64,000 nt of DNA from Naganishia liquefaciens (lineage: Eukaryota > Basidiomycota > Tremellomycetes > Filobasidiales > Filobasidiaceae): contig BLZA01000023.1 of assembly GCA_013423385.1 (NCBI GenBank), forward strand, positions 933,782-997,781, in the 5' to 3' direction. How positions within the stretch are numbered: the stretch's first letter is position 1; every line of letters begins with the position of its first letter. A model generated the notes under the pieces. It ran no database searches and had not been told where the DNA came from. It saw only the letters and a program-made list of their open reading frames with translations. Shown here in pieces: positions 1 to 64,000 of the stretch. The position numbers and the translations under genes are program-made.

Positions 1-2223
1 CGCTCTTTTCCGCCGCCTTGGCCCGTCGCTTCTTCCACCGCGCGATATCCTTTTCCCAGAGTTCCTTGGGCCGCATCTTGCCCTTGTTGTTCCAGTACAA
101 GCCGCAAGCTACAATGAATCCCCTCTCAGTAAAGAATCTACCCAAACGCAATCAGGCACTCACCATTGCACACCCTCTGACCGCCTTTGCCCTTGGTCCT
201 CCACGAACTCGACTCGGTGATTCCGCAATTCGAGCAAATGGGCAAGTTGCGCCCGAAATGGTGCAACGGCTCGGGCGCGGACGTATTGTTGTTGTGCGCA
301 CCCGGCTTGGCCATCGTTGACGTCGCTTCACGTCCTCGATTGTTGGTGTCGACTTGCACCGTCGTCGCCGCCGCCGCCGTCGCCGTCATCCCTGCTCCCC
401 ACCTGACGGGCCGCCCTTCGTCGTCCAACACGACACTCACGACTTTCCGCTTCTTGCTCGACCCCGTCGCGATATTCAACGTCTTGACCCCGCCCGCTGC
501 ACCCCTGCCGACCCTGGGCGGGACACTATCGATCGATACTCCGCCGCTCTTGCTCCGATGCTTGACGGGACTCGTCGCCGGTTGGCCCGACAAGAACCGC
601 TCGACGAGCGCCGCCGGGTTCTTGCGAGCGAGTCGAACGACATTATCCACGTTGACAACCTGTTCGAGCATGGTTGTGCCGCCCGTCCCGCCCACGCGCG
701 TGCGCGAGCGCGTTCGAGAAAAGATGTGCGACGACGTGGGTGATGCTGGATCCGTGTCGGATAGTCCGGCCGAGTGAAGCGCAAACCCGCGACGGCCTTG
801 CACGCCGCGTTTGCGTTTACGGGTCTGGGATTGAAAGATGGCCATTTTCGAGTCGGTCGGGCGAAAGGAGCGGAAGGACGGGTGGTGCTCGGGCGCGGGC
901 GGATGAGCCGAGAATCGGTCGGCGCACACCTCGGTCTTGGATTTGGCTGGTACCGGCGAGCTCGATTCCACCCAGTCCGGCTCGACCTTGACGAGGTCCG
1001 ACGTATACATCTCGACGTCCCCTGAGCACACGGCATCTTTGACCAGCGGCGGCGGTGGCGGCGGCGGCGTCGTCTCACCACCAAGTCCAAGCGCATCATA
1101 CACGGCTCGCTCTCGCTCCAGATCAAGCACCGCACCAGACCCGTCCACCGTGATCGGCACCTCCAACACGAGCCTCACATCGAGCACAGCTTCAATCCCG
1201 CTCGCGACCAAGCTCTGTAGCGCCACGACACCCGGGACTTGATCCTCGTCGACGGAGATCACGGAATCCAGCATTTCCGACGTCGTCAGATGAACTAATC
1301 GCCCCGTGACCGTGGTCTTGCCGGAATTCTTCTCGCAAAGAACAGACGCCACGGTGGATTTCGGTTGGAGGATTTGCTGTTCCTCGGCGGCGAGGGGTTG
1401 ATGCGGTGTCGTGAGGTGCGCATGCGCAGTGTGCGGCGACGAAACGGGCCATCCGTGCTGTGCGTCGTCATGCACGATCGGTTTTCCAAAGGGAGGATGT
1501 CCCGAATAGGGGTAGCCGAACTGCAAGGTGGGCTTGATGTCGATTTCGGTTTCCGGGATGCTGGATGATGATGAGCGTGTGCGACCGGACGAAAGATTCG
1601 GCGTGGCGGATTCGGGATTCGCGAGGCCGCCGACGGAGCCCCGGCTTGCGCGTGATCGTCGGCTTGACGTCGGGCTCTTGGCGTAGACAGGGATATATAT
1701 CTTGAGGTCCGCAATATGCCGGGAAGGAATAATCTCGGGACTTGAATGGTCATTTTCAGCAGACCGGTCGGCCTGAACCAGATTCCCGGTACTCACCTAG
1801 CCAAAAGAACAGCCTTGACCAAACCCTTCAAGCACACGGTCGCCGTCTGTTCCCCACGAGTCTCGCCCTCTTCCTGATCCGCGCTCCGCCGTCGCTTCCG
1901 TCCATGCGCCGCGAATTCCTGCACCTCGTGCACAAAGACGGGTACGAGCCCGCGAGCCGTCGTCGTATACGTGACATGGTCATCCGCTCCTCGTCGAGGC
2001 GTACATGGGAAACCTGTTGCGTATAGCAGGTCTGGTTCGCGCAGGGGTGGACAGGTGGCGGGGAGGGTGTAGGTGATGCGGACTGCGCGGGTGCGGGTGC
2101 GGGTGCGGGTGCGGGTGCGAAGTGAGCGATGGATACGAAGGCAGCGGGGGAGGGGGGGGCGGGGGAAAGAAGGGAGGATTGCGTACCTGGGAGATGATAG
2201 ATCCTGTTTGGATCGAGATGCAT
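1..2223 (-). CDS. GATA-type zinc finger transcription factor (3' end cut by window edge)
   Basis: Four exons on the minus strand: 2187-2223, 1797-2013, 164-1740 and 108-1, the last running off the window. The reading frame is continuous across all three introns. The zinc finger is split by the last intron: Cys pairs CSNC and CNAC are separated by 18 residues (about residues 587-612), followed by GLYWNNKGKMRP and a basic KKRRAK tail. That is the GATA family signature and implies sequence-specific binding to GATA sites in the nucleus. The N-terminal block (about residues 13-95; FVHEVQEF, TATVCLKGLV, IADLKIYIPVYA) is compact and looks like a conserved domain I cannot name. Residues 100-580 are low-complexity, rich in Ser, Pro and Arg. 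The start is the ATG at 2223, because only its exon splices in frame into the conserved block. The target pathway is unknown. It is divergent from apn1 across about 540 bp. Confidence 0.85.
2087..2119. repeat. (GCGGGT)n hexamer repeat inside intron 1 of the GATA gene
   Basis: About 5.5 perfect copies of the hexamer GCGGGT on the plus strand. The repeat lies wholly inside the 173-bp first intron (2014-2186) of the GATA gene, which is long for this window. A purine-rich G-run stretch follows at about 2140-2170. It would read as an Ala-Pro repeat if the intron were translated, which makes a false exon easy to predict here. Confidence 0.85.
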
Positions 2224-2759
2224 GGTGGCGATGGGTGTGGTGTGCAGAGGATGAAGACGGGGAGATGAATGGATGGATAAATGTTGGATATGATGGATGA
2301 TGGAAATGACGAACCGATGATCTGATGATGATGGCCGACGCGCTGCCGTGGCTGAACGCGTCTCCCTTCATGTGACGCGTCTCCCTTCATGTGACCCGCC
2401 TTCCCCTTGTTCAATGTGCCGCACTTGATGGAAGACAGATCGCTCACAAAGTAAACAACCCCCCTTTCCTTGCCATGATCGCCGATTCGAGCTTGCGCAT
2501 GCCTGCCTGGCTGCCAACATCCCACAGAGAACTGACTATTGGTACTTGCATCAACCTCGCTCCCTCGCCGTCTCACTCGACATACACTCCAGCACCACCC
2601 TTCACCCTGTTCTCCCGTCGACTCGCCACATCCCGCCTCGCGCAAAACGCACGCCTTGTTCCCGCTCGTATTCCCATCCGCAACGCTTGTGCTCGACCCG
2701 TTCAGCCATCGGGTCCCGTAGTCGTACGAATCCTTGAGCGACAATTGATCATACCGACA

Positions 2760-4659
2760 ATGCCGCCCAAGGGTGCCGCACGAAGTAGGAGTAAGAAGGC
2801 CGAGGCCGAGGCCGAGGTCGCGGCCGAGGCGAATATAAAGAAGGACGACGCACAAGCTCCTGCAGCGGAATCCAACGGCACGAGCACCCCGGCGAAGCGT
2901 AAGCGCGCGCAAACCAACACCAAAAAGGAGGAAGAAGAGACATCCCCCACGAATGCCGCCTCCGACTTCCGGAAACCCGCGAAAAAACCCCGCGCCTCCA
3001 AATCCAACCCCAAGCCCGACCCTTTTCATGCCGATTCCCTCGCTCGGCACCCGCCACGTATCGGAACGTCGACGCAGGTCCCCATGTCCCATATTATTGG
3101 CGCGCATACGTCCACGTCGGGCGGGCCCGAGTATGCGCTCGTGAATGCGAGTGAACTGGGAGCGAATGCGTTGGCTATGTTTTTGAAGAATCAGAGGCGG
3201 TGGGAGAGTAAAGGGTACGAGGCGGACAGTGTGGCTTGTTGGGAGCGGATGATGAAGAAGCGAGTAGAAGGCGGTGAGTCGCGATGGGAGGGTTGCGGTC
3301 GGATGTAGCGCTCAAGATTCAATGTCCGGCAGGTCTCGGATATTCGCCAGATCATATCCTCCCGCACGGTTCATACCTCATCAATCTCGGCCAACCCGAC
3401 GCGCAAGTCTGCGCAAGCCCCATATGCATCCTCCCCGGCTGATTCACGACTTGTTTTCGCACCGCTAGAACGAAAAGAGAAACATCGTACAAGTGCTTCC
3501 TCGACGACCTGAAGCGATGCGAACAGCTCGGAATCAAGCTCTACAATTGGCAGTACGTCACCTGTGGGGCTTTATCCGTTGCAGTAAGCTGACGACCTTC
3601 ACTGCCAGTCCCGGATCCACCGTCGGCGCGTGCACAAAATCCGAGGCGCTGAAAAACGTCGCGGATTCGATCAACCGCGCGCACAAGGAGACCGAGAGCG
3701 TCGTGTGCGTGATTGAGAATATGGTCAGCGCCCGGACGCCATTTCTGTTCATGCCCTTGAAGCTAATACCTCGCACGCAGGCCGGTGCCGGAAACGTCCT
3801 CGGATCGACGTTTGAAGAATTGGCCGAGATTATCGAGCATGTGGAGAACAAGGATCGTGTGGGAGTGTGCATCGACACGTGTACGTCTCACGACGGCCGG
3901 TCGAGTCTCTCGTCGGTCCATGGGGCTGACATCCCCCATCGTAGGTCATACATTCGCCGCCGGGTACGATTTGCGCACCAAGGAGACATACGAAAAGACG
4001 ATGAGCGAGTTTGAGCGGATCGTCGGATTCAAGTTCCTCAAGGGTATGCATCTGAACGATAGCCAGGGCGGCGGACTGGCCTGTCACAAGGATCGACACG
4101 AAAATATCGGGCTGTACGTTTCCCCTCCTCCAACCCCCCTTCTCGACGGGCAACCCCGCTGACACGCCTCGCGGGGCACACTCTTCGCAGCGGCGAAATC
4201 GGCCTGGAATGTTTCCGCCTCATCGTACAAGACCCGCGTTTAACGCACATTCCGCTGATCCTCGAGACGCCGACGTTCGAGGAAACATCCGTCTGGCGGC
4301 GCGAGATCGAGATTCTGTATGAGCTGCAGAGTGTGGAGGGTAGCGAAGAAGAAGTGGCCGGCAAGCTCAAGGAGATGACCGAGGCGTGGCGGAGCGAATT
4401 GGCCGAGATGAGGCGCGTCAGCGGCAAGGGGCCCAAGGAGAAAAAGGCGCCGGCCGGCAAGGGGAAAAAGGGCAAGAAGGGCGACGACGACGAGGATGGC
4501 GATGGAGAAATTGCGCCTGTCAAGGCTGCGACCAAGGCAAAGGCAAAGGCAAAACCTCGCGCGGCCGGCAAGAAGGCAGGGAAAAAGGCTCGCGAGGATG
4601 AACAGCTGGAGCACGGCGAGGGAACGGATAGCTCGGCCTTGACGGAAGAGGATGCATGA
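2760..4659 (+). CDS. apn1: AP endonuclease 1, endonuclease IV family (Apn1)
   Basis: Seven exons: 2760-3273, 3333-3402, 3469-3552, 3609-3723, 3781-3880, 3945-4113, 4191-4659; 506 residues. It cuts DNA at abasic sites and trims blocked 3' ends in base excision repair. The zinc-binding motifs of the endonuclease IV TIM barrel appear in order: [43 protein letters not shown] and LETP, so all nine expected metal ligands seem present. Flanking the core are a Lys/Ala/Glu-rich N-terminal extension of about 100 residues and a Lys-rich C-terminal tail ([16 protein letters not shown]), which probably serve in nuclear import or DNA binding. The ATG at 2760 was chosen because it opens the lysine-rich extension. 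The frame stays open upstream to 2391, so a longer mitochondrial form is conceivable. Intron 2 is GC-AG. Confidence 0.95.
3403..3468 (+). other. apn1: GC-AG intron in apn1
   Basis: 66-bp intron with donor GCAAGT and acceptor CTAG, and a CTGAT branch-like site about 30 bp before the acceptor. Only the GC donor joins the LINLGQPDA block to SYKCFLDDL in frame. The nearby GT (3408) puts the downstream exon out of frame. Confidence 0.85.
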
Positions 4660-4892
4660 GTGCGGGCCCGGCGCGCGATAGTCTCCCGAGAGACGATGAT
4701 TCCTCTTTGAGATGCCTTCTGTAGTCTGCTCGGGTCCAACGCCCCGATAGCAGCCTGACCTGTTCAACAACCAGGCCGAAGAATCACATGGCCGATCCGT
4801 GCCGTCGCGAGGACCTGATTCGTCGATTATTACACTTGAATTGCCCGATATACAACGTATTCTCCACACACAAATCGTCAACCCCTCTAGAT

Positions 4893-5858
4893 CTACGCCC
4901 CCTCGGCCTGACTGTCCACCGCATGCCACGTGTGCTGCCTGACCCTCTCCCTCAGCTCGTCATCCGCGCGATGCTTATTCTCCAAGATCCGCCCCTTGTC
5001 ATCGATATTCCACATTCCCGTCGCCGCGTCGTCATCCACGTCGCGTCGCTTGCATGCCGCCATGCCCTCAATGAGTCGACGCGCGCACGTATCCGGCGTG
5101 ACGGCCATCACGCTCGCGAAGCCCTTGGCGCCCCAACGGGCGTACCAGGGCAAACGCGGGGTGTTGAATATCTCGGTCGAGACGATGCCCGGGTAGGCGT
5201 GGATGTAGGACTGTCGGTCGCCTCGTCCGCGCGCAACATGTGCGAAATCCTCGAGTTGAATGTCGGTAAACGCGAGGCAATGCTGGGCTGCGCGTGCGAT
5301 GCCATAGTTGTGCGGCGAGGCGAGCTCCATGTCGTCCCATTTGATGCCCGACGCGAGCGCGTCCGAGTTTTTCCCATCGAGGACCGACATGGTGATGGCC
5401 TGCGGGGAGAGGCAGGGTGCGAGTTCGCGAATGATGAGCATACGGGCATAGTAGTGGAGACACATTTTCAAGTCGAGTGTGGATCCCGGGGAAGCGGGTT
5501 GACGACCGTCCATGGCGAGAATGCCGGGCGAGAGGATCAAGAGGTCGAGCGTGTGCTTGGGTTCGTCGAGGATGCGTGAGCGGTAGTCGTGGCAGAAACG
5601 CTTGACGTCGGAAACTTTGCCGCAGTCAACGGCCGCGAAATTCATCGTGGCGGCGCCCTTGCCGTCGTGTGGCCCTTCCGACTGGACTGCATCGATAATA
5701 CGTTGGGCGGCCGAGGCGTTGCGGCCGGCGATGGTAATGGTGCTTGCCGGTCCAAGGTCGAATGCCAAGCGCTTGGCGATGGCTGCGCCGATACCGGCTG
5801 TGCCGCCGACGATGAGGGCGTGAGCGTTGGCGGGGAGGACGGATGTGATGGCGGCCAT
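4893..5858 (-). CDS. Short-chain dehydrogenase/reductase, fungal type
   Basis: Single exon, 321 residues, start ATG at 5858. It has a Rossmann fold of the SDR superfamily. The dinucleotide-binding motif GGTAGIGAAIA lies at about residues 17-27, followed by the AGRNAS turn, and LLILSPG stands where classical SDRs have the NNAG motif. The catalytic Ser is probably in ITMSVLDG. The Tyr motif reads YGIAR, so the usual Lys of YxxxK is Arg. NADP(H) preference is likely from the Arg after the second strand (inference). The substrate is unknown: this group of fungal SDRs is poorly characterised. It is divergent from tim54, sharing a 217-bp promoter. The next gene downstream, apn1, converges on it with 233 bp between stops. 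Confidence 0.85.
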   Translation of the reverse strand: MAAITSVLPANAHALIVGGTAGIGAAIAKRLAFDLGPASTITIAGRNASAAQRIIDAVQSEGPHDGKGAATMNFAAVDCGKVSDVKRFCHDYRSRILDEPKHTLDLLILSPGILAMDGRQPASPGSTLDLKMCLHYYARMLIIRELAPCLSPQAITMSVLDGKNSDALASGIKWDDMELASPHNYGIARAAQHCLAFTDIQLEDFAHVARGRGDRQSYIHAYPGIVSTEIFNTPRLPWYARWGAKGFASVMAVTPDTCARRLIEGMAACKRRDVDDDAATGMWNIDDKGRILENKHRADDELRERVRQHTWHAVDSQAEGA

Positions 5859-6075
5859 GGTGGTGGTGGGAACACTTTCGAGGAGGATGACATGAATCCG
5901 GGATGCCGGCCTGCTGACTTTGGAGACGCCGGGCCAGCCACGGAGATGCGCCCCCCATGTCCGCCCTCCCGGGAAAAGACGTCGATCACTCCGCGTTTCA
6001 GAGTGCAACCTGGGCCATAATTTCGGGCAGAGAAACGACATCCACGGCACATCGCACCCATACATCCCATCTGCC
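5859..6075. promoter_or_regulatory. Short bidirectional promoter, SDR / tim54
   Basis: Only 217 bp separate the two divergent start codons, so both genes must share promoter sequence or run into each other's 5' UTR. I see no clear TATA box or well-known operator. The role is inferred from geometry only. Confidence 0.5.
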
Positions 6076-7638
6076 ATGTCCCTCCCCCAGCCTCCACCAG
6101 CCCCAGATTCCGGCCTCCATGCCGCCCTCAAATACACCGGCGTGCCGCCCTCGGTCCTGAAATGGCGGCCCAAGATGCCCTCCAAGAAAATGAGCGTCTT
6201 CCTCACGCTCGTCGGCACGGGCTCGTATGCGTACTGGTACGACCGTAAAGAGTGCGCAAGGTTGAAAGATGAATACAAGAGCAAGGTCGAGCATCTTGCC
6301 AAGCAGCCGCTCGAAGGTGGAAGTCTTGGGTTTGGGAGAAAAGTAACAGTGTATGCGGCCAAATGGCCCGAGGATGATGACTATGACCGTGGACTCAAGT
6401 ATTTCAAGCGCTATGTCAAGGTAGGTACAGTGTCTCGAGCATTGCTAGAAGTATTGCTCAACGCTCCCTAGCCCGTCCTCGTGGCTGCGGCCATCGACTA
6501 CGACCTTGTCTCGGCACCGCAACACGGCTCCCTGACGCGTCACCTGCAAGCCAAAATCATCAAGGCCCGTCGGCGCGCCCTCTCTCGTCAACTCGGACTC
6601 CAAGACGGCGTCAATGCGCTCGAGCCGCCCGAGCTGTGGTTTCCCTCGGGTACGCCCGGTCAGCTATCGCTCGAGGAACAAGCGAGGCGCGAGGTCGAGG
6701 GCGGGGTGATCATCGTCGGGCGGCATACGCTCAAGGAGTATATGGAGGGACTGCGGAGAGGATGGATGTGTGGCGTCGGCAAGGTGGATCGAGAGGCACA
6801 GGTCAAAGCGCTCGTCGACGCTGATGGATTGTTCGACACGCCCGACGTCGGCGTCGTTCCCGAACCCTCGGCACCGGTGGACCCTACAACGGATGCAGCG
6901 CCTGCCCCTGCTCAGCCATCGAAACCCCTCGGTCTCGGTGCACTGCCATTCATGAACAAGCCCACTCCCGCACTGCCCCTTGCCAAGCAAACACCCGCAC
7001 CACAGCCTGCCGTTGATCCGGAAACACTCATTCCGGCGGCGGCACACAACCCGCCGTCGCCCTTGCCAGAGCAACCGCGGATGCTCCTCTTGCCATGGCT
7101 CAACCACCTCGGATTCAAACAAGTGCCGTGGATGTTTGTCGGGTTGTTCAATGAGCGGGAAAAGTATAGAGAGGGCGGCGAGGCCGCGCTGCGCTTGATT
7201 TTCGGCGGACAGCGGGACTTTGTAGGTGCGCCGCGCGGGTTCGAACATATGGCCGCTGCGGACGCGGACGCGGACGCGACGACGCCGACGCCGACAGATC
7301 TCGACTTTGACGCCTACGTCGAAGACTTTTACAAGAAATCCTTCAGCGGGACACCGGCTAAGATCGCCAAGCTGCGTGAAACCTACTATGCCGACCTGCC
7401 CGCCCGGATCGAGACGGCACGTGCGCTCGCGGCCGGAACACGCGAACGTACAAAGGAAGAGGAAGCCAAGCCGCCCCCGACTATTGACGAGTTGCGCGCG
7501 GAACGCCTGAAAAAGGAGATTCGGTGGCGCAATGAAGAGGAAGGGTATGAGATTGTCAAGCAGGGGACGTCGGTGGCTTGGGATGAGCGGTGGGAAGGAT
7601 GGCTCAAGGTGTACACGGACCCCGAGGAGCGGTTGTAA
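6076..7638 (+). CDS. tim54: Mitochondrial inner membrane translocase subunit Tim54
   Basis: Two exons, 6076-6420 and 6472-7638; 503 residues. Tim54 is a subunit of the TIM22 complex, which inserts carrier proteins into the inner membrane, and it faces the intermembrane space. Family signatures visible: KYTGVPPSVLKWRPKMPS near the N-terminus, one membrane segment (about residues 37-55, VFLTLVGTGSYAYWYD), RKVTVYAAKWPED, and PVLVAAAIDYD just after the intron, then WFVGLFNER-like and FVGAPRG segments. The C-terminal WRNEEEGYEIVKQGTSVAWDERW block is also typical. Residues about 235-330 are an Ala/Pro linker. The 51-bp intron lies between KYFKRYVK and PVLVAAA. Confidence 0.93.
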
Positions 7639-7891
7639 GGGCACAGGCCGCGAGAGGGCGTTTGCATGCGGGGGACGCGTCATTATATACCTCTCTTTGA
7701 AAATTACGCCGCGGAGGCAAGCTCGACAGGATGCTCGGTATCTGCTTGATGCAGTTGACGGGGGCGGCCCGGCTAAAGATATAGTCGTCGCAGCGACAGT
7801 CCCGTTCGTGATCGCAAAATGGCGGACCCACATAGCGGACCCATAACAACAGATACACGATGCGGAACCAGGTAGATGCCTCTCTGCACGA

Positions 7892-8840
7892 TCACAGGCC
7901 CGTGAGACACTTCAACTTGTCCAGCTCCTCTTTGGCCATGAGTAGCGCAAACCTTGCAAAACTCGGAATCGGGATTCTGCAACAGCGTTCGAAGGCGCTC
8001 TGTGTCGAGGAGACGGCAGATCTCAGTACTTGCGGCACGTGGCGCACGACTCCACGTGTGGTGCTCACCAAAGTCGGCCACTCGGCCTTCCTTGATGACA
8101 AGCACCTTGTCGCTGCGTCGTGCAGGCCTGGTGAGCTTCGGCTCCTCTTAAGAAAGAACGCCAAGCTGCTCAAAAATTTACCACGGTTGTCAATCGATGC
8201 GCAATGATGAGCACGGTCACGCCCTTAAATGAGTGCTTGATGGTCTGGCGGATTCTTTCGTCCATCCTGTCAGGCAGTGCTGTCACACCGAGAACACGAC
8301 TCTGGCGCTTGCGAGTGCTACGTACTCTAGATCAACACTGCCTACGAACGCGCGACTGAACGTAAAAATTGCGTCCTGGTTTCGCGGGAAAAGCGATATA
8401 CTCACTAGTTGCGTCGCCCATGACGAGCGATTTGCTCCGCTGCAGCAGTGCGCGAGCCAAAGCTAGCAGTTGGCCAAAAAGAGTCGACACACACAAGCAG
8501 AGCTTGCATTTCAGCAAATTCCGTTCAAAGCCCTTGATGTCAACAGGTATATCCGAAGTATCGGCAATGCACATGCTCTCCGGTAAGAGATTGGGACGAG
8601 GTTTGGCGAATCGAGCGACAATTCTGGTTCGTTTGGCATTTTTGACTCTGGTTGATCTTGCTGAACGAAGGCGTGCTGAACGATCTCCGAGAATTGGCCC
8701 TTTTGCTATTGAGACAAGCTTTATGGACCGGCGATTTGTTCTGAAGTGCAATGAGATGATTCCTTTGCCCATTGCGACGTCAGCTCGCCTTGTGGCATGA
8801 AAGGAGCCCAGTCCTTTGCCCTCTGGATCTTTCCCCAAAG
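7892..8840 (-). pseudogene. Decayed C-terminal half of an ABC transporter (ABCC-like NBD2)
   Basis: Fragments of one nucleotide-binding domain lie in the correct order on the minus strand but in different frames. They are a Q-loop-like PRPNLLPE (about 8610), the signature-to-Walker B stretch LLALARALLQRSKSLVM (about 8420-8470), RIRQTIKHSFKG and VTVLIIAHRLTTVV with the H-loop His (about 8180-8265), KVLVIKEGRVADFGEHHT (about 8045-8100), then NPDSEFCKVC and KEELDKLKCL. Walker B reads MGDATS instead of the usual LDEATS, the Walker A region is not recognisable, and at least four frame changes or stops separate the blocks. No set of plausible introns restores one frame, so I call it a pseudogene. 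It resembles the last exons of multidrug-resistance (ABCC) transporters. Confidence 0.75.
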
Positions 8841-9339
8841 CGAATGGGGGGCGCGAATGACATGGAGATCATGGTTGATGCTGTTTCGTGCTTCAAGTTT
8901 CCATCAACGGCATCACGTCTTGCCATTCCGCTAGCTGTCTGCTAGCGGTACTAATGTCGAATCTTCACATACAGTTGCGAATCTGCAGCTCCTTATACTC
9001 GTATGAACGTTGCCTTGTCGTCGTGCAATGCTTTGGTCCTTCGGCGTTCAGCAGAGAACTCTTGAACAATGATCGCAAGCTGTATGCAGAGTATCAGACC
9101 GCAGTGTCCACGGTTTCACCTTTATGTGACGGATAAATGGAAACGTACAATCGATTACACGCGTTAGTCTCGACAAAGTAAACAAGCCAGGCGATATCCA
9201 TAAACCAGGCCACAGACGACTGTTCCGAAGAATCTGTCTGGTTCAGAAGCAAAGTCAATTCGCCAGGTAACAGTCAAATTTCGGGTTTGAATTTCGATTC
9301 TTGAGCATATTCATTGCTCCGCCGAAGCGGCATTTCGAT
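8841..9339. other. Intergenic, upstream of the TPR/F-box gene
   Basis: About 500 bp without a convincing reading frame. It may contain further eroded ABC-transporter sequence on the minus strand, but nothing I can recognise, plus the promoter of the gene at 9340. Confidence 0.4.
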
Positions 9340-11178
9340 ATGGACTGGAGAAAATCCTACGAAGATGGCGTTGCAGCATACAAGGCCAAGGACTATCAAA
9401 AATGTGTTCGCTTGCTGAACGAGGTAGGTGTCAGCATTCACAAGATGCGTGGGTAAAGCTAAGTCTCGAGATTCATCTAGTCGTTGAATCTCGGAGGCAA
9501 GCGCTTCGCAGTCCTGGACGCACGCGCTGCGGTTTTCGAAAAGCTCCTAGAGCACGACAAGGCGATGAGGGATTGCAAAGACTGCATTGTGTTGGACCCA
9601 AAATCAAACAAGCCATACCTTCGCGCTTCAAGGATATGCGAAGCACGTCAACAGCCGGAAAAGGCCCTCAAGTTTCTTAAACACGCCATTCAGGTGACAC
9701 CTGCTTCTCTACTCGATCCGCTTCGAAAACGACTACCAGCTTTGCAGAAGCTTGTTGATGCGTTACAACCGGAAATACCCCGAGTGGATCCTATCGCTGT
9801 TCTTCCTGAAGAGGTTCTCGTCGCCGTGATGGAAATGGTTATTACAGAAGATCCCAAAATGGCACCGCGTTTCTCGTGGGTTTCTCGGACCTGGCGGGAA
9901 ATGACGATCAATTGTCCCTTCTTGTGGAGGCAGATCCGATTGAACGGCTCAAGGTACAACCAAGTTTCCAAACGACTGCATATATATGGCCAGCGTGGTC
10001 AGGGGAAATTAGACCTCATTCAGATCGACAATATCCCACCCGAGTACGAACCCTTGGTCCATGCGGTTCGACCTTTTCTTGATAGAGTAAAAACCCTGCG
10101 GATCCGCTGCGATACCGTACAAGCAATCGGCGAATTCATCTATGCCTTACGCGGTACTTGTAATCACCTTGAAGAGCTCGCGGTCGTATTAGGACGACCT
10201 GTGGCTCTGGGACCGCAAATGCCCTCGCAAATTCATCTCGGACTCGCATCGCCAATGTCGTCGTCAACGCTTCGAAAGGTTCGACTTGTCGGTCTCAGCT
10301 TCCTCGGAATGGGTCACGACCGGCTTCCTGCGGAGACATACGAGCAATTGGAGTGCATCATTCTCGAACAGTGCAAGATACAACCAGACAGATCGATGAG
10401 TCCCCTCGATGACGTTGTCCACCGAACCCTCTTTAACGCGAAGCAGGTCAAACGCCTGGAGCTGCGGAACAACCGATTCGAGAACGGTTTGGTATCCGCC
10501 TACTCGGAAGCGCCCATCCTACTGGACAAGCTCGAGACCCTGGTCATACCCTCTCCCTTCCAGTCTACCGTAGATATCGCCGCACCGCACATCACACGGC
10601 TCAGCCTGGCCCAGGGATCCCCGGCCACCACTACTGGCGAAGGGGCTCTGAGACAGCCAGTCCATCGTGGTCTGCTTCCATCACTCAAGCAGTTTGCGCC
10701 GGCGCAGATTCCCGTGTCGCAACTCCAAAGTCTGGAGATCGCTGTGAATGACAATGATAAATCGGCAGCCCTAAAGTCTTGGTTGATGCGTTTGGAAAAG
10801 ATTACCGATCTGGGCATCATCTCGCATACAGACTGCCGAGAAGATGGTGCAGTCTGGGGAACCGACATACACCTGGTTCAACCGATGCTGGAAGCCGCAA
10901 ACAACAAAGTAGTGTCGATTTTGCACAGCCGGCCAGAATGGTGTCCCCGCATGCATACACTCCGCCTGGAACGCTGCCTTGTTCCGCCGCGGGAGATGAT
11001 GGAGTATGTCAAAGGACGCAAGACGAATTCAGCATTAGCGGCGATACGCGTTCTTAGTCTGGAGAATTGCTCGATCCTGCCTTCGGAGGCAGAGATGTGG
11101 CTGCAGCGAAATGTCGAAAGCCTTACAATCACCAGAGCGAAACCGCCTCCACCAGCGTGGCGAGATCGGCAGCGGTAG
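9340..11178 (+). CDS. TPR + F-box + leucine-rich repeat protein (Dia2/Pof3-like)
   Basis: Two exons, 9340-9423 and 9481-11178; 593 residues. Residues 1-110 form three TPR-like helical pairs (SYEDGVAAYKAKDYQKC; AVFEKLLEHDKAMRDCKDCI; RASRICEARQQPEKALKFLK). Residues about 138-180 are an F-box (VLPEEVLVAVMEM ... WREMTINCPFLW). The rest is made of irregular leucine-rich repeats (KTLRIRC, HLEELAVVLG, VKRLELRNNRF, LRLERCLVP, IRVLSLENCSI). TPR-F-box-LRR is the architecture of Dia2/Pof3, substrate receptors of SCF ubiquitin ligases in replisome disassembly and genome stability. That assignment rests on domain order alone, because F-box/LRR proteins are numerous in basidiomycetes. The first exon supplies the first TPR helix and the intron is in frame (phase 0). 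Confidence 0.8.
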
Positions 11179-11573
11179 CCGGATGACCCTTCGTTCCAAG
11201 CTGTACTGAAACATTGAATATTTGCTCAATGTAGCCAGGCATTCTATAGTAGATGAGGGTGACGAGTTTCGTAATGGAGAGCCTTGTATGCGGATACGGT
11301 CCCCTTTTCCATAGGTTTCAGCCTGCCTCGGCCACCCCCGAGCGCGTTATGCGTTATGCATCGACTAACTGTTGCATTCGGAAGCCGGCCCTCGACTTGG
11401 TTGCAGTTGCCGTGTCAGGAGCGGCCTATACACCGACGGCATACCACGAAGCCAGGCCCGGCGCCACGCGCTACGACGTCCCGCACAAGACTGTGAGCAC
11501 AACGGAATACCTCTACATTCCCTGAATATACAACCAAAGCGGCAGCAACAGACTATATCCGCGTGAAACAAGC
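11179..11573. other. Intergenic between convergent genes
   Basis: 395 bp between the stops of the F-box gene and the oxidase gene. Presumably it contains both 3' ends and poly(A) sites. No coding sequence is supported. Confidence 0.4.
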
Positions 11574-13425
11574 CTACAACTTGCTCTCCCGGCTGTGGGT
11601 ACCGATCTTTTGCGGCGTGGCAAATCTGTCGGCCTTCAGGTCGTGCGCGGTTGCCAATTCTTCAATCTTGATGGCAACCCGTTCGGCATGCTCGTTACCA
11701 CGCAGATCGCTATCGCTTCCCGCGTCTCGCGCGCTGTTTCGGCCATCGAACCGCCACTTGTTCTCGAGCGCAGGTGCCAAAGTGCCTTCGATCTTGTTGA
11801 CAATCTCTCGACCGATGTTTGGCAAAAACTTGAAAACTGGGTAAGCACTTGATCGAGGCATAATAGTTCAAGACTGCCTACCTTGAATGCATGGCCGCAA
11901 CCTGCCGTCGCGAACAGCAGATTCTCCTTCTTTGGGTGCCAGTCAATCAACCAATCTCCATCAGGCGTATCGAGGTACCAGCACAATCGCGTAGCGATAA
12001 AGTCGCGCTTGCCGAGCTCGGGATATACCTCGCAAAGGTGCTGCCGAAGCCTCTTGAGCATCTCGAGAGGAATGAAACCGCCTTCTCCTCCTGGCGTCAA
12101 GACTGTTCGAGGCACCGACACACCGGTCTTGGCACTCGCTTCGTCGTTTACCGAGTTGGGGTTGGCTTCGTGCGCCTGGTATGTATAGCCCTTGTCGTGG
12201 ATGGCACACTTGATGATGTTTTCGGGAGTCGGGGGGAAGACGTAGAAGCCAGTCTTCATGTCGAAAATCTGAGGGCGGCAACAGTCAGCGTGTCATTGCT
12301 AATGCGGGCGACTGTAACTTACGACCGGGTTTTTGCTGTACCGTTCAGCCTCTTCAGGTGTCAGTTGCAGCTTGGCCACACTTTGACTGCACAACCCACA
12401 ATTGTCAGCCATGTGGACAGCGACAAAGCGCGAGCTTGCTTACCCGGTTGCCACAACCTGAGTCAACTGCTCCATTCCATCTTGAGCAAACAAAGCTGGC
12501 GTCCACGCGCCCGTCGCAATGATCACGATATCACCCAACACCTTTTCACCGGTGGTCAATTCGACGCCCTTGACGGTTTTTTTGCCCCCCTGGCCCTGCT
12601 CCTCGACCAAGCCGCGAACCTCACATCCAGCTCGGACGACTCCTCCATACTCGTGCGTGATCCTACGCAAACCAACGGCCACGGCACGACCGGCTTCGGC
12701 CCAGCCGGATTGCGGATTCAGGTAGGCAGTCTTGTTGTTGAACTCGCCCAGGCAGGGCGTCACGTCCGAGTTCTTGGCGGATGGAACGATGGACGCGACG
12801 GCGTGGCTAAGTGACGAGTAGACGTCTTCACCGCGGAACTTTGCCGGCCAGGCGGCGCGGATCTCGCTCGAGGTTTTGCAGTGCGTCGCGGGAATACCGT
12901 TGGCGCAAACCTGAAGCCCTAGATGTCAGCTTTATCCAGATCTGAAATACTGTACAGGACTCACGTTCTTGTAGGACGATTCAACGTAGGCATTGCCCGC
13001 TGAGCCCGCCTCTGCGACCATCACTACTCCCGACCTATTATAGAAATCGCTTGAGCGATCGTCCACCAGGAGCGAGCGTTTTGACATACTCATGGTACGT
13101 TCCCTCCCATTCGGGCTTCCTCCACTCGTTCACGGCGTCGACGTTGAGCGCGGCAATGGTCGGATCGGCATAGTCGCCCGATCGAATGATCTTGTTGATG
13201 TCAGTACTTGCGGCATCTGGAGCAGGGAGGATTTGCGCCTTGTCCAGGATGGTGACCGAGTAACCGCCTCGCTTATACATCCACAATGCGGTACTGACAC
13301 CAAAGATACCTGCAACACACACACAAAGCGAGAGATGTGATCAGTGGCGTCGCGCTGACGAGATGCTGTCTGGACGGACCTGCACCAACGATGACGACCT
13401 TCTTGTCTTGATTAGGGCTAGCCAT
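11574..13425 (-). CDS. Peroxisomal fructosyl amino acid oxidase (amadoriase)
   Basis: Seven exons: 13380-13425, 13090-13309, 12965-13034, 12444-12910, 12323-12386, 11882-12268, 11574-11828; 502 residues. It oxidatively deglycates fructosyl amino acids to free amino acid, glucosone and H2O2. The N-terminal FAD motif VVIVGAGIFGVSTAL is split by intron 1. TRLCWYLDTPDGDWLIDWHP carries the Cys that by family comparison binds FAD covalently, and ATAGCGHAFKFLPNIG is the C-terminal FAD/substrate block. The protein ends in SKL, a type 1 peroxisomal targeting signal, which fits an H2O2-producing enzyme. All family blocks are intact and in frame, so it looks active. Sarcosine or pipecolate oxidases are related, but the SIVPSAKNSD, GFYVFPPT and AGCGHAFKF pattern favours amadoriase. 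Confidence 0.92.
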
Positions 13426-14195
13426 ATTGGTTTATGGGATTTGGATTCGGTATAGGTATATGAATGGGTATGACCTCGTCGTTATAGACGTAGACGGTGT
13501 CAAAAAGGAAGAGGGGGCGCGCGGGGTCCTTATTCGGGAATGGGGAAACTGCGTGTCCACAAAGAGGTCCCACACGGAGTGTATGAATATATGTATCCCA
13601 CGTTCAACGCCAGGCGCTTGCTTGACCTGTCACACAACGCACCGCACGCAGGAACCCTGTCGTTGCGGGCCTCGTTTGCCAAATAACCGCCCGCTTCGAA
13701 ATACGATCGATAAGGAGGGAGCTGATGTCTCACCTGCCAAAAAACCGGCGACGGGCGCGGCAGCTCGGGTCGCGGCAGCTTCGGACGACGAGCCGAGTTC
13801 GGGGAAGCGTTGCTAAGGTAATCTCGAATCTCGACTCGGCCGCCGAAGCTGGAGAGACTAGGCTTTGTGGCCACGTGGGAGCGAGACATGAGCCGTCGAC
13901 TTGCGAATTAACGGGTTCCCTTGTAAAGGCACAAGTCTGACAAGCTGATGAGCCCTGCTTCCGACCAGCTTCGAGTTTGTAGAATCGAGTTAACGAGGCT
14001 GCCATGAGCGCTCTTCATACACTCCAAGAGATATATCAGCCACAGAGATGACGGTCAACATCCCTTGCCCGACTTTCGGGAGACACCTTGACGATCTCGA
14101 CTGACATCAGCCAAACTCTCAATCGTCATCGCACGACTTCTTGACTTTCCATTCTCCTCCATCATCCGCTCCTCCTCTACCATCCCCTCCTCAAG
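13426..14195. other. Divergent intergenic region
   Basis: 770 bp between the start codons of the oxidase (-) and the small Cys-rich gene (+), so it holds both promoters. A CT/TCC-rich stretch at about 14145-14190 immediately precedes the ATG at 14196, as is common near fungal transcription starts. No coding sequence is supported. Confidence 0.45.
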
Positions 14196-14890
14196 ATGTC
14201 ATACTCTGACGACAGATTCGACTACATCACCGACATTTTCTTTCCACCTCCCACCGGTACAATATACGACGAGAACTACCGCAAGGCTCTCTTTGCAAAC
14301 CTCCGCGCTCACAAGGCCGTCCGGGAAGCGTGAGTGCGACCTGGAAAGGCTTTTCCGCTTCAGCCAGCTGAGTATCCATCATCATTAGATCCGCAGCCGC
14401 AGCCGTCGAGCCCGCGCCTCCTCGACCTTTCGTCACCTGGGGCCCAAAGCCCGTACCCGCTCCGCCCGCCCCTCCGGCCGGCGAAAACAAGATCCGCACG
14501 ATGCTCTACAACCAATTACCCGAGCTGTATGACCCTCCCGTGGTGGAACCCAGCAGCAACTCAAAGTTTAGCAAGTTCAAGGCTCTCACGACTCCGGACT
14601 GGACGCCCAAACCAAAGCCCGTCGATCCGGAGAACGTCTATCTTCCCAGCTACCTGGTATACCTTCCTGCCGGCTCGCCAACGTCAAAGTGCACTTGTCG
14701 TGATTGCGAATACAAGCGAAGATTCATCCGGGAGACGCCGCAATGTGACAATTACCGATGCTACGGTAATTATGCTAGCCATGGCAGACCGACCTGTGTG
14801 CAGGCCATGCAGGTGGCGGCAGCGGCAGCGCCAAAAGGCAGCTGGCTTCAGAGGCATGTCGGGTGGAAGCAAAGCAAGAGTCATAAGTGA
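14196..14890 (+). CDS. Unknown small protein with a Cys-rich C-terminal motif
   Basis: Two exons, 14196-14329 and 14389-14890; 211 residues. I do not recognise the family. The acidic/aromatic N-terminus (SDDRFDYITDIFFPPPTG) is followed by an Ala-Pro linker. Then come a conserved-looking NKIRTMLYNQLPELYDPPV segment and a Tyr-rich NVYLPSYLVYLPAG. Cysteines are clustered at about residues 163-200: CTCRDC, then C-N-Y-R-C, then a final PTC, six in all, which could bind a metal or form disulfides. No signal peptide or membrane segment is visible. The splice join is in frame and the codon use resembles the neighbouring genes, which supports a real gene. Confidence 0.6.
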
Positions 14891-15097
14891 ACAAGACTCG
14901 CCACTTGTATTATATTCTAGCCGATACAACGCTGTTTGACAATCATCGAATTCGTTTACCCTGCGCTCAACCATGACCCCACTCAACTCCCGTCCCTTTG
15001 GCTTCATATCGGCATTCGGGGTGGTCTTTACATATCCTATTGAACAATGTCCGTATCAGTATTCGTGTAACCAAATGCATGCCTGCAGTTGCCAGAC

Positions 15098-16557
15098 TCA
15101 CAGACAAGGCGTTGAGACAGACGTTCCCTGCAATTCCTCGAAATGCTGCCTCGCTTGTCGGATGTTGTACATCAGCAACGCCGGCTCTGCGGATGCTCAG
15201 TATAAAGCTCGGCTAGACGATATCCTTTTCACAACGTACCGACCCATGGTTCCGAAGCTACGAGCATTAGACACGTATTCGAGGTCAAGACATCCATTGC
15301 CATCGATGCATTCTTGAAACGGGCCTCCCAATTTGCAAAGGCCTCCCCTGATTTCCTGCGAAACAGATAATCCTGGTCAGCGCGATGCATCCGTGTCTCC
15401 CGAATATGACGACGAAGACTCACAGGCAATCTAGCCTAAAGCCCTTGATGATCTCTGAAACCTTTTCGAACCGCTTGCGGTCCAGTCCCTTCACCCCACC
15501 TTGCACCTCAACGTCATCCAAATCATCCACGTCGCCGTCAATCTCCGAGCCAGATTTTGCCAAGACGAGAAATGTCTGCCGCTCGAACAAAACCGCCTCA
15601 ATACTCGAGGAGATGTTGCGCAGATGTGTAAGATGTGAGCGTATGAGCGAGGCATTCGGTATCAGGGTGTGGATGACTGATGACCAAGCCTAGTACCAAC
15701 ATTTATTAGTCCCTGTCCGAACTGACGGCAAGACTCTCGAGGATAGCGACGTACCTTGTACAAACTCTCGTCCCAGATACTGGTGCCGTATACCCGAATA
15801 GGTCGAGCATCCCGTCCCTCCAAGCTGACTGCAATCTCCCGCGCACGAAGCTCGAGCTCTTCCTTCTTCTCCTTTAAAATCTGCCTCCTGCCTTCTTCCC
15901 GTTCCTTTGAGCCTTCCGGCCCCTGTCCCACGAGATCCATCTTGTTGACAAGAACCCATACGCCAGCTCCGCTCGATGTCTCGTTCCCTCGCAACGCCTC
16001 GATGCACTCCTCAAAGTACTGAACATCTTTTTCCCATTCGGATGAGGATGAAGCCGTAGTTGCGTCAAAGACGTAGATCAAAATTGCCACATTGGAGAAG
16101 ATCTGGTCCTTTTGCGTCGAGACGTAGTGATCGAGAAAGGCTTCTTGGCCACCACAATCCCAAAGGTTCTGAACGTTCGTTGGTATCTCTACACCGCAAC
16201 ATCAAAGCTGGACATGGCTTACCAAGACCATGTTTCCCAAGAACCTGACGTGACTGTGCTCGACATCTATGGTAGCTCCCAACGTCTTTGTGCCTTGCGC
16301 CAGCATGTTCGAGCTACGTCGTCCAGTAGTGTTGGCCAAGAAGCTCGGTGGGAATTGCACAAGCATGACTCACAAGATTACAGATCTCATCGAAGTCTTT
16401 CCACTTCCTGAATCATTGCTTGAGTCCGGGCAATGGTCGGCAGCAGCAACAAGATCACGTACCGGACTTGCCCATCAGAAGCACCTGAATAGTCTATTAG
16501 CCTCAACCTATCCATTGCCAGTCCGGGCAGGCGCACCTTTTTCCGGATATTCGACAT
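15098..16557 (-). CDS. gtr1: Rag-family small GTPase Gtr1 (RagA/B)
   Basis: Eight exons: 16537-16557, 16463-16484, 16374-16407, 16223-16313, 15755-16168, 15424-15689, 15240-15355, 15098-15186; 350 residues. It is a subunit of the Gtr1-Gtr2 heterodimer that recruits TORC1 to the vacuole in response to amino acids. Motifs: P-loop VLLMGKSGSGKTSMRS, switch I TLGATIDVEHSHVRFLGN, switch II NLWDCGGQEAF, NKMD in VLVNKMDLVG, then the Rag C-terminal roadblock-like half ending in MYNIRQARQHFEELQ. The first three exons are only 21, 22 and 34 nt, and the P-loop is split twice by introns. The stop codon at 15098 overlaps a GTGAGT donor, so a longer C-terminus ending at 14967 is possible. Confidence 0.94.
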
Positions 16558-16997
16558 CTTGGCAATGGTGCGCTCTGGTCCAGGTGACCGGGACGTATAG
16601 ACCAGAAGCTCCGAGTACACACCAAGCCGAGCAGCTGGCCGAGTGTTGAACTATATTCCACACCCTGGTCATGAACAGCAGCACGCCCTCCAAGCACGAT
16701 CGAGCGCGACTCGAGATGAGCCGCATGACGTGTTCTTTCTACCGACTCTCGCTTGCCACTGCTTCCTTGTGATCTTTCGACTACAGTAGCAGCCTCCCCT
16801 GCTCCGTCCTCGGTGCGGAAGTCCACTACCATACTCGCCCGACGCGCACTCGGGCGAATCACACACCATGGTCATGGAACGATTCCGACCTCATCACGAT
16901 TCCTCGTTGCCCATCTGCTGCACAGCCTGAGCATGCCTCGCTATGGTAATACACGGCAAATTGCCAGTCCTGCATTCCGATACCGTCGAACCCGTCG
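16558..16997. other. Intergenic: gtr1 promoter and 3' end of the RS-rich gene
   Basis: 440 bp between the stop of the RS-rich gene and the start of gtr1, both on the minus strand. Open frames here (for example 16503-16862, minus) lack family signatures. A short upstream ORF for gtr1 cannot be excluded. Confidence 0.4.
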
Positions 16998-18579
16998 CTA
17001 CTTGCCCTTGTCCCATTCCCTTGTTGCTCCCTTGCTGACGTACTCGTACCCACCGACAAGTACCTTCCTCTTTTCGCGCTCCTCATCGCTGTCGGATCGC
17101 CGACGTTTGCTACTTCGTTTACGACTCGAGTCCTTCTTTGAGCGATGTTCCTTGTCTCGAGATTTGGAGCTCTTCTTCCGCTTGGTCGAGGATCCGTGCT
17201 TGCGCTTCTTCTTGTCTGGACCGAAGGATTCGCTCCTCGAGTCGGACGCCGAGTCACTGTTTGAAGAAGATTCTTCGGAAGAGTCGCGAATAGACACGAC
17301 CGAAGGCGAACGATCTTGTCGGCGCCGGCGCTTGCTATCGGAAGTCGTGGTTTTCGCTCGTGCTTTATTGGTCGCGTAGCGTTCACGCTCTCTTTCCCAT
17401 TCCTGGGCATTGCGATCTCGCTCCTTGGCCCTTTCCCTTTCGCCATCACGATCCCAACCCCTCTCTTTCGCTTGTTCTCGATACTTGATTGTGCTCAACA
17501 TTGTATCCCAGCCGATATCGACGTCCGGAACGAGGCCTGTCCGAGGCACGGCAACCTCTTGCGCCTCGAGCATGGCTCTGTAGTCCTTTGTCGGATCGTA
17601 TGTCGGCTCAAAGTATCGATCCATCTTGGAAGGGATTGATGGCGCGGCCAACGTCATGTCAGGTGGCGGTATTCGAAGGCCTGGGACGTCGTCGCGGAAC
17701 GGACGTTTCGATGCCGGGGCTGGAGAACGACTCCTTTCCTTTTCCTTCCGTTGATCTTGCTCTCTCCGTGTGCGTCTCCGTTCACCCGCCTCTTCCTCTT
17801 CTCGGGCGCGTGCAAGAGCGCTGCGTGGCTTGCCCCTGCCGACATTTTTCCTGCTCCAGCCCTTTTCCTCGTCTTCCGATGCCTCATCATCTTCATGATA
17901 GCGACTGGATGTTTGACCGGAAGCTTCCCGGCGCCAAGATCCCGCCGCTCCTCCCGACTTGACGGCTGATGTCGATGCAGATCGTCCAGACTCACGGTGC
18001 TCAGACACCTGCCGTCGTGACGATGATTCTCCATTGCCCCGCTCCATTCGCTCATTTCTATGTCGACTGCCTGCCGCTGAGCCCACAGCGCCACCAAACA
18101 GTCTTTTCATCCGCCCCACCTCGGGATCCTCCCCATTCCGTGCCCGTGACCTCGAGTCACTCGAATGACGCGCACCATCTCTTTCTGACCTGGAACCTGC
18201 TCCTTGATAGAACTTGTCAGCGGCGGCTGCTTTGGCAGAATTTGCTTGTTCTCGCAAGAGGGCCGTGTTGTGTCCATCGACATCTCGGACCAGAGATTTG
18301 AGAAACCGGGTGTTCGGCTTGGGCGCGCGCGAAGAGGACCTTTAATTCAGCCACATTGTCAGTCTCTTGTAGCTCATCTGGGTAAACAGTCGGTGCTTAC
18401 TCTACAGTGTCGTGGAGATACGCCCCGATACCCATCTCCCGCCATTTTGACTCCTTTTCCTTGGCCTCTTTGGCGAGGATGTCGGCGACGTGTCGGTTAA
18501 GCTCATCGTCAGGGATATCCGCGGAAACAGCCGCGGCAGCACGGACGAGCTTGTCGACGATGGACGGGTTCGGCATCAT
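16998..18579 (-). CDS. RS/RD/RE-rich nuclear protein, probable mRNA-processing factor
   Basis: Two exons, 18401-18579 and 16998-18339; 506 residues. I cannot name the family. The N-terminus (SIVDKLVRAAAAVSADIPDD ... WREMGIGAYL) looks like a folded helical piece. The middle and C-terminus are dominated by Arg/Ser/Glu/Lys runs (SRSRARNGED, RRTRREQDQRKEKERSRSP, KKKRKHGSSTKRKKSSKSRD). Two short patches stand out as conserved-looking: MDRYFEPTYDPTKDY followed by DVDIGWDTML (about residues 325-375), and the C-terminal KVLVGGYEYVSKGATREWDKG. Such composition is typical of spliceosome-associated proteins in the nucleus (inference). The start may be the ATG at 18579 or the adjacent one at 18576. It is divergent from dus1. 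Confidence 0.7.
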
Positions 18580-18894
18580 CTGTGTAGGGGCGGTCGAGCG
18601 GCCTGCGCCGAGCTCTACCAGCAACAAGTCGGTAACATGCACAACGTCTCTCTGAGCTCCTACACCGGATCGCTTGTTGTTTACTTTGTCAATTCCCAGC
18701 CGGGCGATCGGAGGGTGAATCAAGAGTCGCCGACATAATGTTGGAAAAACTTGCTGTCGACGTCGCTTCAGTGCATCTCATCTCCGTTCATCACCTCGTC
18801 TCACTATCAACACTCTGCTCTATCCACGTCATCCAAACCTATTTCTCCCACCATTCAGCGCTTTTCCCGTAGCCAGATCCGTCACTTAGCCACT
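18580..18894. promoter_or_regulatory. Divergent promoter, RS-rich gene / dus1
   Basis: 315 bp between divergent start codons. On the dus1 side a TC-rich stretch (about 18780-18880) precedes the ATG. No specific sites recognised. Confidence 0.4.
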
Positions 18895-21197
18895 ATGGCC
18901 AATTCGACTCCTCCGCCCAAGCTTCATGGCTACGAATTCTACAAGTCTATCGGCAGTCCGCAATATGTCATCGCACCCATGGTCGATCAGAGCGAGCTGG
19001 TTAGTGTCATGCTTCAGGTATCGCAGCGCTGCAGATTTCTTATGCTTTTCGTCATGCAGGCTTGGAGAGTCATGTCCAGGCAGCCGATACCTCCGGCATA
19101 CTTGGCATCGCAGACGGCGTCGAGCCAGCCGTCAAGCGACACAGCAGGGCCGACGTCTTCGGGTTCTGATGCATCGAACCCCAAGCATCCTATCGGAGGC
19201 GCCCATCTCTGCTACACGCCCATGATTCACGCCAAAATGTTCGCCCTCGATGCGGAAAACCCAAAACAGTCGTTCACGCTGGAACACTTTGACTTTGCCA
19301 ATGGAGAGGAAGGGAGCTCTGAGCCACTCGCTGGGCTTGATGTCAGTGATCGTCCGCTCTTCGTGCAGGTGAGCTCCATGTCAAGATTGGACAATGATTT
19401 GCAGATCTGAAAATCGGGTTGTTTCTACAGTTTTGCGCGAATGAGCCCGAATGGTTGCTGAAAGCCGCAAAGCGTGTAGAGAAACATTGTGATGCTGTGG
19501 ATATCAACTTGTAAGCTGGCAACCGGTCGAGCCATCCGTCCACTTGCTAAGCCATCTTTCGTTTTTCTGCACAGCGGTTGCCCGCAAGGCATCGCAAAAC
19601 GAGGGAAATACGGATCGTTCTTGCAGGATGAATGGGATCTGATATACCAGCTCAGTATGTCTCTCTTATAATGCTGTCTCATTTCCAGCGCTCAAGTCTA
19701 AATACAGTCAACATCCTGCACATCAATCTCTCTATACCCGTCACTGCCAAGTTCCGTATCTTCCCCGATGTCGAGAAGACGATAGCATATGCGCAAATGA
19801 TGGAACGCGCGGGGGCGAGTATAATCACGTGTCATGGTCGAACGAGAGAAATGAAAGGGCAAATGACCGTACGTGCCAGGACCGCTCACAGGATCGACGT
19901 GACGACGTGACTCATCAATCTCGCCGTTTCATACAGGGATTGGCAGATTGGGAGCAGATCAAGGCCGTCAAAAAGGCCGTTAAGATTCCCGTGTTTGCCA
20001 ACGGAAACATCCTCTACCGAGAAAACGCGGATCAGTGTTTGGAGCAGACAGGTGTTGATGGGATCATGACCGCCGAGGTGAGCTCCCTGTTGAATGGGCT
20101 GCGGGTCTGAAGGGACTCGGCTGAAAACGCACTGTTTTTTTAGGGGAACCTTTCCAATCCATCGCTTTTTGTGCCAGAGGATTCGCCCGTCACATACCCA
20201 CCAATCCATGTCCTAGCGCATCACTACCTCGACATTGTGGATCGCCTCAAAACACGTACATCAGGCTCTGCTATCAAGGCACATCTTTTCCGGGTTTTGA
20301 AACCTGGACTGGAACGGCATCCTGATATTCGTAACAGGCTTGGGGAGATGATTATGAGAGAGGGCACAGGTCTCAGCGGGTATCGGGCGTTGATTGATGA
20401 ACTCAAGGAGATAATGGCGGCAAGTGTTCTGTTCAGAGCTTTGTCGTGCTCTTACTGATATTTTCTCTCAGGACCATGAACGCGAGAATCCGTTAACATC
20501 ATTGCCGGTTGCAGCCGACCCCGCGACGGGCCTCAAGTCTCTACCTGCTTGGTCAGCGCAGCCATATGTACGGCCTCTTCCGTCTGGTGTCGTGTACGCC
20601 GCTTCATCGGAAGCCCAATCTCAAGGCGCAATGAACGACCTGGCCACGAGAGGTACAGGCGAGGAACGAGTGGCTGGTCTGGGTAAGTCAAGAGGTATGC
20701 CCCCGCCCGAAATCAGACTTACTTGGATGCGTCACGCAGACGGCACACCAACGGCGGCCAAAGTCCTCGAACTGACGCCTTGTTTCTCAAATGGTTGCGC
20801 GAACACTGCGGGAAACAAGTGCGATCGCGGAGGTTGCCTGATTCATTGTCGAGCGCAAGGCGGTGTACTAGATTCCCAATCTCTGCCGGAGGCAGAGCGA
20901 CTCACGATGGAAGAAGCTATCAAGCTTTCTCAAGGTGGCCGCTTGGTCGGCAAGGGCTGCGAAGCGCATGAAGCCAAGGATCAAGCCCGGAGGGACCGAA
21001 AGGCGAGCAAGAGAAAAGCAAAGATTCAGATCAAATCCGAGGTCCAGGCCGCAAAGCAATCGACAGACAAGAAGCGCAAAGAGCGAGAGGGCAGCCCCGC
21101 GACAGTGTCGGCCGAAGGGCAGCCTGTATCGTCATTGCAAGTCAGTACCGCCAAACCTGAGGAGAAAAAGGTCAAGATAGATGCTGTAGCCATGTAG
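18895..21197 (+). CDS. dus1: tRNA-dihydrouridine(16/17) synthase, Dus1 type
   Basis: Nine exons: 18895-18999, 19060-19368, 19431-19510, 19575-19654, 19708-19868, 19937-20077, 20144-20419, 20472-20682, 20740-21197; 606 residues. It is an FMN enzyme reducing uridines in the tRNA D-loop with NADPH. Visible signatures: [12 protein letters not shown] (FMN loop), [41 protein letters not shown] with the catalytic Cys, [32 protein letters not shown] and [12 protein letters not shown]. The C-terminal extension holds a small Cys-rich patch ([21 protein letters not shown]) and a Lys-rich tail, likely for RNA binding or nuclear import. Intron 7 is GC-AG. Intron 8 (20683-20739) is 57 bp with no stop, so its retention would stay in frame. 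The ATG at 18895 is the first good one in frame with the family N-terminus. Confidence 0.94.
20420..20471 (+). other. dus1: GC-AG intron in dus1
   Basis: 52-bp intron, donor GCAAGT, acceptor CTCTCAG. The GT three bases in (20424) would create an immediate frameshift and stop. The GC donor joins [11 protein letters not shown] to DHERENPL in frame. Confidence 0.8.
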
Positions 21198-21527
21198 ACG
21201 GTCTATCACGATATGGACATATTCGCGGTCTCCATGCTTGTCGCGTTGGACTTGAGGGGCAAAAGTCCTGGTGAGGGAACCAATAATTGTGCACCAAATG
21301 TCCGCTTCGAGGATGAAACGAAAGGATGCATGAGACTGAGCCAAAATCATGAATTTACAAGAACGGTCCGGAATGCATTGATGCTCTTCCCTTATTGAAA
21401 CAATATTTCCTCTGATATTCCATGACCGATTGGGGGTGTATTGCGATGGGACCAGTTCCTCGATCCATACCACAGGCGATAGAACGCGCAATGCTCTTGT
21501 TGCTTGCCCATTATCGATCCATTATGC
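21198..21527. other. Intergenic between convergent dus1 and caf40
   Basis: 330 bp between stops, with no supported gene. It holds the two 3' UTRs. Confidence 0.4.
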
Positions 21528-22887
21528 CTATGCGCCGTCACTAAGATTATTCATCAACTGATTGAGACATTTCTTGGTGACGGCGTCACCCTGCTCGATT
21601 GGAACCGTGTCAGCGCCACCGACAAAAAATTGCCAACTTCTCACGTACCCTCAGCAACTGGTTGAACGTGCCATCTCGAAGTGCCTCGGGAAGACACTCG
21701 CGCAAGGCTTCTCTCGCTCTACACGCGACGAAGCCAAAGAAGCAATCGTCAGCTTATCCAGCGCAAGGAAAGACGATCTGTCCATCCGATACTGACCTGG
21801 CATTATCACTAAGCCTCAAATAGCATCTGACAACGTGCTTCAGAAGCCGGATAGCCTGGGAATCAACCAAGTTGTTGACCATTGAGCTCAAGACGGTGCC
21901 AACGGCATAGAATCGTTCGTATGTTTGACAGATGTATGCCAATCCGAGATCGTCGAGCAGAATTTTTTGCACGATAAAGATGGCGACTGTTTTGGAAAGC
22001 TCCGATCCGGACTCCATGATGCGGAGACAGAGAGGGATAATTTCGGTGGAAAGTAGAAAGTTGATGACGTCTGAATTGTCTTGTTGCTTTTATGACAAAC
22101 AAATCTCAGCATGTCGCTCTGTCTTTTAGAGGGATCCTAGAAAACTAGCTCACCTTGACGAGTGCACCTATGACGCCTAGGGATGTGAGACGAAGATACT
22201 CGAACGGCCTGGTCTTGCTTGTCGTGTTCAAGAATGGGTAGAGGAACAGGGGAATGTGTGCTGGAAGAGACGATGTCAGCAATGTATTCCTTCCCTCCCA
22301 GCGATTCCACGCACCTGATAGGAATAAAGACCTGGTCTGAGGATGAGATGCGACGCATTGAAGGAGGGCCAGGGCATTGCAGACCCGGTTGCTGGCGTGC
22401 GCGGACAATGATGGGGGGCTGAGCGCGGGATAGACGTAGACAATCTCGAGAAGCAGCGATGACATGATGCCTAGTCGCCGTGTGTACCATGGTCAGCCTT
22501 TCAGTTGAGAGCGCGAACGCAATCATCTTGCTCACCAAAGCCGCCCCATAAAACCAGTGCTAGGTCCTCATACATTTCCCTTTTCTTGCTCAATTCCAGA
22601 AGAGCGCCTTCTCTACTTTGAGGATCCAGCAGATCGGCGAGCAATGCATAAATCTTGGCTTCTTCCGATCCCGGGACTGGTGATTGGCCCTGAGGGAGCA
22701 GTAGCTGTCTTCCTGTTGCTGCAGGCGTTGCTGAGGGAGTGCCGCCTACAACAGCAGAGGCGGCAGGGGGCGGCCATGCGAGATTATTGGAACCCACATT
22801 TGGATTGACAGAGTTGTTTGCTAAAAGGCCCGCTGCACTGGAAGCGTGCGGCTGAGGCCACGTCGAATTCATGTTGGGTATTGACAT
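21528..22887 (-). CDS. caf40: CCR4-NOT subunit Caf40 / Rcd1 (CNOT9)
   Basis: Six exons: 22536-22887, 22315-22470, 22154-22260, 21797-22086, 21649-21718, 21528-21590; 345 residues. It is the armadillo-repeat subunit of the CCR4-NOT deadenylase complex, a docking site for proteins that trigger mRNA decay or silencing. The near-invariant blocks are all present: [115 protein letters not shown] and [15 protein letters not shown]. The N-terminal 65 residues are a Pro/Asn/Ala-rich tail, as in other fungi. The C-terminus matches the end of the family ([11 protein letters not shown]), with a short extension ending MNNLSDGA. Confidence 0.96.
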
Positions 22888-23689
22888 GACATGTAGTCTC
22901 GTATGCTATCCTCGACTGAATACTGAATGTCGCTGAAATGGAGCGGTTCCCGGCAAGGTGTCTCCGTGCCGTTTCCTTGATGCCGTGCCCAGGAATGTAG
23001 CGGATACCAAGGTCGATTCCGATTTAGACAAGAAGATCGATAAGCTGCCGTCTGATGGCCGGAAGAGGACGGTCACTGGACCCCTTGCAATGTCCGGATG
23101 AAAGGTCTTTCGATATGCGAGTCCGTGCTATCTGCTCAGGTGACAAACGATGTTCACGACGCAGAGGAAGCTGGGATCATACGGAAACGACTCACTCGCG
23201 CGCTAAAAGCCGGTACACGAATCCAGGCTCTCCATCGCGCCTATTTCGCGCGGCATGTACACGCAGTTGGTGTTCAGCACTGTGACTCTGACTTGATTTT
23301 CACGGAGCGTTCTCCGGCTGCCTTGGGATAGTTATCATTCTGCAGGGCCACGCCAAAAATGTCTCATCGCGAGCACGACCTGGTGACATCGGAAATCCCT
23401 CTATTTACATTTTCGCCGCCACATATACCTGTCCGTTGCCATGTTGTTTGCAACAAAGGCCTATGGGCTTGTCTTCAGAGGCCATGTTGAAAGGCCACTT
23501 GGTTGCAATCCGGCAAGAATAGGAGTGGATCCTCGAGGCCAATTGGACTCGATGCTATGTTATGCTATGTGTTATGCTACAGTATGCCGGTTATATATAC
23601 GGCTATCCGATTAGTGGCCCAGACCTCCCTATATGAAGTGCTAGAGGCATCCCAAGGCCTTGTCAGGCGAGAAGATGTCGAATTACAAA
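22888..23689. other. Intergenic: caf40 promoter and 3' region of ornithine aminotransferase
   Basis: About 800 bp with no supported coding sequence. Both flanking genes are on the minus strand. A small imperfect repeat of TGTTATGCTA type lies at about 23550-23580. Confidence 0.4.
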
Positions 23690-25560
23690 CTAATCCTCCA
23701 AGCCAATTACAGTACCCTTCTCCTCTCCTACGTCACCGGGAATCCGATCAAGCTTTGCAAGAAAAAAAAATCAGCACAGACACGATCGGTACGGTGGTAT
23801 GCGATAACGTACTTCGTCGAGTTCTCCTAAGCTTTCCTTGATGAGGCTGATACCCTTTCGCAAATCGGATTCTTCGATAACAAGTGGTGGCGCGAATCGA
23901 ATGCTAAAGGAAGACTGGTAAGAGTAGTTTAAAGCAAGGACATCTGCATGACTCACATGTTGACATGTGTCGGCTTGGCCAGCAGTCTGTGAAATTTGGA
24001 TAAGCATTATATACATGAAGATCACATCTGACTCACCCTTTGCTCTTCATCAGGAGACAAAGCTGCCACGCGGTCCTGCCCTTCTTGCTCGCCGACTCAT
24101 CGATAATGATGGCATTCAACAGTCCTCGACCTCGAACCAATTTGATCAAGGGCGAATCGATCTTTCGGACTTCGGAACGGAAGATCTCTCCGAGTCGTTG
24201 CGCTCGGTCGACCAGCTTCTCATCCACCAAAACGTCCAGTGCGGTCATAGCGACCGCGCAACCGAGCGGATTACCGCCGTATGTCGAACCATGCTCTCCG
24301 GGCTTGATGCACAGCATGACGTCCTTGTTGGCCAGGACAGCACTGACAGGGTATACTCCGCCAGACAGTGCCTTTCCGAGCGTGATGATGTCCGGCTTTA
24401 CATTGTCCCATTCAGAGCACAGCATTTTGCCGGTACGCGCGAGGCCGGTTTGAATTTCGTCAACAATAAAAAGGACATTGTATCGCTTGCAAAGTTCGGC
24501 GCAACGGGCGAGGTAGCCTTCGTCGGGTACGTAGATACCGGCTTCGCCCTGTATAGGCTCGACAATGAAACCGGCCACTTCATCGCCATGTGCTTTCAGG
24601 GCTGCCTCGAGATCCTCTGGGTGATTGTATCGGATCGTTCCGGTGCTGGTCACAGGACCCAAACCTGGTACAAAGCTATAGGGGGACCCGTCAGCGGTGC
24701 AGAATGGGAAATAACGCCACTCACGGTCCGAAGCCTGCTCGACTCTCAGGGTCCGTGCTCAGACTGATAGCGCCCAAACTTCGACCGTGGAAACTTCCGT
24801 CAACACTCAACACCTTTGCCTTGCCCTCTGGAATTCCCTTCTTGGTGTAACCCCACTTTCGTGCGAGCTTGATGGCAGTCTCTACGGCTTCCATACCAGT
24901 GTTCATCGGCAGGACCATGTCGTAGCCAAACATCGAAGTGACCTTTTCCGCATAAGGACCGAGATGTGATGAGTAAAATGCCCTTGACGACAGCGTTACT
25001 TTATGCGCCTGTTCGGTCAAAGTTTGTAGGATTCTTGGGTGACAATGGCCCTTTCCTAAGAGTAAGCATCCCGTCAAGTGGAAGGAATAGCTAAAAGCTC
25101 ACCTGGTTTACAGCAGAATAAGCAGACAGCATGTCAATGTATTCCTTTCCTTCGGGATCCCAGACTCTACAGGCAAACAACGTCAGTCCGCCGTAAGGGT
25201 TGTCCGGCGACTCTCTTACTTGGCGCCCTTTGCCTTTTCGAAGACTCTGGAAACGCTCGTATCAGGATCAAGTCTCTCGCGCGCACAAAGGGACTCACAC
25301 CGGTAGAGGATGGTAGTTGTGAGCCGAGTGCTACGATTGCCAATCAGACACCTAATTGATCCGGCCGAAGCTGACAATTCGTCGCTACTCACCTCGTGCT
25401 CCATGTGGATAACATCTTCCGAAGAATACTTGGCTCCATTTGCCAGATGCTTAGGCCCATCACTGACGGTAGCGAAGTTTGCAACTCTGTGTCGCGATGT
25501 TCTGCCGATGGACGTAGAGGCCGCCAGGACTTGCTTACTGGTCAGGGCTTGAGAGAACAT
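23690..25560 (-). CDS. OAT: Ornithine aminotransferase
   Basis: Nine exons: 25393-25560, 25299-25330, 25220-25246, 25103-25166, 24725-25050, 24037-24675, 23957-23986, 23813-23903, 23690-23752; 479 residues. This PLP enzyme converts ornithine and 2-oxoglutarate to glutamate semialdehyde and glutamate in arginine catabolism and proline synthesis. Motifs: [87 protein letters not shown], and [17 protein letters not shown] with the PLP-binding Lys, then [17 protein letters not shown]. The Ser/Arg/Ala-rich N-terminus ([20 protein letters not shown]) looks like a mitochondrial presequence, whereas baker's yeast Car2 is cytosolic. One exon is only 27 nt. The final exon uses an AAAG acceptor and adds a short tail ending IGLED. 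Confidence 0.95.
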
Positions 25561-27029
25561 GGTGATTATGACGTGTTGTATGCGGTTGGAATTGATTTTT
25601 GATTGTCCCTCTATCCGGCGGGAATGGGAATGACAAAGTGTTGGTATAACGACCTTGACGTCGTTTTGGTGGTGTAGAGCTGTCCAGAGCTTAGAAGTAT
25701 ATGTACTCTCGCCGAATGTCGCCTCGGATCCGCTCGGAGCGAGCGACGATAGCGATGGCTCAGCTGACTTGTGCTTAGGGCTGTACCCCAGAGCGTAATG
25801 AATGCGAGACATGTGCGAATTTGCGTCCGCGCCGCCGGAGGCGACGTTTCCGCGCTTGAATAGACCGCGATAACCGCCGGAGGAGAAGCGAAAGAGCAGG
25901 ACGATCGAAAAGCCTAAGAAACAAGTGATGCCCAAATTCGGAATACCGGCCCTCACGGAGGGGTAGTCTCGTGAAAACCGCGGTATTGCGCGCCCGCCAG
26001 GGCCTAAAAAAATGGGGGGATCAGGCGGATTTTCGGAGTTTGGCGAGCCGTCGGCGAGGGGGGGGGGTTATAATCTTTTCACAGGATCAGGGGCCAGTTG
26101 GCGGTGCGCCATGTTCCAACGTCCCCCTGATACACTCCAGCCATTGATGGAATTGAGGAATCAGATGTAGCACGTTCTACCATGTTTTCCCCCTCCATCA
26201 ACCGCGAATCTTCTCAATTGTATAATTGTTGTCTAGCTTGTTGTCTGCTCACGTCGCGCACGTGTCCGCTGCAAGGCTTGTGGCATCAGTTGTGACATCA
26301 GAGACGGATTTACTCTTTCCCCACTCCCTCCTTTCACCACCTGCCAGGATGGTGGCTTATCCGGGAGGTGGGAGCGGTCGAGAGTCCCTGACATCTCACT
26401 TGCAACTATGATCAACATACCTAGGGCAGCGGTGGAGACACTAAAGCGATAGCTCAAAAAAGAAGGACCTGATTCAAACCGCTTTGACTTCTAAAAAGCG
26501 TGAAAGAAAGTTTGGGAATGTAGAGGAGACGCAGGAAGTCGAGGAAGAGGGAGAATAGGCATGGTTTACAGCTTGTTTCATGTAATCAGCTTATAGGGGT
26601 AGATAGGGGTGCGCTAAGCGATTTGTCAAAAGGAAGCTGGGCGGCGCGAAAGCCGGGCAACGGGGGCCGAAGGTGGCCAAAGGTATTGTCTCATTTTTCG
26701 GAAAAAATGACCTGATATAGGGTACCAAATCGGGATTTTGGGTACTTGTCGGGGATGACATCTCTTAGAGTTTTCAACGGTCTTGAAAGGGCTCTTTAAG
26801 ATACGATAGATAGCTCCATGGTGTTCTGTAGACATCAATAAGCCTGTCAACCTACGTTTCGATGGAGTGAGCTACAGGTCTCTCAGTCATCAGCCTTTGA
26901 CCGAAAGTGCCGACTTCAGCCGCGTTCGTTCACATTATTCTTCTTGCCCTATAGATAGGTATATACAATCCGCGCCGAAACGTTCGTTCATTCTCCCAGT
27001 TTCAAAACACTATTCGATCTGGAACCCAA
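25561..27029. other. Gene-poor stretch between OAT and sla1
   Basis: About 1.47 kb without a supported gene: the OAT promoter (right after 25560) and the 3' region of sla1. It contains a run of 10 G at 26058-26067. Short open frames at 26226-26457 and 26626-26850 show no signature. Confidence 0.4.
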
Positions 27030-30000
27030 TCAATACCGATACCCTCCCTGAGGATTCTGACCCATATAGCCCGTCTGCTGCATGTTCATGTATCCGGGCT
27101 GCTGTTGCTGCTGCCCCGGCATACCGGTCATGTTCATGCCCATGCCCATGCCCATGCCCATACCGGTGTTCATGCTGTTCATGCCCATTCCAGTGTTCAT
27201 GTTGTTCATGTATCCCATGGGCATGCCAGTCTGCTGAGGCATCATACCACCGTTGTATCCCGTCGAGAGGGGCATGAGAGCGCCGGTAGGTTGCGGCCGT
27301 AGAGCGTCGTATTTGTCTGGTTGAGAATACCGTCAATACTCATATTCCGAAATAAATTGCCTAATACCTACCAGATGATTGAGGTGCTTCGTGTTCCGAC
27401 TTAACGATTTCTCCTCGCTTCATATTGGCAAAGATGCTTTGAGGAGCAAATCTGTCGTTGCTTTGAGCATTCTTGTTGGAAGTCTGTTGTGTCGGCACAG
27501 AAGCCAGTGCGTTGAACATCGGGTTGGGCTGTTGCTGCATGCCGTTGAAGCCTGTCATGTCTGTGCAAGCATATTTGTAAGCATGATGCTTCACGCCACG
27601 TGAATGAATACTCACTGGGCTGCATGCCCTGGAATCCACCCTGTTGCTGTCCGTACTGGTTGAATCCGGTCTGTTGCGACATCATACCCATTCCCGCGGT
27701 GTTACCATGAGTCATGTTCATGTTGTACCCGGTCGCCTGCGGCATCATCTGGTGCGATTGCTGGTTAGGGCTGGGCGCGGGCGAGTTGCGAGTGGGGACA
27801 AAGCCGTTGAACCCAGTCTGCGTGGGGACCAACGGGTTGAGCAATCCTTGGTTGGCAGGAATGGGAGCGAGGGGCGCCCCAGTTGCAGGAGACTGTGGCT
27901 GTTGTTGGCCATATGCCCCAGTTTGTTGGGCTGTCATCAGCTGTCCCATCGGCATGTTCGACGGGCCCATGCCCAAGCCAGAGTTGACGCCCATTCCCGT
28001 TTGTTGAGGCTGAACGATGCGATTGCTGGGGATCTGGGAGAGGAAGTCGGCCTCGCTGGATTGCTGAGCATTTTGATTGGTATTCAGATGTAGGTTGTTG
28101 ATTTGATTTGCGAGAGTCGAGCTCGTCTGTTGTGGCTGTGGAGCGCTGATGACAGGAGCCGGCGCGGGCGGAGCAGGTGGAGCCGGAGGCGTCGGCGTCG
28201 CAGGCTTGGTAGAGTTCGGTCGGGGCACCCAGGCGTCATCGTCGAATCCGCTGATGAGCGGGGCCGCCTTGACAGGTTCCGCAACAGCAACAGGAGCCGG
28301 AGGAGGGGACGGCGACAACAAGGGCGGTGAGCCCGCCCCATTGGTTTCTTTCAGTTTATCCGCGGCAGCACCGATGCTGGAGGGATCGATGGACGAAGCG
28401 GTTCCCTTGCGTTCCCGAGGCTCGGGCCTTCCTCGACGTGTATTGTTTGCGAGCTTGCCATCTGATTGCGTGAAGAGATTCGCCGGGACGCCTCGTCCAC
28501 TGTTCTCGGCCTCCTGCAATTTCCGTGCCAGTTCTTCGTCCTCCTTGATCTGGGCTTTCTGCTCAGGTGTTAAATCCCTAAACCTGTTGCTGATCGCTTT
28601 TCGGACCCGAATAACGTCTCCTTCGCGTAATCCTAGAGAGCGCAGAGTAGAAGGTTCCAAGTCTGGCAAAATAGATTCATCAATGCGATCACGTTCAAAG
28701 TTGGCTGCATAACGGGTGCAATCGTCCATGTCACACCCGGCCGATAGGAAGAACTCAAACCAGTCGAATTGGGCTTTTCGAGGGCGTTGTTGCACGACCG
28801 ATGCGACAGGGTTAGGCGCCGGAGACGAACGTGCCCTGGTTTCCGCCGAAGGCCCATTGCCTGTGCTCTGGGTTTTCGACATTCTCGCCAGAGGCAAATC
28901 ATCCTCCGGGTCCATGGGAGGCGGCGATCGTGAAGCCGGTGCGGCCCTCGATGCTTGGTTCTGTCGGCGCTCTCTTTTAATGTAGGCAATGTCGTCTGGC
29001 GACATCTTCTCAACAGGGACCTCAATAATCACGCCATTGATTTTGTGCAATCGGATTTTGCCATTACCCAGACCGAGGAATTCTGCCTCGACACGGAATT
29101 GACCGGTCTTGTCATGCCAGACTCTGGTTCGAGCGGGATTGGGACCTACATAGGATTCGATCAGCATCAGCACTTTGTCGCTAAGGCGTGAACTCACGGT
29201 TCCTGGTTGTATCCTTTGGACGATCGGGCTGACTTCGGCCTTTAGGATTCGGAAGAGCCCGCGCCGCCGCGACATCGCTTTCCGATGGTCGCTGTCTCAA
29301 CTTTGGAGGTTCAGGAGCACCACCTGATCGACCTGCTTCGCGCCTGTGAACAATATTCAGCTACGGCCTTATGCAACGCATTTTGACACTGACCTCCTTG
29401 CAGACTCCTGCTCTTGTCTCCGCTTTTCCTCCTCTGCTCTCCTCTTCGCCCGCTTCTCTCGCTTGATTCTCTCTTCCTCGGCCCGTCGTGCTTCCTCCTG
29501 CACCTGTCTCAGAATTTCTTCTTCCTTGAGTTTCGCAGTTCGGGCTGCATCGGCCCTTTCAGCCTCTAACGCTCGCGCCCTGTCTTGCTCTCGTGCAGTC
29601 TGCGCCATGCGCTCATCTTCTTCGTCATAGTTATCCTCAGGATCGGATTCGACGGGTCGGCCCATCGCAGCACTTTGAGCGGCATCGATAGCGTTCAACT
29701 CGACGTATTGCGCTGGAACGACGCCTTGCTTTCCTGTCGAGTTCTTGACAGTCCACCAGTCGTCATTGGACTTGTCGATGACAGTCAGGATTTCTCCTTC
29801 TGACACAGGCAATTCGTCGTCCCCCTGAGCGTCAAAATCATACAAGGCCGTAGCTGTCAACTGGGCAGGCGACGCCTTGGGAACCGACTGAGCACTCGAA
29901 GTGCGCGAATGGTGTAGGGGGGGAGGTGGCAATGCAGCAGAGGAAGGTTCCGCCCAACGGACAGCCTTTGCGCTAGCTGTCGGCGACGTGACGTTCTGTT

Positions 30001-31057
30001 CGTCTCCGTCGTCTGACGAGACGGTGACTCCGCGGTTCAGGCCGCCGACTTCTCGCTCGGTGCTGATAAAGCTCGATCCACTGCCCGAGATGGCCTTTGA
30101 GGATTCCAATTTTGCAAGGATGGCTTCGGTGATATCTTTTGAAGAGGTATGGAATTCCAAAGGGTCAGACGTTGTCGTGAAAGACAAGAGCAGAGTCTTC
30201 GACGATGGCGAAGAATACTTTGTGAGTTGGTGCATCGGGAACTGCTGGACGGGTGTCTAGAGAGAAAAGCCAAATAGTCGGAGAAAGATCCGTTTACTGT
30301 CAGAAATCATCATACCTTGTCCGACTCCGAGGCAAAAAACACCGCTCCGTTTCCGACGCCGAGCGTTCCTTTCTTCTTCTTCTTTTTGTCCATCAGCTGG
30401 ATACTCCAGGTTTCGATGGAGTCTTTCCTTCCCGATGCGGATCCTGCAGGAGCGCCCGGTGCGGAATAAGTCGTAGAGGGTTCCACCTCGTGGACTTCAT
30501 CTTCGGTGACCATACCCTCGGCGGTTTCTCCGCTAACGCCGACTTCCGCAGCATCTGGCGTGGGTGGCTCGATATAGTTTGTAGGCACAAATCCTAGGCG
30601 TCCTCCTTCATGGGGTGTTGCACCTTGAATGGCAACTAGCGTCCATTCGTCGGCTTCATCGTAGACTATCAAGGCGGCATCTTCGGTGAACGAGATTTCG
30701 TCTTCGGCTGTCGCTTCGTAATCATAAAGAGCTTTAGAATACCCGATAGGCGCAGCCTGAAGCTGAAATCAGTAGAGATCCGGAGGGCCACAAGGTGTAC
30801 CTACCTCTTCGACATAGTTGCTGGGGACGAGTCCGACCTTGTCTACTTCTGCTCCATCCTCTCCAGGTTTGATCTTCGCCTTCCACCATCTGCAACATTT
30901 CAGTCACAGCCGCAAAGCGGTCAGAAAGGCTGAGCACTCACTGCTCGTCTTCCTTTTCCAAGATGTACAAGACCTGATCTTCTTTGAACGTCAATTCATC
31001 TTGCGGGTCCTGTGCTTCATAGTCGTAGAGCGCCTTGGCGACCGCAACATACGCCAT
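27030..31057 (-). CDS. sla1: Actin cytoskeleton-regulatory / endocytic adaptor Sla1
   Basis: Eight exons: 30942-31057, 30805-30889, 30316-30756, 29394-30256, 29198-29343, 27616-29145, 27372-27560, 27030-27316; 1218 residues. It couples cargo and clathrin to actin assembly at cortical endocytic sites. Domains in order: SH3-1 (about 1-67, AKALYDYEAQD ... GLVPSNYVEE), SH3-2 (about 72-130, KALYDYEATAEDEI ... GFVPTNYIEPP), SH3-3 (about 350-408, TALYDFDAQGDDELPV ... GVVPAQYVEL), a Glu/Arg coiled coil (about 425-505), SHD1 (about 555-615, RTRVWHDKTGQFRVEAEFLG) and SHD2, the SAM-like domain (about 676-735, FDWFEFFLSAGCDMDDC). A Gln/Met/Pro-rich tail with many QQTG repeats follows. In yeast such LxxQxTG repeats are targets of Ark1/Prk1 kinases (family knowledge). 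The tail ends in MGMGMGMG low complexity. Confidence 0.95.
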
Positions 31058-31461
31058 GCTGGGCTGGTCTTATGGGGTTTGTTTTCGTTGGGCCTGTCGA
31101 ACGTCTAGAAGGGCATGAGATTTGCGCGGTGTCGGGCTGAGCAGCTGAGAAGAGACACGAACGAGTCGAGACCTGTGAAGGATCGAAATGGCCGGCGACA
31201 ACGTGGCCCGCGATGACGCGCGAGGCAGCAGAGATAGAGGACCCCGCTTAGGGAAATCGGTCCGGGCGCACCCAAGTCCGGGCCAGCGACCGAGCGATCG
31301 AGACCTCCACCAGTGGCCTGATGCATTCAACTGTCTCAGAGCAGGCTGCGGCTGCTTTGTGGTGTGTCGAGAGCACTCGCAACAACTCTCAGCACGACTG
31401 CAGAAGGCCTGGCAGCAACATCAGGAGCTGCGCTCTCTTTCAGCTCAACACGCAAGCCGCG
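31058..31461. promoter_or_regulatory. Divergent promoter, sla1 / dhx35
   Basis: 404 bp between divergent start codons. No particular site recognised. Confidence 0.4.
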
Positions 31462-34551
<3,090 letters not shown>

Positions 34552-37217
34552 CGACTCGAAGACTGCGACAGTGAAAAAGGTCGGCTGGCAGGTATAAGGT
34601 CCACTGCAAACGTGAAACTTCGAAACTCGGCGACTCGAAGTTGGGCAAGACAATTGGAGACCAGTCTGTTGTGCTGCTAGGAGTTATGACTGTTTACAGA
34701 CTTGCGTTGTGCAGCCTGCCAAACTCGCTCGAACGCAGAAGGCATTTGAAGTTGGCTTGCAACACCAACCAGCTGTGGAGCATTGGCGGCGCATACCTCG
34801 CTGAAAAACGCTGACTAGCATCGAGCCGTATAAGCCGAGAGAATGATGAGAACGGCACCATTAATTTGGGGTCGTTCAGCATGCCACAACGGCGCCGGCG
34901 ATGTCAAAGCAAGGCGGACAGTATACCTATCATACAGCCGATAGTCATGGCGCTTGCGCCTCGATCCCGGCAGATGCCGATAATGTAAGAGCTTGAGGAC
35001 CCATCGAACATTGTGTTGAAAAATGAAGAATGCATTTGAGGATGATTTGAGGTAGAGGCGTTAAAGCCATGGTTAACTTCGAATGGAAGTCCTGGCGGAT
35101 ATATACACACCATAACACGCGCCATGCGCTACTTGTATAGCTATATAGGCTATGTAGCTTCAGTACAAAGCAGCTTTACAGTAGTCGAAGCGATTCTTTT
35201 AGCTATTGTAGCTATCGAAACAGCTATCGGAACAGCTGTGGAACTGCTCTCGGAACCGTGAGCCGCGAAAAGCGGAGTTCGTAGAGAGCAGCTACAAAAA
35301 ATGCTTGGAAATCGCTTCCGAGGAGCTGGTTGAAAGAGCTGTCGAAAGATGATGCGAAGAACGGCGATTGTGCAAATTGAAATGGGCGCTGTTCAGGCGG
35401 AGAGCTAGAGAGATTGCTCGCTGGCAGCGGATACAGCATGCCTAGGCCTGGCTGACTTCATTGAGGCATTCCCATCATGGTTGTGTAGCTTTCAAGGTCT
35501 TGCCGACACCCCAACCTATCCAACCACACCGCGTTCATCCTTTCGTGGCAGGGGTATAGGAGAATCCAGCTGCTATGAATCCATTCAGCAGCTCAATCAG
35601 CGAATTTCACACAGCCTCAATACCAGATAGACCAGCTGCTGAATAACTTCAAGAGCTGCTTCTGAGATTTATGAATATAATAGCGCCCGAATCCTGGGCC
35701 ACTTCACGTGAGGTCCGGAGTCGGAGCCAGCCGAGCAAATCCAAGAGAATTTGAAGGATATTGAACAATAGACAGGAACATGAGCAATTTCTCAATTCAT
35801 ACCAGCTTGCACATCCGCGGGCAACTCCGCTGGTGAAACGCTATCTGATAAATTTCCACCTATTCGCTTTCCATGAACGTCCTGTTGTGCTTGTCTTCTC
35901 CTAATTGTTCTCTTGAGCAGCAGCCTCTCAGCGAGCCTTCCCCAAAGATGTCTCAGCACCTCTGCAGCTGCTTCAGCTTTAGCCTATAGACGGCTCAATG
36001 GACCTGTCAGTCTTGGAATCCTTTTGTTTGAGCCGCTCTCCTGCGGTCGATCTCGGCTTCTTCCCGGAGCTCTTCCCGGCAGATGGAAACTATCATAATT
36101 AGGCATGACAGAGCGAAAATCATCGTCTGAGCCAATTATCGAGACTCATAGCGAAATTGCCACTTGTCGAAATCTTTGACGTCCTGCAAACTGGTCTCGC
36201 TTTGTTTCGCGCCGAATTTCAACAAGAAATGCCAATGACCGGAAGAACTGTACCATTAGCGACGAGCTAGCTACTCTAGGGCGGATATTCTTATCAGTGT
36301 GCCATGATGGCGCTATGTCACAAACAATAGACCATGCGCCAGGCGATTCTTACCGGGTGACGCCAACTACACCACTGCGATTCCGGTCACGGCCGGGAGC
36401 CTTACCGGACAATAATCTCTTTCTACGCTCAGCCGACAAGACAGTGTTGGATCCTCATATTACCTTAAAGTGCGGAGCACCTCGCTCCAAGGGAGACTCA
36501 CAGCCCTCTGACATCAAATTTCCGGTATATGGTATAGTAGCGAGGCATCTATCTCTGCGCTGCACCAGGTAAGGTGTCCATTTCTCGCTTCGCTCGTCAT
36601 TTATCGTGGAGCTAACATTAATCCTCTCCCTGACACAGCAACTCGTTCACCAGTATTCATACAGCCATTCGGACTTCCCTCAGCTCTAAAACAGACAAAG
36701 GCACCATGACGACCTTCAACACCACGACATCAACGGCGATTGCAGCACAAGTCGCTCACGAATCTGAGGGCATGGATGTGATTATAGCACGCGAGGAAGA
36801 CGGAGGAGGAGAGAATGGACACGAAAGTAAGCCAAGAAACCCTCGACCCCCCCCCCCCCCGGCCTCGTCTCGCCCGTCGGTCAAGATACCTATAAAGGCA
36901 CTTTCGAAGGCCAGAAATGCGGATGCTCTTGTCAGGGTCTTGACTATCTTGGTTGCTCTCCTTTTTGGCCCACCTCCATGACATCAGAGCACGAAGACAT
37001 TGAAAGCTCGAAAAAAAAGCTGCTAGAAAGGATTGAAGCATAGTATTGGGCACGAGGGCTGCAACCCGGGTTTCCAGCCTGGGCCATATAAGATGACATC
37101 TAAATATGCCATCGCAGGGCTGAGGCAGAGATTCCGTTTGCTGCAACCTGAGCTGATCCATCCTCCTGCTTACATCATTCCTCTTTCTGTATCTCGTCAG
37201 GCTCTAAGGATCGCAAG
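34552..37217. other. 2.7-kb gene-poor, repeat-flavoured intergenic region
   Basis: No gene is supported. At 35130-35430 the sequence is dense in AGCTAT/GCTATCG words, which reads like a degenerate low-complexity tract. Composition is more AT-rich than the flanks. An ATG in good context at 36706 opens about 40 codons ending at a GTAAGC donor (36827), and a plausible continuation (EHEDIESSKKKLLERIEA) lies at about 36985. These could be 5' exons of the CCCH gene, but I could not join them to 37218 without a stop. A run of 14 C (36847-36860) is an assembly risk. Confidence 0.4.
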
Positions 37218-40200
37218 ATGTGTGAGTCCTTGAATAACGCTGAGAGATCTGGCAGTCCTGACTGCTTTGAAGTGTTTTCCGCCTCAGCTTCTCTCCCATC
37301 CAGTAATTCTACTGCCACAGTACAGTCCAACAAATTTCCGATGAGTATTCCCGAACTCCTCAGCTTGAGCCCAGGTTTTGGCTCCCGTCAGCCTCAAAGG
37401 AGCATTCCGGTCCCCATCAATCGTCAACTAGCCTCTCTGCACAGCGGAAGTGGTCAAGCGGGAGCAAGTCCACAGAGCTCTTCCTTCAACTGGGCGCCTC
37501 TGAGTGCGCGGAGCGCTCTCAAACCTCCTGTCAGCGCCATGGGAATCGGATTCGGCGAGCAGGAAAGAACAAAACATGTCAGAATTTCCGTCGCGCCGGA
37601 TTTCATGCCTTCGCTATCCGCTCGATACGTTCCTCCCGCACGCCGAAGCCTCGTTGACGGAGGAAAAGGAATCAGGCAGCGCCGGGCTTCTCTCAATGAT
37701 TCGAATCCTCGGCGAGCACTTGCGGAACTTGGAGGGCAACCCAAAGCCAAAAACACCCCCGCCACGGTGAAATTCCCTGAATCCACGGTCATTGAAAGTG
37801 GAAAGATACCGAGTTGGGAGGAGCGACGACGCATTCGACTAGCAAGGGGTACTGCAATCGCGACTGTCCGAACGACCATCGTGTCGCCTTCAACCCCTAA
37901 CAGTGTCGCGATTTCGCCTGGCCTGACTAGGAGCTTGGTTGTTATAGCGCGGGAAGACCGGAAAGAGAATTCCACTGATGGCTTGGGTCCACATTCTGAG
38001 AATATCGAAGCGCCCCTGACTAGTCAGTCTCTTGCTGGCGAGACCCCTGTAGCGCGGACCGATAGTAAGTCCTCTGCAACTTTCCGCTTTGCGGTTGCTA
38101 AACGCTCGCCACTGCGCGACTTGCATTGTTTTCTGGTTTCCAAAGTCATTCTCTGCAAATTTTACCATACTCCCGGCTTGAAATGTACCGCCAGCCCCTG
38201 CCGTTTCGTGCACGAGATAAATTGCGCCCCTCTCCTGTCGTCAGTGACAAGCAGTCTCAGCGGCAAGACAAGCGGTGATGGCGGCAAGCAGGTGCCAGAA
38301 ATTGAAGAATCGACTCCATCCAGGGTTGAGATCGTAGAGGTTTTCAGAATGAGCGGGGGCGGCCGGGGGGCAGGTTCTGAATGGGCAAAAGCCAAATTCC
38401 GGAGTAGGTGTCGATCGAGTGGCTCGTGCCGCTGGAAGTCGGATGTGTAGACTGATGAAGACTGCAATGACAGCCGTGTCTTGCCGAGATTTCGCTGCCG
38501 GATATTGCTCTTACGGTAACTTCTGCTCCTTCATTCAGTAAGCCTCCAAGCAAGCCGCGTTGATGGAGGAGACTTGAACTGTAAAATCCCTTCAGTGAAG
38601 CCCCTCAAGAGGGATCAAAGGGAGCAGGTGAGGACGGTGCGACAAAGGAAATGCAAAAGCCCAAGGAGACCGTGGCCAGCACAGACATCCTAGAGGACGG
38701 TGCGACAAAGGAAATGCAAAAGCCCAAGGAGACCGTGGCCAGCACAGACATCCTAGCTGCTTCGACGACCATTGAAGCGGAGGAGACTCTGATCGACTCC
38801 GACCCTTCAACTCTTGTGAAACTGCAGGTCAACGGGTCTGACGGGGAATCTTCGTCTCTCGAAAGCGTTGAAACGGCTGAAACGCCGTCGTCACAAGCTC
38901 ATCTCCCAAGGAAATCTGAATCGCTGGGAGCAAAAAGCGACACCGAATTTGAAACACGAACTCCTTCTTTATTGCAAGGATCATCGGCGGTAACTATCAA
39001 GGCGCTAGATACCAACCCTGCCATTGTCGTACAGGATCTCCCTTTGACCGCGCCTGGTGTTTCAGGTTCGCCATCCACGATCCTCAAACCAGCTAAATTC
39101 AGAAGCGGTAACATCGTCGTTCCCGACTACCGCTGGACGAAAGAGCAAGGGATGGTTCCGTCACCGACTTCGCCATCTCTCGACTTCTCAAATATGCGCG
39201 CCAAATCCAAGATGCTGCAGGGATCAGGAATCGCGAATTCTCTGCTAGCCCCTGCATCACTTGCCTCTGGAGTCGACCGTGTCTTCGCGCGCACAATCAA
39301 TCTACCAGTACAATATGCCAATGCACCACCTCTTCAAACCTGGCTGAAGCCTAAGGGAACACTCACCAATCTTTGCCCAGAAAAAGGCATGACTCAAAGC
39401 AGTGCTACAGCTTCTGAAGCTCCAGAGGAATCTCCGTTTCTGCCTATCACAGCCTACTCGTTTTCGACCGATTCGAGCAGTCCTCCAGCGACACCCTCAG
39501 ATCAGCGCCAAGAAGTCATAACTCCCGAGAGTGAAGAAGTTGCACTGCCCGCAGTTTGCATGTATTCCGACTCTGCCTCTCATAACCCGTATGATCGACT
39601 GGATGGCAACACGTGGACGTATCAGACGACCGGCGATCAATACCTCTCGGACTCAACCCCGGTCTACAGGGACGCAATGGCACCCGCGCCGCTTGAAGCT
39701 TGGATGGTTGATGCCTACCTTCTTCAGATGAGCCAGCAACCCGAAAACGAGATGTGGTTCAATCCATTCTCTTCGGGCTACGGAATACCTAAATCCAAAT
39801 TCATGCTCGCTAAGCAATTAGCGAAGCAGGTACGAGCCGGCGCCTTGCCTCCACAACTGCCTCAGTCCAGAACCAATTATCGTAGTGCGTATCCGTGAAC
39901 GAGATGGCAATCTGCCCCTGTCCGTTTTCAAAGAATACACCTGACACATTGTCCTCCCTTATATCAGCGAAACCATGCAGATTTTATCTAGAGGGGAATT
40001 GTCCCCATGGTGAGGGCTGCTCTTAGTAAGTTCATCATCTGAGTGGATGTATAGACAGTATAACTGACTGGATGCCTCTTGTCTGCGAATGACTATAAGC
40101 TCTCACGATCAGAAGGTGATCGCGAAAGCCAAACGTCGCACCGACTCGATCGCGCACAAACTTCGAAGTGGGTGGTCTTGCGCTGAAAGCATCTAGTCAC

Positions 40201-40766
40201 ATATTCTGACCGGTCATTTTTCAGCTCAACCTTGCAAGGTGAGAGCAAGCTTGATAATTCCCACATCCCTGTTGATCTCGATTTTCTCCATTCCGGCTCA
40301 GTTCTACAACTCGGCAGAAGGCTGTCACTGGGGGGAAGAATGTCCGTTCCTGCATCAATACATTCTCCCTATCGGAGCCCCGTTAATGCCAAAACCGAGG
40401 CCTTGGAGGAGTGAGTATAGCTGACTCCAGCGGACAATGTCGAGCGTCACTCACACCTCGCCGGGCTACTTCTAGCTAAACCGTGTCGTGTGAGTCTCAA
40501 GCCGACAAACCCAAGACCGTCGCTTGCTGAATAACATTCTTCTGTGCTCACAGCATTATGCTGAAGGTAGATGTCTGGCCGGAGAGCAGTGTCACTTCGC
40601 CCACATTGGAGTAGTCCCTTCCCTGAAGAAGGTACAGAGAGGTACTTTTCAGAGCTCAAACGAGTCCGAAGACGGGCATGAACAGGCTGCCAAGAGGGAG
40701 AGAACCCGTAAAACAAAGAAAAAGTCTTCTCAGGTCCATGATCTTCAGATCATCACCAGTGCTTAA
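37218..40766 (+). CDS. Protein with five CCCH zinc fingers
   Basis: Ten exons: 37218-38064, 38146-38403, 38474-38537, 38596-39884, 39968-40025, 40100-40167, 40225-40238, 40302-40410, 40476-40489, 40554-40766; 977 residues with this start. Fingers: 1 at 286-305 (CKFYHTPGLKC, spacing 9-4-3), 2 at 372-390 (CRDFAAGYC, 7-5-3), 3 at 823-841 (CRFYLEGNC, 7-5-3), 4 at 865-884 (CKFYNSAEGC, 8-5-3), 5 at 906-924 (CRHYAEGRC, 7-5-3). CCCH fingers usually bind RNA, so a role in mRNA fate is likely. The pattern recalls fungal Cps3/Lee1-type proteins, but I cannot assign an orthologue. Long Ser/Pro-rich linkers separate fingers 1-2 from 3-5, and the C-terminus is basic (KRERTRKTKKK). A motif with RYVPPARR and the segment IPSWEERRRIRLARG may be further functional sites. 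The start is uncertain (see the upstream region). Confidence 0.85.
38630..38755 (+). repeat. Exact 63-bp tandem duplication in the CCCH gene
   Basis: Two identical 63-bp units, 38630-38692 and 38693-38755, each encoding 21 residues (EDGATKEMQKP ... STDIL). Zero mismatches by eye. The length is a multiple of three, so the frame is kept. Confidence 0.95.
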
Positions 40767-40991
40767 ATCTGCAACTGCACGATGGTGACTGTTTTGCAAG
40801 TATGCTCTATTCATCGTGTTGTAAAGCGTACGAATACACTTCAGACTACTGGCCGAATCTTTGACTTTCTCCTTTACCTGATTCCGAAGCTTTGCAAGCT
40901 CGCCGATCAGTGCTGCCACCATATCATTCACAGAATATCATTAACCGTGGTTTTCAAGAAAGACTCGAGCAAGAGGCACCAAGCTACCGAA

Positions 40992-43432
40992 CTAAACATG
41001 CTCCGGTTGAAAGGACATTGGCGGCAGCGGTCGACATCCCAAAGCGATCTCCCAAGCACTCCTGAATATGGTAGAAGGTGCATCAGCGATTACTGATGGA
41101 TAAAAATTGTTCGTCTCAGGGCAAGCTTACATTATCGACAGCAAGGTAGCTTCTCCGTGCTTCCTTCCAATGAAGAAAGCCCCAATCGGGACGCCGTCAC
41201 TCAACAAGCCCAGAGGGACTGTGCCTTTTGAACACAGAAGACGCATTACTATCGAATCACAGGAGGGCAGCGATCGGACCGCACCTATGGGGTATCCAAC
41301 CATGTTGGCCAAAGAATGGTGTCCCTCACGAATCATGAAGAGAGCATCTAGGTTGTACTGATCAAAGACCCAGTCAAGCCCGTTTTTGCCAGCGGTGAGA
41401 AACATGTCTCGTTTCGCGTCCAGATATTCGGGAGAGTCAATTGTAGTGGCCTGCAACGTTCTCTCGAGAACCTCCTGTCCTCGGTGACCAGCAGGCAGCT
41501 CAACATCCTGTTTAGATAAGGACCCGCGTAAGCGCACTTCTTTCAAGCCCTCGTTATGGGCGACTTGCCGCATATTTCTCATTAAAGCTGTTGAAGGCCA
41601 AGTAAATCGAAGACGAACGATGATCCAAAGTCAGCTGACGCGCTCCGTGGCTTAGAGGCTACGCACGCAATGATATCCTCTACTGATCGACATCCCCCTT
41701 CGCCCCCTAAAGCTTGAAGATATCTCCCTAGATATTCCCTGCAATCGGCAGCCACGACGAGACTCCTAGAAGTATCTGCGCATTTCCAGAGAGATCCATC
41801 GACTGCCGAAGGAATGTCTGCGGGATCCATTACGGTGCCACCAAGACTCTTCATCACGGCTAATGCCCTCTCAAAGGCTTCGGAGACCTCTGGAGCGAGG
41901 TCGTTTCGGCCAGGTCGCTTCCAGGGATCGATGTCGTGCCAATTCTAAAGACGATTAGATTTTTTTAGAGTGTGAGTGCCCTTTTGACATCTAGAGTGAT
42001 GGGTGTTTACATACCCTCCGAGGCACTCCTATTCTGAAAGGCGCGAAATCTGATACCTCAATGCTGCCCACATACTGTTTTGAGAGAATACTGAGCACAA
42101 TTGCATAGCCGCCTCGAGAACACCCAATGATGACACTCACATTGCCAGCGGGACGGTTCCGCTCGACCGAGAGGGCTATGTACATCCGAAATTCAGATTT
42201 GAGGTCTTGCACATTCGCACTCAACTCACTAATCGGATCCTCGGAATCCGGACCTTGCATGACGTCCATCAATAATGCCAGATCCCATACTGTCTTGGCC
42301 ATTGGTCCTGCCGTGTCGAAAGAAGGAGCGAATGGAACGATACCTGTTCGCGAGAGCATTCCCACGGTCGGCTTTAGGCCATATATAGCGGACTGAAGGC
42401 AAGGCAGGGTGATCGAACCATCTACGGTAGGAAAAAGAAGAGTTTAGTCTGCAGATCTCTCACTTTGCAATCTGTCTGGTCTCCTGACCTGTTTCGGTTC
42501 CGACAGAAGCAGGGCAGAACCCTGCCGCAACGGCGACACCATTCCCGGCAGATGAGGTTCCCGGAGATGCATGTGCTGCGTAAACATTGATTGTTTGGCC
42601 TCCTACCGCGCTCCAACCTGGGCCCGCATGTCGCGACTTGTAATCTGCTAACTCGGACATATTCGCTTTGCCAATGACTGTAGAGGTAGATAAGGTGTTC
42701 AATGTGGAATCGCGATGATGGACAGTCGCGGGGGACCTACTTATAGCGCCTGCTTCTCTGAGCTTTCGGACGACGTAAGCATCCTTCTTCACAGGCATAT
42801 CCACTGTGATGCGACGGTCGTTATCATCTTCTTTCTGGAAGAACTGCAATCAACCCTCCTCAAAACTTACTAAGAGCAAAAGAACCAGCGGTTGTCGGCA
42901 TTCCTAATCGTTCTTCAGTCCCAATGTTATCCCTATCGGTAAATCAATCGGCTGCAATGTCCTATCATCAAGAGAAATGTACTCACTTAACGAGGATGGG
43001 AATACCATGCAATGGTCCTCTACACCTACCAAGGCCAAGTTCTATGTCCCTTTGACGCGCAAGGCGGTAAAGTTGGTCTCTGGGAGCCAGATGTACAATA
43101 GCTCGAAGTGTGTCATTATGGCAATCGATCTGACGCAGGTAGGTGGCAAGGATCGTGACGCTTGTCAACTCGCCTTCAGATAGCGCTTGCGAGAGCTCTT
43201 TGATTCCCGCGGTATACACATTGAATGAAGCAGAAGGTGTCTTTGTGAACTCTGCATGTTTCCGGTAGTGATGAGTGTAAAACGCTGGCCGATGTCTTGG
43301 CGTGGTGAAACGAGTGCGCGAATGCGTTTGGGATCTGCCTTTTCCTGCCCTATGAGATGCTCTAGTGTTTGAGCACGAACGATTCGCGCGATGCGCTTTT
43401 GTCGAGGGCATAGCTTTGCCATTGTTGGCCAT
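40992..43432 (-). CDS. Amidase-signature family hydrolase
   Basis: Nine exons: 42987-43432, 42871-42932, 42741-42803, 42489-42677, 42015-42421, 41667-41944, 41569-41587, 41131-41507, 40992-41061; 636 residues with the start at 43432. It hydrolyses C-N bonds of amides; the substrate is unknown. The Ser-cisSer-Lys triad is visible: Lys in HGIPILVKDNIGT, cis-Ser in GTSSAGNGVAVAAG, and the nucleophile Ser in VGTETDGSITLP. KANMSELADYKS and ALLMDVMQGPD are also typical. The family core begins at ASFNVYTAGIKELSQ. The preceding 75 residues are basic, low-complexity and may be mis-modelled, so the true start could differ. One exon is 19 nt and the intron after it is GC-AG. It converges on the CCCH gene with 225 bp between stops. 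Confidence 0.88.
41508..41568 (-). other. GC-AG intron in the amidase gene
   Basis: 61-bp intron, donor GCAAGT, acceptor AAACAG. The 19-nt exon before it (FNEKYA) joins DVELPAGHRGQE only with the GC donor; the GT at 41563-41564 shifts the frame. Confidence 0.8.
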
Positions 43433-43689
43433 TTCCCCTCGCCAGCATGATACTTCAGAATGATTGCTGTCTAGAAACGATGAGCAACACCAATGTGGTC
43501 GCTCAAGCGTTTCTTCTTCATCGGTGCTTGTCCCGGAAGTAGCAGAAAGATTTTGCTCTCGGTGCATCGGTATATCGAAGGCGCAATCTTGAGTCCTTCC
43601 TCGATGGGGAAAAGAGGGAATCCCTTCGAAGACATTGAGGATCAGCTCGATTCACCCTGAGTACACAGCGAACTTCGCTCAAAGAACCG

Positions 43690-44349
43690 TCAGCGCGAGA
43701 AAATGGACTTACTGTCATTCAAGACATCATCTTCATCATCGTCTGGCATCCCGTCAGTCGATATTCCGGAGGATGAGCCGGAATGCGAACACAAGGGCGA
43801 GAGCGCCACAGGATCGGCAGAAGAGGCTGCTAAGTGCTGGCCATAGTTTGTGGATGACCGGAATGAAGACCGTCCCCGCTGAGAAAGGAAATCAATCTTC
43901 TCCGTCGGCATCAAGATTCTTGGATAAGCTGTTTTGTTAGACCCGAATCCGAGCGTGTCCTCTTCATCGCTGGATGTGTTGACATCTTCCACTATGACGA
44001 CGGTGGCTGCCGATTCCGAATGGGTCATGCTTTTTTGCGAGGCCAGAGCTCTCTTCGACCCGCTTTGATCCGCTGCAAACCGGTTTCCGTCGAGGTATTC
44101 CGCATTCTGCTCCTTTGCCCTGTCTGGGGAACGCCGGCCTCGAAGAGGGATGTAAGCCTGACATGACCTTGCCCTGCGTTGGTAGGGGGACTGGAATGTC
44201 AAATGATGTGAGCGAGATAATCCTAGATCTTCCTCGAAAGCCGTAGGAGCGAGTTCCGGAAGAGCGAGTTCTTCGTCAACACAGTTGCAAAGTGGAAATA
44301 GAAGCTGGGAATTGTGCGAATTATGGAAGCGGCCTGAGATTGAGGCCAT
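43690..44349 (-). CDS. Unknown acidic, Ser-rich protein
   Basis: A single open frame of 219 codons from the ATG at 44349. I do not recognise it. It is Ser-rich with acidic patches (VVIVEDVNTSSDEED near the middle, DGMPDDDEDDVLND near the end) and basic ones (SPYQRRARSCQAY, RGRRSPDRAKEQ). A GTAAGT donor sits inside the last codons, and splicing there with a CTCAG acceptor would end the protein four codons earlier in effect. Composition and the lack of stops suggest coding, but no domain confirms it. Alternatively it is part of a longer amidase transcript. Confidence 0.4.
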   Translation of the reverse strand: MASISGRFHNSHNSQLLFPLCNCVDEELALPELAPTAFEEDLGLSRSHHLTFQSPYQRRARSCQAYIPLRGRRSPDRAKEQNAEYLDGNRFAADQSGSKRALASQKSMTHSESAATVVIVEDVNTSSDEEDTLGFGSNKTAYPRILMPTEKIDFLSQRGRSSFRSSTNYGQHLAASSADPVALSPLCSHSGSSSGISTDGMPDDDEDDVLNDSKSIFSR

Positions 44350-44940
44350 GGAATCTTCTTCCGGAGTGATAAAAGCGATACGGATAAGGTGTATTTGAAA
44401 GAGCAGTAGAGTTGACCGTCGACGCTTCGAGATCAATGCTGCTTCCAGCGGGTGCTGACGGGATCGACTTGGTCAACCAGTATAACGCTGGGCATATGTA
44501 TACGGAGAAAGCCTGGTGATCGATAGCCTTGTCGCCTTTCATTGGCGAAATGGCAGCAGGGAGCAGCGCTGGCGAGATAAGGATCCCCCGCTTTAGCGCG
44601 ATCTAGCTGTTATCTATCGGGCAGCTCTTGTCTCAGCCTGTCACACTTGGCTTTACCTTTGCATCCGCACCTCTTAGCAGTCCCTTAGCCGACATACAAA
44701 TTAAAGCTCTAACGTAGAACGGATCCCTCGAGCTATGTCCGCTGACCATGGTGCATTTCGTCACAAAGGATTATACGCACCAGCTCACGCAGCTAACAGC
44801 TCATTCGTCTCCAGCATCACTGGCAGCAACCAGCTCAGCTACCCAGCACCCGCGAAGGTCGCGATGGCGAAACGAGGCCGCAACTGGTCCAAGTGCAAGC
44901 ATTCATATAGCGCCGCCCGACCTTGCCAAGTAGCTGCATT
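44350..44940. other. Intergenic between two minus-strand genes
   Basis: About 590 bp: the promoter of the unknown gene at 44349 and the 3' region of the metallopeptidase. Nothing else seen. Confidence 0.4.
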
Positions 44941-47900
44941 CTATAGTTCCACCACGCCAGCGACCGCGCCGACCATGAGCACCTCCATGCTGTCGTCATA
45001 TTTCGCGCGCAGCCAGGCATCCATCTCCCTGAACAAATCGGTAGTAGGTAGGTTTTTGCCATACTTTTCCGACGTGGCGGGGAACATTTGCCGGGTGTCT
45101 GTAATTCGACGCCTAAGTGCCAGGCAAATTCCTATTCTTCAAAGCCACCTTGCGATACTCACCAATTCCGACCCAATGAAGGTTCAACTTGTCGCCGAGG
45201 TTCTTTCTCTTCAGACTCATATGGAACGAGAACTCTTCCATTCCCGGAGACGAGGCCGCTTTGACGTAATGACGTGTGTGACCCACAGGAGCGGCAGTCT
45301 GGAATGACCACTCCTCCACATCGGCAGAGAACGCAATCACTGATAGGACGTGGCAGATCCGTTTCAGCTCCAAGGCGAGGCACGGAAGAGAGACGTGACG
45401 TACCAGGGTATATCAACCCTTCATGATTCACCTTCAACGTTACATTCCTAGTATTCAAAGCTTCATCCCAGACGTCCTCAGTCAGCTGTACGCGAATGAC
45501 GGGCAAGATCTCTCCCAGGGGCAAAGCCTGACCAATGATAGGGAATTTTTCGGCTTCGATGAAAGAACTGATGGGATACAGGATATCCCAGTCACTGTTT
45601 GTGTCTGAAGGAATACTGGGAACCGGCATGCGCGTGTCCATTCCGTATTTCGCGTGAATGTTCTCCACCAGTTCAGGGAAGCCAGGTCCAGAGTCGAGTT
45701 GAGCTATGTGAAGGGTGTGGGTACCGGAGGTGGTCTTTGACAAGATTACGGTCAGTACAGAGGGGAACACGAAAGTCGACTTACATTGTACATGTACTGA
45801 ACACCTGCTCGCTTCGGGTGCTCGTCATCGTATGATTTCCAGGACGGCGACGCGAAGATCGCGATGATGATGCAACTTGCAAACATGCTCGCCATCAAGA
45901 TTCTGCGCTGGCCTAGCCTATTGAAGCGATAGAATAGGGGTACCAGCGGCGGCAGGAACACGTAGGAGAGGACACTTGAAATAACGGCGATGATGATCTC
46001 TGTTGGCGCTTCCTGTTCGGATAATAAACCAGTCTCAGTGAGATTCTTCGCCAATGCGTATCCAGCAAGCACATACTTTGCCCATACGCCTGGTGCATCA
46101 AAGAAGTTTGTCAGCCACGCGTAATGATCAAGCAAAGGTGGAGACTTGCCCTGTCAGAGGCACGAATATGTCCAGGAACTGGAACAAGATTTGTTCAGCT
46201 TTCCTTCGGGCCCGGACACAAAAGTCGACATACGCTTGTCGAGGCCTCGACAATCATCGGCATGGAGAATGCGACCCAGAGCCAGTGCAAAGGACCAAGA
46301 TGCACCATCGTGTTCCTCTTCGAAACCAGATTGTACACTTCATTCAGCGTCAGAGGTATCAAACCAACTATTGCCATGTTGCAGAAGAGATAGGCTGATC
46401 GGATTCGGAACGCTTGCATGAGTGACATCATGATGACGTCGAAGCCGATGACTGCGAAGACCGCAGCATGCTCCTGAGTTGCCTGGTCTACCCTTTGACC
46501 TCTAGATAGCCAATATTGGAATGCAAAGATGCCTTTGAAACAGAAGTGATTTCAGTCTCTCAGTGTTTTCTCTTGCGAAAGTCCTTACTTGTGACTGCTG
46601 GCACGCCGAAGATGACGAGAGGCAATTGCTCATGGGTGAACCTGAAAGCGTAAGAGGATTGTCATGGTGGCTTCGGTAGTTTAAGGATAAAGAGCATACC
46701 ATGTGTGACTTTTTTTCAACCCGTAAGCCAAGAAGACGGCGACAAGCACGGACCCAGTGATGCCAATTAGCATATTTGCAAAGCTAGACGCCAGAGCTCG
46801 GCGGTAGACTCGTCTTTCAGATTCGGAGGTAAACATCGATAGAAGAGCGACATAAGCCATTATAATCGTGGCGCATAACAGATTGGCGGTGCTCATGGAA
46901 TAGTGAATGAAGATGCGGTCGAAGAAGGAATAATAGACCATGTTCGGGGGCGACCAAGGCGTATCGGTGTTCAATGAAGAACCAGCTTGTAAGAGATGAT
47001 CCAGGACAGCCATAGTAGTTTCAGCGAAATGCTGCGAGGATCCGGACTCGATATTGGCAACGATATCTCGCTGTGTGTGATAATAATAGCTGTGGCCGAC
47101 AATGGCCAACTAGATAAGGTGAATCCATGAATACCAAATTCAGGAAACTCGAGACAGCATCACTTACATCCAAGCCAGATATGCCAAGGTATTTTTCGAA
47201 TTGGACAAAGTCCGTGCTGTGGACGATGATCCATCTTAGCCCCAAGGAGATCTGCAGTCTCAGGAAGCACTTACTCGGAAAGGATAATGCCCGAACTAAA
47301 GACGTCTGCTGCGACAACGGTACCGTGAGGCCGGGTTGCGTGAGCGTAGGCCTGGATCATCTCAGCACTTGTCGCCTGAAACAGCAATGCGGCACCGGTG
47401 GTCCCTGCAGCCTCCAGATTGATCACCGCTTTCACACTGATTATCTTCAGCGAGGCTCATTTCATCAAGCAGTCAGATTAAGACCCACATGTCCTTGGTC
47501 TCGTGTTCCATCGAGTACAGATGAGACGCATCTTGCAATGTCTCTATCACACGAGTAGGTGAAATACTATCGAGCGTTAAATTGATCCGACATACCTTCA
47601 GCACCGTTGAAGAGGAAGATAGCGGAACCGTGAATGTGCTGATCGCGTTGAATGAGCACACGGGCACAGTCGAGCATGACTCCCACTCCTATCCCGTCGC
47701 TGCGGAAGTGTCATTAGCTGAAAAGCAAGACAGCGCCCGAATCCAGAACCCACTCTGCAGCGCCCGGGCTCGGTAGCGCTGAATCTATGTGCGCGTTCAG
47801 CAAGATGGCGTTATTGATGGGAATCCCTTCTATTGTTCTCGTTGTGTTGACACCCCCAACCTGCAGTATAATGTTTCCTATACCACGATATGACTTGAGC

Positions 47901-48515
47901 ACGGCGTGATCCATGATATCAAACCTGGAAAGCCCGAGTCAGCTGTTTTGAAACACTCCTCTAGACTGCCTCTGCGCTCAGACAGCGACTAACTGGTGCA
48001 TTCCATCTCCTTTCTGGTACCAGGTCTTGCATTCCAAGACATCGGACAGAGCACATTGATTTGCGAGTGCTTCGATTTCGTCGTAAACGTATAATTCTCC
48101 GGCTTCAGCTTCCTCGGTACCGACAACCCTATACCCGATATCCTCCAAAGCCTGGACGTGTCTTAGAATATTGGCCTCTGAGACGACAGGCGTACCATCG
48201 GATAGATGTCTAGGGAAAATCTGTACCTCAGCATGATGAGCTGAATGGGCTTTGTAAGACTCACGTCTCCAACCGGGGTTCTGGTAGACTGTAATGTAAC
48301 TTGGACAACAAATACGGCCACACAGTGACAACGGGAGCCAGCCACAAGAGTGTCTTGGTTATAGATTTTCCAGGTAATCGGTTCGTTGTACGAGACCGCT
48401 GAGCAGGTTGAGATGATGTTGAGCGACTCGAAGAGCGCCGCTCCAGTTCTTGCTTGAACCCCGACCGTACGGGCGACCGAGGCTCGATATACATGATACC
48501 GGCACCCTGGGGCAT
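44941..48515 (-). CDS. M28-family multi-pass membrane metallopeptidase (vacuolar protease Pff1 / ERMP1-like)
   Basis: About 14 exons between 48515 and 44941. Most joins are secure, but the first (48290/48240) and the one near 46140 use non-consensus donors, so these are tentative. A short cytosolic tail and one membrane segment (TLLWLAPVVTVWPYLLSKL) are followed by a zinc aminopeptidase domain. Its metal ligands lie in LLNAHIDSALPSPGA, AADDGIGVGV, FLFNGAEETLQDA (Glu-Glu), AVINLEAAG and HSYYYHTQRD. Then come seven or eight membrane helices (NLLCATIIMAYVALLSMF; MLIGITGSVLVAVFLAYGL; IIIAVISSVLSYVFLPPLVP; MASMFASCIIIAIFA) and a lumenal C-terminal domain ending AVAGVVEL. The family resides in vacuole or ER membranes; the natural substrate is unknown. 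Confidence 0.9.
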
Positions 48516-49121
48516 CTTCTCCTCTTTAAGCAGAGACGTGAGATTTCTCAGCTATGGCGAGTATCTAAGAGTGCTTGAGGTATGCCTGAACGATAGGTGT
48601 ATTTGACGCCATGCTCAAGTATGCCGAGAGGAAGGCTGGTACAATGAGCTACGCAACTACTCATCCTGTTCTCGATCACTCTGTTTCGGGTACGCGGTCA
48701 TTCAGGGCAGCCTGTTACGTAATGTACATGTACCATATATATCTCCAGTAGCCGGAATCTCTGCCGCTGCCGAAGTCAGTTTCATAACATGCAGGACCGT
48801 GAATGATACGGCTCGTTCGCAGGGCAATATGACCGGGCATGATATTCAATGAGTTTCAAGAGGAAGGACATCATGTATAGCATCCTTCAGCTTGCCAAAA
48901 GTATCGCTGAAGTCGATTACGTGTACTATCAGCTTCAGCAAAAATCGAAGTTGTTAAAGGGGCGAGGCTTGCCGTACGAGACAGCATGTGAATCGTGTAT
49001 ACCTGAATCTGCCTTCGTGCATGTATGTCTGCGCCTGTATTATTGCCTCTCGAGATTCGAGGAGGCTGGCGGGTTGCGTCCCACCAAATGGTGTTGTGTG
49101 TGGCCACCTTCTTTGCCCGTG
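48516..49121. other. Intergenic: metallopeptidase promoter, 3' end of the YTH gene
   Basis: About 600 bp. No supported gene. Confidence 0.4.
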
Positions 49122-52100
49122 TCAGCGGCTTAGCCTGTCCCACTCAGCGAGAAGGCTGGCCCCGATTACTAAACTTGACGAATCAGCAAACGTCAATTTG
49201 GGAAAAGGCGAAAGTCACAGACCTGGTTCCAGCTCGGTGCCATCCCTGCTGACTTTGACTTCCTTGTCTTGGTTCCATGGGTTTCGCAGGTGTTTGATCG
49301 AGGAGAAAGGCAGTTCACCCACTCGAATCCACTCGACTTCGAAATCATGTAACTCGGCCGCCGTTGTAGCTACACTCTCTCCTATTACTGTCACGCCGAT
49401 CTTGCCGTTGGAGCCATTGGTATCGCCTCTGTCGGTCGCGACAACCGTTGACTGGCGCTGAGCCTCAACAGCGGCCGGTGCATGAGCCTCATCACTGGAG
49501 ATCATGTCTTTTCCAGAAACGTCTCCAGCGGATTTTGTATCGTTCCTTGTTGAGCCGCTTTGGGCTTTCAGAGCCGCGTCTTGATCTAATTCAAAACTGT
49601 CCGCATTGACCATCGCTTTAGCTGCAATCTCTTGCTTCAACGCCTCTTCTGCACGTATGCGTGCAAGGGCTTTGGCGTCGAAAGTCATCGCCCGCAGAGG
49701 GAAATCGCTGGACCCAGAAATTCGTTTGTGGTCCGGGTGGGGAGCAGTTTGATTCCACCTGAAGATGTCGGTAGGACTGGTCAATTCGTCGCCTGGCGTC
49801 ATCTCTCCAGGCGATGACATTGCAAGCGGGACATTCGTGGAATCTTCTGAGGATAAGCGGAAAGATCGAGGGACGGGTGGAGCGTCTTCATCGCCCTCCT
49901 CTTGGATGTCAGCTCCCCGTGGCGACAGAAGACCTGCGGTTCTGCTGTTGCTACCAGATATCGGCTTTGACACCCCCGAGCAACTGCCGTTAGAGAATGG
50001 CGAATCTTGACCTTGAGCGGACTGTGAGGTATGGGGGCGAGCCACTGATGCAATACCGCTGCGCATGATCGCGTATCCTGTAAATGATCCTTGCTTGTTC
50101 GCGCCGAAGATCAGGTAGACTTCCGGCGATGTCCGGAAAGCCTGGTCTGCACATTGGGCATACAGAAGGGCAGATCAGTCGCGCTGGATGAAGAAAAGGT
50201 TTTCGAACTTACCCAAGATAGCCTCATTATGTGGCTGAGTACGCCATGACCCCACCTTGATACTCCTATCCAGTTCGTCCTGAATGAGGTTCAAGTCAGC
50301 TCAGAGCGATACCAGTTCCTGCAAGGGTTTACTTTAGTAGAACTTTTGAGAATAAAGTATCTTTTCGGAAAGTTGCGGACAAGGAATGAGGAGGATGTCG
50401 ATGCCAGGCTATGGTCTACGTCAGTGGACTGCCCAGGTTGCTGCTGTTGACCCTGCCAGGCTGCAAATGCAGCCGGGCTGATAAGGTCATTGCCATTGAT
50501 TACGCTTTCGCGTCTCCTGCCTTCGCCCTCCGGCGGCTCTTCCAAAGCCGCAGGGCTTAGAGGCAATAACTGGTCTGAAACCGGCGGAACTACTGGAGAA
50601 ACCAGACTGATTGCCAAGTTTTGTGCCACATCTTCAGTCTTGTTTTTCGCACGAAGATTTCGGATGTACTTGACGTGTAGGCCAGCCCCTCGCTGTCCCC
50701 CGACGCCTGATTTCAAATCATCATCCGCCTTGCGAATACGGCACAAGAAAGGCTGACATCTCGGGTCCCATGGTCGTAGGTGTTTGCCGTTAAAGTAAGC
50801 GACGGCCGTCTCGAGATCTCTCTCGTTTTTGAAATTGACGAATGCGCAGTTTGATCTAGAAATCAGGAAGATAGATGCCACTCCTTGCCAATCCGCAGAA
50901 GCCTCGAATTGAGGCTCTGTTTGCCAGTCCAAAGGACGATTGAAATATTTCCACATTTCTTCGTGTGTCGCATTGGCAGGCCTAAGCGTTACAATTAAGG
51001 TGTGCTTTCAGTAAGGCTCCCTCCCCTCTGTTGGAGCGCATTTACTCACACGTTGCCTACCCACATCACCCAGTCACTCCGATTGGCGGGAGGAGCGGGG
51101 TGATAGGCTTTGCGCTCTAGCGCCCGTCCAGGCTTAGTCGCATCCGGATCGCCGGCCATTGATGCAGATACCGTCTCGCCCGCAGGATATACCTCGGTCA
51201 CCGCACTAGTGCCTTGTTTCTCGGACGGGATCTCAGCGTTGTCATGTTGAGCGGACTGGGATGGTGGTTTGTCAAGGTTTGCCCGTCCGCCCAGGTCTTC
51301 CCCGTTCAGCCAGCGACCATGGCCGTTGCCCACGCTGAGGCCTTGCGTCGAGTGACTGTTCCGATTATCAGACCAGTATTGCTGCGAGGCATAGTCCGTC
51401 CAACCGTTCCCGTTTACTTGCCCCCTGCCTCTGCCTCTACCTCTGCTCCTGTTTCTTCCTCTTCCGCGGGGCATCTGTGTAATGAAGCGCTCATCATGAA
51501 ATGCTCCACCCAAAGGCTGACTAGGATAAGGCATGCTGTTGGGTGGTAGTGCTATCCAGCCAGGAGGAGCTGATGGCGAAAAGGCCGACCCTGACGTTGC
51601 GTTATAGTACTGATAGCTCGGTTGATACGGATAAGCCCCACTGTAATGCTGCATTCCGGGAAATAGTCGAGGATCCATTGCCTGTTGCATGGACATGAAC
51701 GCCAAATTGGTATTTGGTACCGGTTGATATGTTGACGGATGTCTGCCATTGACATTGCGGCCATGATTGCCGAGGTTGCGGAAAATGTTTATGCCTTCGT
51801 CGTTACCTGTGTGTCGGTATTGTGACATTGGACTATATGGGGATTGACTCATGTCGTACGAGTCTCTGGGATCATCCCCGGGCAGAGCCCACGATCCATT
51901 ATGAGCAGGCTGCGTCGCCTCTGTTCCTGAGTCGCGAAGTGGGCTGGTGGGCGACTGTGCATTGTCATTTCCATCAAGCGCTTGCCGAGGGTCTTGTGGA
52001 TGAATCTGCAGAGTCGTGTACAAATTGTAGGGCAAGCATTCGTACATATTCGGCGGCGTGTTTGATGATGCCGTTGTACGCGATTGTGGTCTGTTCTCCG

Positions 52101-52503
52101 GAGGACCTGCAAAGTTTGGCCAGATTGCGGGTGACTCCATCGTAGGATACACCATGGGAGTCAGTGACGGATTCGCAGACGGCCGATCACTTCCTGCCGG
52201 CTGCGGTAACAATGACTCGGGCACAGAAATTCCGGGCAATGGTCTCGCTTGGCCATTAAGCCCTGAGCCGGAAGGTGTGGGGCTAGTGGGGACGTCCCGG
52301 TTGGTGAATGCGCGGGTCATCTCGGAAGAACCGGGCTGAAGACCCGATCTGGCGGCTGATACGGGAGAGTGGCTGTGATGACGCTGAGAAGCGTCGTTAT
52401 CCACTTGTTCCACTCCATCAGTCGACTGGATTCCGGAAGCCTGAGCGTCGCCCTCTGAGGCCCTGCGTCCGGTTTGCAGGTCGGCTTCTGTGTAATGAAT
52501 CAT
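49122..52503 (-). CDS. RRM + YTH domain RNA-binding protein (putative m6A reader)
   Basis: Five exons: 51050-52503, 50333-50981, 50213-50279, 49223-50146, 49122-49168; 1046 residues. The first about 470 residues are disordered (Ser/Pro/Gln/Asn) with an [16 protein letters not shown] box at about 340-360. An RRM follows at about 478-575 (WVMWVGNVPANATHEEMWKY; NCAFVNFKNERDLETAVAYF). The YTH domain starts at about 690 (KRYFILKSST, IKVGSWRTQPHNE, DQAFRTSPEVYLIFGANK, SFTGYAIM). It is then interrupted by about 240 low-complexity residues and resumes at about 990 (FEVEWIRVGELPF, KHLRNPW, VSRDGTELEP). YTH domains bind m6A in RNA through an aromatic cage; the Trp in GSW and the one in VEW match cage or core positions. 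It probably controls mRNA stability or translation (inference). The last two exons complete the fold (GASLLAEWD). Confidence 0.92.
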
Positions 52504-54552
52504 TGTGATGGTGGCGACCTCACTCGAACGGCAGGAGAATCATTGAACCCAGTCTGAGACGGCGTCTGAGGAGGAAAAGACGAGCGTTACAGCATACTGA
52601 ATATAGCAGCAACGCAAGAGATGGTCCGGTCCACTCACGCTTCTCCAATTTACGATCCTTTGACTTCACGACCGCTTGGCCCGGGAAGTTCAGCTGGAAT
52701 GAAGCAGCAGCAGTTCGCAGCGCAGCTTTGCTTCCGCTGAGCGATCGGCGCGGAAGCTGCCACGGGTTCGAATAGCTTATATTCGAATATCGCTTGCACG
52801 CGTGCCAGAATTTGAGCGAGAATTGGATCAACTTCCCGAGAAGCCCGACAAGTGTGCTTCAAGGAAGGCCGAAAGCTGAGCAGAAGCTCCGACAGAATAC
52901 CGGTACACCAGGCCAGCGCAGCTGCCGGCCCTTTTCAAAGCTAGGTCCAGGCTGATTGACATATCACTATCGGCAGTATCAGTCTCTATGATTGAACAAA
53001 TTATGTACCATAAAAAAATTGACGTTATCTCAGAGATAGCGTTGGTGGCGACTGCCGCAAGCTCGAGCGCTAGAGCACACTGCGCAAATGCTTTTTGCGC
53101 CGAAAGTCCGACAGGGTGGTACGAGCTGCGCTAAAGGATTCGTATTTGGCTAAATGTAACCTGGCCACATCACTTCTGGGGAGCTTCCCTTTAAGGGCGA
53201 ACTCCCGGGCAGGCTGATCTGCCAAGGTCACCGATTAGCTACTTCACCAGCTGTCCAGCCTATCATGACAGTTGTCGCTTCTACAAGCTTTCGAGAGCTT
53301 CCTCGTGTGCTTCATCGGCTAGATTGCTGGAATCGGTGCGATGCACGGCGAAGCGACCAAAGTCATCCGGACAACGCCATGAGAGTTGAGCCGAATGGCG
53401 CAAGACGCATCGCCCGCTCTCCTCGCACATAACGCCATAAAGCTCCGCCCCGAAAAGGACGCGGACTGTGTCAACCACTCTTGCTCTGCTATATGGTGTG
53501 TCATCCGATGCGGCTTGGCCGTTGTGATTATCGCCAGCATGCTCGTTGGGTGTACGTGCATATCTCAAGGGATGTCCATTTAAATTTTCGTATAGCTTTG
53601 CGCACCCTTCTGTAGCGGAGGGTCGCACTTACCTGTCCAGACGGGAACGATTTCGGCAGACCGTATTCTCGCTCTCACAAAGTTTGCCTAAGACGCCGTA
53701 TGCTACCGTTACACCAAAATTCTCGAATTTCAGCGAGATGAACTAATCGGCATCGCGGATTGAGGTGGCCTGATTGGTGCATGAACGCAGTGTACCACAT
53801 GCGTTCCAGCAACAATGAGGTGTTAGGAAGCCTTGAATAAGCCTTTCGCCTGTCACACATATATACGTGAACCCGAGCGAGGCGACTGGAAAAAGATAGT
53901 GGAGCGGGCTTCGCAGACATGTATGAACCATCAGGAGAAGCTTGATTTATTATGGAGTCTTCAGGAAACTTCATGTGCCTTCATGGAGCTCGGATAGTCA
54001 GTCACGTGCAAGATCGACGATCGGACCGCGATGACGCAAGACAGCTCACACGACGTCCGCTAAGCTATTTATCCGCTTTTACAGTAGCTGTTTCGTCTTC
54101 ATCCATTCCGAACCCGGCAAGCCGAATCGGGCAATGTACTCGTGGCATTCACTTGATCCAGGAATTATCAGTCCAGTATTGGGCCAGTGGGTACCTATAG
54201 CGTCAGCATACGGAAAAGGTCTCCGCTTTTCGCGAGCTTCGGCGCATCCCGTCACCTCCGGACCGCGCGATGCCCCGCAGTCTACGTTGCTCTTCCGGAT
54301 CGTTACTCCCAGGCAGCCACTAACCAGACTGGGCCGTATTCATCGCCGATGCTATGACGCTATCTGCTAGCTAACAAGTCAATCGACAAGTCAATTCGCC
54401 CTTCTGCGTGACCTCATGTCGTACCGCATCCGGTGAATGTTCTTGAGTCACTTTCATAACGATATAAGTCTGCCTTGTCCCTGGCAAAAAGCCCTGTGAA
54501 ACAATTCTACCAACGAGACCATAATATTACTCAACTGCCTACAATATTCACA
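52504..54552. other. 2-kb divergent intergenic region
   Basis: Between the YTH gene (-) and the acidic protein gene (+). No supported coding sequence. Short minus- and plus-strand frames at about 52520-52860 and 53280-53630 lack signatures and would need non-canonical splicing. A small imperfect inverted repeat, CGTTATCT...AGATAGCG, lies at 53024-53042. Immediately upstream of 54553 there is a CAAC/CACA context before the ATG. Confidence 0.4.
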
Positions 54553-55686
54553 ATGGGTTCAACTAAGGGAAAGCCGACCGACCAGAAGCTGCACGACAAG
54601 ATCACGGAGGAGATCAAGCAAGAAACCAACAAAGATGGTGAGTTTTTGGCGTAAGCCAGAAGGGGGACACCTCGTCTCAGCGGGATACAAGGATGATGTC
54701 GGTACGGTGTCGACATACATTACATGCTGCGCTGAAATAATGCTCGTTGGCTTCGTTACACGACTCACGGGTTTCTTCATCGAGACATTTAAGGGTATAA
54801 CGTGTTTGCTAACATCGTTTGGGCCTCCCCTTCAGGCAGTGGTGCTGGACAGATGGCCGCATGGAAGGCGAGTAAAATAGCCAAGGAGTATGAAGCACAG
54901 GGAGGGTGAGTGCAGTGACCGGCCTGCAGGGATGAAACATCGCAAGAAGAATGTCTAATGGGTGTTTGCATATCAGCGGGTACGAGAACGAAAGTGGCAG
55001 CAAGAACGAGCCGAAAAAGGGAGCACCGCAACACAAGTCTGCCGACAAGAAAGCTAGCGAGGAAGAGGCAAAAGCCGAGCAAGATGATGACGATGACGAG
55101 CAGGATGACGGCGAGAACGATGACAACGGGAACTCTGAAGCCGAAGAGAAGAAGACTGCTGGAAGCAAGCGCAAGAGGGTAAGTCATGGTAGCACTCCCT
55201 TCACCAGGAACAGGGCTAACGAATGATATCGGACATTTCCAGACTGCCACGGAGCCTAAGGCTTCAGCAAAGAAGAATGACAAGCCTGCTCCAACCAAGA
55301 AGTAAGTCTCGCGAAACAATGAATTAGGCCCTCGTGGCTTTTGTATCTTTGTGCCTGAGCATCGACAACTGCTCTTTTATTAGAACCAAGACCGAGGATG
55401 AGGAAGCTGAGGCAGACGATAACTCGGATGAGGACGCAGATGAACAGGGAGACGAATCCACGGGAGAGCAAGAGGTAGTACGTTGACTGGCTCGCCAAGC
55501 CGAAAGGCCACCGTGTTGACGTTACACTTGTCACCTCAGACTGAACAGCCAGAAGATGCTGAGGAGGGCGATGATGCTGAAGAGGGCGATGATGCTGAAG
55601 AGGGCGATGATGCTGAAGAAGGGGATGACGCCGAGTACGATCCCGATGCACAGCAGGACGAAGTTGCTGTCGAAGAAGACAAGTAA
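54553..55686 (+). CDS. Acidic protein with a short GQxxAxKAxxxAKEYE domain (DUF5872-like)
   Basis: Six exons: 54553-54637, 54836-54905, 54977-55178, 55243-55301, 55384-55474, 55540-55686; 217 residues. The N-terminal about 60 residues carry a compact motif (KLHDKITEEIKQE, then GSGAGQMAAWKASKIAKEYE, then QGGGYENE). I associate this with a small family of unknown function shared with bacteria and large viruses, where the segment reads KGGKPGQWSARKAQL. The rest is alternating Lys-rich and Asp/Glu-rich sequence (KKASEEEAKAEQDDDDDEQD, AGSKRKR, a TKTEDEEAEADD run) ending in an 18-bp repeat tract. The charge pattern resembles histone-chaperone or chromatin proteins (inference). Intron 1 (198 bp) is by far the longest here. 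Exact function unknown. Confidence 0.8.
55555..55626 (+). repeat. 18-bp tandem repeat encoding DAEEGD units
   Basis: Four near-identical 18-bp units in the last exon of the acidic protein gene, each coding Asp-Ala-Glu-Glu-Gly-Asp. The first differs at one base and the last at two. A fifth, diverged unit follows. All in frame. Confidence 0.9.
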
Positions 55687-55868
55687 GAAGCCAGGGAATC
55701 AGGGAATTGGATTTGACAGAAATTCCTCCATCGTTGTACACCGTTAAGACAGCCGCAATTGCATAACTATGCGCGGGCAGGCCAATCCTAAAAGATCTGC
55801 TCTCTACAACACCAGATCTGTCGAGTCACAGGCGTCCACAACCGCAATGCTAGTCGCTGTACTTCATC

Positions 55869-57074
55869 TCACAGAGCTCCAAACACCTCTTCTATTCGCC
55901 TCAAACTGACTACCACTTCCTGCCAAGGGCGAGGCTTAGCCGCCGATGTCGATGACTTCCCTGCAACATCCGTCAATGGCGATGTCTTGTCGGGAACGCC
56001 ATGATCCCCCTTTTGCAATTTTGTAAAATCCAGGCGATATGTATAATTGTCTCCGATCACACGATCTTCCCTTGACGGCTGAACTTTCACTCTCAAGAAC
56101 GGAGACTCAGCTGAACGGCAAGTCTATCAGTCCATTTGCAAAGGGAGAGCAAATCCCAGCTAGGCTCACCTTCGCCTCGGCGAATCAGTCCGACCTGCAT
56201 CCTACTCGGATCAATCAATCTCGCCCGTTTCCAGGATCCGGCCCACATCTGGTTTGACGCCGTCTCCATCTTGATCAAGTATTTCCACGGATCCTGACTG
56301 CTTGCGCGGGATCTGACTTGCGCTAAACGGGTGATGACTCTCGTCGGATACGCGAGCGACACAAAGGTCATGAAGGACCCTGCAAGAACGATGGCTGTAG
56401 CGGCGAGTTGACCGTTGGTCACAAACGGAACCAAGGTATTTGTTTTTGCGGAAGTGTGAACGGATTTCGGCTCAACCGCCAAGTCTGGATGCGGATCTTC
56501 ACTAACTCGGGCTTTTGAGGCAGTTGCAGACGAAGTTGCTGCCGCAGCAGTATTCTGGACAGCCGTCGGAGTGGTGGACACTGCAGCTTGCAAAGCCGCT
56601 TGCTCTTTGGCTTCGAACTCTTCATTCTCGTATCCCCGGACAAGGTTATCTGCCATGAGCACGCTGGCGGGTATCCAAGCGGCTAGCGATAAACGATAAG
56701 CAAACAGTAGTAGCGCAATGAGCTGAGAACGACTCACCAATGACAAACCACAGCATCTTCGGTCGGAAACTGGGCGGTCTCGAATAAATGAGCCGTTCCT
56801 CCGAAGCCCTTCCGGTAGCAGCGTCCGACTCTATCGTTCTCCAAGGCCAATTTGGCGCTTTTGGTGGTGCTGGCTTGGCTTTAGTGGTAGCTGACCTAGC
56901 AAGCGTATCATCTTTCGCGATTTTTGAGCCCGTGCTTTGTGCGGATGGCGTCTGAGCCTTAGGGCCTGAAGTGCTGGTGCTCGCTTTCCTAGAGTTGATT
57001 CGAGAATAGCGAGTTCCTGCCGATCGCTGTCGCAGGATTCGAGCAGTATTGGTCCATAGTGATCGAGTGTCCAT
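55869..57074 (-). CDS. Probable mitochondrial two-pass membrane protein
   Basis: Three exons: 56738-57074, 56170-56682, 55869-56089; 356 residues. The N-terminus (DTRSLWTNTARILRQRSAGT) is rich in Arg, Ser and Thr without acids after residue 2, a good mitochondrial presequence. Two membrane segments: MLWFVIAAWIPASVLMA (about 107-123) and AATAIVLAGSFMTFVSLAY (about 215-233), separated by an Ala/Thr-rich linker. The matrix or IMS C-terminal part is soluble (SQDPWKYLIKMET, NYTYRLDFTKLQKGD). I do not recognise the family. Organisation resembles small assembly factors of respiratory complexes, but that is a guess. Divergent from hal2. Confidence 0.7.
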
Positions 57075-57378
57075 TACGGGCGAGAGAGAGGAGATGATGC
57101 GGAGATGGATGATATCGCAGCCAGTCTTTCGGGCCTGCAAGTGTTAATAATTGTGTGATTGCTTCATCACCACCCAATCCCAAAAAGCAGCTGGGCGGAA
57201 GCAGATTTCAGCGATCGAGCCCCGCCGAGCGAGTATTCGTTAACGTTTATTCGGCTCTACCACTTCACTCGATGCACCGCCGTCAATGGGTCAATCCTCT
57301 TCCACCTCCCTACGCCGCTCACATCTCACGCTCAAGCGTGCTTTGCAGAAATCCCTAGAATCAAACAGCTTGACGATC
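57075..57378. promoter_or_regulatory. Divergent promoter, mitochondrial protein / hal2
   Basis: 304 bp between divergent start codons. Sites not recognised. Confidence 0.4.
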
Positions 57379-58807
57379 ATGGCCTCGCAAAAGCTGCCCA
57401 TTTCCACCATGACCAAGGAAGCACAGATGGCTGTCCAAGCGGTCATTCGGGCTTGCCATCTGTAAGAAGGCTTCTGACCAGCCGACATTGAGTACTTATT
57501 ATCGATATACCAATAGTACAAAGTCTGTGCAAAACACCCTCACAGTGGATGAGTCAGTGACCAAACCCGACAAGAGCCCCGTCACCGGTGAGACGCTGTT
57601 TCTCGGAATGATATTGAATTCCAGACTGAATTTTGCTATCCTGTCTTTCAGTTGGAGACTTGGCCGCACAGTCACTCATTTCTCTACACCTTTTGGAAGC
57701 CTTCCCAGAGGACAAGATCGTTGGCGAAGAAGATACAACGGAGCTGAGACAAAACGAGGTTCTACGCAACAAGGTCGTACAACTCGTCAATGAAGGGTTC
57801 GCTAAAGGCCGCGCGGAAGAGGGCGCATGGGCAGAAGGAAAGACATGGTCGGAGGAGGAGTCAGTGGATCGACTTTGGAACAAAGGTCAATCCGGGTTGA
57901 CGGGTTTAATTCTTCTAGAATTCTTTCTGCCATTGACGCCGGCTCAGATGCGGGTGGCAGTAAGGGGAGACTGTGGACCATCGACCCTATCGATGGCACT
58001 CTCGGTTTCCTGCGAAAGGAACAGTATGCCGTCTGCTTAGCGCTTATAGTTGACGGGCAGGTCGAGCTCGGTCTGCTGGCATGTCCCAACTTGGGAACCA
58101 ACAGTTTCGATGACGCAAACAAAGGTGTGCTGTTTTTGGCAAGGAAGGGCGAGGGCAGTTGGTCGGTAGGTACACGACCCTCTGAAAGGTGATATAGCCC
58201 TGATTCCATGCACCTCTCTAGCGACCCATCGACGAAAGCACCTACAAAAAGTTGTCGCTTCCTGCCTCGATCCCTTCTTCCTCGATCCGTTTCCTGGAGT
58301 CGGTGGAATCGTCCCACTCGGCGCATGGCATTCAGGCAAAGATTGGGTCGCTTCTCGGCGTGCCGGATAATACCAGCCTGAGGATGGACAGCCAGGCCAA
58401 ATATGGGTGTCTCGGTCGAGGCGAAGGTGGCGCCTAGTGAGTCTGCACGGAACTCCCGGGCTCGATGAATACCGACAGCGTGCTCTTCATCAGCTTGCGA
58501 ATTCCCACGAAGTACATGGGCGGCAAGGTTTACGAAGAGAAGATCTGGGTAAAGTTGCATGCCGGAATACGCTATCGAGTCGTTCTGATTCATGCCTCAC
58601 TCATTGCAGGACCATGCTTCAGGTTCTCTACTAATCGCTGAATCCGGCGGTATCTGCACGGACATGCACGGTAAGCCCCTCGACTTTTCAAAGGGGCGGA
58701 CCCTCAAGGACAATGACGGCGTGGTTGCGGCTGGAAAGGATATGCATCCGAAAGTCCTAGACGCCGTCAAGCAGGCTGTAGCCGAAGCGCAAGCTGGCAA
58801 GTTGTAA
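57379..58807 (+). CDS. hal2: 3'(2'),5'-bisphosphate nucleotidase (Hal2/Met22)
   Basis: Seven exons: 57379-57461, 57517-57587, 57652-57859, 57919-58165, 58222-58436, 58494-58548, 58610-58807; 358 residues, the normal family length. It removes the 3' phosphate of PAP, a by-product of sulfate assimilation, and is the lithium/sodium-sensitive target for salt tolerance. Metal-binding motifs of the inositol phosphatase fold: TVGDLAAQ, VGEED (Glu-Glu), DPIDGT, and WDHASGSLLIAESGG. The family element DPIDGTKGFLR reads DPIDGTLGFLR here. The other active-site residues look intact. The exon 3/4 join (57859/57919, TWSEEEILSAIDAGS) is required by the family alignment. The ATG at 57379 gives the usual short N-terminus. 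Confidence 0.94.
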
Positions 58808-58963
58808 CCCCTGTCATGTCGAAGCTGAATAGTATAGCATCCAGCGAAGCAGATAAAAGTTACAAATTGATGCTTCTTTCTCGTCCTCACATATGCTATT
58901 AGTGTTGTCTATGATAGCCCAAGATGTGCTTTTTGATTCCTATGCTCTAATCCACGTGGAAGA

Positions 58964-61900
58964 TCAACCCGTTCGAGCCTTGCCAGCCGTGACAGACACG
59001 CTAGCAACTCCGCTCCCTGCAATGGCGCCAGCGACAGATCCATTCTGCTGAGCCGCTTCAGTCGTTTGCAGCTCCTTGGCCCGTCGAGCTTCTCGTCGTT
59101 CACGACCTCGGGTGACAAGCTCTGGTGCCTCTAGGTTGGCAAATAGATTCTTGCACACCTTCTGTACAACGTAGCAGAGGGCGAAGTCGGCGATCATGAC
59201 CAAGGTCAATTTGAGGCGGAACTATGGAGAACGTCAGCGTCACTTCTTCCTCAATTGGTCTGCGTTGTGCCTTACCGAGCTCGTCATCTTGAACAGCTGG
59301 AGCCAGTCATTGAGTTCCGGGATGAATTCGGTGGCTCCCGCAAAAGCGATAGCAGAGACTCCGAGAAGGCCATAGTACAAAGGCGGGTTTTCGGTGATTC
59401 CCTCGCGGAACGGTCGGCCCTGGAAATTGATCACGAAGGTGGATACCTGCTGGCTCAAACCCAAAAGATAGACAGCCGTATTGAGGAGAGACGGTGTGTA
59501 CTTCGCTTTGAGGTCCACGGCACCTCGGCTGCAGGAAAAGGGCAAGATGTAAGCGATATTAAGCTGATGGGAGACATTACATACTCGTGAAGAACTTTAG
59601 CCAGCTCAGTAATGTAGAACATGGACACCATATGAATGGCGAATTGCAAGAGAATAGAGAACAATACGTAGAATGACAGAATGGATGGCAAGGGGCGTTC
59701 TCGGGAGAGGCCTTGTACCGGCTTTGTGACAACGACTATTAGCTGATTGACGAAGGCGAGATCCGATGACCCATGACGCACCTTGGCTCGCGAGATGCAG
59801 TAGAAGCACACACTCATCAAGATACCGGTGATGGTGACCTGGTAATCACCAAATTTGATTCCATCGAGATATTGCACACTGAGTGAGTACGCAGTAATCA
59901 GGGCGTTGAGACCCAAGATGAGGTACATCTGAGTTGTGGCAACCAGCGTGCACCTTCCCTGGCGGATGATATTGGTGACTACGGCGATCCCAGAATCAGC
60001 AACTCCCAAAAGTAATGGCTTGATATAACCTACCAGCTGAAACATTGGAAAGCTTGGAAGTGAAGGGAGCTGCACATGAAGCATCACCCAACTTGATCTT
60101 CGGAGGCTCGTTCTCTTCATCCATTTCGGCAAGTTGATCAGTGATCTTGGCAAGGTTGAACTGGATGATTGAGGTGTGAGCCAAGAACCACGCAAAATGA
60201 CGCGAAAAACTTCTTACCTTCTCCATAGGGTTTTTCTTCTTTGCCTGATCATGCGATTGAGCCACAGCCAGTCGAGTTTCCTCCAGATCAGGATAAAGCG
60301 CTCGAAGCGCAGGCGGAACAGGCGGAGGAGGCTGATTGAAGCGGGCAGAAATCTTGCATTGCTGTTCGTAGACCTTCTTGAGTCGCTCATTCTTTTGATG
60401 TTCGGCAATCTTCTTGAGGTCTTCCTCACTGCCGTCCAAAAGAGCAACTCCGACGTGAGCCTGCTTTAGAGCTCCGACGTCGTTGGTGCCATCACCTGCC
60501 ATGAGCGTGACGTAACCGAGATTCTTGAGTGTAGCAAGAATAAATTCTTTCTGAACAGGAGAAACACGCGCGTAGACCCATGTATGCTGTACCAAATCGA
60601 TCCAAGACGGTCTGTGTTCGAAATTCTTCATGGCAACTCCTGTGATGCAGATATCGTAGTTTTGCAAAACTTCCTTGTCTAGCGGTTGCAAGGGATCGAC
60701 TGGAATGATCTTGGTTTCGTCAACATTCTTCCAGACAAGATCGTCATCGGCGGTAGCTCCCTCCTTGAGATCAAGAATCATGACCTCTCGATCAACGATC
60801 TCGACGTCTTTGGCGACGTGACAGGCTGTCAATGGGTTATCGCCAGTAATCATGACACAGCGATGCGAAGAATCGGCCAACATCTTGAGAGACTGAACGG
60901 CATCCGGCTTGAGGGGACAATGGAAGACAAGGAAACCAGCAAAGGTCAAGTCGCTTTCAACTTGATCTCGAGAGACATGCGAAATCTGTCCTTGTTCGAT
61001 TTTCATTACCTTCCAGCCCAAAGCGAGTACTCTGGATCCTCTTCGAGTAAAGTACTTGTATGTGTCATCGTATCCCTCGGGGAGTTGCGTGAACATCGAC
61101 TTAAGGGTCTCCGGAGCACCCTTGACGGACGCCAGAAGCCGCTTGCCCGATTTGTCTGTCGCGTACGACAAGGTTGACATACGCTTCATGGCAGATGAGA
61201 ACTGGAATCGGCGACGAACGTTGATCTGAGCTGAATAGGCAACATCCTTCGTCTTGGGGGAAATGTTGTCGCCCTTGGTCAATTGCCATTCGAGCGCATC
61301 AAGAGTCGTCCTCTCCATCGGGTCTCCGACAATCACGCCGTCTTCCAAGAGTACGAGAGCGTGAGCCGAAGCCAGAGTGAGCTTGGTCTCGTTGGGTGTC
61401 TCGGTGACGGGCGTCAAATTTCTGGAATTGAACCCGTCAAGACCGGCGACGCCTTCAACGACAAGATCCTCTCCCGTGATAGTTCCTGTCTTGTCGAAAC
61501 AGCAGACATCGATCTTTCCTGCCAGAGGGATCCTGAATGGCTCGGTACAGAATATGGCGAATTTGCTGAGAGCGACAAGGGAAGCGTTGACGGCCAGCGA
61601 CAACTCCATAGGCAATTCAGGAGGTACGACCGACGTGATGACGAGGACAACATCCAAGAGTAGTTTCCCCTTTTCCATGTCTTTCTTAAGTCCTTCAACC
61701 CAGACATAAGCACTTGCAGCAATGGCGAAGATCAAAAGGAAACCGATGAAGATGAAGCTTTCGAGATTGTTTGCGCTGACCCGCTCCGTCGAGAAGATCA
61801 TGGTTCGGACGAGTTGGCCTTGAGTCGTGCCGAAACCAGTTCGCAGAACGACTGCAAGACAGCCTTGATCGGGAGCTGGTAAGTAGGCACATGATGAGCC

Positions 61901-63343
61901 TTAGCAGGAAGAGTAGAGAGACGAAGAACACTTACTGCGAATGTTACCACCACCTTCGCCCTGAGTGACCTGTAAGGCCTTTGTACCACTGAAGATGACA
62001 TTGTTCCTGTCGCTGCCATTCATGTCCAAACGGTCTGACCCGTCTCGAAGCTCGACGGACTCCTTGAGAAGCGGTGTCGATTCTCCGGAAAGCATCGCCT
62101 CATTGACGATACATGTGCCACGCAAGAGTAAGAGATCACACGGGATACCAGAGTCAGGTTTTGTTCGAGCTGTTAGACGTCTGTCAGCATGGCAGATCTC
62201 GCGCGAAATTCATGGTATGAACGTACTGATGCTGACAAGATCTCCAGGTACCAAGGCGTCGGTCTGCACCTCCTGCCATTTGCCGTCACGGTAGGCTTGA
62301 ATGGGATACGGCTGGATTGACATGGTCCTGAACTCTGTCAAAGTTTTGACTCGCTGGGAGCAGAATATCAATACAGAGCAGTAACCAGCAACGCAAATCG
62401 ACTCACCTGGAAGACGACCGTGCACTCAAATACGACCAACATGAAGCCTGTGAAAAGACTGTAGTACCAGTATTCATCCAAGCACCATAGAGCTACGCAG
62501 AAGATCTGGAAGACGAAGAAGGGCGCGACCGCGTGTTCTGCGAACAGTTCCGTGAACTTGGGAATGGGAATATGACAGGCGTTGGGTCCGAATTCGGTAG
62601 TCAAATGAGGAACGGACACATCGGGCGACAGCGGAACTTTGGATGATCGCTGTACCGTAAGTAGACCGGTCGAGTTCTGGAAGACGGAGAGAGGCGGGCA
62701 AGCATCACAAGGATACGGCAAGGGTGTGAACTTCAATGATTTGGCTGCAAGTAACATACCGGGATGAGCTATCCGAAGGCTGGATATCTGGGTGCTTTGA
62801 GACTTACGATCATAGGTGTAAGTATCCTGCTGATATACGAAAGAATATACGATATCCCGAGCGGTTGCGTTGACCTTCTCGTTCTGGTCTGAAATGATAC
62901 CGTCCTGTCCAACAAGCTTTTTCTGCAGCTGGACAATCTCTCCCTTGCCCTTGTCTTTTTTGGGAATTACCCTGACTAGGGTTGCGGACTCGAGTGAATC
63001 GGCCTACAAAGTGGCAGCATGAGCACACGAACTCATATCAGTCATTGGGTGGGTACCATACCGAAGTGCATTCAAGCTTCGCGGCCGCTGCCTTGCTCCA
63101 CCGTGTTATCAGGAAGCTGAGAGCGTGAATTGCACCCAGTCCCACGCAATAGACAAACGTCCACTCTTCCGACTTGATGTACGTGTCATAGTCGTGATAG
63201 TAGGCGTAATAGAGTGCAGGATAGAAAATTGCCAGAAGAGTGTAGATCCGGAGGGAGAGGGGTCGAGGATTGTGTAATGATATGTGGGCGATTTCCGGAG
63301 AAACGATGCCCGGACGAGAACGAGACGGCGAATCCGTCGACAT
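58964..63343 (-). CDS. spf1: P5A-type ATPase Spf1 (ER transmembrane-helix dislocase)
   Basis: Eleven exons: 63062-63343, 62808-63003, 62407-62744, 62227-62353, 61936-62169, 60218-61875, 60034-60160, 59782-59978, 59585-59721, 59276-59528, 58964-59221; 1268 residues. Spf1 extracts mislocalised transmembrane helices from the ER membrane. The P5A signature PPELPMELSLAVN (helix 4) is present. Also visible are VNEAMLSGESTPL (actuator), CFDKTGTITGEDL (phosphorylated Asp), MLADSSHRCVMITGDN, and VTLMAGDGTNDVGALKQAHVG. After PFTSKLSNVSA come the last six helices. Intron 6 (60161-60217) is 57 bp with no stop, so retention would be in frame. The start at 63343 gives the normal family N-terminus; an in-frame ATG at 63430 would add 29 residues. 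The C-terminus is Ala/Gly-rich. Confidence 0.95.
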
Positions 63344-63862
63344 TTTTGGCGAGGAGAAGGGCAAGTCCAGGCCGAAAGATGAGGTGGATCTCAATGGGCC
63401 TTCTCGATGTGTGGCGATTGCCTTGCTCATGCAGTACACATACCTCCACGCTGGTCAGCCGCTGAGCTGTCGTTTCTCCAGAGCGGCAACCGACCTGCCA
63501 GCTGAGAGCGATCGCGACTGAGACAGAAATATTGGTCACGTAGTAGTCTCTTGGATTCGCGAAGCTAGCTAGCTGCCTTGCTTGTCTTCGTTCGCCTACA
63601 GTCCTTTCCATATCAGGCGTTCAGGCTCTCCCTCGGTCCCTTCGGACCCTTTCTTTTCAGCTACACGGTCTGCCGAATGCATCCACTCGTCCAATGTCAC
63701 TCGGGACTCAGCTAGCATAGTCGCCCGCCAGATCTCTTTTCGGTCACGCTTGAGTCGCGGGCCTGATGACTTGTAGGGCACTGCTGCAAACTCTACGGCT
63801 GTATCCGGCCGCATCAAATTGGTATATGCAATGTTACAGGCGCAGTCCTTATGCGATCACGT
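63344..63862. other. Promoter region of spf1
   Basis: About 520 bp between the flippase stop and the spf1 start, both on the minus strand. A 72-codon frame (63596-63814) is open here, but it has no recognisable domain and lies where the 5' UTR should be. Confidence 0.4.
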
Positions 63863-64000
63863 TTAATAGCCGGACGGGCGTTGGATGCTTGTATCGTAAG
63901 CTCTGATCAGCTTCTCCTGATCCTGGGTCTTGCTCTCAGTCTGACTGAAAGCAAATCCGCGTTGTCGACGCATGCGTTGCGTCGCTCGAACTTTCTTGAT
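63863..64000 (-). CDS. C-terminal fragment, probable P4-type flippase (Drs2/Dnf-like)
   Basis: The last 45 codons of a gene that enters from the right edge. The sequence QRMRRQRGFAFSQTE, then QEKLIRAYDTS and RPSGY before the stop, resembles the regulatory tail of Drs2-like phospholipid flippases (GFAFSQ...YDTT). In Drs2 this region is an autoinhibitory element relieved by PI4P (family knowledge). The assignment rests on a short tail only, so another protein sharing the motif cannot be excluded. Confidence 0.55.
   Translation of the reverse strand: MKKVRATQRMRRQRGFAFSQTESKTQDQEKLIRAYDTSIQRPSGY

Follow-up and report, generated by a model that had tools for sequence, protein, structure and literature searches.

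In animals, exon shuffling has classically worked with class 1-1 modules, and a recent review holds exon shuffling to be restricted to Metazoa (PMC8001218). More generally, exon ends and domain ends coincide widely across eukaryotes, some fungi included (PMC6547436). Among genes for CCCH zinc-finger proteins, those for muscleblind have kept their intron positions between insects and vertebrates (PMC3315501). In muscleblind, the first tandem pair of fingers is divided by one intron and the second pair is encoded by a single exon, an arrangement that differs from the one intron per finger described here. Our literature search on intron positions of fungal CCCH genes found nothing directly relevant. 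Microexons, in turn, are common in P450 genes of the basidiomycete Phanerochaete chrysosporium (PMC1184071), and in Trichoderma Xlr2 the inclusion of a microexon decides whether a zinc-binding domain is made (PMC11121469).

The basidiomycete-like gene described here encodes several copies of a small domain, the CCCH finger, each accompanied by the same phase-1 intron. Copying a finger together with its intron is a known way for genes to grow, and the locus offers a small and readily checked example, from outside the animals, of what was probably the multiplication of a domain as intron-bounded modules. As in class 1-1 shuffling (PMC8001218), the complete finger modules are bounded by phase-1 introns and are a multiple of three bases (3n) in length. 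In contrast to that system, the gene is fungal and its product apparently intracellular, the copies lie within one gene instead of being spread between genes, and the junction falls in a threonine or isoleucine codon (A^CN, A^TC; the caret marks the intron) and not in a glycine codon. Like the fungal microexon genes cited above, the gene has very short exons between short introns; it differs from them in that its two 14-nt exons sit at corresponding positions of adjacent copies of a single domain. The combination is a clean, modest new fungal instance of a known phenomenon, not a new kind.

A ten-exon gene model with five CCCH fingers

The window, i.e., the whole stretch of 64,000 nt that was analyzed, holds on its forward strand a gene for which a ten-exon model (37218-40766) gives an open spliced coding sequence of 2934 nt, encoding 977 aa (Table 1). 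All nine introns start with GT, end with AG and measure 57-83 nt. The predicted protein contains five CCCH fingers with C286, C372, C823, C865 and C906 as first cysteines. Fingers 1 and 2 stand apart, their first cysteines lying 86 and 451 codons ahead of that of the next finger, and fingers 3-5 form a C-terminal array.

Table 1. Exons and introns of the CCCH gene in window coordinates. Intron offsets are in nt relative to the codon of the first cysteine of the finger; "recovered" denotes introns and microexons found by the gene finder.
Feature	Position	Strand	Description
Exon 1	37218..38064	+	N-terminal region without recognized domain; open frame; start uncertain (37218/37539)
Intron 1	38065..38145	+	phase 1, -8 from finger 1; 81 nt, 3n, stop-free; AAG acceptor; recovered
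Exon 2	38146..38403	+	finger 1 CKFYHTPGLKCTASPCRFVH, C-x9-C-x4-C-x3-H; 258-nt 1-1 module; Pfam CCCH matches weak
Intron 2	38404..38473	+	phase 1, -8 from finger 2; recovered
Exon 3	38474..38537	+	finger 2 to two bases of the histidine codon CRDFAAGYCSYGNFCSFIH; Pfam zf-CCCH E=2e-8
Intron 3	38538..38595	+	phase 2, within finger 2 histidine codon (+56); recovered
Exon 4	38596..39884	+	long linker; holds perfect 63-nt tandem duplication
Intron 4	39885..39967	+	phase 1, -8 from finger 3; rival acceptor at 39991
Exon 5	39968..40025	+	most of finger 3 CRFYLEGNCPHGEGCSYSH; Pfam zf-CCCH E=1.9e-7
Intron 5	40026..40099	+	phase 2, codon two residues ahead of finger 3 histidine (+50); recovered
Exon 6	40100..40167	+	end of finger 3 and linker
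Intron 6	40168..40224	+	phase 1, -8 from finger 4; recovered
Exon 7	40225..40238	+	14-nt microexon CTCAACCTTGCAAG, A^CT CAA CCT TGC AAG = TQPCK; recovered
Intron 7	40239..40301	+	phase 0, +6 in finger 4; 63 nt, 3n, stop-free; recovered
Exon 8	40302..40410	+	remainder of finger 4 FYNSAEGCHWGEECPFLH and linker; Pfam zf-CCCH_4 E=2e-4
Intron 8	40411..40475	+	phase 1, -8 from finger 5; recovered
Exon 9	40476..40489	+	14-nt microexon CTAAACCGTGTCGT, A^CT AAA CCG TGT CGT = TKPCR; recovered
Intron 9	40490..40553	+	phase 0, +6 in finger 5; ends TGCTCACAG (in-frame CSQ); recovered
Exon 10	40554..40766	+	remainder of finger 5 HYAEGRCLAGEQCHFAH, basic C-terminus, stop; Pfam zf-CCCH E=4e-7 (finger 5)

The linker encoded by exon 4 carries a 63-nt unit EDGATKEMQKPKETVASTDIL twice in tandem (38630-38755), with every base identical. 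This duplication is either very recent or an assembly matter, and a length polymorphism is possible at this site.

Affinities of the fingers

Searched as a whole, the protein matched Pfam zf-CCCH with 61.4 bits (cut-off 20.5) in four stretches. When the fingers were compared individually with the curated score, fingers 2, 3 and 5 lay above it, finger 4 just below, and finger 1 was weak. The protein thus has C-x(7-9)-C-x(4-5)-C-x3-H motifs above the profile threshold, the same fingers as in CCCH RNA-binding proteins (PF00642 zf-CCCH, PF18345, PF18044, PF14608), from which it differs in having five fingers arranged 2+3 within a long, largely unassigned protein. The nearest solved sequences were tristetraprolin (1m9o), a C3H1 protein (9y10) and CPSF4/CPSF30. 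All of these matched over short finger stretches only, no full-length relative was found, and a scan of viral and prokaryote genome collections found no relatives.

CCCH fingers as a family bind single-stranded RNA. Judged by its family, the gene product is probably an RNA-binding CCCH protein that acts as an mRNA-binding regulator. Proteins of the TTP/ZFP36 type have two tandem C-x8-C-x5-C-x3-H fingers with (R/K)YKTEL before each. The present protein departs from this type in its lead-in RT(K/Q)PC, its first spacings (x7/x8/x7), its array of three fingers and its linker lengths, and its matches to the type are short. In an alignment with tristetraprolin, the threonine of its YKTELC lead-in, three residues ahead of the first cysteine, corresponds to the one in fingers 2-5 here. 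Nor does the layout correspond to CPSF30/Yth1 with its five closely packed, consecutive CCCH fingers: the gaps here reach about 430 residues, and the matches to CPSF4 and YTH1 are confined to individual fingers.

Within the protein, fingers 3-5 share the lead-in RT(K/Q)PC(R/K)xY and agree pairwise in 12-13 of 21-22 aligned residues. Fingers 1 and 2 are without the TKPC lead-in. Similarity between copies is clear among fingers 3-5, weaker for finger 2 and weak for finger 1.

Support for the splice sites

The splice sites had been chosen by eye, and we asked how they fare in models that know nothing of the fingers. We used a crude, home-made gene finder, run on each strand separately, whose splice, branch-point and codon models came from generic values and long ORFs outside the CCCH gene and were then refitted to the remaining genes of the window, with the introns and CDS of the CCCH gene excluded. 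At two of four intron-penalty settings, it recovered 9/9 donors, 8/9 acceptors, 8/9 introns exactly, and both microexons. A third setting lost intron 7, and the strictest stopped after intron 3, losing the whole C-terminus. Within the introns, the sole disagreement was the acceptor of intron 4, for which 39991 was preferred over 39967. A second acceptor-like TAG lies there, 24 nt downstream of the acceptor in the model (39968-39991); its use would keep the frame, remove TKPCRFYL and destroy finger 3.

Additionally, we enumerated every frame-valid, stop-free GT-AG intron leading into each finger and scored them with splice models trained without the CCCH gene. The intron at -8 scored highest for all five fingers, with a lead of 1.6 to 5 nats wherever there was a competitor; for finger 5 it was the only frame-valid candidate. 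Translated in the frame of exon 10, the end of intron 9 (40545-40553, TGCTCACAG) gives C-S-Q, beginning with a TGC at 40545, and unspliced it would read on as CSQHYAEGRC, giving a complete C-x8-C-x5-C-x3-H finger. A finger 5 built on this intronic cysteine was rejected, as the best single-intron model scored 8.7 nats below the microexon model.

These results bear on the concern that the gene model is an artefact in which splice sites were picked to complete fingers. Such a concern could draw on the choice by eye, on introns 1 and 7 being optional by frame, and on the gene finder favoring, besides the other acceptor of intron 4, a later start of the CDS (37539, the second of two candidate ATGs, the first being 37218). 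The recovery of 8 of 9 introns by a program blind to the fingers and the first rank of the proposed intron at every finger speak against it, and we consider an artefact most improbable.

According to the original prediction, annotators would probably miss fingers 3-5. At permissive settings the gene finder picked up both microexons, but at others it lost intron 7 or the C-terminus; therefore, we rate this risk as real but not certain. For annotation the gene is a concrete warning, as two of its five fingers hinge on exons of 14 nt.

Five introns share phase and position relative to their fingers

Splicing the model confirmed the prediction that a phase-1 intron interrupts the codon three residues before each first cysteine, the codons being 283, 369, 820, 862 and 903. 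In CDS coordinates, introns 1, 2, 4, 6 and 8 are all in phase 1, each 8 nt upstream of the first-cysteine codon (5/5 fingers). The second, phase-0 intron claimed for fingers 4 and 5 was also borne out, with introns 7 and 9 both at +6 and exons 7 and 9 both 14 nt long. The two microexons had been described as identical in design with a pattern ending in 'mGn'. Their common length stands, while the ending has to be corrected to 'mRn', as exon 7 ends with AAG (CTCAACCTTGCAAG) and exon 9 with CGT (CTAAACCGTGTCGT); 8 of their 14 bases are identical. A second intron is present in fingers 2 and 3 as well, in phase 2 at +56 and +50, respectively, positions that differ from each other and from the +6 of fingers 4 and 5.

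Between the phase-1 introns lie four complete modules, which measure 258, 1353, 126 and 123 nt; each is 3n and symmetric (1-1). Omission of exon 2, 3+4, 5+6 or 7+8 keeps the frame, and skipping of either 14-nt microexon leads to a premature stop.

How often such an agreement would arise by chance was estimated by simulation and analytically. When nine introns were thrown randomly on the CDS, never more than three fingers had a common offset in 200,000 runs. When the number of introns near each finger was kept and their positions were randomized within 131 nt, at most four fingers shared an offset (8 runs). Analytically, the probability of a common offset in all five fingers is ~5e-8 with 131-nt windows and ~2e-5 with 30-nt windows, which mimic a strong preference for domain starts; these figures are post hoc, the pattern having been noticed first, but the margin is large.

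An agreement of this kind could also have come about by independent intron gains if a site shortly before the first cysteine were a preferred target, and parallel intron gain is indeed known in basidiomycetes (PMC3584928). Insertion sites, however, carry little sequence information, with only a slight G^G preference (PMC3584928). The finger introns instead show the context A^C in 4/5 cases, which is rare elsewhere in the window (6/109 predicted introns in other genes) but is not fully independent evidence, being largely dictated by the threonine codon ACN. An A stands at -1 in 5/5, and none of the sites has AG^G, the context that independent insertions would be expected to show. On account of this context, parallel gain at the five finger sites is unlikely. 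It would further need five coincidences in the same phase and a second one in fingers 4 and 5, and as an overall explanation we judge independent gain to be quite unlikely.

Proposed duplication of a finger together with its intron

Copying of a finger together with its 5' intron is in our view the best and simplest explanation for the five matching introns (probability roughly 0.6). What a duplication that carried the intron along should leave behind is found here: the same phase and position (5/5), 3n modules (4/4) and similarity between copies. The original prediction had proposed this origin for all five fingers. It agrees with position and phase, with the common lead-in of fingers 3-5, with the second intron of fingers 4 and 5 and with the 1-1 symmetry, but it is not proven for finger 1, whose weak CCCH profile, different spacing and frame-optional intron count against it. 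Going by the sequences, the case for duplication appears strong for fingers 3-5, good to fair for finger 2 and weakest for finger 1.

The history could have been as follows. The ancestral finger would have had a phase-1 intron 8 nt ahead of its first-cysteine codon, and copying of this finger within the gene would have carried the intron along. Since each copy would run from one phase-1 intron to the next, it would comprise 3n bases, and modules could be gained or lost without a shift of the frame. In the common ancestor of fingers 4 and 5, an extra intron in phase 0 would have lain 6 nt into the finger; these two fingers may then have been the last pair to split, or finger 3 may have lost the +6 intron. 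The phase-2 introns of fingers 2 and 3 were probably separate gains.

It is conceivable that only the array of fingers 3-5 arose by copying of finger and intron, and that fingers 1 and 2 have another origin, their introns coinciding by chance or through a preference for domain starts. The lack of the TKPC lead-in in fingers 1 and 2, their distances from the next finger, and the C-x9-C-x4-C spacing and weak profile of finger 1 would be in keeping with this, as would the above-chance match of exon ends and domain ends across eukaryotes (PMC6547436). Yet both introns would have had to hit, to the nucleotide, the -8 site set by fingers 3-5, for which the chance is ~1e-4 (131-nt windows) to 2e-3 (30-nt windows). 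We regard this restricted origin as doubtful, though worth serious consideration.

We also compared the introns themselves. Across 36 pairs there was no residual similarity beyond chance: P fell below 0.05 solely for introns 2 and 4 (0.013) and introns 2 and 5 (0.007), which is not significant for this number of pairs. As fungal introns fail to align even between sister species (PMC3584928), this result neither supports nor refutes duplication of fingers with their introns.

Possible consequences for splicing

Introns 1 and 7 have neither a frame shift nor an in-frame stop to offer, and their retention leaves the frame open; finger 1 would survive retention of intron 1, while finger 4 would be lost with retention of intron 7. 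For intron 7, the two readings are nearly equal on signals alone (3.65 vs. 3.13).

Regulated splicing might hold the introns in place, with skipping of microexons or modules, or intron retention, switching fingers on and off. The frame-neutral modules, the premature stop after a single skipped microexon, the two retainable introns and the competing in-frame acceptor at finger 3 would all suit such a role, and the microexon reported to switch the zinc-cluster domain of Trichoderma Xlr2 (PMC11121469) provides a fungal precedent. However, the potential for retention and frameshift is commonplace in fungal introns, and regulation would account for the maintenance of the introns, not for their common position. 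As an explanation of the pattern, we find it very unlikely. A broader proposal would be that a regulatory RNA-binding protein of a fungus has grown in modules through class 1-1 exon duplication, with the twin microexons, which carry the first cysteine, and the in-frame retainable introns serving as finger-specific splice switches; we consider this composite speculative and unlikely.

Neighboring features

The CCCH gene is convergent with a predicted gene on the reverse strand (40992-44028) that shows a weak amidase match. Further reverse-strand genes in the window are a Sla1-like gene with SH3, SHD1 and SAM-like domains (27030-31057) and one of the m6A-reader type that combines a YTH domain with a YTH1-like RRM (49040-52503). 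The original prediction took the window to come from Agaricomycetes, with which its densely spaced short introns and neighbors of fungal type, the Sla1-like gene among them, would be compatible. An 18-nt tandem repeat, GATGCTGAAGAGGGCGAT, is present in 4.1 copies at 55555-55628 and is probably an acidic coding repeat.
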